This document shows positions 1-64,000 of a DNA stretch of 64,000 bases, one piece after another. This stretch comes from Streptomyces globisporus (GTDB taxonomy: Bacteria; Actinomycetota; Actinomycetes; Streptomycetales; Streptomycetaceae), in contig BMTG01000004.1 in NCBI GenBank assembly GCA_014649555.1, forward strand, positions 186,001-250,000, read 5' to 3'. Every line of letters starts with the position of its first letter. Positions within the stretch are counted from its first letter, which is position 1. Both the position numbers and the translations under genes were made by a program. The notes beneath the pieces were generated by a model that saw only the letters and a program-made list of their open reading frames with translations, searched no databases and was not told the origin of the DNA.

Positions 1-1201
1 CGGCCAGGAAGTCCTTCTCGCCGAGCCAGGCGACGAGTTGGCGCAGGGCGGAGGCGCCCTTGGCGTAGCTGATGCCGTCGAAGTTGAGGAGGGCGGAGGC
101 GGTGTCGGGGACGGCGTCGGGGTCGGGGGCGACGGGGTGGGTGGAGGGGCGCTGGTCGGCGTCGTAGCCCCAGCCCTTGCGGGCGACGCCGAAGTCGACC
201 CAGGTGTCGGTGAATCGCGTGGCTTCGGTGAGGGTCTGGTAGCCCATGTACTCGGCGAAGGACTCGTTCAGCCAGATGTCGTCCCACCAGGTCAGCGTGA
301 CGAGGTCGCCGAACCACATGTGGGCCATCTCGTGGGCGATGACCATGGCGCGGGTCTGGCGCTCGGTGTCGGTGACGGCGGAGCGGTAGACGAACTCGTC
401 GCGGAAGGTGACGAGTCCGGGGTTCTCCATGGCGCCGGCGTTGAACTCGGGGACGAAGGCCTGGTCGTAGGAGTCGAACGGGTAGGGCTCGTCGAACTTC
501 TCGTGGTAGCGGTCGTAGCAGGCGCGGGTGATGTCGAGGATCTCGTCGGCGTCGGCGTCCAGGTAGGGGGCGAGGGAGCGGCGGCAGTGGATGCCGAAGG
601 GCAGTCCGGCGTGCTCGGTGGTGATCGAGTGCCAGGGTCCCGCGGCGATGGCGACGAGGTAGGTGGAGATGAGCGGGGTGGGGGCTATGGTCCAGCGCCC
701 CTCCCCCGTGCGTTCGGCGACGCCGTTGCCGAGGACGGTCCAGCCCTCGGGGGCGGTGACGTCGATGGCGAAGACGGACTTGAGGTCGGGCTGGTCGAAG
801 GCGGCGAAGACGCGCTGGACGTCCTCCATGAACAGCTGGGTGTAGAGGTAGGTCTCGCCGTCGGTGGGGTCGGTGAAGCGGTGCATGCCCTCGCCGGTGC
901 GGGAGTAGTGCATCGCGGCGTCGATACGCAGTTCGTGGGGGCCTGCGGTGAGCCCGGTGAGGGGGTAGCGGTTGCCGTCGAGGAGGGCGGGGTCCAGGGG
1001 CTGTCCGTCGAGACTGATCGAGCGCAGGGTGGCGGGCTTGACCTCGACGAAGGTGTCTCCGGCCGCGCGGGCGGTGAACCGGATGACGGTGATGGAGTCG
1101 AAGGTCTCCTCGCCGGTGGTGAGGTCGAGGGCGATCGTGTACCGCTCCACGTCGAGGATCTGGGCTCGGGTCTGCGCTTCGTCGCGCGTCAGTACGGACA
1201 T
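1..1201 (-). CDS. pepN: Aminopeptidase N (M1 family), N-terminal part; 3' end cut by window edge
   Basis: This is a zinc metallopeptidase that removes N-terminal amino acids from peptides in the cytoplasm. The reverse translation starts MSVLTRDEAQTRAQILDVER and runs through the M1 beta-sandwich domain into the catalytic domain. The exopeptidase motif GAMEN lies near position 430 and the zinc motif HEMAH (HExxH) near position 335, followed by the downstream WLNESFAEY with the third zinc ligand Glu. About 400 residues of an expected ~850 are present and the rest lies beyond base 1. The ATG at 1199-1201 follows a GGGG-rich Shine-Dalgarno. It is divergent from the aquaporin gene. Confidence 0.95.
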   Translation of the reverse strand, partial: MSVLTRDEAQTRAQILDVERYTIALDLTTGEETFDSITVIRFTARAAGDTFVEVKPATLRSISLDGQPLDPALLDGNRYPLTGLTAGPHELRIDAAMHYSRTGEGMHRFTDPTDGETYLYTQLFMEDVQRVFAAFDQPDLKSVFAIDVTAPEGWTVLGNGVAERTGEGRWTIAPTPLISTYLVAIAAGPWHSITTEHAGLPFGIHCRRSLAPYLDADADEILDITRACYDRYHEKFDEPYPFDSYDQAFVPEFNAGAMENPGLVTFRDEFVYRSAVTDTERQTRAMVIAHEMAHMWFGDLVTLTWWDDIWLNESFAEYMGYQTLTEATRFTDTWVDFGVARKGWGYDADQRPSTHPVAPDPDAVPDTASALLNFDGISYAKGASALRQLVAWLGEKDFLA

Positions 1202-1360
1202 GGCCCCATGCTGCCGTACGGGGGACGGCGGGCGCAGCGGGGTTCTCCCTGGGCGGACGGGCGGGCGGATGGCGTGATCGCGCCGGGCGGATACCCCCGG
1301 GGGGCTGTTGCCGCTTACCATCTCCTCGGCGCGGCACACCGAGTACCGAGGACGTCCCTC
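1202..1360. promoter_or_regulatory. Divergent promoter region, pepN / aquaporin
   Basis: This 159-base gap lies between two divergent starts. A purine-rich GAGGA precedes the aquaporin ATG. I see no clear operator repeat or confident -10/-35 hexamers. Confidence 0.4.
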
Positions 1361-2209
1361 ATGACGCTCACGCCTGCGCCCGAACCTGTCGTTCCGAGAC
1401 CCGGGCCCGAGGTCCGGCCCACCGCGATCGGTCCCCGGTCACCGGAGTCGCCGCACGGGCCCGATGCCGGTCCTGGTGCCGGTCCTGGTGCCGGTCCCGG
1501 TCCTGATGCCGGTCGCGGTCCCCTGCTGCCGCGGGCTGTCTGCGAGGCGGCGCTGACCGCGCTGCTGCTGTTCCTGATCGTGACGGCGGTGCGGTGGCTC
1601 GTCGGGCCGGACCCGGGGGCGGCGGCCGCCCGTCCGGCGGTACTGGGCGCGGTCGTCGGCACCCTGCTCGCCCTGTTCATGATGTCCCCGCCCGGCCGGT
1701 GCTCGGGCGGCCATCTGAACCCGGCCGTCTCCCTCGCGCTGTGGCGGCTCGGGGTCTTCCCCGGCCGTGAGGTCGTGCCGTACGCCGTGGCCCAGTTGGC
1801 CGGGTCGCTGTTCGGGGTGTGGTGCGCGGGGCTGGTGTGGGGTCCGGTCACCGCGCGCCCGCCGGTGCGCCACGCCTCGGTGCGGGCCGATCCGGCGTGG
1901 GGCGACGCGGCGGTCCTGGCGGCCGAGGCGGGGGTCCTGGCGGGGTCGACGCTGATGCTCGCCGTGCTGCTCGCGTCGCCGGGCGGGCGCCGGGTGCTGC
2001 CGTACGCGGTGGGGCTGACGACGGCCCTGGTCATCGGGGTGCTCGGCCCGCTGAGCGGCGGATCGGCGAACCCGGCGCGGCAGTTCGGCCCGGCGCTGCT
2101 GGCCGGGGACACCGGGCGGCTGTGGGTGTACGTGCTCGGGCCGGCCCTGGGGGCGGTGCTCGGCGCGTGGCTCGCGGGGCGGACGGGACTGCGGCGACCG
2201 GCCAGGTAG
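1361..2209 (+). CDS. Aquaporin / glycerol facilitator family (MIP) channel
   Basis: A 282-residue membrane channel for water or small neutral solutes. Both MIP half-helix motifs are visible: GGHLNPAVS with Asn near residue 120 and GGSANPARQFGPALL with Asn near residue 237, each in a pseudo-repeat of three hydrophobic segments. The first ~50 residues are an unusual Pro/Gly/Ala-rich tail (GPDAGPGAGPGAG) encoded by a 12-base tandem repeat at about 1465-1515, so it is probably disordered. I chose the ATG at 1361 because GAGGA sits just upstream and longer frames run back antisense to pepN. Substrate selectivity cannot be read from the sequence. Confidence 0.88.
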   Translation: MTLTPAPEPVVPRPGPEVRPTAIGPRSPESPHGPDAGPGAGPGAGPGPDAGRGPLLPRAVCEAALTALLLFLIVTAVRWLVGPDPGAAAARPAVLGAVVGTLLALFMMSPPGRCSGGHLNPAVSLALWRLGVFPGREVVPYAVAQLAGSLFGVWCAGLVWGPVTARPPVRHASVRADPAWGDAAVLAAEAGVLAGSTLMLAVLLASPGGRRVLPYAVGLTTALVIGVLGPLSGGSANPARQFGPALLAGDTGRLWVYVLGPALGAVLGAWLAGRTGLRRPAR

Positions 2210-2213
2210 CCGC

Positions 2214-2591
2214 TCAGGCGTTCCGCGCCTGGCCGCTCTCCGCCTGGCCGCTCTCCGCCTGGCCGTTCTCCGCCTGGCCGCTCTCCGCCTCCTCGGCGAT
2301 CCGCTCGTGGTGCCGGATCACCTCGGCGATGATGAAGTTGAGGAGCTTCTCGGCGAACGCCGGGTCCAGGTTGGCGCTCTGTGCGAGCTCTCGGAGCCGG
2401 GTGATCTGGCGGGTCTCGCGGGCGGGGTCGGCGGGCGGCAGCTTGTGGTCCGCCTTGAGGCGGCCGACCTGCTGGGTGGCCTTGAAGCGTTCGGCCAGCA
2501 TGTGGACGACGGCGGCGTCGATGTTGTCGATGCTCTCGCGCAGCCGGTTCAGCTCGGCCCGGACGGTCGCGTCGATCTCGCTCGTACTCAT
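2214..2591 (-). CDS. Chorismate mutase, AroQ class
   Basis: This enzyme converts chorismate to prephenate, the entry to phenylalanine and tyrosine. The 125-residue protein has the helical AroQ pattern: RLRESIDNIDAAVVHMLAERF, then KATQQVGRLKADHKLPPADPARE, then a C-terminal helix ending NFIIAEVIRHHERIAEEAES. The last ~20 residues are a tandem SGQAE/NGQAE repeat from four 15-base repeats near 2225-2290, outside the conserved fold. It lies 25 bases downstream of the AraC gene on the same strand. It is intracellular because no signal peptide is present. Confidence 0.92.
   Translation of the reverse strand: MSTSEIDATVRAELNRLRESIDNIDAAVVHMLAERFKATQQVGRLKADHKLPPADPARETRQITRLRELAQSANLDPAFAEKLLNFIIAEVIRHHERIAEEAESGQAENGQAESGQAESGQARNA
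2225..2290 (-). repeat. 15-bp in-frame tandem repeat at the 3' end of the chorismate mutase gene
   Basis: About four copies of a 15-base unit (core CTCCGCCTGGCCG on the plus strand) encode repeated SGQAE-like pentapeptides at the C terminus. The unit length is a multiple of three, so copy-number changes keep the reading frame. Confidence 0.8.
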
Positions 2592-2616
2592 GGTCAGCGA
2601 GGATAGACGTCCGCCC

Positions 2617-3498
2617 TCACGGCCCGATCGTCGGCGGGTCGTCGGGGTCGGGCACCCGGTCGCTCCAGCCGCCGGGCACGCTGCGGCCCTGCTGTTCGCG
2701 GAAGCGGACGGGGGCGGTGCCGACCCGGCGGGCGAAGAGCCGGGAGAAGTAGGCGGGGTCGTCGTAGCCGACGCGGCGGGCCACGGCGGCGACCGGGAGG
2801 TCGGTGGCGGCGAGGAGTTCCTTGGCCCGGCCGAGGCGGATGCCGAGCAGATAGTCCTTGGGGCTGCATCCGGCGCCGCGCCGTACGGCGGTGCGCAGTT
2901 CGGCGGGGGTCATGCCGTGCCGGGAGGCGTGCTGGGCGACGGTGAGCGGTTGGTAGGCGTCGCGGGCGAGCGCCTGGAGCACCGGGTCGCCGTCGGGGCC
3001 GATGTCGGCGCGGGCGCGGCGCAGGGAGACGAGGAGTTCGTGGACGGCGGCCCCGGTCTCGACCTCCAGGAGGGGGTTGCCGCGGCGGGCGGCGCGCACG
3101 ATGCGTCCGACGGCGGCGCGCGGGGCGGCGGTGTCGGCGAGCGGGACGAGGGGGCGTTCGGGTTCGATGTAGCCGAGTTCGGTGTACGTGGCGGTGGCGG
3201 GGCCGGTGAAGTCGACGAAGCTCTCGTCCCAGCCGGTGCCGGGGTCGGCGCCGTAGTGGTGGGGGGTGCCGGGGGTCAGCCAGATGAGGCTGGGGCCGGT
3301 GACGGGGGTGCGGCGGCCGTCGGGGCCCTTGAACCAGCCGGTGCCGGAGTTGACGATCACGGCGACGTGGTGGTCGAGGGTGCGGGGTCCGACGGTGGGC
3401 AGCGCCCCGTGCTGGAGGCCGACGCCGAGGCAGACGAGGCCCAGCCGGTGGTGGAGCGGGCTCGGGGTGAAGAAACGCATCCAGGTGTGGTAGGTCAC
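2617..3498 (-). CDS. AraC-family transcriptional regulator, divergent from GH35 beta-galactosidase
   Basis: A 293-residue DNA-binding regulator. The N-terminal ~165 residues form a cupin-like ligand-binding domain (VNSGTGWFKGPDG, LIWLTPGTPHHY). The C-terminal ~100 residues hold two helix-turn-helix units ending in the AraC signature VAAVARRVGYDDPAYFSRLF. I chose the GTG at 3496-3498 because GGGAGGGGAAG lies at good spacing upstream; a later ATG at 3478-3480 is possible. Its position opposite the glycosidase suggests sugar-responsive control of that gene. Three direct repeats with a 21-base period in the shared promoter are the likely binding sites. Confidence 0.88.
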   Translation of the reverse strand: MTYHTWMRFFTPSPLHHRLGLVCLGVGLQHGALPTVGPRTLDHHVAVIVNSGTGWFKGPDGRRTPVTGPSLIWLTPGTPHHYGADPGTGWDESFVDFTGPATATYTELGYIEPERPLVPLADTAAPRAAVGRIVRAARRGNPLLEVETGAAVHELLVSLRRARADIGPDGDPVLQALARDAYQPLTVAQHASRHGMTPAELRTAVRRGAGCSPKDYLLGIRLGRAKELLAATDLPVAAVARRVGYDDPAYFSRLFARRVGTAPVRFREQQGRSVPGGWSDRVPDPDDPPTIGP

Positions 3499-3563
3499 GG
3501 TCTTCCCCTCCCAGGTGGTCCTTCGCCGCCGGACCCGGCCGGTCCGCCGCGTCCCGTCGACAT

Positions 3564-3617
3564 CGATCTGCGTCCCATCGGCAGCGATCTGCGTCCAATC
3601 AACAGCGATCTTTGTCC
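3564..3617 (+). promoter_or_regulatory. Three direct repeats, 21-bp period: probable AraC-type operator
   Basis: CGATCTGCGTCC starts at 3564 and again at 3585, and the variant CGATCTTTGTCC starts at 3606, each exactly 21 bases apart, or two DNA helical turns. The repeats lie between the divergent AraC regulator and GH35 genes. Direct repeats with about 21-base spacing are typical of AraC-type activator sites. The assignment to this regulator is inference from position. Confidence 0.7.
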
Positions 3618-3708
3618 ATGGACCCGGTGCGCGCCAGAGGTGACAGTGGTCGGACCAATCGACCCGGGGGCCGCCGGGTGCGGCCGAGCACAGGAGCGTA
3701 ACTGCGCC

Positions 3709-5529
3709 ATGACCGACTTCACCGTGGGGGACGACGGCTTCCGGTTCGAGGGGAAGCCCGTACGGCTGCTGTCGGGCGCCCTGCACTACTTCCGGGTGCA
3801 CGAGGAGCAGTGGGAGCACCGGCTCGCGATGCTCGCCGCGATGGGCCTGAACTGCGTCGAGACGTACGTACCGTGGAATCTGCACGAGCCCCGGGAGGGC
3901 GAGGTCCGGGACGTGGGGGCGCTCGGGCGGTTCCTGGACGCGGTGGAGCGGGCGGGGCTGTGGGCGATCGTGCGGCCGGGTCCGTACATCTGCGCCGAGT
4001 GGGAGAACGGCGGTCTGCCGGTCTGGGTGACGGGCCGGTTCGGGCGGCGGGTGCGGACCCGGGACGCGGAGTACCGGGCGGTGGTGGAGCGGTGGTTCCG
4101 GGAGCTGCTGCCGCAGGTGGTGCGGCGGCAGGTGGTGCGGGGCGGTCCGGTGATCCTCGTCCAGGCGGAGAACGAGTACGGGAGTTTCGGCAGCGACGCG
4201 GTGTATCTGGAGTGGCTGGCGGGGCTGTTGCGGGAGTGCGGGGTGACGGTCCCGCTGTTCACGTCGGACGGCCCGGAGGACCACATGCTGACCGGGGGTT
4301 CGGTGCCGGGGCTGCTCGCGACGGCGAACTTCGGTTCGGGTGCGCGGGAGGGCTTCGAGGTGCTGCGCCGGCATCAGCCGAAGGGCCCGTTGATGTGCAT
4401 GGAGTTCTGGTGCGGCTGGTTCGACCACTGGGGGGCCGAACCGGTGCTGCGGGACGCGGAGCAGGCGGCGGGGGCGCTGCGGGAGATCCTGGAGTGCGGG
4501 GCGTCGGTGAACATCTACATGGCGCACGGCGGGACGAACTTCGCGGGCTGGGCCGGGGCGAATCGCGGTGGCCCCCTGCAGGACGGGGAGTTCCAGCCGA
4601 CGGTGACGTCGTACGACTACGACGCGCCGGTCGACGAGTACGGGCGGGCCACGGAGAAGTTCCACCTGTTCCGGAAGGTGCTGGAGGGGTACGCGCAGGG
4701 GCCGTTGCCCGAGCTGCCGCCCGAGCCGAAGGGTCTGGCGGTGCCGGTGCGGGCGGAGTTGACCGGGTGGGCGGGGCTCGGGGACGTCCTGGAGGCGCTG
4801 GGCGGTCCGGAGACGGAGTCGGGGGTGCCGCCGACCTTCGAGGAGCTGGGCGTGGACCGAGGTCTGGTGCGCTACCGAGTGGCGGTGCCGGGGCCGCGCC
4901 AGGCGTATCCGCTGGGTGCCTCGGGGTTGCGGGACCGGGCGGTGGTGTACGTGGACGGGGTGCGGGCCGGGGTGCTGACCGAGGAGTCCGGCACGCTGCC
5001 GGAGCCGGTGGCGGGGCCCGCGGAGGTCGAGCTGTGGGTGGAGTCGCTGGGCCGGGTCAACTACGGGCCGCGGCTGGGTGAGCCGAAGGGTGTCACGGGC
5101 GGGGTGCTGCACGAGCGGCAGTATCTGCACGGGGTACGGGCCCGGGGGCTGCGGCTGGACGCCTTCGAGACGCCGGGCGCGGTGGCGGCGCTCCCGTTCG
5201 GGCCGGTGGAGGCCGCCTCGGGGGCGGGCGACGCGGGGCGGACGGGGCTGTTCCGGGGGGCGTTCACGGTCGAGGGCGCGGCGGGTCTCGGCCACGCCGG
5301 GCTCGAACTGCCGGGCTGGACGCGCGGGTTCGTCTGGGTGAACGGCTTCTGCCTGGGCCGGTACTGGTCGGCGGGCCCGCAGCGGACCCTGTACGTGCCG
5401 GGTCCGGTGCTCCGCGAGGGCGTCAACGAGGTGTGGGTGCTGGAGCTGGAGGACGCGGGTGGGCCGTGGGTGGAACTGGGTCCGGGGGTGCCCGTTCGAG
5501 CGGGCACCCCCGGGGTGGTTCAGCGATGA
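3709..5529 (+). CDS. Beta-galactosidase, glycoside hydrolase family 35
   Basis: This enzyme hydrolyses terminal beta-galactosyl residues. The 606-residue protein begins MTDFTVGDDGFRFEGKPVRL, and the GH35 TIM barrel shows SGALHYFRV, NCVETYVPWNLHEP and RPGPYICAEWENGGLP. The signature GGPVILVQAENEYGS carries the acid/base Glu near residue 156. The probable nucleophile is Glu232 in MEFWCGWFDHWG. The C-terminal beta domains end in GFVWVNGFCLGRYW, the usual galactose-binding-like fold. No signal peptide is seen, so it is probably intracellular. AGGAG lies 12 bases before the ATG. It is divergent from its likely AraC regulator. Confidence 0.93.
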   Translation: MTDFTVGDDGFRFEGKPVRLLSGALHYFRVHEEQWEHRLAMLAAMGLNCVETYVPWNLHEPREGEVRDVGALGRFLDAVERAGLWAIVRPGPYICAEWENGGLPVWVTGRFGRRVRTRDAEYRAVVERWFRELLPQVVRRQVVRGGPVILVQAENEYGSFGSDAVYLEWLAGLLRECGVTVPLFTSDGPEDHMLTGGSVPGLLATANFGSGAREGFEVLRRHQPKGPLMCMEFWCGWFDHWGAEPVLRDAEQAAGALREILECGASVNIYMAHGGTNFAGWAGANRGGPLQDGEFQPTVTSYDYDAPVDEYGRATEKFHLFRKVLEGYAQGPLPELPPEPKGLAVPVRAELTGWAGLGDVLEALGGPETESGVPPTFEELGVDRGLVRYRVAVPGPRQAYPLGASGLRDRAVVYVDGVRAGVLTEESGTLPEPVAGPAEVELWVESLGRVNYGPRLGEPKGVTGGVLHERQYLHGVRARGLRLDAFETPGAVAALPFGPVEAASGAGDAGRTGLFRGAFTVEGAAGLGHAGLELPGWTRGFVWVNGFCLGRYWSAGPQRTLYVPGPVLREGVNEVWVLELEDAGGPWVELGPGVPVRAGTPGVVQR

Positions 5530-5542
5530 TCACCGGGCTGAC

Positions 5543-5632
5543 GTCCGACGATCGGGTGGATCAGCCTGAGCCGTCCGACGATCGGGGGCTCAGGTTTGAG
5601 CGGTCCGACGATCGGCTGGATCAGGTCTGAGC
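5543..5632. repeat. Tandem repeat, three 30-bp units
   Basis: GTCCGACGATCGG occurs at 5543, 5573 and 5603, exactly 30 bases apart. The rest of each unit keeps GGATCAG or CTCAGG and TGAGC elements. Each unit contains the self-complementary CGATCG. The array lies between the convergent 3' ends of the GH35 and trypsin genes, so it could act in transcription termination or be a minisatellite. The purpose is unknown. Confidence 0.8.
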
Positions 5633-5674
5633 CGGTGGGCCGCTCCGAGTGGGGTCGGAGCCGCTCCGCGCGGT

Positions 5675-6741
<1,067 letters not shown>

Positions 6742-7644
6742 GTGACGAACAGTTCTCCGGGCGCACCCGTCGCCCATGGCTTCCCGCATCTGGAGACGGT
6801 CCGCTCCGCCATCACGGCGCTCTACCGGCGGCTCTCGGCGGACGGCGTCCGCACCTACGCCACCAGCCTCGCGCCCGTCGACGCCGCGTTCGCGGACGAG
6901 GACGATCTGCATCTGGGAGCCCAGCGGGTGGCGCGCTCCCTGGTCCAGCACCTGCGCCTCCCCGACGCCCGGATGATCGTCGGCTTCCGCGCGATGGAGC
7001 ACGCCGCGAGCGTGGAACTGACGGCGGGCCCCGAGTACTTCATCGAGCTGAACGACCGCTTCCGCACCCACCGCAGGGACATCGGCGCGGCGCTCGCGCA
7101 CGAGACCACCCATGTGCTGCTGCACCGGCTCGGCCTGGAGTTCCCCGGCACCCGCGCCAACGAGATCCTGACCGACACGACGACGGCCTACCTGGGCACG
7201 GGCTGGCTGCTGCTGGACGCGTTCCGGGAGGACGCGACCTCCCGCCAGAAGCTCGGCTATCTGACCCCGGAGGAGTTCGGATACGTCCTGGCCAAGCGGG
7301 CGTTCGCCTTCGACGAGGACCCCTCCCCGTGGTTCACCAGCCCCCAGGCGTACACCGCGTACACCAAGGGGCGTCAGCGGGCGCTGGACGATCTGCGCAG
7401 ACCGCCGCTGACCGCCGCCGGCTGGACGGGCCGCCGCCGCTACGCCAAGGACCGGCGGTACGCCCAGGATCACCCCGGCACCGCCCCGGACCCGAGCGTT
7501 CCGTACGCCTTCGAGACCGGCGCCGAGGGGCTGCGCGTCTCCTTCCCCTGCCCCACCTGCCACCAGCGCATCCGGCTGCCCGTCCGGGGCCGGGTCAGCG
7601 CACGCTGCGGGCTGTGCCGTACGCGCCTGGAGTGCGACACCTGA
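6742..7644 (+). CDS. Putative zinc metallopeptidase (HExxH) with C-terminal zinc ribbon
   Basis: A roughly 300-residue protein of unassigned function. Its middle contains HETTHVLLHRLG, a classic HExxH zinc site. An Asp/Glu-rich segment (RANEILTDTTTAYLG) follows and could supply a third ligand. The C-terminus has two Cys pairs, CPTC and CGLC, forming a zinc-ribbon module. No signal peptide or membrane segment is seen, so it is probably cytoplasmic. I chose the GTG at 6742 because GGATGGGGGA precedes it; in-frame starts at 6703 and 6727 are alternatives. The substrate is unknown. Confidence 0.75.
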   Translation: MTNSSPGAPVAHGFPHLETVRSAITALYRRLSADGVRTYATSLAPVDAAFADEDDLHLGAQRVARSLVQHLRLPDARMIVGFRAMEHAASVELTAGPEYFIELNDRFRTHRRDIGAALAHETTHVLLHRLGLEFPGTRANEILTDTTTAYLGTGWLLLDAFREDATSRQKLGYLTPEEFGYVLAKRAFAFDEDPSPWFTSPQAYTAYTKGRQRALDDLRRPPLTAAGWTGRRRYAKDRRYAQDHPGTAPDPSVPYAFETGAEGLRVSFPCPTCHQRIRLPVRGRVSARCGLCRTRLECDT

Positions 7645-7682
7645 CCTCGGGCGTTGTCCGTGTCCGGCCGTAGGGTCGAAGG

Positions 7683-8438
7683 ATGACGAACGAGCCGATC
7701 AGGGACGAACCAAGCCTGTTCGACGCGCTGTACGAGGACGAGAACACCGTCGTACGGGCGCTGCGCGCGGGTGCGCCGGCCGAGGCGAGCGACGAGGAGG
7801 GCACGACCGCGCTCTACACGGCGGCGGTGCAGGACCGCCCCGAGATGGTGCGGCTGCTGCTCGTGGCCGGGGCCGACCCCGACCGGGCGAGCGGGCCCGA
7901 GGCCGGTGATCTGCCGCTGTGCGGGGCGGCGTGCGGCGGGCACACCGAGGTGGTGGAGGCCCTGCTGTCCGCCGGGGCCCGGCCGGATCTGCGCGAGGAG
8001 TTCGGCTTCACCGCGCTGCGCTGGGCGGTCGGCCTGGGCCACGCAGCGACGGTCGAGGCGCTGCTCGCCGGGGGCGCGGACCCGCTGCTGCCGGGCCCGC
8101 AGGGCGAGGCGATGCTGGTGCTGGCGGCGCAGCGCGGCTCGGTGCGCACGGTACGGGCGCTGCTCGCGCACGGCGCGGGGGCGGAGGGGCAGGAGTCCGC
8201 GGTCGCGTCCGCCCTGGCCGAGGCGCGACGCATCGCCGGACTCGATCCGGAGCGGGAGCTGTTGCGGCGGTTGGAGGAGATGTACGGCTCCGGGCTCGAC
8301 ACGGTGGTGCTCCGTGAGCGGCGGGACGGCGAGGAAACCGTGGCGGTGGAGCTGCTCCGGGACGGGGTGCCGTCGGCGGGGGTGGACCAGCACACGGGGC
8401 ACGCGGAGATCGTGGCGCTGCTGGACGGGCGGGCCTGA
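7683..8438 (+). CDS. Ankyrin-repeat protein
   Basis: A 251-residue protein made largely of ankyrin repeats. Units such as GTTALYTAAVQDRPEMVRLL, GADPDRASG, GHTEVVEALLSAGARPDL and GFTALRWAVGLGHAATVEAL fill residues ~30-170. The remaining C-terminal part is less repetitive and ends near GHAEIVALLDGRA. Such proteins mediate protein-protein contacts, and no enzymatic domain is visible. The start at 7683 is supported by AGGG about nine bases upstream. It lies 38 bases after the HExxH gene on the same strand, so the two may be co-transcribed. Confidence 0.85.
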   Translation: MTNEPIRDEPSLFDALYEDENTVVRALRAGAPAEASDEEGTTALYTAAVQDRPEMVRLLLVAGADPDRASGPEAGDLPLCGAACGGHTEVVEALLSAGARPDLREEFGFTALRWAVGLGHAATVEALLAGGADPLLPGPQGEAMLVLAAQRGSVRTVRALLAHGAGAEGQESAVASALAEARRIAGLDPERELLRRLEEMYGSGLDTVVLRERRDGEETVAVELLRDGVPSAGVDQHTGHAEIVALLDGRA

Positions 8439-8464
8439 GCCGCCGGGCTCGGTGGGCCTGAGCG

Positions 8465-8504
8465 GGGCGTGAACCGGGCGGGCCGGGCGTGAGCCGGGCG
8501 GGCC
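8465..8504 (+). repeat. 20-bp tandem repeat downstream of the ankyrin gene
   Basis: Two adjacent near-identical 20-base units, GGGCGTGA(A/G)CCGGGCGGGCC, begin at 8465 and 8485, with a decayed third beginning at 8505. They lie in the convergent gap before the VOC-GNAT gene and may be degenerate terminator material. Confidence 0.6.
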
Positions 8505-8540
8505 AAACGTGAGCCCCGCCCCGGGCCGAACCCCCCTCCC

Positions 8541-9803
8541 TCACCGTCCGCGCACCCACGCCTCCCGCGTCAGCTCGTATTCCACCTCGCCGTGCTCGGA
8601 GCCCTCGATGGCCTCCGGCCAGTCCTCGGTGTAGGCCCGCAGAAAGGTCAGCCCCGTCTTCTCCATCACGCGCCGGGATCCCGTGTTGACCGCCATGGTG
8701 TTGGCGGTGATCCGCTGGGCCCCGAGGTCCGTGAACCCCTTGTCGACCAGGGCCCGTGCGCCTTCGGTGGCGTACCCGCGGCCCCAGGCGGCCCGGCCCA
8801 GTCGATAGCCGAGCTCGACCACGGCGGGGTCGTGTTCGTCCAGCGGGCGGAGTTCGAACCAGCCGAGGAACGCCCCCGTGTCCCTCTCCCGCGCGATCCA
8901 GTAGCCGCGGGTTCCGGTGCACGCGTGGTCGTGGAGGAGCCTCGGCAGGGTCCGGTCCCGGATGTACTCGGCGCTCGTGGGCCGGCCGCCGTTGATGTAT
9001 CGCATGACGGCCGGATCACTGTCGAGGGCGAGCAGGTCGGCGGCGTCGGCGGCCGTGGCGGGGCGCAGGACGAGCCGGTCGGTCTCCAGGAACGCCGGGG
9101 AGACCTGCGGCGTGGTGGTGAGGCGGAGGGTCAGACCCTCCGGGCTCGACAGCCGTGCGGCGCCTCCGGTGAGGGTGACGAGCTCGCCGCCGAGCTCGCG
9201 GGCCCGTGCGGCGACGCGGTCCGGATCGCTCACGGCCACGGCCAGCTCCCAGTGCGGCGCGGCCCCCGGGGCGGCTTCCAGGAACGCGGTCCGGGCGAGC
9301 GGGGCGCCGGTCGTCCCGGTGTAGAAGTGCCGGGCCCGCTCGGGGTCCGCGCAGACCAGGACCATGTGGTGAGGGATCGCCACGCCCTCGTCCGGAGGCG
9401 ATACCGGCCACCCCGCGAACCCCCGCGGCCGCCAGAGGGAGACGGCCGCGCCCACGGGGTCGATCAGGGTGGAGATCCGGCCCTGGTCCCCCGCGTCGAA
9501 GGGCGGGAGGAGGACCTGTGCGCCGTTCTCCGCCGCCACGGCCGTGCGGTGGTCCACGTCGTCGACCGCCAGGTAATAGGCGACATGGGCGGGCAGGCCG
9601 GGCGGGTAGACGGGCTGGGCGAGGTCGCTCAGGCCGCCGATCCGGTGGTCACCTGCCCGGAACACGACGGCCCGGCGCCAGTCCGCCTCGTCCACGGCGA
9701 AGTCCCAGCCCAGCACCGCGGAGAAGAAGGCGGGGGTGCCGGAGGGGTCGCGGGTCTTGAGGTCCATCCAGCAGAACTCGTTCAGGGGGCCGTGCCGCGT
9801 CAT
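8541..9803 (-). CDS. Fusion of two VOC (glyoxalase/bleomycin-resistance fold) domains and a GNAT acetyltransferase
   Basis: A 420-residue cytoplasmic protein. Residues ~1-125 form one VOC domain (MTRHGPLNEFCWMDLKTRDP, TLIDPVGAAVSLWRPRGF). Residues ~140-230 form a second (HMVLVCADPERARHFY). Residues ~240-420 are a RimJ/RimL-like GNAT domain beginning FLETDRLVLRPATAADAADL, with the acetyl-CoA loop LGRAAWGRGYATEGARALV. It has no frameshift, so the fusion appears real. VOC pairs can bind small molecules, and the acetyltransferase could modify the same ligand. The substrate is unknown. Confidence 0.85.
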   Translation of the reverse strand: MTRHGPLNEFCWMDLKTRDPSGTPAFFSAVLGWDFAVDEADWRRAVVFRAGDHRIGGLSDLAQPVYPPGLPAHVAYYLAVDDVDHRTAVAAENGAQVLLPPFDAGDQGRISTLIDPVGAAVSLWRPRGFAGWPVSPPDEGVAIPHHMVLVCADPERARHFYTGTTGAPLARTAFLEAAPGAAPHWELAVAVSDPDRVAARARELGGELVTLTGGAARLSSPEGLTLRLTTTPQVSPAFLETDRLVLRPATAADAADLLALDSDPAVMRYINGGRPTSAEYIRDRTLPRLLHDHACTGTRGYWIARERDTGAFLGWFELRPLDEHDPAVVELGYRLGRAAWGRGYATEGARALVDKGFTDLGAQRITANTMAVNTGSRRVMEKTGLTFLRAYTEDWPEAIEGSEHGEVEYELTREAWVRGR

Positions 9804-9905
9804 CGTGCGCTCCTCGGGTGTCCTGTGCTGGATACCGGGCGCGCGGACGCCCGCGCAAACGAGTTTCCCCGAAGCCGTTCCCCGCCCCCGCCGCTGGGGT
9901 CCCGG

Positions 9906-10844
9906 CTACGACGCCCCGTACACCTGCCCCGGCTTCTCCGCGTCCGCCAGCAGCCGGCGCACCGTCTCGCCCGCCTCGGCCGGGGATCTGCGCGCGCCCC
10001 GGTCGTCGGTGGGGCCGGGGCGCCAGCCCTCCATGACGGTGATGCGGCCCGCCTCGGCCTCGAAGACGCGGCCCGTCACCCCGTCGCTCGCGGCGGAGCC
10101 GAGCCAGACGACGAGGGGCGAAACGTTGGCGGGGGCCATGGCGTCGAACTCCCCCTCCCCCGGGGCCGCCATCGCCTCGGCGAAGGTCCGCTCGGTCATC
10201 CGGGTCCGGGCGGCGGGGGCGAGGGCGTTGACGTGGACCCCGTACCGGCCCAGCTCGGCCGCCGCGACCAGGGTCAGGGCGACGATTCCGGCCTTGGCGG
10301 CCGCGTAGTTGCCCTGGCCGACGCTGCCGAGGAGTCCGGCGCCGGAGCTGGTGTTGATCACCCGGGCGACCGGGGTGCGGCCCGCCTTCGTCTCGGCGCG
10401 CCAGTGGGCGGCGGCGTGCTTGAGGGGCAGGAAGTGGCCCCTGAGGTGGACCCGTACCACCGCGTCCCAGTCGTCCTCGTCGAGGTTGACCAGCATCCGG
10501 TCGCGCAGGAAGCCCGCGTTGTTGACGAGCGTGTCGAGGCGGCCGAAGGCGTCCAGGGCGGTGGAGACCAGGGAGGCCGCACCCTCGGCGGTGGCGATGT
10601 CGCCGCCGTGGACGACGGCTTCACCGCCCGCTGCCACGATCTCGTCGACGACCGCGCGGGCAGGCCCGCCGGAGCGCTCACCCCCACCTCCGTCCGGGCC
10701 GACGCCGAGGTCGTTGACGACGACCCGGGCCCCTTCGGCGGCGAAGGCCAGCGCATGGGCCCGGCCGAGCCCGCGCCCGGCGCCGGTGACGGCGACGACC
10801 CGGCCCGCGCAGAGTCCGGCCCGGTGTGCGGTGGGTGCGGTCAT
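9906..10844 (-). CDS. Short-chain dehydrogenase/reductase in the steroid C/D-ring (HIP) gene set
   Basis: A 312-residue NAD(P)-dependent oxidoreductase. The cofactor motif is VAVTGAGRGLGRAHALAF. NNAG and the catalytic region INTSSGAGLLGSVGQGNYAAAKAG (Ser, Tyr, Lys) are intact. It resembles the MFE-2/17-beta-HSD4 SDR group, which includes the Rv3548c/Rv3549c enzymes of the mycobacterial KstR2 regulon. Assignment to either one is uncertain. The ATG at 10844 follows GGGAGATGAG. It is divergent from echA20 across a KstR2-like palindrome, which suggests co-regulation. Confidence 0.8.
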   Translation of the reverse strand: MTAPTAHRAGLCAGRVVAVTGAGRGLGRAHALAFAAEGARVVVNDLGVGPDGGGGERSGGPARAVVDEIVAAGGEAVVHGGDIATAEGAASLVSTALDAFGRLDTLVNNAGFLRDRMLVNLDEDDWDAVVRVHLRGHFLPLKHAAAHWRAETKAGRTPVARVINTSSGAGLLGSVGQGNYAAAKAGIVALTLVAAAELGRYGVHVNALAPAARTRMTERTFAEAMAAPGEGEFDAMAPANVSPLVVWLGSAASDGVTGRVFEAEAGRITVMEGWRPGPTDDRGARRSPAEAGETVRRLLADAEKPGQVYGAS

Positions 10845-10897
10845 CTCATCTCCCGTGGAAGTGGGCCTGGTTGGCGGGCGGGGGTGCCTGCTACCGT

Positions 10898-10919
10898 CCA
10901 CCTAACAAATGTTTGGTGG
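10898..10919. promoter_or_regulatory. KstR2-like operator, site 1
   Basis: A 22-base near-perfect palindrome; its core AACAAATGTTTGGT (10904-10917) matches 8 of 10 fixed bases of the published KstR2 motif AnCAAGnnCTTGnT. It lies in the divergent promoter of the SDR and echA20 genes. A near-identical site is found at 19574-19587. Confidence 0.78.
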
Positions 10920-10938
10920 AAAGGTAGCTGATCCTCCG

Positions 10939-11688
10939 ATGACTGTCTCCACCTCCTCCCCCTCCGGGGCCGGCGGCGTCCGCGTCGTCACCGTCGACCG
11001 ACCGCCCGTCAACGCGCTGCCCGTGCAGGGCTGGTACGACCTGGCCGACGCCGTACGGGCGGCGGGCCGCGACCCTGAGGTGCGCTGCGTCGTCCTGGCC
11101 GCCGAGGGGCGCGGCTTCAACGCGGGCGTGGACATCAAGGAGTTGCAGCGCGACCCGGGGCACGCGTCGCTGATCGGCGCCAATCGGGGCTGCGCGGAGG
11201 CGTTCGCGGCGGTGTACGCGTGCGAGGTGCCGGTCGTCGCGGCGGTGCGGGGGTTCTGCCTGGGCGGCGGCATCGGGCTCGTCGGGAACGCCGACGCGAT
11301 CGTGGCGAGCGAGGACGCGGTCTTCGGCCTGCCGGAGCTGGACCGGGGCGCGCTGGGCGCCGCGACGCACCTCGCCCGGCTGGTCCCGCAGCATCTGATG
11401 CGCACGCTGTACTACACCTCGCGGACCGTCACGGCCGCCGAACTGCTCGCCCACGGCTCGGTCTGGCAGGTGGTGCCGTCCGCCGGACTCCAGGACGCGG
11501 CACTGGCGTTGGCGGCGGAGATCGCCGCCAAGGACGGCCATCTGCTGCGGCTGGCCAAGGCCGCGCTCAACGGCATCGACCCCGTCGACGTACAGCGCAG
11601 CTACCGCTTCGAGCAGGGGTTCACCTTCGAGGCGAACCTCGCCGGAACCGCCGCCCGGGTCCGCGACACCTTCGGCAAGGAGGCCTGA
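10939..11688 (+). CDS. echA20: Enoyl-CoA hydratase-family hydrolase, EchA20-like
   Basis: A crotonase-fold protein of about 249 residues. In the mycobacterial pathway EchA20 hydrolytically opens steroid ring D of a HIP-derived CoA ester. The sequence shows EGRGFNAGVDIKELQ (oxyanion-hole loop) and GGGIGLVGNADAIVASEDAVFGLPEL, as in the family. The ATG at 10941 (starting base 10939) is preferred over an in-frame ATG at 10909 because the latter lies inside the palindromic operator; the Shine-Dalgarno GGAAAGG is rather distant. It is the first gene of a tight operon with ipdA, ipdB and ipdC. The function is inferred from family plus gene order. Confidence 0.8.
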   Translation: MTVSTSSPSGAGGVRVVTVDRPPVNALPVQGWYDLADAVRAAGRDPEVRCVVLAAEGRGFNAGVDIKELQRDPGHASLIGANRGCAEAFAAVYACEVPVVAAVRGFCLGGGIGLVGNADAIVASEDAVFGLPELDRGALGAATHLARLVPQHLMRTLYYTSRTVTAAELLAHGSVWQVVPSAGLQDAALALAAEIAAKDGHLLRLAKAALNGIDPVDVQRSYRFEQGFTFEANLAGTAARVRDTFGKEA

Positions 11689-11691
11689 ACC

Positions 11692-12582
11692 GTGACCACC
11701 GCCCCGTACGCCCGCGACAAGACGATGACGCCCGAGGAGGTCGTGGACCGGCTGAGCAGCGGGATGACGATCGGGATCGGCGGCTGGGGTTCTCGCCGCA
11801 AGCCGATGGCCCTGGTCAGGGCGCTGCTCCGGTCATCGGTCACCGATCTCACGGTGATCTCCTACGGCGGCCCGGACGTCGGCCTGCTCGCCGCGGCGGG
11901 GCGGATCCGTCGCCTGGTCACGGCGTTCGTGACGCTCGACTCCATCCCGCTGGAGCCGCACTACCGGGCGGCCCGGCAGCGCGGGGCGTTCGCGCTGACG
12001 GAGATCGACGAGGCGATGTTCATGTGGGGGCTGCACGCGGCGGCGAACCGGCTGCCGTTCCTGCCGGTGCGGGCCGGGCTCGGCTCGGACGTCATGCGGG
12101 TCAACCCCGAGCTGCGGACGGTCACTTCGCCGTACGAGGACGGGGAGGAGTTCGTGGCGATGCCCGCCCTGCGGATGGACGCGGCGCTGGTCCACCTGAA
12201 CCGGGCGGACCGGCTCGGCAACGGCCGGTACCTGGGCCCCGACCCGTACTTCGACGATCTGTTCTGCGAAGCGGCGGACGCGGCGTACGTCTCCTGCGAA
12301 CGCCTGCTGGAGACGCGGGAGTTGACCGAGGGCGCGGGGGCGCTGCAGACCCTCCTCGTGCAACGGCACTCCGTCACCGGGGTCGTGGAGACGCCCGGCG
12401 GGGCGCACTTCACGTCCTGCGTACCCGACCATCCGCGCGACGAGCCGTTCCAGAAGGCGTACGCGGCAGCGGCGGCGGACCCGGTGGCCTGGGCGGATTT
12501 CGCCGCGCGCTTCCTGCCGCCGGACGGCGACGAGAAGAGCTACCGGGAAGCCGTCCGCGTCTGGCACGAGGAGCAGAAATGA
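11692..12582 (+). CDS. ipdA: CoA-transferase-like ring hydrolase, alpha subunit (IpdA)
   Basis: The 296-residue alpha subunit of a class I CoA-transferase-like pair. In Mycobacterium and Rhodococcus, IpdAB hydrolytically opens the last steroid ring (ring C) of COCHEA-CoA. The N-terminal GGMTIGIGGWG-type glycine loop appears here as GMTIGIGGWGSRRKPMALVRAL. Glu104 (LTEIDEAMFMWGL) is about where the essential Glu of IpdA is described. It follows echA20 by three bases and its stop overlaps the ipdB start as ATGA. An ordinary acid CoA-transferase is the alternative, but the neighbours favour IpdA. Confidence 0.83.
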   Translation: MTTAPYARDKTMTPEEVVDRLSSGMTIGIGGWGSRRKPMALVRALLRSSVTDLTVISYGGPDVGLLAAAGRIRRLVTAFVTLDSIPLEPHYRAARQRGAFALTEIDEAMFMWGLHAAANRLPFLPVRAGLGSDVMRVNPELRTVTSPYEDGEEFVAMPALRMDAALVHLNRADRLGNGRYLGPDPYFDDLFCEAADAAYVSCERLLETRELTEGAGALQTLLVQRHSVTGVVETPGGAHFTSCVPDHPRDEPFQKAYAAAAADPVAWADFAARFLPPDGDEKSYREAVRVWHEEQK

Positions 12583-13328
12583 ACGCGTCCGCCGTGGAGA
12601 GCACCACCCGTGCCGAATACTGCGTGATCGCCTGCGCGGAGGCCTGGCGGGGCGGCGGGGAGATTCTGGCCAGTCCGATGGGCGCGGTGCCGTCGGTCGG
12701 AGCCCGGCTGGCCCGGCTGACCTTCGCCCCCGATCTGCTGCTCACGGACGGCGAGGCGACGCTCGTCGGCCCGGGCGGCGAAGCGGAGGGCTGGCTCCCC
12801 TACCGCAGGCATCTGGCCCTGGTGACGGGCGGACGGCGGCACGTGATGATGGGCGCGAGCCAGATCGACCGGTTCGGCAACCAGAACATCTCCTGCATCG
12901 GCGACTGGGAGCAGCCGGCCCGCCAGCTCCTCGGGGTGCGCGGCGCACCCGTCAACACGCTGAACAACCCGGTGAGTTACTGGATCCCCCGGCACTCCCC
13001 CCGGGTCTTCGTCGAGCGCGTCGACATGATCTGCGGGGTCGGACACGACAGCGCGCGGGCGGCGGGGCCGTCGGCCACCCGCTTCCACCGCATCCCCCGG
13101 GTCGTGAGCGATCTCGGGGTCTTCGACTTCGCGACGCCGGACCGTTCGATGCGGCTGGCCTCCCTCCATCCCGGCGTCACGGTCGGCCAGGTCCGCGAGG
13201 CGACGGGCTTCACGCTCACGGTCCCCGCCGACGTCCCGTACACCCGCGATCCCTCCCCCGCCGAGCTCGCTCTGATCCGCGAGGTCGTCGACCCGGCGCG
13301 CACCCGGGACCGGGAGGTCAGGGCCTGA
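12579..13328 (+). CDS. ipdB: CoA-transferase-like ring hydrolase, beta subunit (IpdB)
   Basis: The 249-residue beta-subunit partner of IpdA. It shows the class I CoA-transferase beta fold with MMGASQIDRFGNQNISCIGDW and the later PRVVSDLGVFDF, a pattern typical of the family. Its length is close to characterised IpdB proteins (~250). The ATG at 12579 overlaps the ipdA stop by four bases, indicating translational coupling of a heteromeric enzyme. Its stop in turn overlaps the ipdC start. Confidence 0.85.
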   Translation: MNASAVESTTRAEYCVIACAEAWRGGGEILASPMGAVPSVGARLARLTFAPDLLLTDGEATLVGPGGEAEGWLPYRRHLALVTGGRRHVMMGASQIDRFGNQNISCIGDWEQPARQLLGVRGAPVNTLNNPVSYWIPRHSPRVFVERVDMICGVGHDSARAAGPSATRFHRIPRVVSDLGVFDFATPDRSMRLASLHPGVTVGQVREATGFTLTVPADVPYTRDPSPAELALIREVVDPARTRDREVRA

Positions 13329-14416
13329 TGCGCACCGCCCTGACCGACCTCGTCGGCGTGCGGCACCCGATCGTGCAGACCGGGATGGGCTGGGTGGCGG
13401 GCCCCCGCCTGGTCACCGCGACCGCGCGGGCCGGGGCGCTCGGCATCCTGGCCTCCGCGACCATGACGCCGGAGCAACTGCGGTCCGCCGTACGGGAGGT
13501 GAGGTCCCGGACCGACGTGCCGTTCGGGGTGAACCTGCGGGCGGACGCGGGGGACGCCCGGGAGCGGGTGCGGATCATCGTCGAGGAGGGCGTCCGGGTG
13601 GCGTCGTTCGCGCTCGCCCCGTCGCGGGAGCTGATCGCGGAGCTGAAGGACGCCGGCGTTCTCGTGGTCCCGTCGGTGGGGGCCCGGCGGCACGCGGAGA
13701 AGGTCGCGGCCTGGGGTGCGGACGCGGTGATCGTGCAGGGCGGCGAGGGGGGCGGCCACACGGGGGACGTGGCGACGACGGTCCTGCTGCCGCAGGTGGT
13801 GGACGCGGTGGACATCCCGGTGGTCGCGGCGGGCGGCTTCCACGACGGCCGGGGCTTGGTGGCGGCGCTGGCGTACGGGGCGGCGGGGGTGGCGATGGGG
13901 ACGCGTTTCCTCCTCACGTCCGACTCGACGGTCCCGGACGCGGTGAAGGCCCGCTACCTGGCGGCGACCGCGAAGGACATCACGCTGACGCGTGCGGTGG
14001 ACGGGCTGCCGCACCGGATGCTCCGTACGGAGATGGTGGCGGAACTGGAGAACGGGACGGGCCGGCTGCGCGCCCTGTACGGGGCGGTACGCCGGGCGTC
14101 CCGCTTCCGCCGGCTGTCCGGCCTGAGCTGGCCGGGCATGGTCCGGGACGGTCTCGCGATGCGGCACGGCAAGGAGCTGAGCTGGAGCCAGGTGCTGCTG
14201 GCGGCGAACACGCCGATGCTGCTGAGGGCGGCGATGGTGGAGGGCCGGACGGACCTCGGGATCATGGCCTCGGGCCAGGTGGCGGCCCTGATCGAGGACG
14301 TGCCGAGTGTGGCGGGGCTGGTGGAGCGGGTGATGGCGGATGCGGAGGGGACCCTTGCGGCGCTGGCTGCGATGTCGAGCCCGCCCGGCGCCGAATCAAG
14401 CCCGTCCGGCGCTTGA
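13328..14416 (+). CDS. ipdC: Nitronate monooxygenase-family flavoprotein, IpdC-like
   Basis: A 362-residue FMN-dependent TIM-barrel oxidoreductase. Family landmarks are GMGWVAGPRLVTATARAGALG, the central VIVQGGEGGGHTG, and the phosphate-binding VAAGGFHDGRGLVAALAYGA. In the KstR2 regulon IpdC (Rv3553) is a flavin-dependent dehydrogenase acting on a HIP-derived CoA thioester. The TGATG overlap with ipdB shows it is the fourth cistron of the operon. The last ~15 residues (SSPPGAESSPSGA) and the stop codon are encoded by the edge of an intergenic repeat array, so the native C-terminus may have been altered. A generic nitronate monooxygenase is the alternative. Confidence 0.8.
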   Translation: MRTALTDLVGVRHPIVQTGMGWVAGPRLVTATARAGALGILASATMTPEQLRSAVREVRSRTDVPFGVNLRADAGDARERVRIIVEEGVRVASFALAPSRELIAELKDAGVLVVPSVGARRHAEKVAAWGADAVIVQGGEGGGHTGDVATTVLLPQVVDAVDIPVVAAGGFHDGRGLVAALAYGAAGVAMGTRFLLTSDSTVPDAVKARYLAATAKDITLTRAVDGLPHRMLRTEMVAELENGTGRLRALYGAVRRASRFRRLSGLSWPGMVRDGLAMRHGKELSWSQVLLAANTPMLLRAAMVEGRTDLGIMASGQVAALIEDVPSVAGLVERVMADAEGTLAALAAMSSPPGAESSPSGA

Positions 14417-14652
14417 GCACCGGGCCGCCCCATCAAGCCCGGGACGGGGCTTGAGGACGCCTTTGCCCGAGGCCTCGGACCGGGGCACATCAAGCCCGTC
14501 CGGCACGTGATGACCGGGTCGCCCCATCAAGCCCAGACCCGGGCTTGATGACGACGCCGGCCACATCAAGCCCGTCCGGCGATTGAGGACAAAGCCCGGG
14601 ACGGGGCTTTCGGGGCTCCGCCCCGGCCCCCGGTCCTCAATCGCCGGACGGC
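14395..14652. repeat. Array of inverted and direct 'CAAGCCCGTCCGGC' intergenic repeats
   Basis: ATCAAGCCCGTCCGGC occurs near 14395, 14489 and 14565, and an inverted copy (CCTCAATCGCCGGACGG) ends near 14651. Between them are hairpins such as CATCAAGCCC/GGGCTTGATG (14525-14550) and AAAGCCC/GGGCTTT. Repeats of this look are common between convergent genes in Streptomyces. Here they fill the ipdC-helicase gap and overlap the end of ipdC. They probably act as terminators or are mobile REP/MITE-like debris. Confidence 0.75.
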
Positions 14653-14665
14653 TCACATAGGCGCC

Positions 14666-16276
14666 CTACGCCGCCCGGCGACGCCGCGCAGGGGCGCCGG
14701 AGCGGGCAGGGGCACCGGAACGCGCCGCACCGCCCTGCGCGCCGGCACCGGCACCGGCACCCGATCCGCGCCGCCCCCGCCCCCGGCTCCCGGAGCGCAC
14801 CGCTCCACCGCCCGAGCCGGAGCCCGACCGGGTCCGCTGCTTCGGCGGGGTCGGCTGCGGGACCTCGATCACGATCGCGACGCCCGACGGCTCACGGGCG
14901 CCCGTGATCCGGCTCAGCTCCTCGTCGCTGGACGTGACCCGCGTGGTGCGCGGCGCGATGCCCGCGTCCTGCATCAGCCGGGTCATCTCGCGCTTCTCGT
15001 CGGGCAGCACCAGCGTGACGACGCTGCCGGACTCCCCGGCGCGGGCCGTACGGCCACCCCGGTGGAGGTAGTCCTTGTGGTCCGTCGGCGGGTCCACGTT
15101 GACGACCAGGTCGAGGTCGTCGACGTGGATGCCGCGGGCCGCGACGTTCGTCGCGACGAGCGCGGTGACCTGGCCGTTCTTGAACTGGTCCAGCGTCCGG
15201 TTGCGCTGCGGCTGGGAGCGCCCGCCGTGCAGCGCCGCCGCCCGGACACCGCTGGCGAGCAGCCGCTTGGCGAAGCGGTCGGCGGCGCGCTTGGTGTCGA
15301 CGAACATGATCACCCGGCCGTCCCGGGCGGCGATCTTCGTGGCGACGGCCTTCTTGTCGGTCTCGTCCAGGACGTGGAGCACGTGGTGCTCCATCGTGGT
15401 GACCGCACCGGCGGACGGGTCGACGGAGTGCACGACCGGGTCGGTGAGGAACATCTTGACGAGCCGGTCGATGTTCTTGTCGAGGGTCGCGGAGAACAGC
15501 ATGCGCTGGCCGTCCGCCTCGACCTGCTTGAGCAGGGCGACGACCTGCGGCATGAAGCCCATGTCGGCCATCTGGTCGGCCTCGTCGAGGACGGTGATGG
15601 CGACCTGGTCCAGGCGGCAGTCGCCGCGCTCGATGAGGTCCTTGAGCCGGCCGGGGGTGGCGACGAGCACTTCGGCTCCGCGCCGCAGGGTGGCGGACTG
15701 CTTGGTGATCGACATGCCGCCGACGACGGTGGCGAGCCGCAGGTTCACGGCGGTCGCGTACGGGGTCAGCGCGTCGGTGACCTGCTGGGCCAGCTCGCGG
15801 GTGGGGACGAGGACCATGGCGAGCGGGGCGCGCGGCTCGCTGCGGCGGCCGGCGGTGCGGGCCAGCAGGGCCAGGCCGAAGGCGAGGGTCTTGCCGGAGC
15901 CGGTGCGGCCCCGGCCGAGGATGTCGCGGCCGGCCAGCGAGTTCGGCAGGGTCGCGCCCTGGATCGGGAACGGCTCGGTGACGCCCTGCGCGGCGAGGGT
16001 CTTCAGCAGCGCGGCGGGCATGTCCAGGTCGGCGAAGGCGTCGACGGACGGCAGCGCGGGGGTCATGGTCTCCGGCAGAGCGAACTCTGCGGGCGCCGCG
16101 ACGGCGGGCTTGCGGCGGGCCGCGGGCTTGGAGCCGCCCTGGGTCCGGGAGCGGGGTGCGCCGCCCCGGCCGTTCGCAGGGGCCTGGGAGCCGGCGCCCT
16201 GGCCGCGGCCCCGGCCACGGGCCGGTCGCGAGCGGGGGGTGCGGTCCTGGCGTTCGGATCGCTCGGAGCTGGTCAT
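14666..16276 (-). CDS. DEAD-box ATP-dependent RNA helicase
   Basis: A 536-residue RNA helicase. The core shows the Q-motif region PFPIQGATLPNSLAGRD, motif I GRGRTGSGKT, Ia PTRELAQQV, II DEAD (VLDEADQMADMGF), III SAT, and the C-terminal motifs ARGIHVDDLDLVVN and HRGGRTARAG. The N-terminal ~70 and C-terminal ~75 residues are Arg/Gly/Ser-rich tails likely to bind RNA. The ATG at 16276 follows AGGAGGGC. It lies downstream of a cold-shock gene, a pairing consistent with RNA unwinding in the cold. A strong hairpin separates the two, so they may be only partly co-transcribed. Confidence 0.95.
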   Translation of the reverse strand: MTSSERSERQDRTPRSRPARGRGRGQGAGSQAPANGRGGAPRSRTQGGSKPAARRKPAVAAPAEFALPETMTPALPSVDAFADLDMPAALLKTLAAQGVTEPFPIQGATLPNSLAGRDILGRGRTGSGKTLAFGLALLARTAGRRSEPRAPLAMVLVPTRELAQQVTDALTPYATAVNLRLATVVGGMSITKQSATLRRGAEVLVATPGRLKDLIERGDCRLDQVAITVLDEADQMADMGFMPQVVALLKQVEADGQRMLFSATLDKNIDRLVKMFLTDPVVHSVDPSAGAVTTMEHHVLHVLDETDKKAVATKIAARDGRVIMFVDTKRAADRFAKRLLASGVRAAALHGGRSQPQRNRTLDQFKNGQVTALVATNVAARGIHVDDLDLVVNVDPPTDHKDYLHRGGRTARAGESGSVVTLVLPDEKREMTRLMQDAGIAPRTTRVTSSDEELSRITGAREPSGVAIVIEVPQPTPPKQRTRSGSGSGGGAVRSGSRGRGRRGSGAGAGAGAQGGAARSGAPARSGAPARRRRAA

Positions 16277-16404
16277 ACGGAATTGCCCTCCTGGGGGGAT
16301 TCCTGGGCAACTGCGAATGGGTTGGTGCGATGTGCCGGCCCGGCCGTTCCCCGTGCGCCCCCAGGATGTGCGCACAGAACGGTTTGTTTGCTCGGACAGC
16401 ACAA

Positions 16405-16439
16405 ACCGGGGCCCGCACCTTCACGGTGCGGGCCCCGGT
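16405..16439 (-). terminator. Strong hairpin after the cold-shock gene
   Basis: A perfect 15-bp stem (ACCGGGGCCCGCACC / GGTGCGGGCCCCGGT) with a five-base loop lies directly downstream of the cold-shock gene stop and upstream of the helicase start. It probably terminates or attenuates the csp transcript. Confidence 0.85.
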
Positions 16440-16461
16440 CAGCGAGGTACGCGTCCGACGA

Positions 16462-16665
16462 TTAGACCGGGACGATGTTCTCGGCCTGCGGGCCCTTCTG
16501 GCCCTGCGTGACGTCGAAGGAGACCTTCTGGCCCTCCTGCAGCTCACGGAAGCCGGAGGCGTTGATGTTGGAGTAGTGGGCGAAGACGTCGGCGCCGCCG
16601 CCGTCCTGCTCGATGAAGCCGAAGCCCTTTTCCGAGTTGAACCACTTCACGGTACCGGTGGCCAT
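16462..16665 (-). CDS. Cold-shock protein, CspA family
   Basis: A 67-residue single cold-shock domain that binds single-stranded RNA and DNA. RNP1 is KGFGFI ([14 protein letters not shown]) and RNP2 is DVFAHYSNI, with the starting [10 protein letters not shown] typical of Streptomyces Csps. The strong site TAGGAGAATGAC precedes the ATG. The upstream leader is comparatively AT-rich, which is unusual for this genome and fits a regulated mRNA leader. A DEAD-box helicase follows on the same strand. Confidence 0.96.
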
Positions 16666-16764
16666 GTCATTCTCCTAAAACAGGTGCAGTGCCGGAAATC
16701 CGCACTTTACGAATTCCAAGTCGCCGCATTGAGCCCCATCCGGAGAAAGCCGGAAAACAATAAA

Positions 16765-16793
16765 GCGCCTGACGAAGCATTCCCGTCAGGCGC
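16765..16793 (-). terminator. Intrinsic terminator between fadA6 and csp
   Basis: A perfect 10-bp stem (GCGCCTGACG / CGTCAGGCGC) with a nine-base loop is followed on the minus strand by TTTATTGTTTT, a rare U-tract for this genome. It should end the fadA6 transcript before the cold-shock gene. It could alternatively be part of the csp leader. Confidence 0.78.
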
Positions 16794-16848
16794 ACATAAT
16801 GTTCATGGGTACCAAAACTGCAACGCGGACCACCCTAGCACGCCCTCC

Positions 16849-16882
16849 CCCGCGGCGGTGGATCATGACGCGCCGCCGCGGG
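16849..16882 (-). terminator. GC-rich hairpin just after fadA6
   Basis: The arms CCCGCGGCGG (16849-16858) and CCGCCGCGGG (16873-16882) form a 10-bp stem 13 bases past the fadA6 stop, without a U-tract. It probably helps to end or stabilise that transcript. Confidence 0.6.
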
Positions 16883-16894
16883 TCGGGGCGGAGA

Positions 16895-18052
16895 TCAGAG
16901 CCGCTCGATGATCGTGACGTTGGCCTGTCCGCCACCCTCGCACATGGTCTGGAGGCCGTAGCGGCCGCCGGTGCGTTCCAGTTCGTGGAGCAGCGTCGTC
17001 ATGAGCCGGGCGCCGGTGGCGCCGAGCGGGTGGCCCAGGGCGATGGCCCCGCCGTTGACGTTGACCCGCTCGGGATCGGCACCGGTCTCTTTCAGCCAGG
17101 CGAGGACGACCGGGGCGAACGCTTCGTTGATCTCGACGAGGTCGATGGCGTCGAGGGTGAGGCCGGTCTTCTTCAGGGCGTGGGCGGTGGCGGGGATCGG
17201 GGCCGAGAGCATCCGGATGGGGTCCTCGCCCCGTACGGACAGGTGGTGGATGCGGGCCCGGGGGGTGAGGCCGTGTTCGGCGACGGCCCGTTCCGAGGCG
17301 ATGAGCAGGGCGGCGGCCCCGTCGGAGACCTGGGAGGAGCAGGCGGCGGTGATGGTGCCGCCCTCGACGACGGGGCGCAGTCCGGCCATTTTCTCCAGGG
17401 TGGTGTCGCGGCGCGGCCCCTCGTCGGCGGTGACGTTCCCGTACGCGACGGTCTCGCGGGCGAAGCGGCCCTCGTCGAGGGCGCGGACGGCCCGCCGGTG
17501 GGAGGTGAGGGCGAACTCCTCCATGTCGCGGCGGCTGATGCCCCATTTCTCGGCGATGAGCTGGGCGCCGTGGAACTGGTTGACGGGCGCGTCGCCGTAG
17601 CGGGCGCGCCAGCCCTCGCTGCCCGCGTAGGGCCCCTGAGTGAGGCCGAGGGGTTCGGCGGCCCGGCGGGAGGCGAAGGCGATGGGGATCTGGGTCATGT
17701 TCTGGGTGCCGCCCGCGACGACGAGGTCCTGGGTGCCGGAGAGGACGCCCTGGGCGGCGAAGTGGAGTGCCTGCTGCGAGGAGCCGCACTGCCGGTCGAT
17801 GGTGACGCCGGGAACCTCCTCGGGCAGTCCTGCGGCGAGCCATGACGTACGGGCGATGTCGCCGGCCTGCGGCCCGACGGTGTCGAGGCAGCCGAAGACG
17901 ACGTCCTCGACGGCCGCCGGGTCGACGCCCGACCGGGCGATCAGCTCGCGCAGCACATGGGCGCCGAGGTCGGCGGGGTGGACGGCCCCGAGGCCTCCTC
18001 CGCGCCGTCCGACGGGGGTACGTACCGCTTCGACGATGTAGGCCTCGGTCAT
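16895..18052 (-). CDS. fadA6: Acetyl-CoA acyltransferase (thiolase), FadA6-like
   Basis: A 385-residue thiolase that cleaves beta-ketoacyl-CoA. The nucleophilic Cys89 lies in DRQCGSSQQALHFAA. The C-terminal GHPLGATGARL and CEGGGQANVTI supply the catalytic His and second Cys. In the HIP pathway FadA6 performs the late thiolysis after ring opening. The context supports this: kstR2 and ipdF lie directly upstream on the same strand, and echA20/ipdABC are nearby. Its ATG lies 37 bases after the kstR2 stop. A general thiolase is the alternative. Confidence 0.85.
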   Translation of the reverse strand: MTEAYIVEAVRTPVGRRGGGLGAVHPADLGAHVLRELIARSGVDPAAVEDVVFGCLDTVGPQAGDIARTSWLAAGLPEEVPGVTIDRQCGSSQQALHFAAQGVLSGTQDLVVAGGTQNMTQIPIAFASRRAAEPLGLTQGPYAGSEGWRARYGDAPVNQFHGAQLIAEKWGISRRDMEEFALTSHRRAVRALDEGRFARETVAYGNVTADEGPRRDTTLEKMAGLRPVVEGGTITAACSSQVSDGAAALLIASERAVAEHGLTPRARIHHLSVRGEDPIRMLSAPIPATAHALKKTGLTLDAIDLVEINEAFAPVVLAWLKETGADPERVNVNGGAIALGHPLGATGARLMTTLLHELERTGGRYGLQTMCEGGGQANVTIIERL

Positions 18053-18089
18053 GGCTGCTGCTCCTCACGCAGGCAGGAGGGACGTACGG

Positions 18090-18701
18090 CTAGGTGCGCA
18101 GGGCGATGCCGTCCAGGACCATCGAGAGGTACTGGCGGGCGATCTCCTCGGGGCTGTGGTGTCCGCCGGGCCGGTACCAGGAGGCGGCGACCCAGACGGT
18201 GTCGCGGACGAAGCGGTAGGTGAGGCGGATGTCGAGGTCGTCGCGGAAGGCGCCTTCGGTGACGCCGCGTTCCAGGGTGCCGAGCCAGGCCTTCTCGAAC
18301 TTGGTCTGCGAGTCGGCGAGATAGGCGAAGCGCGGCTGGGTGGCGAGGTGCTTGGACTCCTTCTGGTAGATCGCGACGGCGGGGCGGTGCCGGTCGATCT
18401 CCCGGAAGGACTCGGTGACCAGTGCCTCGATGGTCTCGCGGGGGCCGAGGCCGGCCGCCAGGACCTCGTCGTAGCCCTGCCAGAGCTCGTCGAGGAAGGT
18501 GGAGAGGATCTCGTCGAGCATCGATTCCTTGGAATCGAAGTGGTAGTAGAGGCTGCCCGCGAGCATCCCGGCCTCGTCGGCGACGCGGCGCACGGTGGTG
18601 GCGTTGTATCCCTGGGCGGCGAAGACCTCGGCGGCGGTGGCGAGCAGTTCCCGGCGTCGCTCCGGCGTGGGGGTCACCTGGGGCTTCTTCTTGGTAGACA
18701 C
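18090..18701 (-). CDS. kstR2: TetR-family repressor KstR2
   Basis: A 203-residue TetR regulator. The N-terminal HTH reads LLATAAEVFAAQGYNATT, then RRVADEAGMLAGSLYYHFDSKE. The ligand domain closely resembles M. tuberculosis KstR2 as I recall it, including IYQKESKHLATQPRFAYL, the DLDIRLTYRFVRDT region and a shared WYRPGG. KstR2 represses HIP catabolic genes and is released by HIP-CoA. Two palindromes in the divergent promoters of this gene set fit its consensus. It is co-transcribed between ipdF and fadA6, giving autoregulation through the site at 19574. Confidence 0.88.
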   Translation of the reverse strand: MSTKKKPQVTPTPERRRELLATAAEVFAAQGYNATTVRRVADEAGMLAGSLYYHFDSKESMLDEILSTFLDELWQGYDEVLAAGLGPRETIEALVTESFREIDRHRPAVAIYQKESKHLATQPRFAYLADSQTKFEKAWLGTLERGVTEGAFRDDLDIRLTYRFVRDTVWVAASWYRPGGHHSPEEIARQYLSMVLDGIALRT

Positions 18702-18731
18702 CCGGCCATTGTCCGTCCACGGCCTGTGTGT

Positions 18732-19514
18732 TCACGCATGCTGGCTGCTGACGGGGACGACCTCGCCGGTCATGTACGAGGAGTAGCCGCTGGCGAGGAA
18801 GACGATGACGTTGGCGACCTCCCAGGGTTCGGCGTACCGGCCGAAGGCCTCCTTCCCGGTGAGTTCGGCGAGGAGTTCGGCGGAGGTGACCTTGGCGAGG
18901 TGGGGGTGCATGGCGAGGCTGGGGGCGACGGCGTTGACGCGTACGCCGTAGTCGGCGGCCTCGACGGCGGCGCAGCGGGTGAGGGCCATGACGCCGGCCT
19001 TGGCGGCGGCGTAGTGGGCCTGGCCGCGCTGGGCGCGCCAGCCGACGACGGAGGCGTTGTTGACGACGACTCCGCCCCGTCCGGCGGCCTTGAGGGAGCG
19101 GAGGGCGGCGCGGGTGCAGCGGAAGGTGCCGTTCAGGGTGACGTCGAGGATCTTCGTCCACTGGTCGTCGGTCATCTCGGTGAGTTCGGCGGTGCCGCCG
19201 AGTCCGGCGTTGTTGACGACGATGTCGAGGCCGCCGTGGGTGCGCTCGGTGTGTTCGAAGAGGGCGGCCACCTGGTCCTCGTCGGTGACATCGCAGGTCA
19301 GGGCGGTGACGCGGTCGGGCCCGAACGTGTCGGCGAGGGCGTGGGCGCTCTCCTTGAGCCGCCGGGCGTGGGCGTCGCTGACGACGACGCGGGCGCCCTC
19401 CTCCAGGAAGCGGCGGGCGGTGGCGCCGCCGATCCCGGCTCCTGCGGCGGCGGTGACGACGGCGGTGCGGCCGGTCAGCAGTCCGTGTCCCGGCAGGTAC
19501 GGCGGTGCGCTCAT
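18732..19514 (-). CDS. ipdF: Short-chain dehydrogenase, IpdF-like
   Basis: A 260-residue SDR. It shows AVVTAAAGAGIGGATARRFL (cofactor loop), CDVTDEDQV, NNAG, and catalytic Ser and YAAAK (NNASVVGWRAQRGQAHYAAAKAG). IpdF (Rv3559c, about 262 residues) oxidises the 5-hydroxyl of a HIP-derived CoA ester in mycobacteria; length and position next to kstR2 and fadE30 match. The ATG at 19514 follows CAGGGGGAT. It is the first gene of the leftward operon ipdF-kstR2-fadA6, starting at a KstR2-like operator. Confidence 0.82.
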   Translation of the reverse strand: MSAPPYLPGHGLLTGRTAVVTAAAGAGIGGATARRFLEEGARVVVSDAHARRLKESAHALADTFGPDRVTALTCDVTDEDQVAALFEHTERTHGGLDIVVNNAGLGGTAELTEMTDDQWTKILDVTLNGTFRCTRAALRSLKAAGRGGVVVNNASVVGWRAQRGQAHYAAAKAGVMALTRCAAVEAADYGVRVNAVAPSLAMHPHLAKVTSAELLAELTGKEAFGRYAEPWEVANVIVFLASGYSSYMTGEVVPVSSQHA

Positions 19515-19573
19515 CGGCCCATCCCCCTGACGTCTCATGACTCCTCGACGGTGCGTGAGCCGTACGTTAACCT

Positions 19574-19587
19574 ACCAAACACTTGTT
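19574..19587. promoter_or_regulatory. KstR2-like operator, site 2
   Basis: ACCAAACACTTGTT matches 9 of 10 fixed bases of the KstR2 motif AnCAAGnnCTTGnT. The wider CCAAACACTTGTTAGG differs by one base from the reverse complement of site 1 at 10898-10919. It sits in the 101-base divergent promoter of ipdF and fadE30. Confidence 0.82.
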
Positions 19588-19615
19588 AGGGAACGGTCTC
19601 ACGGAAGGCGGCCCC

Positions 19616-20761
19616 ATGGATCTGGAGCAGACAGCACGGACCGAGGCGCTGCGGACCGAGGCCCGGGCCTGGCTGCGGGAGCACGTACCGGCCCGGCCGC
19701 TGCCCTCCCTGGAGACCGGGGAGGGGTTCGCCGCGCACCGGGAGTGGGAGGCGCTGCTGCACTCCGGCCGGTGGTCGGCGGTCTCCTGGCCCGAGGAGTA
19801 CGGGGGCCGGGGCGCGGATCTCTTCGGCTGGCTGGCGTTCGAGGAGGAGTACTGGGCGGCGGGCGCGCCGGGCCGGGTCTCGCAGAACGGGGTCAGCCTC
19901 CTCGCCCCGACCCTCCTCGCCCACGGCACGGCCGCCCAGCGGGCCCGGGTGCTGGGGCCGATGGCGAGCGGCGAGGTGATCTGGGCGCAGGCCTGGTCGG
20001 AGCCGGAGGCCGGATCGGATCTGGCGGCGCTGCGCTCGCGGGCGGTGCGGACGGAGGGCGGCTGGCTGCTGTCGGGACAGAAGACGTGGTCCTCGCGGGC
20101 GGCGTTCGCGGACCGGGCGTTCGGGATCTTCCGTACGGACCCGGGGGCGGCGAAGCCGCACCAGGGGCTGACGTATCTGATGTTCGGGCTGCGGGACCCC
20201 GGGGTGACGGTCCGTCCGATCGGGCGGCTGGACGGGAAGCCGGCGTTCGCCGAGATCTTCCTGGACGAGGTCTTCGTACCGGACGAGGACGTCATCGGGG
20301 AGCCGGGGCAGGGCTGGCGCATCGCCATGTCGGCGACCGGCGACGAGCGGGGCCTCACCCTCCGCTCCCCCGGCCGCTTCCTGGCCGCCGCCGGCCGGCT
20401 GCGCGAGCTGTGGCGCCGGGCGGGCGACCCTGCGGACACGGCGCTGCGGGACCGGGTGGCGGAAGCGGTGATCGGGGCGCGGGCGTATCAGCTGTTCACG
20501 GCCGCCTCGGCGTCGCGGTTCGCGGCGGGCGCGGCGCTCGGGCCGGAGTCCAGCCTGAACAAGGTGTTCTGGTCGCGTTATGACATCGAGCTGCACGAGA
20601 CGGCGCTCGACCTGCTGGGCCCGGACGCGGAGGTGGCGGACACCGCGTGGGCGGAGGGGTACGTTTTCGCGCTCGCCGGGCCGATCTACGCCGGGACGAA
20701 CGAGATCCAGCGCGACATCATCGCCGAGCGTCTGCTCGGCCTGCCGAAGGGGCGGCGCTGA
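19616..20761 (+). CDS. fadE30: Acyl-CoA dehydrogenase, FadE30-like
   Basis: A 381-residue FAD enzyme that introduces a C=C bond into an acyl-CoA. N-terminal SWPEEYGGRGADLFGWLAFEEEYW, the central ACAD signature WAQAWSEPEAGSDLAALRSRA, and the C-terminal GPIYAGTNEIQRDIIAERLLGLP fit the family. FadE30 (Rv3560c, ~385 residues) acts early on HIP-CoA. The ATG at 19616 follows GGAAGG seven bases upstream. Its TGA overlaps the next ATG. Control by KstR2 is inferred from the operator just upstream. Confidence 0.84.
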   Translation: MDLEQTARTEALRTEARAWLREHVPARPLPSLETGEGFAAHREWEALLHSGRWSAVSWPEEYGGRGADLFGWLAFEEEYWAAGAPGRVSQNGVSLLAPTLLAHGTAAQRARVLGPMASGEVIWAQAWSEPEAGSDLAALRSRAVRTEGGWLLSGQKTWSSRAAFADRAFGIFRTDPGAAKPHQGLTYLMFGLRDPGVTVRPIGRLDGKPAFAEIFLDEVFVPDEDVIGEPGQGWRIAMSATGDERGLTLRSPGRFLAAAGRLRELWRRAGDPADTALRDRVAEAVIGARAYQLFTAASASRFAAGAALGPESSLNKVFWSRYDIELHETALDLLGPDAEVADTAWAEGYVFALAGPIYAGTNEIQRDIIAERLLGLPKGRR

Positions 20762-21792
20762 TGCGTTTTCTGCTCACCGACGAGCAGCGGGAGTTCGGGC
20801 GGTCCCTGGACGCGCTGCTGACGGCGGCGGACACCCCGGCGGTCCTGCGGGCGTGGGCGGCCGGGGACCACGGTCCGGGGCGGGCCCTGTGGGGGCGGCT
20901 CGCGGACGCGGGGGTGTTCGCGCTGGCGGTCCCCGAGGCGTACGGGGGTGTCGGGCCGCTGCCCGTGGAGGCGGCCGTCGCCTGCGTCGAGCTGGGTCGG
21001 CACGCGGTGCCAGGACCGGTCGCGGAGACCCTGGCGGCCGGGGTGCTGCTGGCCGGGGCGGGCGGTCCGGTGGCCGAGGAGTGGCTGCCGGGGATCGCGT
21101 CGGGGGCGGCGGTGGTGTCGCTGACCCTGGAGGGGTACGGGCCGTACGCCCCGGACGCGGACGCGGCGGACGCGGTGTTCACGGTGACCGGCGACGAACT
21201 GCGGCTCGCCCCGGGCCCCGGAGAGCCGTCGGCGTCGGCGGACCCGGCGCGCCGGCTGTTCCGTCCCGAGCCGGGCGGCGCCCCGGTCGCCAAGGGCCCG
21301 GCGATACGGGCAGCGGCACGGGCGGCGGGCGACACGGCCGCCTTCGCCACGGCGGCCCTGGCGCTCGGCTGCGGGGAGGAGCTGCTGCGGGCGACCGTGG
21401 CGTACGTGAAGCAGCGCACCCAGTTCGGCGTGCCCGTCGGCTCCTTCCAGGCGGTCAAGCACCGGCTCGCGGACACGCTGCTCGGCCTGGAGTTCGCGCG
21501 CCCGCTGCTGTACGGGGCGGCGGTGGAGCTGGCCTCGGAGGTCTCCCGGCCCGGGGCAGGAGCGGGAGCGGGATCGGCCGAGGGGTCGTCCGGGGCCGGG
21601 GCGGCGGTCGCGGCGGCGAAGGTGGCGGCGGGCGAGGCGGGATACGCGGCGGCCCGCACCGCCCTGCAACTGCACGGCGCGATCGGCTACACCGAGGAGC
21701 TGGACCTGGCGTGGTGGCTGCGCCGCGCCCGGCCGCTGCGGGACGTCTGGGGGACGCCGTCCGCGTGCCGGGCCCGGGTGCTGGCGGGGTGA
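20761..21792 (+). CDS. Acyl-CoA dehydrogenase-family protein (second ACAD of the HIP operon)
   Basis: A 343-residue ACAD-like subunit. MRFLLTDEQREFGRSLDALL, AVPEAYGGVGPLPVEAAVACVELGRHAVPGP and the C-terminal LQLHGAIGYTEELDLAWWLRRARPL fit the FadE31-33 type of the KstR2 regulon. It is shorter than full ACADs (~380) and lacks a clear central WAxxxTEPxxGSD signature. It may therefore form a heteromer, as known for several steroid ACAD pairs, or have a reduced active site. A low-complexity GAGAGAGSAEGSSGAGA insert lies near residue 265. TGATG overlap with fadE30 indicates coupling. Confidence 0.8.
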   Translation: MRFLLTDEQREFGRSLDALLTAADTPAVLRAWAAGDHGPGRALWGRLADAGVFALAVPEAYGGVGPLPVEAAVACVELGRHAVPGPVAETLAAGVLLAGAGGPVAEEWLPGIASGAAVVSLTLEGYGPYAPDADAADAVFTVTGDELRLAPGPGEPSASADPARRLFRPEPGGAPVAKGPAIRAAARAAGDTAAFATAALALGCGEELLRATVAYVKQRTQFGVPVGSFQAVKHRLADTLLGLEFARPLLYGAAVELASEVSRPGAGAGAGSAEGSSGAGAAVAAAKVAAGEAGYAAARTALQLHGAIGYTEELDLAWWLRRARPLRDVWGTPSACRARVLAG

Positions 21793-21819
21793 GCGCCCCC
21801 GCGTCCGCGGGGGCCGTGG

Positions 21820-22302
21820 TCACTTCCGGCGCACGGTGCGCAGCGGCTGCCCCGGCCGCCAGGACTGGATGACCAGTTCGTCGTTGTCGAGCCCGATCCG
21901 GACCACCTCGGTCAGTTCCGTACGGAAGAGGTGGAAGGGCTCGGGCGGGGTGGCCTCCTCGATGAAGCGGGCGATCACCTCCGGGTCGGTGATCTCCACG
22001 GCCCGGCCGCTGACCCGGACGTCGCCGTCGTTCATCTCGGCGTCCGGGCCCGGATTGGCGTGGAGCGCGAAGCGCGGGTCGCGGCGCAGGTCCAGGGCCT
22101 TGAACGAGTCCGGCATCATGCCGAGCAGCATCTCACCGAAGCGGAAGTCGGCCTCCAGGCCGGTGACCCGGGGCGAGCCGTCCTTCCGCAGGGTGGCCAG
22201 GACATGGTGCTTGTAGAGGCGGAAGCGGCGCTGGACGGTGTCGGCGAAGTCGGGTTCGGCGGTGGCGAAGCCGTCCCAGGAGAGGGGTGAAGAAGACGTC
22301 AT
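21820..22302 (-). CDS. Pyridoxamine 5'-phosphate oxidase-fold (PPOX) protein
   Basis: A roughly 160-residue split-barrel flavin/F420-binding-type protein. VQRRFRLYKHHVLATLRKDGSPRVTGLEADF, then GEMLLGMMPDSFKALDLRRDPRFALHANPG, then VRVSGRAVEIT is the usual order of the fold. The ligand and reaction cannot be told from this sequence. The start is uncertain: ATGs at 22302, 22311 and 22332 are in frame and none has a convincing Shine-Dalgarno, so I take 22302. It is convergent with the ACAD gene. Confidence 0.78.
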   Translation of the reverse strand: MTSSSPLSWDGFATAEPDFADTVQRRFRLYKHHVLATLRKDGSPRVTGLEADFRFGEMLLGMMPDSFKALDLRRDPRFALHANPGPDAEMNDGDVRVSGRAVEITDPEVIARFIEEATPPEPFHLFRTELTEVVRIGLDNDELVIQSWRPGQPLRTVRRK

Positions 22303-22366
22303 GGGCGCCATGGAACACGGGATACCCGACACCTTCTGTCCGATTTCCCCGGCTCTTCGCGGATCC

Positions 22367-22936
22367 TCACCCGCCCGAGAAGGTGATCAGCACCGCCTGG
22401 CCCATCGTCCGCAGGACCCCGGGCGACTCCCCGGCCGCCAGCACCGCGTCGTAGCGGTCCAGCCGGACACCGCCGCCCACGCTCTCCAGCTCCGCGCCGT
22501 CGTCGAGGGAGACGGTGAGCACCGCGCCGCCCTCCGGCGGGAGCAGGCGGACCGTGCCGCAGACGACGGCGGTCTCCGCGCGCGTACGGGCCCTGCGGTA
22601 CATGACGTTGAGATTGACGACGGGCCCGCCCAGCAGGAAGCCCTCGGTGGGCAGGTCGCCGGGGAAGCCGTGCGGCCACAGGAGCTCGTCCACGATGTGG
22701 TGCTCGCCGCCGACGACGAGGTCCATGCCCGCGCCCTCGACCACGGTGAGGATGCGGTCCACCCCGGGGAAGGCGGAGAAGGGCCCGTCGGCGGTGACGT
22801 CCGCGAGGCTGACGCGCCAGTCGAAGGCGTCGGCCCCCGCGCCCTCGGGGCCGGTGGCGATCTCCCGGGTGAGCCCGCCGCCGTTCTTCCAGGGGGCGGG
22901 GCTCAGATCGGCGGCGCGCAGGATCCGTACGGTCAT
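22367..22936 (-). CDS. HutD/Ves family protein
   Basis: A 189-residue cupin-like protein. The family signature is at the N-terminus: MTVRILRAADLSPAPWKNGGGLTREIA, followed by WRVSLADVTADGPFSAFPGVDRILTVVEG. HutD accompanies histidine utilisation in some bacteria, but no hut genes are seen here, so the role is open. Its ATG overlaps the stop of the upstream VWA gene by four bases, giving a two-gene unit. Confidence 0.88.
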   Translation of the reverse strand: MTVRILRAADLSPAPWKNGGGLTREIATGPEGAGADAFDWRVSLADVTADGPFSAFPGVDRILTVVEGAGMDLVVGGEHHIVDELLWPHGFPGDLPTEGFLLGGPVVNLNVMYRRARTRAETAVVCGTVRLLPPEGGAVLTVSLDDGAELESVGGGVRLDRYDAVLAAGESPGVLRTMGQAVLITFSGG

Positions 22937-23685
22937 GGGACGATCCCCTGCTCGCGGGCGGCGGCCAGCCAGAGCGGGAACTCGGCGACGAGCCGGTCGT
23001 ACAGCTCGGAGTCCGGGACCTTCCGGGGGTCGAGGCCCGCGTGGAAGTACCCGGCGTTGTCGACGGGCCGCTTGGCGGGCACGGCCAGCTCGTCGAGCTT
23101 GCGCAGGAAGTCGAACTGGCTGCTGCGGGTGTTGCCAAAACCGACGAACTGCCAGAACAGGGGCAGCTTCGCGGCCTTGCAGAGGTAGCGCTCGGCGGCG
23201 AGCTTGTTGATCGGGCCGCCGTCCGTCTGGAAGACGACCAGGGCGGGCGCGGTGGAGCCGCTGTCGAGGTAGTGGTCGATGACGGCGTCCATCGCCAGGT
23301 GGTAGCTCGTCTTCCCCATGTGCCCGAGGCCCGCCGCGATCTTGTCGATCCGGCCGTGGTGGTTGTCGAGGGCGATGTCGGTGACCGCGTCGACGTCGGT
23401 GGAGAAGAAGACGACGGGGACCGTGCCGTCGTCGTCGAGGTTGGCGGACAGGCCCAGGACCCGGTCGGCCAGCGCCTGGACGCTGCCGTCCTGGTAGTAG
23501 GGCTTCATCGAGCCGGAGTAGTCGATGACGAGGTAGACGGCCGCGCGGTGACCGTTCAGGCCGTGCTTCTCCAGCGAGACCCCGGCGCTCTTGTACAGGC
23601 TGACCAGGGCCGGAGCCGTCTCCTGGACCTTGGTCAGGCTGATGGCCGGGCCGCTCCTGCCCACGGCCGTGTCCACACCGTGCAT
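22933..23685 (-). CDS. von Willebrand factor A domain protein (TerF-like)
   Basis: A 250-residue protein dominated by a VWA domain. The metal-binding MIDAS motif is DYSGSMKPYY, and the later threonine and aspartate loops are at MGKTSYHLAMD and VVFQTDGGPINK. The overall pattern (AALVSLYKSAGVSLEKHGL then YLVIDYSGS) is that of tellurium-resistance-associated VWA proteins. The ATG at 23685 follows GGGGGGAG. No TerD genes are adjacent. The gene leads into hutD. Confidence 0.84.
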   Translation of the reverse strand: MHGVDTAVGRSGPAISLTKVQETAPALVSLYKSAGVSLEKHGLNGHRAAVYLVIDYSGSMKPYYQDGSVQALADRVLGLSANLDDDGTVPVVFFSTDVDAVTDIALDNHHGRIDKIAAGLGHMGKTSYHLAMDAVIDHYLDSGSTAPALVVFQTDGGPINKLAAERYLCKAAKLPLFWQFVGFGNTRSSQFDFLRKLDELAVPAKRPVDNAGYFHAGLDPRKVPDSELYDRLVAEFPLWLAAAREQGIVP

Positions 23686-23840
23686 GACGGCTCCCCCCAA
23701 CTCGGCGTTCCGCGTTCCGCGGAGTGACGAGCCTAGGCCACGGCCGGGCCCCGGGCACACGCCTCGTCACCCCGGTTCGCTATCTTGATCGCCGCCGCCC
23801 CCACCGGCCCCGTTGCCCACCCCCAGTGAAGGAGCCGGCC

Positions 23841-24749
23841 ATGGAGGCCGCCGCCACCACGTGTTACCGCCATCCGTCCACCGAGGCGTATGTCCGCTGC
23901 ACCCGTTGCGACCGCTACATCTGCCCGGACTGCATGCGGGAGGCCTCCGTCGGCCACCAGTGCGTGGAGTGCGTGAAGGAGGGACAGCGGTCGCTGCGGC
24001 AGCCCCGTACGGTCTTCGGCGGTGCCATGTCCCGGGCGACGGCGCCGGTGGTGACGTACGCCCTGATCGCGCTCAACGTGCTCGCCTACCTCGGCGAGGT
24101 GGTCCGGCCGGAGATCGTGGACCGGTTCGCGGTGCTGGGGGCGGCGCTCACCGGGCCGGACGGCGAGCAGTACTACTACCGGGGCGACACCTTCCCGGGG
24201 TACGAGCTGACGGGCATCGCGGACGGCGAGTGGTACAGGCTGGTGACCGGGGCGTTCCTGCACCTGCCGCCGGACGCCTCGTTCGGCGTGATGCACCTGC
24301 TGTTCAACATGTTCGCGCTGTGGAACATCGGCCGGGCGGTGGAGGGGCAGCTCGGCCGGACCCGCTATCTGGCGCTGTATCTGCTGTCGGCGGTGGGCGG
24401 TTCGGTGCTGGTGTACCTGCTGGCCCCGGACACCTCCACCGTCGGCGCCTCCGGTGCGGTCTTCGGCCTGGCCGCCGCGTACTGGGTCATCCACCGGCGG
24501 CTCGGCCATGACATGGCGGCCGTCAACCGCTTCATGGCCGGGTTCCTGATCTGGATGGTGCTCTCGGCGCTGTTCACCTCATGGCAGGGGCACCTGGGCG
24601 GGCTGCTGACCGGGGCGCTGGTGACGTATGGGCTGGCCTACGCACCGGCGAAGCTGCGGACCGGGCCCTTCCAGCTCGCGGGCGGGCTGGTGCTGCTGGG
24701 GCTGTTCGCGGTGGCGGTGGTGGTGAGGACCTCGGCGCTGACGGGCTGA
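23841..24749 (+). CDS. Rhomboid-family intramembrane serine protease with N-terminal zinc finger
   Basis: A 302-residue membrane protease that cuts transmembrane helices. Residues ~1-50 form a B-box-type zinc finger with Cys/His ligands at 8, 11, 20, 23, 28, 31, 39 and 44. Six or more membrane segments follow from residue ~65. The catalytic Ser204 is in VGASGAVFG and His251 in [17 protein letters not shown] lies seven bases before the ATG. The zinc finger is a common actinobacterial addition and probably faces the cytoplasm. Confidence 0.93.
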
Positions 24750-24759
24750 ACGGGCTGAG

Positions 24760-24795
24760 GCGTCCGGGACGGCTGAAGGAGCTGACCCCGGACGC
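24760..24795. terminator. Hairpin after the rhomboid gene
   Basis: The arms GCGTCCGGG (24760-24768) and CCCGGACGC (24787-24795) lie just past the rhomboid stop. This is a probable terminator for that gene. Confidence 0.6.
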
Positions 24796-24877
24796 GCCAC
24801 GGCGCCCGCCGAGTCCGGTCGGGGACAGGCAGGCGCCGCGTTCAGTTCCGTACGCCGTTGTACGGGACGTATCAAGG

Positions 24878-24912
24878 GGGTGCCCCCGGGCCGCGTGGCC
24901 CAGGGGGAACCC
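24878..24912. terminator. Large GC-rich hairpin between rhomboid and gltD
   Basis: A nearly complete inverted repeat, TGCCCCCGGGCC with GGCCCAGGGGGAA around a GCGT loop, lies just past the gltD stop in the convergent gap. It is probably bidirectional. Confidence 0.65.
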
Positions 24913-24921
24913 GGGTGGTGC

Positions 24922-26382
24922 TCAGACCAGCAGGGACCGGTCCGTCGGGCGGATCGGCGCGTGCAGGGCGCTGGTCCCGGTCAGGAAGCGGTCCACTCCG
25001 CGGGCGGCGGAGCGGCCCTCGGCGATCGCCCAGACGATCAGCGACTGGCCGCGTCCCGCGTCACCGGCGACGAAGACGCCGTCGACGTTGGTCGCGTAGC
25101 TCTCGTCGCGGGCGACGTTGCCGCGCTGGTCGAGCTCCAGGCCGAACTGCTGGACCAGACCGTTGGACTGGTCGGTTCCGGTGAAGCCCATGGCGAGCGT
25201 GACGAGCTGCGCGGGGATGCGCCGCTCCGTGCCGGGCTTCTGCTCCAGCTTACCGTCCTTGAACTCGACCTCGACCAGGTGGAGGGCCTGGACGTTGCCG
25301 TCCTCGTCGCCCTCGAAGTGGGTGGTGGAGACGGAGTAGACCCGCTCGCCGCCCTCCTCGTGCGCGGAGGTGACCTTGTAGAGCATCGGGAAGGTCGGCC
25401 ACGGCTGACCCGGGTTCCGCTCCTCGCCCGGCTTCGGCATGATCTCCAGCTGGGTGACGGAGGCCGCACCCTGGCGGTGGGCGGTGCCGACGCAGTCGGC
25501 GCCGGTGTCGCCGCCGCCGATGACGACGACGTGCTTGCCCTCGGCGGTGATCGGGGGAACGGTGAGGTCGCCCTCCTGCACCTTGTTGGCGAGCGGCAGG
25601 TACTCCATCGCGAAGTGGACACCGTTCAGCTCACGGCCGGGGACCGGCAGGTCGCGGGAGACGGTGGCACCGGCCGCGATGACGACCGCGTCGTAGCGGC
25701 GGCGGAGCTTGGCGGCGTCGATGTCCTGGCCGATCTCCACCCCCGTCCGGAACTTGGTGCCCTCCAGGCGCATCTGCTCGATGCGGCGGTTGATGTGCGA
25801 CTTCTCCATCTTGAACTCGGGGATGCCGTAGCGCAGCAGGCCCCCGATGCGGTCCGCGCGCTCGTAGACGACGACGGTGTGGCCGGCCCGGGTCAGCTGC
25901 TGGGCGGCGGCGAGTCCCGCCGGTCCGGAGCCGATGACCGCGACGGTCTTGCCGGAGAGGCGCTCGGGCGGCTGCGGGGTGACGTCGCCGCTGTCCCACG
26001 CCTTGTCGATGATGGAGACCTCGACGTTCTTGATGGTCACGGCGGGCTGGTTGATGCCGAGCACGCACGCCGACTCGCAGGGGGCCGGGCACAGCCGCCC
26101 GGTGAACTCCGGGAAGTTGTTCGTGGCGTGCAGCCGCTCGGATGCGGCCGTCCAGTCCTCGCGGTAGGCGTAGTCGTTCCACTCGGGGATGAGGTTTCCG
26201 AGCGGACAGCCGTTGTGGCAGAACGGGATGCCGCAGTCCATGCAGCGGCCGGCCTGCTTGCTGATGATCGGGAGCAGCGAGCCCGGAACGTAGACCTCGT
26301 TCCAGTCCTTGACGCGCTCGGCCACGGGGCGGGTCTTGGCGACCTCGCGTCCGGTGGTCAGGAAGCCCTTGGGGTCAGCCAT
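24922..26382 (-). CDS. gltD: Glutamate synthase (NADPH) small subunit
   Basis: The 486-residue beta subunit passes electrons from NADPH via FAD and iron-sulfur clusters to GltB. The N-terminal cysteine clusters [14 protein letters not shown] and [12 protein letters not shown] bind [4Fe-4S]. FAD binding is at [17 protein letters not shown] and NADPH binding at [16 protein letters not shown]. The C-terminal [22 protein letters not shown] closes the FAD site. Its ATG lies within the last codons of gltB (eight-base overlap), so the two are translationally coupled. Confidence 0.97.
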
Positions 26383-29300
26383 GGGTCGCCGCCTCCATCA
26401 TCTTCTCGGTGGTCTCCTGCTCGGAGAGACCGGCGAGCTCAGCGGCGTCCTTGGCGGCGAGCACTGCCTTGTACGTGGACGGGATGATCTTGCTGAAGCG
26501 GGTCACGGCGGTGTCCCACTCGGCGAGGAGCTTCTCGGCGACGGTGGAGCCGGTCTCCTCGTGGTGGCGGCGCACGACGTCGTGCAGCCACTGCTTGTCG
26601 GTGTCGTCCAGCTCCTCGACCGCGCCGAGGTTGCCGACGTTGACGTTGTCGCGGTTCAGGTCGATGACGTACGCGACACCGCCCGACATACCGGCGGCGA
26701 AGTTGCGGCCGGTCTCGCCGAGGACGACCGCGTGGCCGCCGGTCATGTACTCGCAGCCGTGGTCGCCGACGCCTTCGGAGACGACGAGGGCGCCGGAGTT
26801 GCGGACGCAGAAGCGTTCACCGGTGCGGCCGCGGAGGAAGATCTCGCCGCCGGTCGCGCCGTAGCCGATGGTGTTGCCGGCGATGGTGGAGTACTCGGCG
26901 AGGTGGTCGGCGCCCCGGTCCGGGCGGACGATGACGCGGCCGCCGGAGAGGCCCTTGCCGACGTAGTCGTTGGCGTCGCCCTCCAGGCGCAGGGTGATGC
27001 CGCGCGGCACGAACGCGCCGAAGGACTGGCCGGCCGAGCCGGTGAAGGTGATGTCGATGGTGTCCTCGGGCAGGCCCGGGCCGCCGAACTTCTTGGTCAC
27101 CTCGTGGCCGAGCATCGTGCCGACGGTCCGGTTGATGTTGCGGATCGCGACCTGGGCGCGGACCGGGCGGGCGGCCTCGGGGCTCTCGGCGCCCAGCGCG
27201 TCGGCGGCCAGCTTGATGAGCTGGTTGTCGAGCGCCTTCGTCAGACCGTGGTCCTGCTCGGTGATCCGGTGGCGGACCGCGCCCTCGGGCAGTTCGGGCA
27301 CGTGGAAGAGCGGGGCGAGGTCCAGGCCCTGCGCCTTCCAGTGGGTGACGGCCCGGTCGGTGTCGAGGAGTTCGGCGTGGCCGACGGCCTCCTCGATGGA
27401 GCGGAAGCCCAGCTCGGCGAGGATCTCGCGGACCTCTTCGGCGATGAACTCGAAGAAGTTGACGACGTACTCGGCCTTGCCGGAGAACCGGTCGCGGAGC
27501 ACCGGGTTCTGGGTGGCGATGCCGACCGGGCAGGTGTCCAGGTGGCAGACGCGCATCATGACGCAGCCGGAGACGACGAGCGGCGCGGTCGCGAAACCGA
27601 ACTCCTCGGCGCCTAGCAGCGCGGCGATGACGACGTCGCGGCCGGTCTTGAGCTGGCCGTCGGTCTGCACGACGATGCGGTCGCGCAGGCCGTTGAGCAG
27701 CAGGGTCTGCTGGGTCTCGGCGAGGCCGAGCTCCCAGGGGCCGCCCGCGTGCTTGAGCGAGGTGAGCGGGGAGGCGCCCGTTCCGCCGTCGTGGCCGGAG
27801 ATGAGGACGACGTCCGCGTGGGCCTTGGAGACACCGGCGGCGACCGTGCCGACGCCGACCTCGGAGACCAGCTTCACGTGGATGCGGGCCTGCGGGTTGG
27901 CGTTCTTCAGGTCGTGGATCAGCTGGGCGAGGTCTTCGATGGAGTAGATGTCGTGGTGCGGCGGCGGCGAGATGAGGCCGACGCCGGGTGTCGAGTGACG
28001 CGTCTTGGCGACCCACGGGTAGACCTTGTGGCCGGGCAGCTGGCCGCCCTCGCCGGGCTTGGCGCCCTGGGCCATCTTGATCTGGATGTCGTCCGCGTTG
28101 ACCAGGTATTCGCTGGTCACACCGAAGCGGCCGGAGGCGACCTGCTTGATGGAGGAGCGGCGCTCCGGGTCGTACAGGCGGTCGGGGTCCTCGCCGCCCT
28201 CGCCGGTGTTGGACTTGCCGCCGAGCCGGTTCATCGCGATGGCGAGCGTCTCGTGCGCCTCGCGGGAGATCGAGCCGTACGACATGGCGCCGGTGGAGAA
28301 GCGCTTGACGATCTCGGAGGCGGGCTCGACCTCGTCGAGGGAGATCGGCTCGCGGCCGGAGTCGAAGCCGAAGAGGCCGCGGAGCGTCATGAGGCGCTCG
28401 GACTGCTCGTTCACCCGGTCCGTGTACTGCTTGAAGATGTCGTAGCGCCGGTTGCGGGTGGCGTGCTGGAGGCGGAAGACCGTCTCCGGGTCGAACAGGT
28501 GCGGTTCGCCCTCGCGCCGCCACTGGTACTCGCCACCGATCTCCAGCGCGCGGTGGGAGGCCGCGATGCCGGAGGCGGGGTACGCCTTGGTGTGCCGGGC
28601 GGCGACCTCCTTGGCGACGACGTCCAGGCCGGCGCCGCCGATCTTGGTGGCGGTGCCGTTGAAGTACGTGGCGACGAAGGCCTCGTCCAGGCCGACGGCC
28701 TCGAAGACCTGGGCGCCGCGGTAGGAGGCGACGGTGGAGATGCCCATCTTGGACATGACCTTCAGAACGCCCTTGCCGAGCGCGTAGATCAGGTTCCGGA
28801 TGGCCTGCTCGGCCTCGATGTTCTCGATGAACGTCCCGGCGCGGACCAGGTCCTCGACGGACTCCATGGCGAGGTACGGGTTGACCGCGGCGGCGCCGTA
28901 ACCGATGAGCAGCGCGACGTGGTGGACCTCGCGGACGTCCCCGGCCTCGACCAGCAGGCCCACCTGGGTGCGCTGCTTGGTGCGGATGAGGTGGTGGTGG
29001 ACGGCGGAGGTGAGCAGCAGCGAGGGGATCGGCGCGAGCTCGGCGTCGGAGTGCCGGTCGGAGAGGACGATGAGGCGGGCGCCGTCCTCTATGGCGGCGT
29101 CGACCTCGGTGCAGATCTGCTCCAGCCGCGCGGCGAGCGCGTCGCCGCCGCCGCTGACCCGGTAGAGACCGGAGAGGGTGGCGGCCCGCAGGCCCGGCAT
29201 GTCGCCGTCGGCGTTGATGTGTATCAGCTTGGCGAGCTCGTCGTTGTCGATCACCGGGAAGGGCAGCGTGACGCTGCGGGCCGCGGCGGCGGTGGGCTCC

Positions 29301-30934
29301 AGGATGTTGCCCTGGGGGCCGAGGGAGGAGCGCAGCGAGGTGACGAGCTCCTCGCGGATGGCGTCCAGCGGCGGGTTGGTGACCTGGGCGAAGAGCTGGG
29401 TGAAGTAGTCGAAGAGCAGCCGCGGGCGCTCGGAGAGCGCGGCGATCGGCGAGTCGGTGCCCATGGAGCCGAGCGGTTCGCCGGCGGTGCGGGCCATCGG
29501 CGCGAGGATGACGCGCAGCTCTTCCTCGGTGTAGCCGAAGGTCTGCTGGCGGCGGGTGACCGAGGCGTGGGTGTGCACGATGTGCTCACGCTCGGGCAGG
29601 TCGCTCAGCTCGATCTCGCCGGTCTCCAGCCACTCCTGGTAGGGCTGCTCGGCGGCGAGGGACGCCTTGATCTCGTCGTCCTCGATGATGCGGTGCTCGG
29701 CGGTGTCGACGAGGAACATCCGGCCGGGCTGGAGGCGGCCCTTGCGGACGACCTTGGCCGGGTCGATGTCGAGGACGCCGACCTCGGAGGAGAGGACGAC
29801 GAGGCCGTCGTCGGTGACCCAGTAACGGCCGGGGCGCAGACCGTTGCGGTCGAGGACCGCGCCGACCTGGACGCCGTCGGTGAAGGTGACGCAGGCCGGG
29901 CCGTCCCAGGGCTCCATCATCGCGGAGTGGTACTGGTAGAACGCCCGCCGGGCCGGGTCCATCGAGTCGTGGTTCTCCCACGCCTCGGGGACCATCATCA
30001 GCACGGCGTGCGGCAGCGAGCGGCCGCCGAGGTGGAGCAGCTCCAGGACCTCGTCGAAGGAGGCCGAGTCGGAGGCGTCCGGGGTGCAGACGGGGAAGAT
30101 CCGGTCGAGCTGCGCCTGGCCGAAGAGCTCGGAGGCGAGCTGGGACTCGCGGGCCTTCATCCAGTTGCGGTTGCCCTTGACCGTGTTGATCTCGCCGTTG
30201 TGCGCGACGAAGCGGTACGGGTGGGCCAGCGGCCAGCTCGGGAAGGTGTTGGTGGAGAACCGGGAGTGGACCAGGGCGACCGTCGAGGCGAAGCGGCGGT
30301 CGGAGAGGTCCGGGAAGAACGGCTCCAGCTGCCCGGTGGTGAGCATGCCCTTGTAGACGAGGGTGCGGGCGGAGAGCGAGGGGAAGTACACCCCTGCCTC
30401 ACGCTCGGCACGCTTGCGCAGGACGAACGCCTTGCGGTCCAGGACGATGCCGGCGCTCTCGCCGTCGGCGACGAACACCTGGCGGAACTCGGGCATGGTG
30501 GCGCGGGCGCCGTTGCCGAGAAGTTCGGGGGTGACCGGGACGTCGCGCCAGCCGAGGACCTTCAGGCCCTCCTGGGTCGCGATCTTCTCGATCGTGCGGA
30601 CGGCCTCGGTGGAGTCGTCGGCGGGGAGGAAGGCGATGCCCACGGCATACGAGCCGGCCTCGGGAAGCTCGAAAGGGGTCTCGGCGCGCAGGAAGGCGTC
30701 CGGGACCTGGCAGAGGATGCCGGCGCCGTCGCCGGAGTCGGGCTCGGAGCCGGTGGCGCCGCGGTGTTCGAGGTTGCGCAGTACGGTCAGCGCCTGCTCG
30801 ACCAGCTCATGGCTGGCCACACCGGTCAGAGTGGCCACGAACCCGACGCCACAGGCGTCGTGCTCGTTACGGGGGTCGTACATCCCCTGCTGGGCGGGGC
30901 GACCGTCCATGGGCGACCAGGCGTCGATACGCAT
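26375..30934 (-). CDS. gltB: Glutamate synthase large subunit
   Basis: This 1519-residue enzyme makes two glutamates from glutamine and 2-oxoglutarate. A short propeptide precedes the glutaminase nucleophile Cys28 ([16 protein letters not shown]). The central and FMN-binding domains follow, with [16 protein letters not shown] and [19 protein letters not shown]. The 3Fe-4S cysteines are in [15 protein letters not shown], and the C-terminal beta-helix has repeated GG motifs ([17 protein letters not shown]). The ATG at 30934 follows GGGAGAG. A GlnR-like box lies about 65-80 bases upstream. Confidence 0.97.
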
Positions 30935-31384
30935 CGGCTCTCCCGTCGTCGTCGTGGCATTTGCGGTGCCGAGGGACGACGTTGGCCCTCTGCGAAATTT
31001 CGTGCAGGTTACATGATGGGGCGCTTCTCAAGAAGCGGAAGGCTTGTTCCAACATACGGACACCGTGGTGACCGGAAGTGACTGGGTGAACCAGAGGTGA
31101 CCGGCTGACCAGGGGGTGGGTCGCTGTCGGAACGATCGGCGCCCGGGGAGTCGCAGAGAGCAGGCGTCGTTGCCTGCGGTGCCTACGGCTCATGCCCGGC
31201 GGCAAAGGAAACGAAACCACCGAGTAACGGCTACTTATGTGCAGCCATGCATAGGGCCTCATTTTACGACTGTGGAGCCCGTCACGCCCAGTGGGCGGCG
31301 CCAAGACGTACGTCACACGGGTTGCCGGAGCGTTGCGCCGTTCGGGCGACCCGGTTACGCCGTCCGCCGGGCCGCCCGCGGGAG
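30935..31384. promoter_or_regulatory. gltB upstream region (450 bp, no gene)
   Basis: This non-coding stretch holds the gltB promoter and the 3' flank of the VIT1-like gene. On the minus strand GTAAC-N6-GAAAT (30998-31013) resembles the Streptomyces GlnR a-b box gTnAc-N6-GaAAc. On the plus strand GAAAC-N6-GTAAC (31213-31228) is a second partial match. A small perfect hairpin CGCTTC-TCAA-GAAGCG lies at 31022-31037. I find no convincing small ORF. Confidence 0.5.
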
Positions 31385-32116
31385 TCACCCGACGGCGACG
31401 CCGAACAGGGTGCCGAGCCCGTACGTCATCGCGGCCGCCGCACCGCCGAGGGCGAGCTGGCGCAGTCCGCTGAACCACCAGCTGCGGGCCGTCACCCGGG
31501 CCACGACCGCGCCGCAGGCGAAGAGGCCGATGAGAGCGAGCAGCACGGCGGGCCACAGGGCGCTCGCGCCGAGGAGGTAGGGCAGGACGGGCAGCAGGGC
31601 GCCCAGCGCGAACGCGCCGAACGACGAGACGGCGGCGACCAGCGGCGAGGGCAGGTCGCCCGGGTCGATGCCCAGCTCCTCACGGGCATGGATCTCCAGC
31701 GCCTGTTCCGGGTCGCGCGACAGCTGCCGGGCGACCTCGCGGGCCAGCGGGGCGTCCACACCCCGGGACTCGTAGAGCGCGGCCAGCTCGGCCATCTCGT
31801 CCTTGGGGTGCTTACGGAGTTCGCGCCGCTCGACGTCCAGCTCGGCCTCGACCAGTTCGCGCTGGGAGGCGACGGAGGTGTATTCACCGGCCGCCATGGA
31901 GAACGCCCCGGCGGCCAGACCCGCGAGCCCGGTGATCACTATGGTCTGCTGGGAGACCGCCCCGCCGGCGACGCCGGTCATCAGGGCGAGGTTGGAGACC
32001 AGGCCGTCCATCGCACCGAAGACGGCGGGACGCAGCCAGCCACCGTTGACATCCCGGTGGGTGTGGTTGTCCCGGTGCGCCTCGTGCAGAACGGCGTCCG
32101 TCTCGATGATGGCCAC
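31385..32116 (-). CDS. VIT1/CCC1-family iron/manganese transporter
   Basis: A 243-residue membrane protein of the vacuolar iron transporter family. It has the conserved GAMDGLVSNLALMTGVAGG segment, then AGAFSMAAGEYTSVASQRELVEAEL in which the metal-binding Met/Glu helix starts. A cytoplasmic Glu-rich loop (DVERRELRKHPKDEMAELAA) follows, and three C-terminal membrane segments close the protein. It probably exports Fe2+ or Mn2+. The start is GTG at 32116 after GGGGAGAAG. It is divergent from the ARH operon. Confidence 0.9.
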   Translation of the reverse strand: MAIIETDAVLHEAHRDNHTHRDVNGGWLRPAVFGAMDGLVSNLALMTGVAGGAVSQQTIVITGLAGLAAGAFSMAAGEYTSVASQRELVEAELDVERRELRKHPKDEMAELAALYESRGVDAPLAREVARQLSRDPEQALEIHAREELGIDPGDLPSPLVAAVSSFGAFALGALLPVLPYLLGASALWPAVLLALIGLFACGAVVARVTARSWWFSGLRQLALGGAAAAMTYGLGTLFGVAVG

Positions 32117-32388
32117 GACTCGCTTCTCCCCTGCTCAGTACAACTTGCGACAAAGTCCAAAGTACGCCGTCCGGGCGGTCGCCGCCAGCAAGGCAAGGCT
32201 GCCCTGCACCCCCTCTGACCTGCGAAGAAAGGGAAGCCTCAGCTTCCAGGCCCGTCATCCGCCTGGCCCCTTTCCCGGCGATTTCCGCCTCCCTTCGCGC
32301 CCCACGTGGGACAGATGCGGACAGGGCCCGGAAACGGACCCGGTCCGACTCGGGCTCAGACCCGGTGGACGAGCGGAAGGGCGACGCG
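32117..32388. promoter_or_regulatory. Divergent promoter region, VIT1-like gene / ARH operon
   Basis: A 272-base gap. A short hairpin GGAAGC-CTCA-GCTTCC lies at 32232-32247. It must contain the promoter of the seven-gene ARH-ribokinase operon, but I see no clear hexamers or known operator. Confidence 0.4.
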
Positions 32389-33477
32389 ATGAACACGGCC
32401 ATCGGCCATGACCGGGCCAGGGGCGCACTGCTGGGACTGGCGGTCGGGGACGCGCTCGGCGCCCCGGCGGAGAACCTGCGGCCCTCCGAGATCCGCCGCC
32501 GCTGGGGGCGGATCGAGGGGTTCGTGAGCGACGACCCGGCGGGCACCGACGACACGGAGTACGCGATCTTCTCCGGGCTGCTGCTGGCCCGGTACGGCTC
32601 CGCGCTCGACGTCACCCATGTGGAGCGGGCCTGGCACCACTGGATCGCGGACCTCGACGAGGGCCCGTTCCGGGGGGCCGGGTTCAGCGAGCGCGGCACG
32701 CTGGAGAACCTGCGCCGGGGCCTGGCCGCACCGATCTCGGCCCAGCACCGGCACGCCTGGAGCGACGGGCTCGCGATGCGGGCGGCGCCCTTCGGGGTGT
32801 TCGCGGCGGGCCGCCCCGCCGAGGCGGCCCGGCTGGTCGCGGTGGACGGCCGGGTCAGCCACGAGGGCGAGGGGATCTACGGGGGCCAGGCGGTGGCGGC
32901 CGGGGTGGCGGCGGCCATGGTCGGCTCGGGCCTCGCCTCGGTGATCGCGGCCGCGCTCTCGGTGGTCCCGATGGACTCCTGGACGGCCCGCTCGCTGCGC
33001 CGGGCGGTGGCGGCGGCCCAGCGCCCCTACCCCGACCGCCTCACGATGGAACGTGCGGTGCGCTCGGCGGTGGTGATCGCCGGCTACCCGTGGACGGACC
33101 TCGCGCCGGAGGCGGTGGGCCTGGCCTTCGGGGCGTTCACGGCGGCACGCGGGGACTTCCGTACGGCGGTGCTGACCGCTGTCAACATGGGCCGGGACGC
33201 CGACACGACGGCGGCCGTGGCGGGGTCGCTGGCCGGGGCGCTGCACGGGGAGAGCGCCATCCCGCCGGACTGGGCGAACGCGATCGGCCCGGTCCGGGGC
33301 AGCTGCCTGCCCTCGATGCGCGGCTACCACGTCCTGGACATCGCGGAGCTCCTGACGCCGGACGATCCGGAGGCGGGGGCGACGCGGGAGCGGGGCGGCG
33401 GCCGCGAACCTTCGGCCGTACGGGACATGGCGTCGGTGGCGGCGTCCTTCGAGCCGGGGCGGGAGGAGCGGCGATGA
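32389..33477 (+). CDS. ADP-ribosylglycohydrolase family protein, paralogue A
   Basis: A 362-residue all-helical ARH/DraG-fold hydrolase; characterised members remove ADP-ribose from proteins or cleave related N- or O-ribosyl bonds. Both halves of the two-metal site are intact: Thr53-Asp54-Asp55 (GTDDTEYAIF) and Asp270/Asp272 (MGRDADTTAAVAGSLAGAL). ARGALLGLAVGDALGAPAE is the typical start. I chose the ATG at 32389 because GGAAGG is eight bases upstream; a GTG at 32365 is possible. It is the first gene of the operon, and its TGA overlaps the next ATG. The natural substrate is unknown. Confidence 0.88.
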   Translation: MNTAIGHDRARGALLGLAVGDALGAPAENLRPSEIRRRWGRIEGFVSDDPAGTDDTEYAIFSGLLLARYGSALDVTHVERAWHHWIADLDEGPFRGAGFSERGTLENLRRGLAAPISAQHRHAWSDGLAMRAAPFGVFAAGRPAEAARLVAVDGRVSHEGEGIYGGQAVAAGVAAAMVGSGLASVIAAALSVVPMDSWTARSLRRAVAAAQRPYPDRLTMERAVRSAVVIAGYPWTDLAPEAVGLAFGAFTAARGDFRTAVLTAVNMGRDADTTAAVAGSLAGALHGESAIPPDWANAIGPVRGSCLPSMRGYHVLDIAELLTPDDPEAGATRERGGGREPSAVRDMASVAASFEPGREERR

Positions 33478-34769
33478 CGACGGGCAAGACGGCAACGGGG
33501 CCCGACAGGAGCCCAGGGACCACCCGGCCGGGTACGGAAGCGCCCCACTCCCCCGCCCCCTCCCGGCGCGCCCGGATCGAAGGGCTGTTGCTCGGGCTGG
33601 CCGCCGGGGACGCCGCGGGGTGGCCCGCCGCGCGGCATCGGGCGGCCCGGATGCCCGAGTGGACCCGGCGGCTCACCCGGGAGCTGGACACCTTCGCCGA
33701 GCAGAACGCCACCACCACGCTCCCCGTGCCCATCGCCCTCAACCAGCCGCCCGAGCCGCTGCGGCTCGGACCGTCCGACGACGCCGAGTGGGCCGCTTTC
33801 GCCGCACGTACGGTGCTGGCGGCGGCCGCCGACGAGGCGGACGGGCTCTCGTCCGGCCGCCGGATGCGGGACGCCGTCGACCGGGCCTGGAACGCGCTCG
33901 CCGCCACCGTCGCCGCCGCCAGCGCCCGGGCCCCCGAGGTCGAGGCGGCCGTCCTTCCGCTGCGGGCCCGGATCTCGGTACGGGCCGGGCTCGGCAACCT
34001 GGCCGCCGGGCTGCGGCCTCCCGCCACCGGGCACGACAACCCGCACTACTTCGACGACGCCGCCTGCGTCCGGGCGGCCGTGCTCGCCGTGGTCCATCCG
34101 GGCGATCCGGCGGAGGCGGCGGCCCTCGCGGAGTTCGACGCCCGGTACACGCAGGACGGTGACGGGGTGCACGGCGCCCGGGCCGTGGCCGCCGCGATCG
34201 CCGTGGCGCTGGCCGGGGCGGACGTCGACACCGTGGTCGACGCCGCCCTCGACCGGCTCCCCGACGGCACCGAGATCGCCCGCAACGCCGTGCACGCGGT
34301 CCGTCTGGCCCGGGAGTTCGCGGACGAGCCGGCCGGGGCGTTCGCCCTGGTCCCGGTCCTGGAGCACCAGATCGTCGACCACGTCTACAGCTACGGGATC
34401 GCGGCGGCCGAGACCGTCCCCGTCGCGCTCGCCCTCACCACCGCCGCCCGGGGCGAGATCGCCCAGGCGATCCCGGCCGCCGCCTGCCTCTCCCGGGTCG
34501 CCGACTCCGCGCCCGCCCTGGCCGGGGCGCTGACCGGGGCGATCGGCTCGATCACCGCCGTACCGGCGGGCTGGCGCGAGGCCTGCCGGACGCTCGCGGG
34601 CTGTGCGCTGCCCCGGCTCGCGGGCACCGACCTGATCGAACTCGCCGGGCTGCTGGCAGCCACGGAACCAGCCCTCCCGGGTGGACAATTCCGACATGAC
34701 GCCCACAACGGCCACAGCTCCGGCCGCCTCGACCCCGCAGACCTCCCCCTCCACCCCCGGACTCGATGA
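33474..34769 (+). CDS. ADP-ribosylglycohydrolase family protein, paralogue B (degenerate metal site)
   Basis: A 431-residue second ARH paralogue. RIEGLLLGLAAGDAAGWPAARH marks the domain start near residue 34 after a Pro/Thr-rich tail. The first metal motif is Ser101-Asp102-Asp103 (PSDDAEWAAF). In the second, where active members have DxD, it reads Arg341-Val342-Ala343-Asp344, so the first Asp is lost. Activity may be weak or absent, or it may be a regulatory partner. ATGA overlap links it to paralogue A. Its 3' end overlaps the start of paralogue C by about 75 bases in another frame. Confidence 0.8.
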   Translation: MTTGKTATGPDRSPGTTRPGTEAPHSPAPSRRARIEGLLLGLAAGDAAGWPAARHRAARMPEWTRRLTRELDTFAEQNATTTLPVPIALNQPPEPLRLGPSDDAEWAAFAARTVLAAAADEADGLSSGRRMRDAVDRAWNALAATVAAASARAPEVEAAVLPLRARISVRAGLGNLAAGLRPPATGHDNPHYFDDAACVRAAVLAVVHPGDPAEAAALAEFDARYTQDGDGVHGARAVAAAIAVALAGADVDTVVDAALDRLPDGTEIARNAVHAVRLAREFADEPAGAFALVPVLEHQIVDHVYSYGIAAAETVPVALALTTAARGEIAQAIPAAACLSRVADSAPALAGALTGAIGSITAVPAGWREACRTLAGCALPRLAGTDLIELAGLLAATEPALPGGQFRHDAHNGHSSGRLDPADLPLHPRTR

Positions 34770-35889
34770 CCGCTTCACCCGGGCCCTCGTCGGCGCGGCC
34801 GTAGGCGACGCGCTCGGCGGCCCGGTCGAGGGCTGGACCCCCGAGCAGATCGCCGAGCGCCACGGCGGCCGGGTGACCGGGATCGTCGGCCCCTGGTACG
34901 GCGAGGACTGGCGCACCGCCCGCCCCATCGCGCCGTACCACAAGGGTGACGGGCACGTCACCGACGACACCTTGATGACCCACGCCCTGATCCGGGTCTA
35001 CGAGAAGGTCCGCGACCACCTCGACGCGTACGCCGTCGCCGACCATCTGGTCCCGGATCTGCTCTCGCCCCGCTGGATCCCGGAGCTGGAGGCCGAGGCG
35101 CTCCCCCTCCAGCGGATCTTCCTGGCGGAGAAGTGGATCGTGGCCCGGCTGCACTACGGGCACATCGACCCGCGCGAAGCCGGGGCGGGCAACATCGTCA
35201 ACTGCGGGGCGGCGATGTACATGGCCCCGGTCGGCCTGGTCAACGCCGGGCACCCGGAGGCCGCGTACGCCGAGGCGCTGGAGGTCGCGGCCCCGCACCA
35301 GTCGTCGTACGGGCGGGAGGCCGCCGGGGTGTTCGCGGCCGCCGTCGCCGCCGCCTGCCACCCGGACGCGACCCCCGACGCGGTGATCGACGCCGCCCTC
35401 GCGCTCGCCAAGGACGGCACCCGCTCCGCGATCGAGGCGGTCTGCGAAGTCGCCGTGCGCCACGACGACTTCGAGTCCGCGCTCGCCCCACTGCGGGCGG
35501 CCGTGGAACCCTTCGACACGGTCGGCCCCGACTACCGCTCCCCCGCGCTCGGCGCCCGCCGCCCCTCCCGGCTGCACGCCATCGAGGAACTGCCCGTCGC
35601 CCTGGGGATGTTGCTGGTCGGGGGCGGTGACTACCGGCGTACGGTGCTGGGTTCGGTGAACTACGGCCGCGACTGCGACTCCATCGCCACCATGAGCGGG
35701 GCGATCGTGGGCGCGCTGGGCGGTGAGATCCCGGCCGACTGGGCGGAGACGGTCTCGGAGGCGAGCCGCCTGGATCTGCACACCCCGGCCCGGGCGCTGG
35801 CACAGGTGGCCCGGGAGGTCTTCGCCCGCGACCTGGAGCGGCGCGCGGCCCACGAGGAGGCCTTCACCGCGTTGGCCGGTGAGCGGTGA
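34696..35889 (+). CDS. ADP-ribosylglycohydrolase family protein, paralogue C
   Basis: A 397-residue ARH paralogue with a complete metal site: Thr89-Asp90-Asp91 (HVTDDTLMTHAL) and Asp326/Asp328 (NYGRDCDSIATMSGAIVGAL). The start FTRALVGAAVGDALGGPVEGW is typical. GNIVNCGAAMYMAPVGLVNAGHP is a further conserved ARH-like stretch. I take the ATG at 34696; a GTG at 34681 is also in frame. It starts inside paralogue B, and its stop overlaps the GTG of paralogue D. The substrate is unknown. Confidence 0.87.
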   Translation: MTPTTATAPAASTPQTSPSTPGLDDRFTRALVGAAVGDALGGPVEGWTPEQIAERHGGRVTGIVGPWYGEDWRTARPIAPYHKGDGHVTDDTLMTHALIRVYEKVRDHLDAYAVADHLVPDLLSPRWIPELEAEALPLQRIFLAEKWIVARLHYGHIDPREAGAGNIVNCGAAMYMAPVGLVNAGHPEAAYAEALEVAAPHQSSYGREAAGVFAAAVAAACHPDATPDAVIDAALALAKDGTRSAIEAVCEVAVRHDDFESALAPLRAAVEPFDTVGPDYRSPALGARRPSRLHAIEELPVALGMLLVGGGDYRRTVLGSVNYGRDCDSIATMSGAIVGALGGEIPADWAETVSEASRLDLHTPARALAQVAREVFARDLERRAAHEEAFTALAGER

Positions 35890-37316
35890 ACGCCGCCCCG
35901 CCCCGGGATCCGCGCGTCCGCCTCACCTGGGTGCAGCCCGAGGATCTGGTCGGGCACGAGCTGCGGCAGGCCGCGCAGGACGGCCGGGACGCCCGGGAGA
36001 TCGAGGAGCGGTGGTACGCGGCCGGGGGCTCCCCCGCCCCGGGCCGCGCGGGCGCGTGCGAGCCGCCCGCATCACCCCGGCTGCGGGCGCTGGCCGGTGA
36101 GCTGCTGGATGAACTCGCCACGCAGGATCCGCCGTTGGCCGCCGATGAGCCGACCGAGCTGGACGCGATCGTGGCCGCCTGCCCGCACTGGCCGGGGCCG
36201 CCCACGTCCGCGCTCGCCGTCGGAGACGGTACGCCCGCCGCCGGCCGGACGCCCGTCGTCACCCCCTCCCGACTGCACGCCGCCTGGCTCGGCCGGGCGG
36301 CGGGCTGCCTGCTCGGCAAGCCGGTGGAGAAGCTGCCGCTGACCGGTATCCGCGTGCTCGCCCGGGCCACCGGCAACTGGCCCCTCACCACCTGGTTCAC
36401 CGCGCGCGGCGTGCCCGCCGAGCTGCTCTCCGCCCACCCCTGGAACCGCCGCTCGGCCCCCACCTCGCTCGCCGAGAACATCGACGGCATGCCTGAGGAC
36501 GACGACCTCAACTACCCGCTGCTCACCCTGCTGTTGCTCCAGCGGCACGGGCGCACCTTCACCACCGCCGACCTGGCCCGGCTCTGGCTGGACGAGCTCC
36601 CGGCCGGGCGCACCTTCACCGCCGAGCGCATCGCGTACGGCAATCTCCTGGCGGGCGTCGAACCCCCCGAAACCGCCCGCCGCCGCAACCCGTTCCGGGA
36701 GTGGATCGGCGCGCAGATCCGGGCCGACGTGCACGGCTGGACCCACCCCGGCGACCCGGCCGGGGCCGCCGCCCAGGCGCACCGGGACGCGGTCCTCACC
36801 CATACCGGCAACGGGGTGTACGGCGCGATGTTCACCGCCGCCGCGCTCGCCGTCGCGGCCGGGGGCGAGAGCGATGTGCACGGCTGCCTGGCCGCCGGCC
36901 TGCGGGTGGTGCCGCCGCACTCGCGGTACGCCCGCGCGGTCCGGCTCGGCATCGAAACAGCGCGTACGGAAGGGGAGTTCGACACCGTCGTGGACCGGCT
37001 GCACGCTGTCTACGCCGACACCCACCACTGGGTGCACGTGCTGCCCAACGCCGCGCTGCTCGCCGCCGCCCTCACCCACGCCGACGGCGACTTCACCCGG
37101 TCGATCGGCAACGCGGTCTCCGGCGGCTGGGACACCGACTCCAACGGAGCCACCGCGGGCTCCCTCGCCGGACTCCTCGCAGGCACCCCGGACGCCCTGC
37201 CGCACCACTGGACGACCCCGCTGAAGAACCGGCTCGCCACCTCCGTACCCGGCTTCGACGGGGCCGGCTTCGACACCCTCGCCGCACTGACCCACCAGGA
37301 GGCTCTGCGCCCATGA
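35886..37316 (+). CDS. ADP-ribosylglycohydrolase family protein, paralogue D (extended N-terminus)
   Basis: A 476-residue protein with an additional ~130-residue N-terminal segment (VQPEDLVGHELRQAAQDG) that I cannot assign. The ARH domain follows from HAAWLGRAAGCLLGKPVEK. The first metal motif is Glu204-Asp-Asp-Asp (MPEDDDLNYPLL), a variant of TDD. The second is intact at Asp416/Asp418 (GGWDTDSNGATAGSLAGLLAG). The GTG start overlaps the paralogue C stop as GTGA. The ribokinase-like gene follows with an ATGA overlap. A sub-family with a different ligand is likely. Confidence 0.85.
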   Translation: MNAAPPRDPRVRLTWVQPEDLVGHELRQAAQDGRDAREIEERWYAAGGSPAPGRAGACEPPASPRLRALAGELLDELATQDPPLAADEPTELDAIVAACPHWPGPPTSALAVGDGTPAAGRTPVVTPSRLHAAWLGRAAGCLLGKPVEKLPLTGIRVLARATGNWPLTTWFTARGVPAELLSAHPWNRRSAPTSLAENIDGMPEDDDLNYPLLTLLLLQRHGRTFTTADLARLWLDELPAGRTFTAERIAYGNLLAGVEPPETARRRNPFREWIGAQIRADVHGWTHPGDPAGAAAQAHRDAVLTHTGNGVYGAMFTAAALAVAAGGESDVHGCLAAGLRVVPPHSRYARAVRLGIETARTEGEFDTVVDRLHAVYADTHHWVHVLPNAALLAAALTHADGDFTRSIGNAVSGGWDTDSNGATAGSLAGLLAGTPDALPHHWTTPLKNRLATSVPGFDGAGFDTLAALTHQEALRP

Positions 37317-38203
37317 CCCGCATCGCGGTGCTCGGCAGCACCAATATGGACCTCGTCGCCTACACGGCCCGCGCTCCCGGACGCGGTGAGACCGTCACCG
37401 GAAGGGAGTTCCGGACGATCCCCGGCGGCAAGGGCGCCAACCAGGCCGTCGCTGCCGCCCGCGCGGGCGGCGAGGTGATGATGATCGGCGCGGTCGGCGA
37501 CGACGTGTACGGGACACGGCTGCGCGAGGGCCTCGAACACGCAGGCGTCGACACCGACCTCCTGCACACCGCCGAGGGCCCCAGCGGCACCGCGCACATC
37601 GTCGTCGACGACACCGGATCCAACGCGATCGTGGTGGTCCCGGGGGCGAACGGCGTCGTCACCACGCTCGGCCCGGGGGAGATCGCGGCGATCGCTGAGT
37701 CCGAGATCCTCCTCATGCAGCTCGAACTCCCCCTGTCCGCCGTCGTCGAGGGCGCCCGCGCGGCCCGGGCGCAGGGTGTGCGGACCATCCTCACCCCGGC
37801 TCCCGTGCAGCCTCTGCACGACGAACTCCTGGACCACATCGACCTGTTGGTGCCCAACGAGCACGAGGCCGCCGAGCTGTCCGGGCAGGACGAACCGCAC
37901 GCCGCCGCCCAGATCCTGCTGCGCCGGGTGCCCGAGGTCATCGTCACGCTCGGCGCGAAGGGCTGCCTGTACGCCGCCCGGGGCGGGGAGCCGGTGCTCT
38001 TCGCGGCCCCTTCGGTGACCGCCGTCGACACCACCGGGGCCGGGGACACCTTCGTCGGGACGCTGGCCGTGGCGCTCGGCGAGCGGCGCCCGGTGGCCGA
38101 GGCCGTGGCGTTCGCGTCCGCCGCCGCCGCGCTCTGCGTCCAGAAACCCGGCGCGTCCACATCCATGCCCTACCGCAGCGAGATCGAGGCCGAGGCCGTA
38201 TGA
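37313..38203 (+). CDS. Ribokinase-like PfkB-family sugar kinase
   Basis: A 296-residue kinase. N-terminal VLGSTNMDLVAYTARAPGRGET, then IPGGKGANQAVAAARAG (sugar site) and the C-terminal VDTTGAGDTFVGTLAVAL with the catalytic Asp and anion hole are all ribokinase-type. It probably phosphorylates ribose or a related sugar freed by the upstream glycohydrolases, which is an inference from operon position. AGGAGG precedes the ATG. Both its ends overlap neighbouring genes by four bases. Confidence 0.9.
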   Translation: MTRIAVLGSTNMDLVAYTARAPGRGETVTGREFRTIPGGKGANQAVAAARAGGEVMMIGAVGDDVYGTRLREGLEHAGVDTDLLHTAEGPSGTAHIVVDDTGSNAIVVVPGANGVVTTLGPGEIAAIAESEILLMQLELPLSAVVEGARAARAQGVRTILTPAPVQPLHDELLDHIDLLVPNEHEAAELSGQDEPHAAAQILLRRVPEVIVTLGAKGCLYAARGGEPVLFAAPSVTAVDTTGAGDTFVGTLAVALGERRPVAEAVAFASAAAALCVQKPGASTSMPYRSEIEAEAV

Positions 38204-39396
38204 GCACGACAGCGGGACCCCTGACCGGGCTGAAGGTCATCGACCTGGCCACCCTCTTCGCCGGCCCCCTCGCCGCCACCATGCTCGGGGACTTCGGCGC
38301 CGATGTGATCAAGGTCGAGCACCCCCGTAAGCCGGACCCCTCGCGCGGGCACGGGCCCGCCAAGGACGGGGTCGGCCTGTGGTGGAAGCTGCTCGGCCGC
38401 AACAAGCGCACCCTGACCCTGGATCTGTCGGCGCCCGGTGGCCGGGACGTGCTGCTCCAGCTGGCCGCCGAGACCGACGTCATCATCGAGAACTTCCGGC
38501 CCGGGACGCTGGAGCGCTGGGGACTCGGACCCGAGGAGCTGCACGCCGTCAACCAGCGCCTCGTGCTGGCCCGGGTCACCGGCTTCGGCCAGTCGGGACC
38601 GTACGCGCACCGCCCCGGCTTCGGGACGCTGGCCGAGGCGATGAGCGGGTTCGCGGCGATCACCGGGGAGCCGGACGGGCCGCCGACGCTGCCGCCGTTC
38701 GGTCTTGCGGACTCCATCGCGGCGCTGGCGACGGCGTACGCGGTGATGGCGGCGCTCGCCGGGCGCGAGAAGACCGGCGAGGGGCAGGTGGTGGACCTGG
38801 CGATCATCGAGCCGATCCTGACCGTGCTGGGCCCGCAGCCGCTCTGGTACGACCAGCTCGGCTACGTCCAGCCGCGCACCGGCAACCGCTCCCGCAACAA
38901 CGCCCCGCGCAACACCTACCGCACCGCCGACGGCCACTGGGTCGCGGTCTCGACCTCCGCCCAGTCCGTCGCGGAGCGCGTGATGCGCCTGGTGGGCCGG
39001 CCCGACCTGATCGACGAGCCCTGGTTCGGTTCGGGCACCACGCGGGCCGACCACACCGAGGAACTGGACGGGGCGGTCGGCCACTGGATCTCCCGGCACA
39101 GCCGCGAGGAGGTGCTGAACGGCTTCGAGAAGGCGGAGGCGGCGGTCGCGCCGATCCATGATGTACGGGAGGTGATGGAGGACCCGCAGTACCGGGCGCT
39201 GGGCACGATCGCCGAGGTCGACGACCCGGAGCTGGGGCCGCTGCGGATGCAGAACGTCCTCTTCCGGCTCTCGGAGACCCCCGGCGGCATCCGGTGGGCG
39301 GGCCGCCCGCACGGTGCGGACACCGAGGAGATCCTGGCCGGGCTCGGCCTCTCGGAGACCCGGATCGCGGCGCTGCGGGACCAGGGGGCGCTGTGA
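38200..39396 (+). CDS. CaiB/BaiF family (class III) CoA-transferase
   Basis: A 398-residue family III CoA-transferase that moves CoA between carboxylic acids. KVIDLATLFAGPLAATMLGDFGADVIKVE and FRPGTLERWGLG are typical. The catalytic aspartate is Asp171 (PFGLADSIAALATAYAVM). The donor and acceptor are unknown. It is coupled to the ribokinase by ATGA and to the CitE-like gene by GTGA. CoA-transferase plus CitE-like lyase is the arrangement used for C5 acids such as itaconate, but no hydratase is seen here. Confidence 0.92.
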   Translation: MSTTAGPLTGLKVIDLATLFAGPLAATMLGDFGADVIKVEHPRKPDPSRGHGPAKDGVGLWWKLLGRNKRTLTLDLSAPGGRDVLLQLAAETDVIIENFRPGTLERWGLGPEELHAVNQRLVLARVTGFGQSGPYAHRPGFGTLAEAMSGFAAITGEPDGPPTLPPFGLADSIAALATAYAVMAALAGREKTGEGQVVDLAIIEPILTVLGPQPLWYDQLGYVQPRTGNRSRNNAPRNTYRTADGHWVAVSTSAQSVAERVMRLVGRPDLIDEPWFGSGTTRADHTEELDGAVGHWISRHSREEVLNGFEKAEAAVAPIHDVREVMEDPQYRALGTIAEVDDPELGPLRMQNVLFRLSETPGGIRWAGRPHGADTEEILAGLGLSETRIAALRDQGAL

Positions 39397-40259
39397 CCGG
39401 CTGCGACGCCCCCTTCCCTCCGCTGCCGGAGGACCCGCAGGACGCCCCCGGGCGGCCGCCGCTGACCTGGCTGTACGTGCCCGGGGACCGGCCGGAGGTG
39501 GTGGCCAAGGCGCTGGGCTCCGGGGCGGACGTGGTGATCGTCGACCTGGAGGACGCCGTCGCCCCGGAACGTAAGGAGTACGCGCGCTCCGCCACCGCCG
39601 AACTCCTCGGCGACCAGGTGACCGCAGCCCCCGACGCCGTACCGGTCCATGTCCGGGTGCACGGCGAGGACGACATCCGGGCGCTGGCGGGGCTGCCGGG
39701 TCTGGCGGCGTTCCGGCTGCCGAAGATCACCCATGCGGTCTCGGTGCACCATGTGGCGGCCGTGGCCCCGGGCGTCCCGCTGTATCCGCTGCTGGAGTCG
39801 GCGCTCGCGATCGAGCACGCGTACTCGATCGCCTCGGCGCATCACGCGGTCCGGGGGATCGCCCTGGGCGAGGCGGATCTCCGGGCCGATCTGGGCGTAC
39901 GGGAGGACGCCGGTCTTGACTGGCCGCGCAGCCGGGTCGTGGTGGCGGCCCGGGCGGCGGCGCTGCCTCCGCCGGTGCAGTCGGTGTTCCCGGACGTCCG
40001 GGACCTGGACGGGCTGTGGGCGTCCTGCGTACGAGGGCGGGGGCTCGGGCTGCTGGGGCGGGCGGCGATCCATCCGCGCCAGCTGGAGGTGATCGAGCGG
40101 GCGTTCCGGCCGACGGCCGAGGAGATCGAGGCTGCCGAGCAGATCGTCGCGGCCTCGGCGGTGGAGGCGGGGGCGCTGGCGCTGCCGGACGGGCGGTTCG
40201 TGGACGCGGCGGTGGTGGCGTCCGCCCGCCGTACGATCGCGCTCGCCGGGCGGGCCTGA
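39393..40259 (+). CDS. HpcH/HpaI aldolase / citrate lyase beta-type (CitE-like) lyase
   Basis: A 288-residue TIM-barrel lyase of the CitE/malyl-CoA lyase group. TWLYVPGDRPEVVAKAL, the metal-binding DVVIVDLEDAVAPERKEYAR, and the C-terminal GRAAIHPRQLEVIERAF (CoA end) are characteristic. It should cleave a beta-hydroxyacyl-CoA to an acyl-CoA and an oxo-acid. It is the last gene of the ARH-ribokinase operon, started by a GTG overlapping the CoA-transferase stop. A perfect hairpin spans its stop codon. Confidence 0.88.
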   Translation: MTGCDAPFPPLPEDPQDAPGRPPLTWLYVPGDRPEVVAKALGSGADVVIVDLEDAVAPERKEYARSATAELLGDQVTAAPDAVPVHVRVHGEDDIRALAGLPGLAAFRLPKITHAVSVHHVAAVAPGVPLYPLLESALAIEHAYSIASAHHAVRGIALGEADLRADLGVREDAGLDWPRSRVVVAARAAALPPPVQSVFPDVRDLDGLWASCVRGRGLGLLGRAAIHPRQLEVIERAFRPTAEEIEAAEQIVAASAVEAGALALPDGRFVDAAVVASARRTIALAGRA

Positions 40260-40283
40260 GACTGCGGGCCCGCCCGGCGAGCG
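40240..40283. terminator. 17-bp perfect hairpin over the end of the CitE-like gene
   Basis: CGCTCGCCGGGCGGGCC (40240-40256) pairs perfectly with 40267-40283 around a ten-base loop containing the TGA. It probably terminates the ARH operon and, from the other side, lgt. Confidence 0.82.
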
Positions 40284-40323
40284 GGAGGTGTACGGGGTGC
40301 GCCCGGGGAGGGCGCGGGGGGGG

Positions 40324-41304
40324 TCAGCCCTTCTCGGCCGCCGCTTCGGTGCTCTCGGCGGTGCGGCCCGTGCCCGGCTCGTCCTTGCTGAGCGGGTCCT
40401 TCTTCTCGTCGGCGTCCTGCTCGGCGTCCTTCGCGTCGGCGTCCGCCTTCGCGGAGCCGTCCTTGTCGGAGTCCTTCCCGGGGGTGGTGTCCCGGTCGGG
40501 CTCGACGATCTCCTCGCGGCCCGGACGCAGCCTGGCGGAGACCACGATGTAGACGACGGCGAGGAGGAAGACGATGATCGCGGTCCACACGTTCAGGCGG
40601 AGGCCCAGGATGTGGTGGGCCTCGTCGACGCGCATGTACTCGATCCAGCCGCGGCCGGCGCAGTAGGCCGCGACGTACAGCGCGAACGCCCGTCCGTGGC
40701 CGAGCGAGAAACGGCGGTCGGCCCAGATGACCAGCAGCGCCACGCCGATGCACCACAGCGACTCGTACAGGAAGGTCGGGTGGTACGTCCCGGCGACCCG
40801 GTTCGCGCCCTCGCTGATCTCCACCGCCCAGGGGAGGTCGGTGGGCTTGCCGTACAGCTCCTGGTTGAACCAGTTGCCCCAGCGGCCGATGGCCTGCGCG
40901 AAGGCGATGCCCGGGGCCAGCGCGTCGGCCCAGGCGGGCAGCGGGATGCCCCGGCGGCGGCAGCCGATCCACGCGCCGACCGCGCCGAACGCGATGGCGC
41001 CCCAGATACCGAGGCCGCCCTCCCAGATCTTGAAGGCGTCGACCCAGTTCTCACCCTCGCTGAAGTACAGCTGGTAGTCGGTGATCACGTGGTAGAGCCG
41101 CCCGCCGACGAGGCCGAAGGGCACCGCCCAGACGGCGATGTCGGCCACCGTGCCGGCTTTGCCGCCCCGGGCGATCCAGCGCTTGTTGCCGAACCAGACG
41201 GCGACGAAGACACCGATGATGATGCAGAACGCGTAGCCGCGGAGCGGAATCGGGCCGAGCTCGATCACGCCGGTCGACGGACTGGGAATGGAGGCAAGAT
41301 TCAT
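40324..41304 (-). CDS. lgt: Prolipoprotein diacylglyceryl transferase
   Basis: This membrane enzyme transfers a diacylglyceryl group to the lipobox cysteine of prolipoproteins. The 326-residue protein has several membrane helices and the Lgt signature FAQAIGRWGNWFNQELYG, with GGRLYHV and YHPTFLYESL also conserved. The last ~70 residues are a hydrophilic Asp/Lys/Glu-rich tail (DSDKDGSAKADADAKDAEQD), longer than in most Lgt proteins. The ATG at 41304 lacks a strong Shine-Dalgarno. It lies downstream of the trp genes and a DsbA-like gene on the same strand. Confidence 0.95.
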   Translation of the reverse strand: MNLASIPSPSTGVIELGPIPLRGYAFCIIIGVFVAVWFGNKRWIARGGKAGTVADIAVWAVPFGLVGGRLYHVITDYQLYFSEGENWVDAFKIWEGGLGIWGAIAFGAVGAWIGCRRRGIPLPAWADALAPGIAFAQAIGRWGNWFNQELYGKPTDLPWAVEISEGANRVAGTYHPTFLYESLWCIGVALLVIWADRRFSLGHGRAFALYVAAYCAGRGWIEYMRVDEAHHILGLRLNVWTAIIVFLLAVVYIVVSARLRPGREEIVEPDRDTTPGKDSDKDGSAKADADAKDAEQDADEKKDPLSKDEPGTGRTAESTEAAAEKG

Positions 41305-41413
41305 GGCGAGGTCGACGCTACCTTGCCGGGCGGTGGGTACGGCAAGCCAACCGGCAACGTCTGGGTAACGGGGACCGCGTCACGGGCGGGCAGGACACCC
41401 CCGGGGGCTCCGG

Positions 41414-42313
41414 TCAGGAACCGGCGGCGGACGAGGGCGCGGCCGGGGTGGAGGCGCTGCCGTCCGGCGCGGACGGGGCATCGGACCCGTCGGCCGGACC
41501 GGACGGGGAGGCGCTGCCCGGCTTCTTGCCCTTGTTGGCCTCGGCGACCCACTTCTTCAGGTTCTCCGGGGAGATCTGCTCGTCGCCCTTGCCCGGGAAG
41601 ACGGACTCCCCGTTGAGCAGCACCGTCGGCGTGCCCTGGAAGCCGCCCTCGCGGAACGCCGTGTCGGACTTCTTCACCCAGCTGTCATGCTCGCCGTCCT
41701 CCACACAGCTGCGGAAGCCCGGCGTGTCGAGCCCCTCGACCTCCCCGGCCAGCTCGATCAGCCGGCTGTTCTTGGCGAAGGCGTCGTCCGGCTCGGGAGG
41801 CTGGTTGCTGAAGAGGACGTCGTGGTACGGGGCGAACTTGCCGACGTCCTGGGCGCAGGCGGCGGCGTTGGCGGCGCGCAGCGATCCGGAGCCGCCGAGA
41901 TTGCCGTCGATGATGGTGGCCAGGTGATACTCCACCCGGATCTGGCCGTCGTCGGCCAGTTCGGTAATCGTGTCCCGGAAGGCCGTCTCGAACTGGGCGC
42001 AGACCGGGCAGCGGAAGTCCTCCCAGATCGTGAGGGTGGACGGGGCGTCGGCCGCGCCGACCGGCAGGGTCAGGGCGGCCTCGCCGATCGCGCCGGACGG
42101 GGCGACGGCCGGGCCGGAGGCGGAGTCGCCGCCGTCGTCCTTGCCCGCGTTGGCCGCGATCAGGCCGACGACGGCGGCCAGGCCGAGCACCCCGACCACC
42201 GCCGAGGCGACGATCAGCGTCCGGCGGCGCTTCTCGCGCCCCTTCTCCCGCTCGCGCTGCTGGGCCAGGCGCTCGCGCGCGCTTCTGTTTCCCTCAGGGA
42301 TCTTGTCGCTCAC
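41414..42313 (-). CDS. Membrane-anchored DsbA/thioredoxin-like protein
   Basis: A 299-residue extracytoplasmic disulfide oxidoreductase-like protein. A basic N-terminus (KGREKRRRT) leads into one membrane anchor (TLIVASAVVGVLGLAAVVGL), then a DsbA-fold domain with CxxC in WEDFRCPVCAQFETAF and the cis-Pro loop GFQGTPTVLLNG. It ends in a Pro/Ser/Ala-rich tail. I chose the GTG at 42313 because MSDKIPEGNRSARERL is the natural start; no clear Shine-Dalgarno is seen. It lies between trpA and lgt, with hairpins before it. Confidence 0.86.
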   Translation of the reverse strand: MSDKIPEGNRSARERLAQQREREKGREKRRRTLIVASAVVGVLGLAAVVGLIAANAGKDDGGDSASGPAVAPSGAIGEAALTLPVGAADAPSTLTIWEDFRCPVCAQFETAFRDTITELADDGQIRVEYHLATIIDGNLGGSGSLRAANAAACAQDVGKFAPYHDVLFSNQPPEPDDAFAKNSRLIELAGEVEGLDTPGFRSCVEDGEHDSWVKKSDTAFREGGFQGTPTVLLNGESVFPGKGDEQISPENLKKWVAEANKGKKPGSASPSGPADGSDAPSAPDGSASTPAAPSSAAGS

Positions 42314-42326
42314 ACCCGGGGAACGA

Positions 42327-42356
42327 ACCGGGGAGGCACCTGCGCGCCTCCCCGGT
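42327..42356 (-). terminator. Hairpin between trpA and the DsbA-like gene
   Basis: ACCGGGGAGGC (42327-42337) and GCCTCCCCGGT (42346-42356) form an 11-bp perfect stem with an eight-base loop, just past the trpA stop. It probably ends the trp transcript. Confidence 0.8.
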
Positions 42357-42388
42357 CCACAATCCACCCATTCGGGTGGTTCACGGGC

Positions 42389-43201
42389 TCAGCGCTTTCG
42401 AACACCTTCGGCCAGTTCGCCCGCCAGGGAGCGGACGGCGGCCAGGCCGGCGGCCTCGTCGGGGGCGTCCAGCATGGCCTTGACGAAGGCCGAGCCGACG
42501 ATCACGCCGTCGGCGAATCCGGCGACCTCGGCGGCCTGCGCCGCGTTGGAGACGCCGAGGCCGACGCAGACCGGCAGGTCGGTGGTGGCGCGGGTGCGTC
42601 CCACCAGGTCCTGGGCCTGGGCACCGACGGAGGCGCGGGTGCCGGTGACGCCCATCAGGGACGCGGCGTAGACGAAGCCGCTGCCGGCCGCCGTGATGGT
42701 GGCGAGGCGGGCGTCCTGGCTGCTGGGGGCGACGACGAACACGGTGGCGAGAGAGTGCTTGTCGGCGTGCTCGCGCCACAGCGCGGACTCCTGGACCGGC
42801 AGGTCGGGCAGGATGCACCCGGCGCCGCCCGCCTCGGCCAGCTCGGCGGTGAACCGCTCGACACCGTAGCGGTCGATGGGGTTCCAGTACGTCATGACGA
42901 GGATCGGGACGCCGGTGGCCTCGTACGCCTCGCGGACCGTGCGCATCACGTCGGCGATCCGGACGCCGCCGCGCAGGGCGATGTCGTCGGCGGTCTGGAT
43001 GACCGGCCCGTCGAGGACCGGGTCGCTGTGCGGGAGCCCGACCTCGACGACGTCCGCGCCGCCCGCGACGACGGCCTTGACCGCTTCGATGCCCCCGTCG
43101 ACGGTCGGGAAGCCCGCCGGGAGGTAGGCGATGAGCGCCGCCCGGTCCGCGGCCTTCGCGGCGGCCAGGGTGGTGTTCAACAGCTCGATGTTGCCGCTCA
43201 C
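42389..43201 (-). CDS. trpA: Tryptophan synthase alpha subunit
   Basis: This enzyme cleaves indole-3-glycerol phosphate to indole. The 270-residue TIM barrel shows [40 protein letters not shown] with the catalytic Glu, and the later [12 protein letters not shown]. The GTG start overlaps the trpB stop by four bases (GTGA), coupling the two subunits. Confidence 0.97.
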
Positions 43202-44484
43202 TTGGCGTCCCCCTCGATCTCGGCGCGGTCGCTGTCGGCGTCCGCCTCGACGACGGCGTCGGTGTCGTAGAGCCCGAAGTAGCGGGCGGCGGTGTCCATG
43301 TCCTTGTCACCGCGGCCGGACAGGTTGACGAGGATCAGCCCGTCCTTGCCCAGCTCCTTGCCGAGGTCCAGGGCCCCGGCGAGCGCGTGGGCGCTCTCGA
43401 TGGCCGGGATGATGCCCTCGGTGCGGGACAGCAGGCGCAGGGCCTGCATGGCCGCGTCGTCGGTGACCGCGCGGTACTCGCCGCGCCCGACGTCCTTGAG
43501 GTAGGAGTGCTCCGGGCCGATGCCCGGGTAGTCCAGACCGGCGGAGATGGAGTACGGCTCGGTGATCTGGCCCTCGTCGTCCTGGAGGACGTAGGAGCGC
43601 GAACCGTGCAGGATGCCGGGCTCCCCGGCGGTCAGGGTCGCCGCGTGCTCGCCGGTCTCCACCCCGTGCCCCGCGGGCTCGCAGCCGACCAGGCGGACAT
43701 CGGCGTCGGGGATGAAGGCGTGGAAGAGGCCGATGGCGTTGGAGCCGCCGCCGACGCAGGCGACCGCCGCGTCCGGGAGGCGGCCCGCGCGCTCCAGGAG
43801 CTGGCGGCGGGCCTCGACGCCGATGACCCGGTGGAAGTCGCGGACCATCGCGGGGAAGGGGTGCGGGCCCGCGACCGTACCGAAGAGGTAGTGCGTACGG
43901 TCCACGTTGGCGACCCAGTCGCGGAACGCCTCGTTGATGGCGTCCTTCAGGGTCCGCGAGCCGGACTTCACGGCGACGACCTCGGCGCCGAGCATCCGCA
44001 TCCGGGCCACGTTCAGGGCCTGGCGCTGGGTGTCGATCTCGCCCATGTAGATGGTGCAGTCCAGGCCGAAGAGGGCGCAGGCGGTCGCGGTGGCGACGCC
44101 GTGCTGGCCGGCTCCGGTCTCGGCGATGACACGGGTCTTGCCCATGCGCTTGGTGAGGAGCGCCTGGCCCAGCACATTGTTGATCTTGTGCGAGCCGGTG
44201 TGGTTCAGGTCCTCGCGCTTGAGGAAGATCCGGGCCCCGCCCGCGTGCTCGGCGAAGCGCGGGACCTCGGTCAGCGCGCTGGGGCGGCCGGTGTAGTTCA
44301 CCATCAACTCGTTGAGCTCGGCGGCGAACGCCGGGTCGGCCTTGGCCTTGTCGTACTCGACGGCGACCTCGTCCACGGCGGCGACGAGTGCCTCCGGGAT
44401 GAACTTGCCGCCGTACGCGCCGAAATAGCCCTCGGCGCTGGGGATCAGACCCTCGGGGTCCGGAATGAAGAACTCGGACGTCAT
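43198..44484 (-). CDS. trpB: Tryptophan synthase beta subunit
   Basis: This PLP enzyme joins indole and serine to make tryptophan. The 428-residue protein has the PLP lysine in [20 protein letters not shown], the catalytic [12 protein letters not shown], and the phosphate-binding [14 protein letters not shown]. The ATG at 44484 follows AAGGAG. A Glu/Asp-rich C-terminus ([18 protein letters not shown]) extends past the usual end. It is coupled to trpA, with trpM and trpC upstream. Confidence 0.97.
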
Positions 44485-44627
44485 GCGACGTGCTCCTTGG
44501 CATGGCAACGGGTGGGTTCACCGTATGCGCGGAGCGGCGAGCGCCACCGCGACCGGCGTGCGGTCGGGGTGGTGCGGTCGTACGTACGAACGTGCTGGGG
44601 TACTGCGGTACGTCGGCCGGGGCTCGC
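44485..44627 (-). promoter_or_regulatory. trpM-trpB intergenic region with GTAC palindromes
   Basis: It contains the 12-base palindrome TCGTACGTACGA (44578-44589) and the inverted GTAC-TGCG-GTAC nearby. These could be a regulatory site for trpBA. No Trp-rich leader peptide was found. Confidence 0.4.
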
Positions 44628-44840
44628 CTACAGCGCGGACCCCGGGCGCCATCGCATGCCGTTGACCTGGCCGGGCTCGTCCCCGATGACGTACCGCACA
44701 CGCCGTCCGTGCACGCGCCGGGCGGGGGCGCGGCAACCGCGGGGGCGACAGCCGCGCGCCAGCGGGGCGTGCGGGTCCCGCGCCGGAGCCCCGGCCGGGG
44801 CGAGGCCCGGTCGGGTGCGGGGCGTGGGACGTCCGGTCAT
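44628..44840 (-). CDS. trpM: Small trp-cluster protein TrpM
   Basis: A 70-residue Arg/Pro-rich basic protein between trpC and trpB, the position of S. coelicolor trpM (SCO2038). That gene is reported to influence tryptophan metabolism. The C-terminal half RRVHGRRVRYVIGDEPGQVN is the part most likely to be conserved, and the N-terminus is low-complexity. The start is 20 bases after the trpC stop. The call rests on position, size and my memory of the SCO2038 sequence. Confidence 0.7.
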   Translation of the reverse strand: MTGRPTPRTRPGLAPAGAPARDPHAPLARGCRPRGCRAPARRVHGRRVRYVIGDEPGQVNGMRWRPGSAL

Positions 44841-44859
44841 GGTCGCTGTCGTCCCCGGG

Positions 44860-45669
44860 TCAGCCGCGGCCGTGGCGGAGCGCCGGGTGGGCGCCCGCGG
44901 CGACGAGGTCGGCGACGGCGGCGCGCGGGTCGCGGCCGGTGACCAGGGACTCGCCGACCAGGACGGCGTCGGCGCCGGCGTTGGCGTACGCGATCAGGTC
45001 GTGCGGGCCGCGGACGCCGGACTCGGCGACCTTGACGATGTGGTCGGGGATCTCGGGGGCGACCCGCTCGAAGGTGGAGCGGTCGACCTTGAGGTCCTTC
45101 AGGTTGCGCGCGTTGACACCGATGATCTTGGCTCCGGCGTCCACGGCGCGCTCCGCCTCCTCCTCGTCGTGCGCCTCGACGATCGGGGTGAGCCCGATCG
45201 ACTCGGCGCGCTCGATGAGGGAGACCAGGGCCTCCTGGTCGAGGGCGGCGACGATCAGCAGAGCGAGGTCGGCGCCGTAGGCGCGGGCCTCCCACAGCTG
45301 GTACGAGGTGACGATGAAGTCCTTGCGCAGGATCGGCGTGTCGACCTTGGCGCGGACGGCCTCCAGGTCGGCGAGCGAGCCGCCGAAGCGGCGCTCCTCG
45401 GTGAGGACCGAGATGACGGACGCGCCGCCGGCCTCGTAGTCCGCGGCGAGCGCGGCCGGGTCGGCGATGGCGGCCAGGGCCCCCTTGGAGGGCGACGAGC
45501 GCTTGACCTCGCAGATGACGGTGACGCCCTCGCCGCGCAGGGCGGCGACTCCGTCCTTGGCCTGGGGGGCGCGGGCGGCGCGCTCCTTCAGCTCGTCGAG
45601 GCTGACGCGCGCCTGTCGCTCCGCGAGGTCGGCGCGAACGCCGTCGATGATCTCGTCGAGCACACTCAC
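44860..45669 (-). CDS. trpC: Indole-3-glycerol-phosphate synthase
   Basis: This enzyme closes the indole ring from CdRP. The 269-residue TIM barrel shows [16 protein letters not shown] (substrate lysine), [41 protein letters not shown] and the C-terminal [28 protein letters not shown]. It starts at GTG 45669 after GGAAGGGGG. It heads the trpC-trpM-trpB-trpA unit. Confidence 0.97.
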
Positions 45670-45785
45670 GCGAGCGGCCCCCTTCCGGAACGGTGAATAG
45701 GGAACAGGATCAGCCGTACCGATGGTATCCGCAGGAGCGCCCAGGGCTCGCATCCGGCCACGCCGCGTCCCACTACCTGGGCATT

Positions 45786-46595
45786 TCAGGGGGCCAGCGC
45801 CGAGCCGAACGGCAGATTCCGGACGACGGTGAAGACCAGCAGGACGGCGCCCACGCCCCACCACCAGGCGGGTGCCAGGGCGATCCGCAGGGGCTTTCCG
45901 CGCCAGGCGCGGACCAGCCAGAGGACCCAGACGGCGGCGAAGAGGAAGTAGCCGGCGGTGGCGATCGCGTTGGCTGAGAACGCCGCGCCGAGGTCGCCGG
46001 TGATGAAGGCGTGGGCGCTGCGGAGTCCGCCGCAGCCGGGGCAGAAGACTCCGGTCAGCTCGAGCAGCGGGCAGACGGGGTAGTGGCCGGGCTCGTTGGG
46101 GTCGACGGTGCCGACGTAGGCGAAGGCGCCGGTGACGGCGGCGAGGATGCCGAGGGGCGTGCCGAGCCTTTTCCAGCCCGTCCGGCGGCCCACCTGGTCT
46201 TTTCCGCCCGGCTGGCGGCCAGCCGGGCGGCCCACCTGGTCTTTGCGGCCCGGCTGACCCACCTGGTCTCCCCTGTCCGGCGGGCCCACCCGGTCTTTCC
46301 GACGTTCGAGGGCGCCCACCCAGCCCGTCCGGCGTTTGAGGACGGAACCGGGGCCGTGGGGTCCGTGCACCTGGGAGGTGCCTTCACCCAAGGGCCCTGC
46401 GAGCTGCGGGCTCTCCCCGCCGAGGGTTCCGTCCTCAAACGCCGGACGGGCTGGAATGTCCGCGGGGCCGACGTGGGTGGCGGGCACGGCCATGTCCGGG
46501 GTCGGGCAGACCGTCAGGGGCATGTTCCAGGGGCCGACGCCCTGGGGGTCGGGGTCCGGCGGCTGGGCTGCGGCGGGGGTAGGCGAGGCGTCCAC
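45786..46595 (-). CDS. DUF2752 membrane protein with repeat-derived N-terminal insertion
   Basis: The C-terminal ~120 residues are a DUF2752 domain ([23 protein letters not shown]) with membrane segments; its function is unknown. The first ~140 residues are atypical. Residues ~48-92 ([25 protein letters not shown]) are encoded by a 131-base element with 28-base perfect inverted ends. After it come KDQVG-type repeats (GRKDQVGRP). I take the GTG at 46595, which follows GGGGGA; a longer frame would run into the upstream gene. It lies between the HGxxPAAW gene and trpC. Confidence 0.78.
46160..46320. repeat. Degenerate 'CCCACCTGGTCTTT' repeats inside the DUF2752 gene
   Basis: Several copies of a short unit (cCCACCTGGTCTTT / CCCACCCGGTCTTT) separated by CGGC-rich spacers encode repeated KDQVG/KDRVG peptides. 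They adjoin the inverted-repeat element and may be a decayed expansion. Confidence 0.6.
46322..46452. mobile_element. MITE-like element with 28-bp perfect inverted ends, in frame in a gene
   Basis: The left end starts AGCCCGTCCGGCGTTTGAGG (46322-46349). Its exact inverted copy lies at 46425-46452, with 75 bases between them. The terminal sequence resembles the intergenic repeats at 14.4-14.65 kb. It has no transposase gene and sits in the DUF2752 coding region without breaking the frame. Confidence 0.72.
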
Positions 46596-46620
46596 CCGCC
46601 GATTGTCCCCCGCCGACACG

Positions 46621-46650
46621 AAAAGGCGCAGCCCCACCGGGACTGCGCCT
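46621..46650 (-). terminator. Terminator after the HGxxPAAW gene
   Basis: AGGCGCAG pairs with CTGCGCCT around a GC-rich loop. On the minus strand the stem is followed by TTTT, a standard intrinsic terminator between this gene and the DUF2752 gene. Confidence 0.75.
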
Positions 46651-46689
46651 GTCTGCGTGTCGGTCGCCGGGACGGTCCGGCGCCCGGAA

Positions 46690-46941
46690 TCAGTGGGAGA
46701 TCTGCGCCTGCCCGGCGCGCGCCCTGGCCTCGGCCATCTCGGCCGACTCCTTCTGGGCGCCGAGACCGGCGGCCCGCATGGCAAGGCCCACGAGTCCGCC
46801 GCCGAAGATCACGGCGACGCCGACCCAGAAACCGAGCGGGCTGGCCGCGACCATGAAGACGCCTGCGACGCAGAAGCCGATCAACGTGATGATGGCACCG
46901 GTCCAGGCGGCCGGGGTGTGTCCGTGGCTCGTGCCCGCCAT
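46690..46941 (-). CDS. HGxxPAAW-family small membrane protein
   Basis: An 83-residue actinobacterial membrane protein. It has the family signature HGHTPAAW near the N-terminus, then two hydrophobic helices (TGAIITLIGFCVAGVFMVAA and FWVGVAVIFGGGLVGLAMRAAG), and a short charged tail. The function is unknown. The ATG at 46941 follows GAGGAG. It lies between the Trp-associated membrane protein and the DUF2752 gene, as in other Streptomyces trp regions. Confidence 0.87.
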   Translation of the reverse strand: MAGTSHGHTPAAWTGAIITLIGFCVAGVFMVAASPLGFWVGVAVIFGGGLVGLAMRAAGLGAQKESAEMAEARARAGQAQISH

Positions 46942-47054
46942 GAGTTGCTCCTCGTTGGTGTTGCGCTGTGGGTGACGCGGTAGATGGGGCCGCCGCCCGG
47001 GCGACGGCTCGGTTCCATTGTCCCGTACGGGACCGCCGGGGGTGAGCGTGGGGG

Positions 47055-47729
47055 TCACGCCTCGCGCGTCGGGTCCTCACCGCGGTCCAGGGCCTTCCAC
47101 AGGTCCTCGGGCCGGTCCGGGTCGGGGGCGGTGCGGGGCGCCTTGCCGGGGCGGGGGGTGCCGTCGCGCTCGTACTTTCCGGACATGGCGGGCCAGCGGC
47201 TGCCGTAGCGCAGGGCGAGGAGCCCGGCCAGCAGGATCAGCAGGCCGCCGGCGGCGGTGACGTAGGGCCAGGCGGTGTGGCTGAGGGCGTGGATGGTGGC
47301 CGCCGCGTCACCGGTCGTCCTGGCCGCCTCCTCGTCGAGGGCCGTGCTGTCGGATGCGCCGGCCCAGGCGCTGAGGGTGGCGCCGAGGCCGCTGAGGGCC
47401 AGCAGCGCGGCGACGATCCGGCGGCCCGCGCCGCGTACGGCGAAGACGGCGACGAGGGCGGCGAGCCCGACGATGGCGAGGGCGGCGGGGGCGCCCGTGA
47501 CGTCCCGGCCGTCGGCGGTCAGCGGCAGCGCGCCGCCGCCGGTGGCCGCCTGGCCCTCGGCCCAGGTCTGGCCGGAGGCGAGGAGGACGACGGTCGCGCC
47601 CGCCGCGCCCAGGAGCAGACCGGCCGCGAGGGAGCGGCGACTCCCCGCGGAATCGGGTGCGGCACCGGACGCGGAGTCGGCGGTGCGGGCACGGGGCTGG
47701 GGTACGGGAACAGCACTCACGCCCTCCAC
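47055..47729 (-). CDS. Trp biosynthesis-associated membrane protein (TIGR02234 type)
   Basis: A membrane protein of about 222 residues found next to trpE in actinobacteria. Four hydrophobic helices are visible (LAAGLLLGAAGATVVLLASG, AALAIVGLAALVAVFAV, IVAALLALSGLGATLSAWAG, VTAAGGLLILLAGLLALRYG). The Trp-associated call rests on position and pattern. GTG starts at 47729 or 47720 are possible, and neither has good spacing to a Shine-Dalgarno. It lies downstream of trpE on the same strand. Confidence 0.82.
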   Translation of the reverse strand: MEGVSAVPVPQPRARTADSASGAAPDSAGSRRSLAAGLLLGAAGATVVLLASGQTWAEGQAATGGGALPLTADGRDVTGAPAALAIVGLAALVAVFAVRGAGRRIVAALLALSGLGATLSAWAGASDSTALDEEAARTTGDAAATIHALSHTAWPYVTAAGGLLILLAGLLALRYGSRWPAMSGKYERDGTPRPGKAPRTAPDPDRPEDLWKALDRGEDPTREA

Positions 47730-47777
47730 TATCCCCTACCGCCCCGACGCCCGTGGAGCCGGTCGGCCGTCAGCGGT

Positions 47778-49271
47778 TCAGCGACCGTGGAGCCGGTTGG
47801 CCGTATGGACGGCGCGGAGCACGGCCGCCGCCTTGTTGCGGCATTCGGTGTCCTCCGCGACCGGGTCGGAGTCGGCGACGACGCCCGCCCCGGCCTGGAC
47901 GTACGCGGTGCCGTCGCGGAGGAGGGCGGTCCGGATGGCGATGGCGGTGTCGGAGTCCCCGGCGAAGTCGAGGTAGCCGACGCAGCCCCCGTACAGCCCG
48001 CGGCGGCTCGGCTCCAGCTCCTCGATGATCTGCATGGCGCGGGGCTTGGGCGCGCCGGAGAGGGTGCCCGCGGGGAAACAGGCGGTGAGGACGTCGAAGG
48101 CGGTGCGGTCCTCGGTGACGCGGCCGGTGACGGTGGAGACGATGTGCATCACGTGGGAGTAGCGCTCGATGGACATGAAGTCGACGACCTCGACGCTGCC
48201 CGGTTCGCAGACCCGGCCCAGGTCGTTGCGGCCGAGGTCGACGAGCATCAGGTGCTCGGCGCGCTCCTTGGGGTCGGCGAGCAGTTCCTCGGCGAGCGCC
48301 TGGTCCTCCTGCGGGGTGGTGCCGCGGTGCCGGGTCCCGGCGATCGGATGGACCATGGCCCGGCCGTCCTCGACCTTCACGAGGGCCTCGGGGCTGGAGC
48401 CGACGACGTCGAACCCGTCGAAGCGGAAGAGGTACATGTACGGGGACGGGTTGGTGGCCCGCAGCACCCGGTAGACGTCCAGGGCGCTGGCGGTGCACGG
48501 GGTCTCGAAGCGCTGGGAGGGGACGACCTGGAAGGCCTCGCCCGCCCGGATGCGCTCCTTGATGTCCTCGACGGCCTCCTGGTAGGCCTCGCCGCCCCAG
48601 AGCGCGGTGTACGGCGGCAGCTCGGACGGGGGCAGGACGGCGGGGGCGTTCTCGACCGGGCGGCGCAGGTCCTGCTCCATGGCATCCAGGCGGGCCACGG
48701 CGTCCGCGTACGCCTCGTCGACACCGGTGGAGAGGTCGTTGTGGTTGATCGCGTTGGCGATCAGCAGGACGGTGCCGTTCTGGTGGTCGAGGACGGCGAG
48801 GTCCGAGGTGAGGAGCATGGTCAGCTCGGGGAGCTTCAGGTCGTCGCCGCCGTGCTCGCCGATCTTCTCCAGGCGGCGTACGACGTCGTAGCCGAGGTAG
48901 CCGACCATGCCGCCGGTGAAGGGCGGCAGGCCCGCGTCGCTCACCAGGTCGCGCGGGGTGTGGAGGGTCTCGACGGTGGCGCGGAGGGCCTCCAGCGGGT
49001 CGCCGTCGACCGGGACGCCGACGGGCGGGGTGCCGAGCCAGTGGGCCGCGCCGTCGCGGGCGGTGAGGGTGGCGTCGCTGCGTACGCCGATGAAGGAGTA
49101 GCGCGACCAGGTCCGGCCGTTCTCCGCGGACTCCAGCAGGAAGGTGCCGGGGCGCTCGGCGGCGAGCTTGCGGTACAGGCCGACCGGGGTGTCGCCGTCC
49201 GCGAGGAGGCGGCGGCTGACGGGGACGACGCGCCGGTCGACGGCCAGCTTGCGGAAGGTGTCGAGATCCAT
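47778..49271 (-). CDS. trpE: Anthranilate synthase component I
   Basis: This enzyme converts chorismate to anthranilate with a glutamine amidotransferase partner (not in the window). The 497-residue protein has the feedback-site region [19 protein letters not shown]. The catalytic C-terminal domain contains [46 protein letters not shown] and [20 protein letters not shown]. The ATG at 49271 is 9 bases after the hisI stop, so hisI and trpE are co-transcribed. No leader-peptide attenuator is seen. Confidence 0.97.
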
Positions 49272-49280
49272 GGCCGGACC

Positions 49281-49661
49281 TTAGCTGTCGAGGAGGGTGA
49301 GGACGTCGGCGTCGAAGCAGGTGCGGTCGCCGGTGTGGCAGGCGGCGCCCGTCTGGTCGACCTTGACCAGCACGGTGTCGGCGTCGCAGTCCAGGGCGAC
49401 GGACTTCACCCGCTGGATGTGGCCGGAGGTGTCGCCCTTGACCCAGTACTCCTGGCGGCTGCGCGACCAGTAGGTGCAGCGGCCGGTGGTGAGGGTACGG
49501 TGCAGCGCCTCGTCGTCCATCCAGCCGAGCATCAGCACCTCGCCGGTGTCGTACTGCTGGGCGATGGCCGGGACCAGGCCGTCGGCGCCGCGCTTGAGGC
49601 GGGCGGCGATGGCGGGGTCGAGGCTGCCGGCGGGCGGGGTGGGGTCGGGCGTGCTGGTCAT
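49281..49661 (-). CDS. hisI: Phosphoribosyl-AMP cyclohydrolase
   Basis: Step three of histidine synthesis. The 126-residue enzyme has [34 protein letters not shown], and the metal-binding [12 protein letters not shown] and [12 protein letters not shown]. It is separated from the other his genes by about 8.5 kb of accessory DNA and is instead linked to trpE. Confidence 0.96.
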
Positions 49662-49745
49662 GGGGCCATTGTGCCGTGGTGCCGGGCGTTTCCCGGTCGG
49701 ACGTCCACTGGGCGGACCCGGGGTGACGGTCGTACGCTGGCGGGC

Positions 49746-50378
49746 ATGTCGACCCATGCGAAGCGTGAACGTCTTCTGCTCGCCGATCTGTTGGAAGCGG
49801 CCGGCCCCGAGGCCCTGACCCTGTGCGACGGCTGGAAGACCCGCGACCTGGCCGCCCATGTGGTGGTCCGCGAACGCCGCGCCGACGCGGCGGGCGGGCT
49901 GCTGGTGAGTGCGCTGAAGGCCCGGCTGGAGCGGGTGCAGGCGGAGTTCGCCGCGAAGCCGTACGAGGAACTGATCCAGCTGATCCGTACCGGCCCGCCC
50001 CGGTTCTCCCCGATGGCCCTGAAACAGATCGACGAGGCGGCCAACACGGTCGAGTTCTTCGTCCACGCGGAGGATGTGCGACGGGCCCAGCCCGACTGGT
50101 CGCGCCGCGAGCTGAACCCGGTCTTCGCCGATGTGCTCTGGTCGAACGTCGAGAAAACCGCCCGGCTGGTGGGCCGCCGCTCCCCCGTCGGCCTGGTGCT
50201 GCGCCGCCCGGACGGCCGCACGGCGGTGGCACACAAGGGCACCCCGGTGGTGACGGTGACCGGCGAGCCGGCCGAGCTGCTGCTGTTCGCGTACGGGCGG
50301 CAGAGCGCGGCGGACGTGCAGGTGGAGGGCGACCAGGCGGCGGTGGAGCGGGTACGGAAGGCCGAACTGGGGATGTGA
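49746..50378 (+). CDS. TIGR03085-family metal-binding protein (mycothiol-type DinB fold)
   Basis: A 210-residue protein of the maleylpyruvate-isomerase-like metal-binding family common in actinobacteria. [23 protein letters not shown] is followed by [20 protein letters not shown], where His is a likely metal ligand, and by [15 protein letters not shown]. The reaction is unknown; mycothiol-dependent chemistry is inferred from family members. It is divergent from hisI. Confidence 0.85.
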
Positions 50379-50455
50379 CGCGGGGCGCGTGACGAGGCCG
50401 GGCGCCAGGCGGGCGTCCGGCCGGGGGTGGCGGCCCCGGTCGGGCGGTCGCCGGG

Positions 50456-51748
50456 TCAGCGGGGCAGTTCGGCACGGCGGAGTGCGGTGAGGGCGAGGCC
50501 CACCGCGCCGCCCGTCCCGCACACGGCCGCGCTGACCGCGTACACCGGTCCGGTCCCCCAGAGTGCGATGGCCGCCCCGGTGACGGGATAGCTCAGCGGG
50601 ATCAGCGCGTAGGTGAAGAACGTCGACACGGACGTGACCCGGCCCAGGTACGCCGGGTCGGCGGCGGTCTGGACGAGGGCACCGCACAGCGCGCCGGCCA
50701 GACCGGCCGTCAGGCCGACGAAAGCTGCGACCGCGGCGGCGAGGGCCACCGTGGGGACCTGGGCCAGGGCGGCGATGCCGACGGCACCGACGAGCGCCGT
50801 CAGGCACATCACGAGTCCGGCGCGGGGTACCCGGCCCCGGACGGCGAGGAGGAGGGCGGAGCCGGCCGCCCCGGCGGCGAATCCGGCGACGATCCAGCCC
50901 ATGCCGGAGGCGCCCCAGCCGCGCTGCTCGGAGAGCAGGATCAGCCCGAGGTTGAGCGGTCCGACGAAGCCGAGCTCGCTGAGGGCGATGACGAGCATCA
51001 GAGGGCCGAGCAGGGAGTGGCGGCGGATGTACCGGAGCCCGCCGACGAGGTCGCGCCAGGCGCTGGGGGCCTTCTCGGCGGCCGCTGCGTCACCGGAGGC
51101 CTCCGGCTCGGACAGGGGTCTGATCCGCAGGCTCAGGAGCAGCGGCAGGGACAGGGCGAAGAGCACTCCGGCGGCGGCGAAGGCGAGCGAGGGGCCGCCG
51201 GTCGCCACGGCGACCCCGCCCATCGGCGCGCCGATGATCGAGGAGCCGCGCGCGGCCAGCGCGCGCAGGCCCTGGATCCGGGCGAGCTGGCCCGCGGTGC
51301 TGATCCGGGGCGGCAGCGCCCCGACGGCGGGTAGGAACAGGGCGTCGACCGCGCCGAAGAACAGGGCGACGACCAGCAGGACGCCCACGGTGGGCGCGGT
51401 GAGAACCAGGATCGCGGCGAGGGCAAGAACCAGGACGGCGCGGGCGGCGTCGCTGCCGATGACGACGCGGCGGGGCCCGAGCCGGTCGGCGAGCACTCCC
51501 CCGCCGAGCATGAGGAGCGCCCGGGGTATCGATCCTGCGGCGAGGACGAGGCCGGTGCCGGAGGCGCTGCCGGTACGTGCGGCGGCCCAGGCGAGGGCCA
51601 TGAAGTAGACGCTGTCGCCGATCATCGACGCGGTGTAGGCGCCGAGCCAGCGCAGGACGTTCGGGTCGCGGTGCGCGGGGCGTTCGCGGGCTTCCACGGC
51701 GGCGACGGTCACGGGTGCGGCCTTTCCGGGAGAGTCGGGTGGGTTCAC
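50456..51748 (-). CDS. Major facilitator superfamily efflux transporter
   Basis: A 430-residue MFS protein with about twelve hydrophobic helices. The conserved first-loop motif appears as [23 protein letters not shown], and a central charged loop ([16 protein letters not shown]) divides the two halves. Its GTG start overlaps the ArsR-gene stop as GTGA, so the regulator and pump are coupled. This arrangement implies inducible export. The substrate is unknown. Confidence 0.9.
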
Positions 51749-52332
51749 GGGCGGAAGGGGAAGCCGTAGGTGTGCAGGGCGACGCTCTCCCGGCCCTCCG
51801 TGTCGCCCGCGTCGTCGCGGGCCCGGCCCGTTTCCTCGTAGCGGTCGATGAGCGCGCCCATCTCCTGGCTGAGGGCGGCCAGTTCGGCGGCGGTGAGCCT
51901 GAGGAGGTTCTCCGAGCTCCAGGAGGCACTGCGCCACTCCGCGTCCCAGGTGTGCCGTGCGCTCTGGTGGGCGCGGTAGAGCTCGACGTGCTGGTCGAAG
52001 GACATCCGGCTGGCGGCGGCGTAGACGGCGGCCCTGTCCGGTGCGTCGTCGAAGTCCGCGTCGTTGTAGGTCAGCCCTCGGGAGGACGGCTGCCACCAGC
52101 GTTCCCGGCCGTCGGTGCCCTGTCCCTCGGCCGGTTCGATCAGTCCGTGGTCGGCGAGCTTGCGCAGGTGGTAGCTGACGAGGGAGACCGCCTCGTCGAC
52201 CTGGTCGGCGAGCTGGGAGGCGGTGGCGGTGCGCTTGATGTGCAGGGCGCGGTAGAGCTTCAGGCGCAGGGGGTGGCCGATCGCCTTGAGGGTGTCGAGG
52301 TCGGAGATGCGGCGTCGCTCTTCACTGGGCAT
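51745..52332 (-). CDS. ArsR-type winged-helix repressor
   Basis: A 195-residue regulator. The N-terminal domain ISDLDTLKAIGHPLRLKLYRAL and the recognition helix VDEAVSLVSYHLRKLADHGLI are ArsR-like. The C-terminal half (MSFDQHVELYRAHQSARHTW) is a helical ligand domain lacking the Cys-pair metal site of classical ArsR proteins. It is followed by the MFS gene with a GTGA overlap. A four-copy 14-base repeat just upstream is a probable autoregulatory operator. Confidence 0.88.
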   Translation of the reverse strand: MPSEERRRISDLDTLKAIGHPLRLKLYRALHIKRTATASQLADQVDEAVSLVSYHLRKLADHGLIEPAEGQGTDGRERWWQPSSRGLTYNDADFDDAPDRAAVYAAASRMSFDQHVELYRAHQSARHTWDAEWRSASWSSENLLRLTAAELAALSQEMGALIDRYEETGRARDDAGDTEGRESVALHTYGFPFRP

Positions 52333-52346
52333 GACACGACCGTAGA

Positions 52347-52394
52347 TGCGCAGGAAAAGTTGCGCAAGAAAAATTGCGCAATATTTGTTGCGGA
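52347..52394. promoter_or_regulatory. Four TGCGCA sites with 14-bp period: probable ArsR operator
   Basis: TGCGCA starts at 52347, 52361 and 52375, and the variant TGCGGA at 52389, each 14 bases apart. The middle two sit in the palindrome TTGCGCAA. The array is AT-rich between sites and lies directly upstream of the ArsR-MFS operon. Confidence 0.75.
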
Positions 52395-52430
52395 GTTTTC
52401 GGGTGGCGGTCGGTGCCGGACAGGCAGGGG

Positions 52431-52508
52431 CCTCAGGTGTCGGGTAACCGTCGCGCGGTCAAGGTCCTCAGGTGCCCGCAGTCGCCGTGCGATCAAGGCC
52501 CTCAGGTG
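52431..52508. repeat. 34-35-bp degenerate repeat at the pucR 3' end
   Basis: CCTCAGGTG occurs at 52431, 52466 and 52500, with partly conserved flanks (GTCAAGG, GATCAAGG). The last copy includes the stop codon of the PucR-type gene, so the gene end appears to have been tandemly duplicated. Confidence 0.65.
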
Positions 52509-53803
52509 CCCAGCAGCCGCCGCGCCGCCAGGGCGAGCGAGACCTCGACCGCGTCCCGGGGGCGGGTGAGGCAGCGGCCGGTGAGCTGTTCGAAGCGGCG
52601 GAGGCGGTTGAGGACGGTGTTGCGGTGGCAGTAGAGCCGGGCGCCCGCCCGCTGCGCCGAGCCGTCCGCGTCCAGCCAGGCGGTGAGGGTCTCCACGATG
52701 ACGTCGCGGTCGGCGGGGTCCAGCCGGTCCAGCGGACCCAGCACGCGGTCGGCGAGGGCGCCGGCGAGCGCCGGTGACGACACGACCAGGGCGTCCGGGA
52801 GGTGCTCGTCGAGCAGGACGGTCCCCCCGGAGGCCGGGCAGGCGCGCAGCGCGGTCTCCGCCAGCCGCCGGGCGTCGCCGAGGGCGGCCAGCCCCTCGAC
52901 GGCGGAGCCGATCCCGGCCCGGGTCCCGGCCGGTACGTCCAGCGCGGCGGCCAGTTCGCTGAGCTCGCCGGGCGGGCCCGTCAGCGGCAGGATCGCGAAC
53001 TCGGCGTCCGGGCCCGGGTGCCAGAGCGGCGTGGCTCCCGGGGCATCCACGGGCAGATCCACCGGGGGGCGGGCGATGGCTCCGGCCCCGGCGCCTGGCC
53101 CCGGCCCGCGCGGGCCGACCGCCACCGCGAGCACCGCGTACCGCCCCTGCTCCGGCAGGCCCAGCATCTCCGCCGCCTCGGCCAGGTCCGCGATCCGGGC
53201 GGTCCCGTCGAGCAGGGCGGCGACCATCAGCCGCTGCCGGTTCTCGCGGCGCCAGGACAGCCGCCGCTCGGCCTGCCGATAGGCGTCCGCGACGACCCCG
53301 CAGTGCTCGTCGACGAAGTTCCACACATCGGCGGCGACATGGACGAGCAGCCGGATGTCGTCGGGGTCGCGCCGGGCGGTCTCGTCCACGAGGTCCTGCC
53401 AGACCATGGCGCCGCCCATCCGGAAGGCGTGCAGGACGGCGTCGAGCGGTACGCCCTGCTCGGCGCGGATCTCGCCGATCCAGCGGGAGGTGCGGTGGGC
53501 CGACTCCCGGAACTCGCGGGGCTGGATCAGGGAGCCGACGTTGTGCCGCAGGGAGTGGTGGACCTCCTGCCAGACCTCGGCCCGGTCGGAGTCGATCGCC
53601 GCCCGGTAGGCGGGCTCCTGGGCGTACAGGGCCTCGACGAGCCGGTCGGTGAGGGCGGGCAGCGACGCGACGAGGACCCGGGCGGCCCGGTGCAGCACCT
53701 CGACGGACTCACGGTCGGCCAGGGACCGGAAGCGGTGCGGCAACGGCGGTACCGGGGAGGGGCCGTGCAGCGCCCCGATCCGCGAACGTACGACCTGTGG
53801 CAT
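52502..53803 (-). CDS. PucR/CdaR-type transcriptional regulator
   Basis: A 433-residue regulator. The N-terminal region (VLHRAARVLVASLPALTDRLVEALY) is a helical RsbR-like sensor domain. A central region (GRYAVLAVAVG, FAILPLTGPPGEL) resembles a degenerate nucleotide-cyclase-like domain. The C-terminus is the PucR helix-turn-helix YCHRNTVLNRLRRFEQLTGR. The ATG at 53803 follows GGAGG. The target and ligand are unknown. Confidence 0.87.
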   Translation of the reverse strand: MPQVVRSRIGALHGPSPVPPLPHRFRSLADRESVEVLHRAARVLVASLPALTDRLVEALYAQEPAYRAAIDSDRAEVWQEVHHSLRHNVGSLIQPREFRESAHRTSRWIGEIRAEQGVPLDAVLHAFRMGGAMVWQDLVDETARRDPDDIRLLVHVAADVWNFVDEHCGVVADAYRQAERRLSWRRENRQRLMVAALLDGTARIADLAEAAEMLGLPEQGRYAVLAVAVGPRGPGPGAGAGAIARPPVDLPVDAPGATPLWHPGPDAEFAILPLTGPPGELSELAAALDVPAGTRAGIGSAVEGLAALGDARRLAETALRACPASGGTVLLDEHLPDALVVSSPALAGALADRVLGPLDRLDPADRDVIVETLTAWLDADGSAQRAGARLYCHRNTVLNRLRRFEQLTGRCLTRPRDAVEVSLALAARRLLGT

Positions 53804-53997
53804 GGCGGCCTCCACCGGGAATCGGCCGGCCGCGCGAGCGGCGGGCCCGGCGCACCGGCCCGGGCTGGGCGCGAGCGCGGCGAGACGATCCTGACGCCCG
53901 CAGAATGACATACCGCCCGGTCGGTACCTAGAGGTCTGCGCGGAACTCGTCATCACGGTCTCGCAACCTCCCGGACGTGGAACGGCCACGAGGGAGG

Positions 53998-56868
53998 TCA
54001 GGAGCTCAGCAGCCGGGCCAGTTCGGTGCGGGAGCGGATGGAGAGGGCGGCGAAGACGTTGCGGAGGTGATGGTCGACCGTACGCGGGCTGAGCGAGAGC
54101 CGCAGCGCCACTTCTCGGTTGGTCGCGCCCTCGGCGACGCAGCGGGCGATGCGCTGCTGCTGGGGGGTGAGCGCCGCCAGCGGTTCACCGGCCGTGTCCC
54201 GCACTGTCGCCGCGACCGGCTCCCCCGCCGCCCGCAGTTCTCCGGCCGCCCTCTCCGCCCAGGCGCGGGCCGAGCAGCGCTGGAAGCCGATGAGGGCGTC
54301 GCGCAGCGGGCGGCGGGCCTCGCGGGTACGCCGACGGCGGCGCAGCCACTGCCCGTACAGCAGATGGGTACGGGCCCGCTCGAAGTCGCCGCCGGCCTCT
54401 TCGTGGCGGGCCAGGGCCTCGGAGTAGCGGGCATCGGCTTCGTCGGCGGGGGCCAGGAGGGCCCGGCAGCGGGCCAGCTGGGCGGGGGCGCCCGGGTCGG
54501 CTGCCCGGGCGGCCCAGAAGGCGAACTCGTCGACGGCGGCGTGGAGCGCACGGGACTCCTCGGGAAGCCGTCCGGCCAGCACGGCGGCCTCGACCCAGCA
54601 GGGCACGGCGAGCGTCCGGGTGGCGAAGTGGCCGCGCCCCGGCCCGGCCTGGATCAGGGGGGCCAGCCGGGCGGCCGCCTCGCCCGGCCGTCCGGCGGCC
54701 AGGTCCGCCCGGGCCCTGGCCCAGGTGGCGAGGGTGACGGCCTGGGCCAGCCCGTGTGGGCCCGCCTCGGCCATCGCGGCGTCCCCGTGCGCGTCGCACA
54801 CCTCGGCAGGCCCTTCCACCGAGGCGGCGAGAGCGAGCACGGCGTGCAGATGGGCGGAGCTGTTGGGCTGACCCGTGCGCCGGGCTGCATGCAGTCCCTC
54901 CAGGGCATGAGCCCGCGCACCGGCATGCCGCCCGGCCCGCAGTTCGGCGTAGGCGAGGTGCTCGAGCGCCTGCGGCAGGAGTGCGTCGGGCCCTGCGGTC
55001 CGTACGGCGGCGAGCGCGCGGGCGCCCGCCCGGCAGGCTGCGGCGATGTCACCGAGGACCAGGGCCGCGACACCTGCCCGGAGCAGCGCGGCCGAGTCGC
55101 CGGGGTCCCCGGCCGGGGCGAGGCAACGACGGAGGCGGGCGTGCCCTTCGGCGGTCCGGTCCTCGAGCACGGCGCTCATACCGGCCCGGTAGTGCTCCAG
55201 GCCCTCGTCCGCCGGGGTGCGGGCGAGACGATTCATGGCGTTGAGGTACCCGAGAGCGTCCCCCGCCGCCCAGGCCGCCTCGGCCGCGCCGAGAAGGGCG
55301 TCGAGCGCCCGGCGGTGATCGTGCGGCACGAGAAGCGCGGCCGCGGCCAGCAGGACCTCGTGGGCGTCGGCGACGGGCCCGGAGCGGAGGGCCAGCATGC
55401 CGTGGACGTACGGGGCCAGCCCCGGCGCCGGGTCGGTGACGGCGACGCCAGGGGTGGCCGCAGAATCCGCGGGAGCTGCGTCGGCTGTGCGGGGCCCGGT
55501 TCTGGCCAGCAGGGCCCGGGCCAAGGGGGGGTCGCCCGCCAGCCGTGCCTGCTCGGCCGCCGCGGCGAACCGGGCCGCTCGCAGGGCCGGCCCGGTGGAG
55601 AGCAGCGCGGCGCGGGCCAGGGCAGCGGCGCGGGCGGCGTGCGGGAAGGGGGCGACAGCGACCGCTTCGAGCCCGGTGGCCAGCGCTGCGTCCGGCCCGG
55701 AAGCGGCGCAGGCCCGCTGGACGAGGGCGGCGAGCGGGAGTGCGGTGGTTCGCGCGGCGCGGGCCTCCGGGAAGCCCGGCACGTCCCGGGCCCGCGAATC
55801 GTCCACCGCGCCCCGGTCGCCGGTCTCCGCCAACAGGGTGGCGAGCAGTTCGTGGGCGGCTCTGCGACGGGCCCAGGGGGCGTGGTGGAGCACAGCACGG
55901 GCGGCGAGACGGTGGGCGAAGTGAACGCGGCTGCCTGCCCGTTGGAGCAGGCCACCGGCCCCGGTGCCGTCGAACAGGGCCCGGTCCAGGAAGGCCCGGG
56001 GCAGTCCGACCCGGGTGCCCGCGCGCAGCAGGAGCAGCGCGTCGGCCCCAGCGCCCTCCGGCTCGTGCTCCTGGGCCGCCGCGGCGAGCAGGAGCAGGCT
56101 GCGGGTCCGGTCCGGGAGGTCGTCGAGGCGTTCGGCGTGGGCGGCCAGCACCGCTTCGCCGCCGGGCAGGGGCCAGGGCAGCGGGGTGCGTCCGGCGAGC
56201 TGGTCCGGGGTGAGGCAGCCGGTGAGCCCGCCCAGCAGGCGGGGGTTTCCACCCGCCTCGCGGAGGATTTCGGCGCGCACGACCGGGTCGAGCCCTTCCG
56301 TGCCGGCGGCCAGCCGGTCCAGCAGCGCCGAGGCCGCCCCTTCGTCCAGGGGCGCGAGATGCAGCGTGGGCAATCCGGCGAAGGCGGTGCCGTCCGCGGC
56401 CGAGAGGAGGAAGGAGATCCGGCTGCCCGCACCCGGCCCGCGGGCCGCGAAGGCGAGGGCGGCCTGCGACGCCGCGTCCCAGACGTGCGCGTCGTCGACG
56501 CAGACCAGCAGCGGCCCGCCGTCGGCGAACTCCCGCAGTCGGCCGGCCAGGGCGTCGGGCGTGACGCCGGGGGGTGGAGCGCCCGGCGAAGCCCCGGCCG
56601 GGCCCACACCCAGCAGGGCGCCCAAGCCGCTGCAGGGCACGGCACGTTCGGCGGGGGCGGCCGTGGCGTACAGCACGGGGCCCCGGTCGCGGTGGGCCTC
56701 GGCTGCCGCGCACAGCAGCGCCGTACGGCCGAGACCGGGCGGCGCCGCCAGCACCAGCGCACTCCCGTCACCTCGCCGTAACAGCGCCAACAGCTTTTCC
56801 AGGGCGGCGAGTTCATCGTCCCGGCCATACAGCCGGAGCGGACTGCGCACGGTCGTCGATGGGGTCAC
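53998..56868 (-). CDS. Large LuxR-type (LAL) regulator with AAA/NTPase domain
   Basis: A 956-residue LAL-type regulator. The N-terminus YGRDDELAALEKLLALL leads into a Walker-like loop AAPPGLGRTALL in which Arg48 replaces the usual Lys. Walker B is LLVCVDDAHVWD. A long middle part contains TPR-like alanine-rich repeats. The last ~57 residues form a LuxR HTH (LTPQQQRIARCVAEG, then ATNREVALRLSLSPRTVDHHL). The altered P-loop suggests weakened ATP binding. It lies downstream of the cutinase gene on the same strand. Confidence 0.9.
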   Translation of the reverse strand: MTPSTTVRSPLRLYGRDDELAALEKLLALLRRGDGSALVLAAPPGLGRTALLCAAAEAHRDRGPVLYATAAPAERAVPCSGLGALLGVGPAGASPGAPPPGVTPDALAGRLREFADGGPLLVCVDDAHVWDAASQAALAFAARGPGAGSRISFLLSAADGTAFAGLPTLHLAPLDEGAASALLDRLAAGTEGLDPVVRAEILREAGGNPRLLGGLTGCLTPDQLAGRTPLPWPLPGGEAVLAAHAERLDDLPDRTRSLLLLAAAAQEHEPEGAGADALLLLRAGTRVGLPRAFLDRALFDGTGAGGLLQRAGSRVHFAHRLAARAVLHHAPWARRRAAHELLATLLAETGDRGAVDDSRARDVPGFPEARAARTTALPLAALVQRACAASGPDAALATGLEAVAVAPFPHAARAAALARAALLSTGPALRAARFAAAAEQARLAGDPPLARALLARTGPRTADAAPADSAATPGVAVTDPAPGLAPYVHGMLALRSGPVADAHEVLLAAAALLVPHDHRRALDALLGAAEAAWAAGDALGYLNAMNRLARTPADEGLEHYRAGMSAVLEDRTAEGHARLRRCLAPAGDPGDSAALLRAGVAALVLGDIAAACRAGARALAAVRTAGPDALLPQALEHLAYAELRAGRHAGARAHALEGLHAARRTGQPNSSAHLHAVLALAASVEGPAEVCDAHGDAAMAEAGPHGLAQAVTLATWARARADLAAGRPGEAAARLAPLIQAGPGRGHFATRTLAVPCWVEAAVLAGRLPEESRALHAAVDEFAFWAARAADPGAPAQLARCRALLAPADEADARYSEALARHEEAGGDFERARTHLLYGQWLRRRRRTREARRPLRDALIGFQRCSARAWAERAAGELRAAGEPVAATVRDTAGEPLAALTPQQQRIARCVAEGATNREVALRLSLSPRTVDHHLRNVFAALSIRSRTELARLLSS

Positions 56869-57002
56869 ACCGGCACGGTACGTATCCGTCGACGGGGGAG
56901 GAAGCGTCGCGTCCGCGTCCCGCCGGGTGCGGTGCGGGCTCCCAGCCGAAGCCCTGCCGCGCTGTGCCGGAGCACAGCGCGGCAGGGGCCGGAGCGTCGG
57001 GT

Positions 57003-57926
57003 CTACGCCGTGTGCGGGCAGGTGCCCCGGTACTCCGCGATGGTCAGGCTCGGCCGCGGGAGCGGGCAGAGGAACTGCTCGTAGCGGGTGTCATTGTCGA
57101 TGAATCGCTTCAGCCAGGAGATGCTGTACTTGGCGATCGTCGTGTTGGAGGTGTTCGGCGTGAAGTGCGAGGCGCCGCGCAGCTCCAGGTACGCCTTGTC
57201 CAGGGAGCCGGGCAGCGACTCGTAGAACGGTTCGGAGTGTGTGGCGACCGGGGCGACGGTGTCACCGTCCGCCCCCACCACGAGGGTGGGCGTGCGCAGT
57301 TCGGGCCAGGTCTTGTCGGTGTTCCAGCCGGTCAGCGGGATCGCCGCCTTCAGCGATGTGCGGCTCTTGGCGGCTTCCAGGGAGCCACCGCCGCCCATCG
57401 AGTGGCCCATCACGCCGAGGCGCCCGGCGTCGACCCGTGTCCGTACCGAGCTGCGCTGGGTCAGGTAGTCCAGGGCCGCGAGGAGTTGGCGGCCTCGGCT
57501 GTCGGGCTGGTCGAGCGTGGTGTTGGTGTCGATGGTGAAGACGACGAAGCCCTGGGAGGCCAGGCGCGGTCCCAGCCACGCGATCGAGGACTCGTAAGCG
57601 GTGAAGCCGGGCGAGATGACGACCGCGCCGAAGGTTCCGTCCGCGGTGGACGTCGGGTAGTGGATGGTGCCCCCGCCGAAACCGGTCACGGCGAGCGAGG
57701 AGACGGAGGTCTGGGAGGTGGCGTACGAACCCCGGCTCGCCTCGATGGAGGCGTTGGTGGGGGCCGGACCGCGCTCGTAGGGGTTGGCGGCGACGGCCTG
57801 GGCGCCGGGCGCCAGGCCGGTCAGCAGAACGCCAACGGTGGCCGCGGCGGCGGTCAGCAGGCCGGTGAACGTACGGGAGCGGCTCGGGCGTGGGGCCTGT
57901 CGGCGTGCGAGGAGGTGCTGCTGCAC
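57003..57926 (-). CDS. Secreted cutinase / polyester hydrolase (PET-hydrolase family)
   Basis: A 307-residue secreted alpha/beta hydrolase that should cut polyester or cutin esters. The signal peptide spans ~1-46 ([19 protein letters not shown]...GAQA). The mature part begins near [20 protein letters not shown], as in actinobacterial cutinases. The triad is Ser176 (GHSMGGGGS), Asp222 ([11 protein letters not shown]) and His254 (GASHFTPN). Phe108, Met177 and Trp201 are in the usual aromatic clamp positions. Cys287 and Cys303 ([15 protein letters not shown]) would form the C-terminal disulfide. GTG 57926 follows AGAGGA. PET activity itself is inferred. Confidence 0.9.
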
Positions 57927-58073
57927 GGGGAATCCTCTCGGTGGTGGCGGGGGGAACCACACCACGCGGAGGCCCATGAGCCCGTCGTCCGGGGGCTGTC
58001 GGGGTGCACCGCGTGGCTGCCGTCGTCGTTCGTCGGCGGTCGCCACTCTCACGGTGCGTCCCGTGCGCACGCA

Positions 58074-58115
58074 TCGGCGGTATCACCGGTCTTGGCGGAC
58101 CGGTGATACCGCCGA
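58074..58115. terminator. 18-bp perfect hairpin between hisF and the cutinase gene
   Basis: TCGGCGGTATCACCGGTC (58074-58091) pairs perfectly with 58098-58115 around a six-base loop. It lies just past the hisF stop and should terminate the his operon. Confidence 0.88.
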
Positions 58116-58130
58116 AAGGGATCGAAGGCG

Positions 58131-58886
58131 TCAGCGGACCGGGTGCCCCGCGTCCCGCAGCGCACCCTTGACCTCGGAGATCCGCAGGTCGCCGAAGTGG
58201 AAGACGGACGCGGCGAGCACCGCGTCGGCGCCCGCCTCGATCGCCGGGGCGAAGTCGGCGAGCCGGCCCGCGCCGCCGGAGGCGATGACGGGCACGGTGA
58301 CGTGCTTGCGTACGGCCTCGATCATCTCGGTGTCGTAGCCGTCCTTGGTGCCGTCGGCGTCCATCGAGTTGAGCAGGATCTCGCCCGCGCCCAGCTCCGC
58401 GGCCCGGTGGGCCCACTCGACGGCGTCGATGCCGGTGCCCTTGCGGCCGCCGTGCGTGGTGACCTCGAACGTGCCCTCCGGAGTGCGGCGGGCGTCGACC
58501 GAGAGCACCAGGACCTGGCGTCCGAAGCGTTCGGCGATCTCGCGGATGAGCTCGGGGCGGGCGATCGCGGCGGTGTTGACGCCGACCTTGTCCGCCCCGG
58601 CGCGCAGCAGCTTGTCGACGTCCTCCGGGGTGCGGACGCCGCCGCCGACGGTGAGCGGGATGAAGACCTGCTCGGCGGTGCGGCGGACCACGTCGTACGT
58701 CGTCTCGCGGTCGCCGCTGGAGGCGGTGATGTCGAGGAAGGTCAGCTCGTCGGCGCCCTCGGCGTCGTACAGCTTGGCCATCTCGACCGGGTCGCCCGCG
58801 TCGCGCAGGTTCTGGAAGTTGACGCCCTTGACGACCCGGCCGTTGTCGACGTCGAGGCAGGGGATGACCCTTACGGCGAGCGTCAC
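58131..58886 (-). CDS. hisF: Imidazole glycerol phosphate synthase cyclase subunit
   Basis: This enzyme uses ammonia from HisH to form imidazole-glycerol phosphate and AICAR. The 251-residue TIM barrel shows [18 protein letters not shown] (catalytic Asp), [35 protein letters not shown] and [28 protein letters not shown]. The GTG start overlaps the ridA stop. Confidence 0.97.
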
Positions 58887-59290
58887 TTGGCGCCTCCTCG
58901 GTAGGCCTCGACCTCGACCTCGACGACCAGGCTCGGGTCCACGAAACCGGACACGATGATCATCGAGGCGGCGGGGCGTACGGCGTCGAACAGCTCCTTG
59001 TGGGCGCGGCCGACCTCGTCCACGTCCCGGGCGTGCGTGAGGTACATCCGGGTGCGGACGACGTCCTCGCGCCCGAGCCCCACCTGCTCCAGCGCCGCGA
59101 ACGCGACGTCGAAGGAGGTGATCGCCTGCTCGTACGGGGAGCCCGCGGTGATCTGGCCGTTGACCACGGAGGTGCAGCCGGCCACCAGGACGAGCCCGTT
59201 GGGGAGTTCGACGGCGCGCGAGTAGCCGAACTTCTCCTCCCAGGGGGCGCCGGTGGAGATCCGGCGTACAGCGGAAGCGGAATCGGTCAC
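58883..59290 (-). CDS. RidA-family protein inside the his operon
   Basis: A 135-residue YjgF/RidA-fold protein; family members hydrolyse reactive enamines/imines. [40 protein letters not shown] and AYRGGAK are typical, with the conserved Arg in RTRMYLT. GTG overlaps the priA stop, and its own stop overlaps the hisF GTG. It is therefore translated within the his operon, suggesting a detoxification role for a reactive intermediate, which is unproven. Confidence 0.88.
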
Positions 59291-60012
59291 GCGGCGACCG
59301 CCTTGAGCGCCTCTTCCAGTGTGAACGCCTTTGCGTACAGCGCCTTGCCGACGATCGCGCCCTCGACGCCTTCGGGGACGAGGAGGGAGATCGCGCGGAG
59401 GTCGTCCAGGGACGAGACGCCGCCGGAGGCCACGACCGGGCGGTCGGTGACCGCGCAGACGTCGCGCAGGAGACCCAGGTTGGGGCCTTCCAGGGTGCCG
59501 TCCTTGGCGATGTCGGTGACGACGTAGCGGGCGCAGCCCTCGGCGTCGAGGCGGGCGAGGGTCTCGTAGAGGTCGCCGCCGTCGCGGGTCCAGCCGCGGC
59601 CGCGCAGGGTCGTGCCGCGGACGTCCAGGCCGACGGCGATCTTGTCGCCGTGCTCCGCGATGACCTTGGCGACCCACTCGGGGGTCTCCAGGGCGGCGGT
59701 GCCGAGGTTGACGCGGCGGCAGCCGGTGGCGAGCGCGGCCTCCAGCGAGGCGTCGTCGCGGATGCCGCCGGACAGCTCGACCTTGATGTCCATGGCCCCG
59801 GCGACCTCGGCGATCAGGGCGCGGTTGTCGCCCGTGCCGAAGGCGGCGTCCAGGTCGACGAGGTGCAGCCACTCGGCGCCGGCGGACTGCCAGGCGAGGG
59901 CGGCCTCCAGCGGGGAGCCGTAGGAGGTCTCGGAGCCGGACTCGCCGTGGACGAGGCGGACGGCCTGGCCGTCGCGGACGTCGACGGCGGGGAGCAGTTC
60001 AAGCTTCGGCAT
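59287..60012 (-). CDS. priA: Bifunctional HisA/TrpF isomerase PriA
   Basis: This (beta-alpha)8 isomerase acts on ProFAR (His) and PRA (Trp). The 241-residue protein has Asp11 ([18 protein letters not shown]), [12 protein letters not shown] and the second acid in [19 protein letters not shown]. No trpF exists in the window, which fits the dual role known for actinobacterial PriA. The TAATG overlap with hisH and the GTGA overlap with ridA show tight coupling. Confidence 0.94.
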
Positions 60013-60656
60013 TACAGCGTCTCGATCCAGTTGGTCAGCAGCTGGGCGCCGGCATCGCCGGACTTCTCGGGGTGGAACTGGGTGGCCCACAGCGCGCCGT
60101 TCTCCACGGCGGCCACGAACCGTTCGCCGTGCGTGGACCAAGTGACCTTGGGCGCACGGATCTTGGCGTTGGTGACTTCGAGGGTCCAGTCGTGCGCCGC
60201 GTAGGAGTGCACGAAGTAGTACCGGGCCTCGGGGTCCAGACCGGCGAAGAGCCGGGAGTCCTCGGGCGCGTCCACGGTGTTCCAGCCCATGTGCGGGACG
60301 ACGTCGGCCTTCAGGGGGCCGACCGTGCCGGGCCATTCGTCCAGGCCCTCGGTCTCCACACCGTGCTCGATGCCGCGCTCGAAGAGGATCTGCATGCCGA
60401 CGCAGATGCCCATGACGGGGCGGCCGCCGGAGAGCCTGCGGCCGACGATCCAGTCGCCGCGGGCCCGCTTCAGCCCGTCCATGCAGGCGGAGAACGCGCC
60501 GACGCCGGGGACGAGCAGCCCGTCGGCGTTCATCGCGCGGTCGAAGTCGCGGGTGATCTCGACGTCCGCGCCGACGCGGGCGAGGGCCCGCTCGGCGGAC
60601 CGGACGTTGCCGAAGCCGTAGTCGAAGACGACGACCTTCTTGCTGTTCTCACTCAT
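60012..60656 (-). CDS. hisH: Imidazole glycerol phosphate synthase glutaminase subunit
   Basis: This class I amidotransferase supplies ammonia to HisF. The 214-residue protein starts [20 protein letters not shown]. The nucleophile Cys is in [11 protein letters not shown], and the His and Glu are in [12 protein letters not shown]. The ATG at 60656 precedes a TAATG overlap with priA. Confidence 0.97.
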
Positions 60657-60669
60657 GACGTACCCGCTC

Positions 60670-60837
60670 TCAGTCCCACAGTCCCTGGATCCGCAGGATG
60701 CCCGCCACCAGGCACATCACGGAGCCGATCGACAGCAGCACGATGACGCCCTTGGGCATCCCCTGCTTGGCGAAGGAGTAGACGCCGCCGGCCAGGAAGA
60801 GGCCGACGACGATCAGAATGGTGTTGAGGCCGGTCAC
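60670..60837 (-). CDS. Small two-helix membrane protein in the his operon
   Basis: A 55-residue protein between hisB and hisH. It has two hydrophobic helices ([19 protein letters not shown] and [19 protein letters not shown]) joined by a short KQGMPK loop. The start is GTG at 60837, overlapping the hisB stop; I choose it because it extends the frame from LNTILI. Small proteins sit here in several Streptomyces his operons. The function is unknown. Confidence 0.75.
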
Positions 60838-61430
60838 AGGGCGCCCTTCGTGGAGGGCAGGATGCCGGCGGCGCGCGGGTCGTGCTCGGCGGCGTAGCGC
60901 AGGGCGCGGGCGAGCGCCTTGAACTGGCACTCGACGATGTGGTGCGCGTTGCGCCCGTACGGGACGTGTATGTGCAGGGCGACCTGCGCCTGGGCGACGA
61001 AGGACTCGAAGATGTGGCGGGTCATCGTCGTGTCGTAGGTCCCGATCATCGGGGCCATGTTCTCCGGCTCGGTGTGCACCAGGTAGGGGCGGCCGGAGAG
61101 GTCGACGGTGACCTGGGCGAGCGACTCGTCCAGCGGGACGGTGCAGTTGCCGAAGCGGTAGATGCCGACCTTGTCGCCGAGGGCCTGCTTGAAGGCGGCG
61201 CCGAGCGCGAGCGCGGTGTCCTCGATGGTGTGGTGGGTGTCGATGTGCAGGTCGCCCTCGGTCTTGACCGTGAGGTCGAAGAGGCCGTGGCGGCCGAGCT
61301 GGTCGAGCATGTGGTCGTAGAAGCCGACCCCGGTCGCGACATCGACCTTTCCGGTGCCGTCGAGGTTGATCTCGACGAGCACGGACGTTTCCTTGGTGGT
61401 GCGTTCCACGCGGCCTACGCGGGGGCTCAT
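60834..61430 (-). CDS. hisB: Imidazoleglycerol-phosphate dehydratase
   Basis: This enzyme dehydrates imidazole-glycerol phosphate. The 198-residue protein shows [35 protein letters not shown] (manganese ligands), [21 protein letters not shown] and a short tail. It lacks the HolPase domain seen in some bacteria. It overlaps hisC and the small membrane protein gene by four bases each. Confidence 0.97.
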
Positions 61431-62557
61431 GCGTCGTGCTCCTTCTTGAGTTCGCGTACCGCATCGAGGAACGCGTCGTTCTCTGCCGGGGTGCCCGCGG
61501 TGACCCGCAGCCAGCCCGGTACGCCGTTGTCCCGGACCAGGACGCCCTTGTCGAGGATCCGCTGCCAGACGGCGTGGCTGTCGTCGAAGCGGCCGAACTG
61601 GACGAAGTTGGCGTCCGAGTCGGTGACCTCGTAGCCGGTGGCGCGCAGCTCGGCCACCAGCCGGTCGCGCTCGCTCTTGAGCTGCGCGACGTACCCCAGC
61701 AGCGTATCGGTGTGCTCCAGGGCGGCGAGCGCGGTGGCCTGGGTGACCGAGGAGAGGTGGTACGGGAGCCGCACCAGCTGGACGGCGTCGACGACGGCCG
61801 GGTCGGCGGCGAGGTAGCCGAGGCGCAGCCCGGCCGCGCCGAACGCCTTGGACATGGTCCGGGAGACGATCAGGTTGCGGCGGCCCTCGATCAGCGGGAG
61901 CAGCGAGGGGCGGTGGCTGAACTCGCCGTACGCCTCGTCGACGACGACGATCGAGGGTCCTGCGGCCTGGGCGGCGTCGTACAGGGCGAGGACGGTGTCG
62001 GCCTCGACGGCGGTGCCGGTGGGGTTGTTGGGCGAGGTGATGAAGACGACCTCGGGCCGGTGCTCGGCGATGGCGGCGCGGGCGGCGTCCACGTCGATGG
62101 TGAAGTCGTCGTTGCGCGGGCCGGAGATCCAGCCGGTGCCGGTGCCCCGGGAGATCAGGGCGTGCATGGAGTACGAGGGTTCGAAGCCGATCGCGGTGCG
62201 GCCGGGCCCGCCGAAGGTCTGGAGCAGCTGCTGGAGGACCTCGTTGGAGCCGTTGGCGGCCCAGACGTGGGCCGCGGTCACCTCGTGCCCGGCGGTACGC
62301 GTCAGATAGCGGGCCAGCTCGGTGCGGAGCTCGACCGCGTCCCGGTCGGGGTAGCGGTTGAGGCCGCGGGCGGCCTCGCGGACCCGCTCGGCGATCCGCT
62401 CGACCAGGGCCTCGGGGAGCGGGTACGGATTCTCGTTGGTGTTGAGGCGTACGGGGACGTCGAGCTGGGGGGCTCCGTACGGGGACTGGCCGCGCAGTTC
62501 GTCGCGGATGGGGAGCTCGTCCCAGGGGTTACGGGGGGTGGTGCTGCCGTTCGTCAC
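61427..62557 (-). CDS. hisC: Histidinol-phosphate aminotransferase
   Basis: This PLP aminotransferase forms histidinol phosphate. The 376-residue protein shows [55 protein letters not shown] and [19 protein letters not shown] with the PLP lysine. The GTG at 62557 overlaps the hisD stop. Confidence 0.97.
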
Positions 62558-63876
62558 TGCTGCGGGACCTTCCAGCCGAACCGTGCCTTGAGGGCGGCGC
62601 CGTGGGCGGGGAGGTCCTCCGCCTCGGCGAGGGTCACGACATGGTGGGTGACCTCGGCGAGCGCGTCGCGGGTGTAGTCGACGATGTGGATGCCGCGCAG
62701 GAAGGACTGCACGGAGAGGCCCGAGGAGTGGCAGGCGCAGCCGCCGGTGGGCAGGACGTGGTTGGAACCGGCGCAGTAGTCGCCCAGCGAGACGGGGGCC
62801 CAGGGGCCGACGAAGATCGCTCCGGCGTTGCGGACCCGGTCGGCGACGGCGGCGGCGTCGGCGGTCTGGATCTCCAGGTGCTCGGCGCCGTACGCGTCGA
62901 CGACCGTGAGGCCGTCCTCGATCGAGGAGACCAGGACGATCGCGGACTGGCGGCCGGCGAGCGCGGGCTCGATCCGGTCGGTGATGTGCTTGGTGGCGGC
63001 GACCTGCGGGACCAGCTCCGCCTCGGTGGCGGCGGCCAGCTCCTCGGAGTCGGTGACCAGGACGGCGGCGGCCATCGGGTCGTGCTCGGCCTGGCTGATC
63101 AGGTCGGCGGCGACGTGCACCGGGTCGGCGGTGGCGTCGGCGAGGATCGCGATCTCGGTGGGCCCGGCCTCGGCGTCGATGCCGATACGGCCCTTGAGCA
63201 GGCGCTTGGCGGCGGCGACGTAGATGTTGCCGGGGCCGGTGACCAGGTTGACCGGGGAGCAGTCCTCGGTGCCGTACGCGAACATCGCGACGGCCTGGGC
63301 GCCGCCGGCCGCGTACACCTCGTCCACGCCGAGCAGGGCGCAGGCGGCGAGGATCGTGGGGTGCGGGAGCCCGCCGAAGTCCTTCTGCGGCGGCGAAGCC
63401 ACGGCGACGCCCTCGACGCCCGCCTCCTGGGCCGGGACCACGTTCATCACGACGGAGGAGGGGTAGACCGAGCGGCCGCCGGGGACGTAGAGCCCGACGC
63501 GCTCGACGGGGACCCACTTCTCGGTGACGGTGCCGCCGGGGACGACCTGGGTGGTGTGGGTGGTGCGGCGCTGCTCGCGGTGGACGAGGCGGGCGCGGCG
63601 GATCGACTCCTCCAGCGCGGCGCGGACGGCGGGGTCCAGCTCCTGGAGAGCCTTCGTCAGGGCCTCGGCGGGCACCCGGACCGACTCGTTCCGGACACCG
63701 TCGAGCTTCTCTCCCCAGTCGATCACTGCCGCGGAGCCGCGATGGCGTACGTCCTCGCAGATGGGCCGCACCGTCTCCAGGGCGGCTTCCACGTCGAACT
63801 CGGCACGGGGCAGCAGGTCGCGCAGGGCTCCACCCTCGGGGAGGGCGTCGCCGCGCAGGTCGATTCGAGAGATCAC
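62554..63876 (-). CDS. hisD: Histidinol dehydrogenase
   Basis: This zinc enzyme oxidises histidinol to histidine in two NAD steps. The 440-residue protein shows [40 protein letters not shown], the zinc/His motifs [20 protein letters not shown] and [12 protein letters not shown]. It starts at GTG 63876 after GAGAGAA and is the first gene of the his operon. Confidence 0.97.
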
Positions 63877-64000
63877 ACGGCAATTCTCTCAGACCGCCCG
63901 GGACGGTTGGTCGCGCGTATCACTGGCTGATACCGGTCGTCCGCACCACTGACTCCTACGTGTCTCGGCCATGTCCGGCTGTCACTGCTGACCGCTGGCT
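63877..64000 (-). promoter_or_regulatory. hisD upstream region (window end)
   Basis: The upstream part of the his operon. No confident hexamers are visible, and the window ends before a full promoter can be judged. Confidence 0.3.

Follow-up and report, generated by a model that had tools for sequence, protein, structure and literature searches.

Organization of the locus

The window, a 64,000-nucleotide stretch of the Streptomyces globisporus genome, contains seven overlapping open reading frames on the + strand, all intact and flanked by VIT and lgt. The first four, ARH1 (32389–33477), ARH2 (33474–34769), ARH3 (34696–35889, with an alternative GTG start at 34681) and ARH4 (35886–37316), encode ARH-fold proteins that match PF03747 at 208.4, 111.9, 176.9 and 163.3 bits respectively (for ARH4 over residues 132–434), all exceeding the gathering cut-off of 26.2 bits. 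They are followed by a ribokinase of the PfkB family (37313–38203; PfkB 240 bits), a CaiB/BaiF class III CoA-transferase (CaiB, 38200–39396) and a CitE-like CoA-ester lyase (CitE, 39393–40259). Reading frames and Pfam matches thus agree with the gene content given in the original prediction, and the coordinates bear out the junctions it described: four-nucleotide ATGA/GTGA overlaps at 33474, 35886, 37313, 38200 and 39393, and a larger one between ARH2 and ARH3, of 74 nucleotides, or 89 if the GTG start is used. All seven genes are under purifying selection, with dN/dS of 0.04–0.28 in comparisons with four near relatives (three for the ribokinase).

The intergenic region between VIT, on the - strand, and ARH1 (32117–32388) is presumed to hold the promoter of the predicted operon. 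Blocks within it are partly conserved across 71 aligned Streptomyces upstream regions. The palindrome CCCACGTGGG before ARH1 was rejected as an operator, as it occurs in only one of these 71 regions, and a riboswitch was likewise rejected, no Rfam match over the gathering score being found in 31000–41500.

Conservation of the gene set

The expectation that all seven genes stay together across Streptomyces held for their order, which is identical in 19 of the 20 Streptomyces regions compared, but not for the ribokinase, absent from two of these regions and from 16 of 64 named Streptomyces loci. The latter are the best 80 of at least 590 ARH3 relatives from a contig scan, all of them in Streptomyces, minus 16 loci not longer than 20 kb. 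CaiB and CitE are retained with ARH1–3 in 63 of the 64, a set selected by ARH3 from those best 80, and the ARH and CoA genes are gained or lost nearly as a block within the genus. Since the order is kept in 19 of 20 Streptomyces regions and also in other families, chance falls far short of explaining the gene set.

ARH3 is the most widespread of the four ARHs: at a threshold of E<=1e-25, 55 of 345 class genomes have a match. Among 23 relatives outside Streptomyces, 22 carry a LacI-type regulator and all three genes of a sugar-type ABC transporter in one directional cluster with the ARH genes; the cluster of the single exception begins at a contig end. The seven genes are therefore not the whole unit, the relatives adding a regulator and a three-gene transporter to the same cluster. 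The ARH genes lie downstream of regulator and importer in these relatives and in two Streptomyces, and all eleven genes stand together in two Streptomyces loci (L301 and L302). Outside Streptomyces, CaiB is found in 19 of the 23 relatives (of the four without it, L108 is truncated by a contig end), and CitE and the ribokinase in 18 each; at L112 and L236, CaiB/CitE are missing from otherwise complete clusters. A 1.3-Mb genome retains LacI-ABC-ARH3-ARH1-ARH2-CaiB-CitE. On alphaproteobacterial plasmids, where the ARH3 relatives show ∼40–44% identity, the arrangement is LacI-ABC-ARH3. Of 13 mapped loci, six add CaiB-CitE, six have neither of these genes, and two have a ribokinase within or next to the cluster.

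Ten of the 23 relatives also encode an FGE-like protein, c9. Only its C-terminal FGE-like domain could be matched: none of three N-terminal pieces (∼470 residues) exceeded the cut-off of any Pfam family, and a ten-sequence profile of the N-terminal part gave no significant PDB match.

Regulator and importer

The identity of the regulator, the permeases and the substrate-binding protein was established on one representative each. The LacI representative scores best with RbsR among the NCBIfam models, below the cut-off. The importer is CUT1-like (MalEFG-like), with two MalFG/Ugp-like permeases and a sugar-binding protein; importers of this type typically carry glycosides and oligosaccharides. 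All 12 loci tested have operator-like sites close to the start of LacI, on a pattern built from nine of them, so that L120, L121 and L256 are independent cases. The relatives thus show the importer, LacI gene and operator-like sites that characterize LacI-regulated CUT1 operons, as well as two permeases, a binding protein and a sugar kinase in one directional cluster. They differ from such operons in that ARH-fold proteins take the usual place of the glycoside hydrolase, and in the addition of the CaiB-CitE pair.

None of these three elements is present at the seven-gene locus of the window's strain. Scanned on both strands with at most one mismatch, the operator pattern is absent from 32117–32388, from the whole window and from the sequences preceding 70 further Streptomyces loci. 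The genome does encode an orthologous transporter on another contig (53% identity, E 3e-144, against E 2e-14 for the next match). This orthologue occurs in 30 of 39 operon-positive and five of 20 operon-negative Streptomyces (Fisher p 2e-4, kinship ignored). In the nine operon-positive genomes that lack it, the enzymes may therefore act on an internal substrate or work with a different importer. The genes next to the transporter in Streptomyces, read by eye as glycosyltransferase-like and protease-like, do not hint at what the substrate is.

The four ARH-fold proteins

Three of the four ARHs share both the fold and the two metal motifs ([ST]DDT-like and GxDxD[TS]) of the DraG/ARH1/ARH3 ADP-ribosylhydrolases, while ARH2 resembles these by fold only. 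In ARH1 the motifs are TDDT and GRDADT, conserved in 84 and 83 of 84 Streptomyces orthologues; in ARH3 they are TDDT and GRDCDS (83 and 84 of 84). ARH4, which has ∼130 additional residues at its N-terminus, carries EDDD and GWDTDS, in the orthologues EDDD/ADDD for the first motif and G[WL]DTDS in 84 of 84 for the second. A sequence search of the PDB gave no match for ARH4, and its AlphaFold model (mean pLDDT 83) matches DraG (2woc; Foldseek E 7.6e-6, TM 0.46/0.72). A rhizobial ARH4-like protein possesses an extra C-terminal half. An ARH1-ARH2 fusion was considered as the identity of a rhizobial plasmid ARH of 689–699 amino acids, and rejected, its first half being ARH4-like and its second half devoid of ARH motifs.

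In ARH2, SRVADS replaces the second metal motif. This replacement is found in 82 of 84 Streptomyces orthologues (the remaining two were not read), and the GxDxD[TS] form appears in none of the 20 sequences read out of 21 others; residues V342-A343-D344-S345 are invariant across 27 aligned sequences. The AlphaFold model of ARH2 (mean pLDDT 75) has as its best match the ARH3 structure 7akr (Foldseek E 2.4e-6, TM 0.50/0.62). In the tree, ARH1 and ARH2 are sister clades, and ARH2 is always accompanied by ARH1. The missing second metal motif of ARH2, the purifying selection on its gene (dN/dS 0.22–0.25) and its constant co-occurrence with its sister together suggest an active/inactive pair. ARH2 may thus not be an enzyme, but is probably the metal-site-deficient, inactive partner of a catalytic ARH1. 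If so, a seemingly inactive paralogue has been retained beside its active sister across several actinobacterial families.

The four proteins also depart from the characterized ADP-ribosylhydrolases in being old paralogues within one operon, accompanied by a sugar importer in the relatives, and in their scores against specific models. ARH1 reaches 80.7 bits with the DraG equivalog TIGR02662 (cut-off 337) and 58.3 bits with the Tri1 equivalog NF041672 (cut-off 490); ARH3 scores below ARH1 on both, and ARH2 and ARH4 match neither.

The ribokinase and the CoA genes

The kinase passes the ribokinase equivalog TIGR02152 (317 bits, cut-off 299.65) but falls below the stricter model PRK11142 (259.6 bits, cut-off 341). 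Where it is missing from a Streptomyces locus, the matches to ARH4 and CaiB lie 9–110 nucleotides apart. A second ribokinase, with 44–47% identity, is encoded in 11 of 12 genomes searched, and the clusters of two small genomes have no ribokinase. Judged from gene content, it is the dispensable member of the gene set in Streptomyces.

CaiB belongs to the class III CoA-transferase family (PF02515, CoA_transf_3) at 406 bits and reaches no substrate-specific equivalog, its best NCBIfam match, succinate-glutarate CoA-transferase, scoring 245 bits, far under the cut-off of 750. Its dN/dS is 0.04–0.15 over four comparisons, the lowest of the operon in three of them. CitE scores 88.9 bits with PF03328 (HpcH_HpaI; cut-off 25), 141.6 with RipC_Ccl, its best NCBIfam match (cut-off 375), and 110.7 with citE (cut-off 443). 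The nearest PDB entries, 9nzb and 8khl, are acyl-CoA lyase beta chains.

A possible catabolic pathway

As the ARH genes and the CoA genes come and go together in Streptomyces, and stand alongside LacI and a sugar-type ABC importer elsewhere, a catabolic pathway is the natural reading of the seven-gene set, and the locus context favours import and degradation of a sugar conjugate over repair of ADP-ribosylation. Specifically, I propose, with a probability of roughly 55%, that the seven genes supply the enzymatic half of a catabolic system, LacI-regulated in the relatives, for an imported ribofuranosyl hydroxy-acid conjugate. The importer would take up a pentofuranoside in which a ribofuranosyl group is most likely joined to a hydroxy-di- or tricarboxylic acid. 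Its ribosyl bonds would then be cut through two-metal ARH chemistry by ARH3, ARH4 and the ARH1-ARH2 pair, the preferred linkage or chain length differing between them, to release ribose or a like pentose. The ribokinase would convert ribose to ribose 5-phosphate, a task for another ribokinase at loci without this gene; CaiB would transfer CoA from a donor such as succinyl-CoA to the freed acid; and CitE would split the acyl-CoA into a 2-oxo acid and either acetyl-CoA or a homologue of it, feeding central metabolism. The action of PF03747 proteins on plain ribosides and that of CaiB/CitE on the acid freed by them would be parts of this scheme, and the choice of ribose as the released sugar would follow from the ribokinase only, which is often absent. 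Against the proposal count the absence of regulator and operator from the seven-gene locus of the window's strain and the loose pairing of operon and transporter in Streptomyces, where nine operon-positive genomes lack the orthologue and five operon-negative ones have it.

The original prediction had spoken of stripping ribose or ADP-ribose from a modified molecule. Its catabolic outline is in keeping with the gene context, but ADP-ribose is an unlikely substrate, because a sugar importer belongs to the locus in the relatives and because S. coelicolor SCO2028 and SCO2030, whose orthology is presumed from their gene numbers, are inactive on U-alpha-ADP-ribose according to the available part of PMC13036486. 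ARH proteins are usually read as erasers of ADP-ribosylation. The available parts of PMC9411070 and PMC5087735 list SCO2028–2031 (or SCO2028–2030) among DraG/ARH homologues that are uncharacterised, and conclude that ADP-ribosylation metabolism is lively, the number of Streptomyces ARHs being taken as a sign of it (PMC5087735). That listing, and the membership of all four proteins in PF03747, would suit ARHs that remove endogenous ADP-ribosylation from protein, nucleic acid or small molecules, with the kinase and CoA genes using the fragments. This is improbable given the inactivity just mentioned, the LacI regulator and sugar importer of the relatives, the unreached DraG and Tri1 cut-offs, and the lack of any ADP-ribosyltransferase or macrodomain gene among the scanned genes of the relatives' clusters. 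It is also unlikely, if less so, that the substrate is an imported modified nucleoside from which the ARHs remove the base, leaving the ribose to the ribokinase and an acidic side chain to CaiB/CitE, unless these are incidental. The RbsR-like score of the regulator is consistent with it, as is E. coli yegTUV, whose function is unsolved according to the available text of PMC10819704. There an ARH-family protein is joined to a putative sugar kinase of PfkB type and an importer under a dedicated repressor, yegW (GgaR), but it is the only ARH, the importer is a nucleoside-type symporter, the regulator is of GntR type and CoA-transferase and lyase are absent. The CUT1/MalEFG-like importer argues against a nucleoside, as does the absence of base-degrading genes among the scanned cluster genes.

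Characterized ARH enzymes cleave ribosyl bonds, which makes it doubtful that a different pentofuranose, or a ketofuranose, takes the place of ribose and that the ribokinase-like kinase is a late recruit. The kinase is nonetheless missing from a quarter of the named Streptomyces loci drawn from the best 80 and from both small-genome clusters, and the extra half of the rhizobial ARH4-like protein, together with the FGE-like protein, hints at a broader carbohydrate; against this, it exceeds the ribokinase equivalog cut-off, is found in most relatives and occurs at two of the alphaproteobacterial clusters. The CoA branch, finally, could be a separate function, since CaiB/CitE are absent from some relatives, L112 and L236 among them, and from six of 13 alphaproteobacterial loci. 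In that case the pair would degrade an unrelated dicarboxylate, of citramalate or itaconate type for example, and merely be co-transcribed with the ARH genes. The best match of CitE, below its cut-off, is indeed the itaconate-pathway lyase RipC, and CoA activation of a dicarboxylic acid followed by C-C cleavage, as in the RipC and Ccl pathways, would need these enzyme types. Unlike those pathways, however, the operon has sugar-side genes and no hydratase gene, and neither protein reaches an equivalog cut-off. The near-constant association of the pair with ARH1–3 in the ARH3-selected Streptomyces loci, its retention in the 1.3-Mb genome and on alphaproteobacterial plasmids of differing gene content, and the low dN/dS of CaiB all make independent degradation of a dicarboxylate rather unlikely.

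Breakdown of an imported ribofuranosyl hydroxy-acid conjugate is thus preferred. Among the papers listed by searches of an open-access library, none describes the locus as a pathway in its title or abstract. Most likely, judging by gene content and context, the locus encodes the enzyme half of an undescribed route for import and breakdown of a sugar-linked compound, using proteins whose family is elsewhere credited with removing ADP-ribose tags. Four such proteins in a conserved locus, with an importer and LacI in the relatives, shift the search from NAD-derived tags to nutrients. More tentatively, and with somewhat less than even odds, a large branch of the ARH superfamily could consist of metal-dependent nutrient pentofuranosidases that do not act on ADP-ribosylation, an active/inactive ARH1-ARH2 heteromer, ARH3 and ARH4 splitting an imported ribofuranosyl hydroxy-acid and CaiB-CitE yielding acetyl-CoA and a 2-oxo acid. 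If true, this would be a catabolic pathway for an unrecognised class of natural products. It would extend through Streptomyces, rhizobia and other actinobacteria, among them two with small genomes, and would probably take in half of the eight ARHs that are listed for S. coelicolor.

Operon organization

The seven same-strand genes are all intact and their families are confirmed by Pfam. Four encode ADP-ribosylglycohydrolase-fold (ARH) proteins of family PF03747, namely ARH1 (32389–33477, +), ARH2 (33474–34769, +), ARH3 (34696–35889, +, with an alternative GTG start at 34681) and ARH4 (35886–37316, +), and these are followed by a ribokinase (RK; 37313–38203, +), a CaiB/BaiF class III CoA-transferase (CaiB; 38200–39396, +) and a CitE-like CoA-ester lyase (CitE; 39393–40259, +). 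As originally predicted, five junctions are 4-nt overlaps and the sixth, ARH2/ARH3, is larger, at 74 nt (89 nt from GTG 34681). RK scores above the NCBIfam ribokinase cut-off (TIGR02152), and none of the ARHs, CaiB or CitE reaches a substrate-specific NCBIfam cut-off. Three more PF03747 matches are found elsewhere in the genome. The operon is flanked by VIT and gltB/gltD on one side, and by lgt, a DsbA-like gene, trpA, trpB and trpC on the other. Upstream of the VIT-family gene (− strand), the near-palindrome AAGGCAAGGCTGCCCT (32190–32205) lies within a block conserved across 71 aligned Streptomyces upstream regions, and resembles an actinobacterial iron-regulator box.

In S. coelicolor, SCO2034 is lgt, so that SCO2032–2033 would be CaiB and CitE, without a ribokinase there. 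From gene numbering, I infer that SCO2028–2031 are orthologous to the ARHs of the window; they are listed as uncharacterised DraG/ARH homologues in PMC9411070, and SCO2028–2030 in PMC5087735. Purified SCO2028 and SCO2030 are described as inactive on U-alpha-ADP-ribose in PMC13036486. The E. coli yegTUV genes, which like this operon combine an ARH with a kinase, have no assigned function (PMC10819704). The original prediction knew of no described pathway with this gene set, and the open-access literature searched likewise yielded no account of the locus as a pathway.

Conservation and loss in Streptomyces

The set lies between VIT and lgt in 19/20 fetched Streptomyces regions, with RK missing in two of the 19. 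The twentieth (L037, genome G012), near a chromosome end and without VIT and lgt, is a relic retaining only ARH4 and RK. A public scan with ARH3 gave 80 named loci, the best 80 of at least 590 relatives, of which the 64 longer than 20 kb were counted. All seven genes are present in 46–47 of these Streptomyces loci, depending on how matches are merged, and ARH1, ARH2, ARH3, CaiB and CitE in 63, in this ARH3-selected sample; RK is missing in 16, where the ARH4 and CaiB matches are spaced by 9–110 nt. Twenty genomes lacking an orthologue of ARH4 or ARH2 were also queried for VIT, which was found in 19, and these regions were fetched; in 16 of the 18 that were long enough, none of the seven genes lies between VIT and lgt, while one of the other two holds RK only and one ARH3 only. 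Since the block is nearly wholly present or wholly missing at this position, it is gained or lost almost as a unit, RK being the exception in Streptomyces. A second ribokinase (44–47% identity) is encoded in 11/12 Streptomyces searched, G074 having a weaker best match outside the operon.

Partly deleted operon copies occur at the usual VIT–lgt position in three Streptomyces (L265, L266, L267), and represent decay in progress.

Association with a sugar importer

ARH2 and ARH3 profiles were each run over 345 class genomes. Clear orthologues were identified in six families and 55/345 genomes (ARH3 profile, E ≤ 1e-25), comprising 25 of the 33 sampled from the window's genus, 19 in family f91, 7 in f89, 2 in f97, and 1 each in f8 and f87. 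Among 396 phylum genomes, ARH3 matches at E ≤ 1e-75 are limited to the window's genus, with weaker ones elsewhere. Comparison of 23 non-Streptomyces loci, picked from profile matches (L108, L121 and L257 being cut by contig ends), shows these enzymes encoded in a single cluster together with a LacI regulator and a predicted sugar importer. The genes typically run LacI, two permeases, a solute-binding protein, ARH1-ARH2-ARH3-ARH4, RK, sometimes an FGE-like protein (c9), CaiB and CitE; in L121, CaiB-CitE lies ahead of LacI. The regulator and each transporter gene, named from one representative each, are present in 22/23 loci, ARH1 in 21, ARH2 in 21, ARH3 in 23, ARH4 in 22, CaiB in 19, c9 in 10, and RK in 18, so that RK is here as frequent as CitE (18). 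A Nonomuraea record carries one such cluster. Two small genomes retain it in part: LacI, transporter, ARH3, ARH1, ARH2, CaiB and CitE at 1.3 Mb, and LacI, transporter, ARH3, ARH4, c9, CaiB and CitE at 1.8 Mb.

The c9 protein (L103:12548–14461, +, and relatives; 10/23 clusters) has ∼640 residues and a C-terminal FGE-like domain; its N-terminal ∼470 residues match no recognised family, and its invariant Asp and Glu residues have, by eye, the look of a glycoside hydrolase. Separately, L106:13017–14969 (−) encodes a 651-residue PF03747 protein (47.5 bits) with a signal-peptide-like start, judged by eye. It adjoins ribose/arabinose-type ABC transporter genes, in a region that also holds a second LacI-ABC-ARH cluster, and may be a secreted ARH that takes part in sugar utilisation.

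With ARH3 as query, tblastn matched 22 plasmid records, of which 20 are alphaproteobacterial (∼40–44% identity); 13 of the 20 were mapped. All 13 encode LacI, two permeases, the binding protein, ARH3 and a UgpC-type ATPase, with an ARH4-like protein in 11, CaiB in 7 and CitE in 6; a ribokinase is within or next to the cluster intact in two and as a fragment in one. CaiB-CitE therefore recurs in a second phylum, again beside ARH3 and a sugar importer. In the three ARH4-like plasmid proteins inspected, the C-terminal half lacks ARH motifs, and one shows a weak laminin-G match.

On another contig, the window's genome encodes two orthologous permeases and an orthologue of the binding protein, which matches at 53% identity and E 3e-144, against E 2e-14 for the next-best hit. 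This binding protein is found in 30/39 operon-positive versus 5/20 operon-negative Streptomyces (Fisher p 2e-4, ignoring kinship, the two underlying searches differing in their query proteins). LacI, the transporter and all seven genes stand together in two Streptomyces (L301, L302), and in another (L272) the transporter alone lies between VIT and lgt. The simplest history is an 11-gene locus that was split later. No gene matching the relatives' LacI was seen beside the split-off Streptomyces transporter (L293:8301–13532, −). Near its binding protein, that is within a few genes, 7/8 loci have a glycosyltransferase-like gene, as judged by eye.

Regulation

In 12 of the 24 actinobacterial loci with LacI, I searched for operator-like sites (KAAACSNTTTM, ≤1 mismatch). 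All 12 have such sites near LacI, no further than 155 bp upstream or 15 bp downstream of its called start, and 10 have at least two; the pattern was derived from nine of the 12, leaving L120, L121 and L256 as the only independent cases. On the LacI strand, 23/40 matches fall within 4,320 bp around LacI, of 199,796 bp in total. The pattern was not found in four alphaproteobacterial loci, the 64-kb window or the 71 Streptomyces upstream regions, so that this control is missing from the window's operon.

The ARH proteins

A midpoint-rooted tree of 45 sequences (long branches flagged, 8 ungrouped rows left out of the count) resolves four groups, one per ARH position, with support against other groups of 98/94 to 100/100. 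The long-branched ARH2 groups as sister to ARH1 (97/86). Both metal motifs are kept by ARH1, ARH3 and ARH4 in nearly all orthologues read, while every ARH2 read has SRVADS or a similar string where GxDxD[TS] is expected. Because ARH2 nevertheless has a predicted ARH fold, is under purifying selection (dN/dS 0.22–0.25) and accompanies ARH1 in 21/21 non-Streptomyces loci having either, the two are read as a putative active/inactive pair. No PDB relative of ARH4 was found by sequence; its structure model matches DraG.

Proposed function

From family knowledge, the ARHs would cleave ribosyl bonds in a metal-dependent manner, RK would phosphorylate ribose, CaiB would transfer CoA onto an acid and CitE would cleave the acyl-CoA. 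CaiB is the most constrained operon protein in 3/4 dN/dS comparisons. Family resemblance to succinate-glutarate CoA-transferase and RipC suggests that the acid may be a hydroxy-di- or tricarboxylic acid. Ribosyl cleavage is reasonably probable, and the odds that the CoA branch acts on the released acid are about even. Joining both to catabolic import gives a statement that is slightly favoured, as its parts are not independent. Catabolic import itself is the reading I hold most firmly, with a probability of roughly 0.85: the operon would serve the uptake and breakdown of a sugar conjugate.
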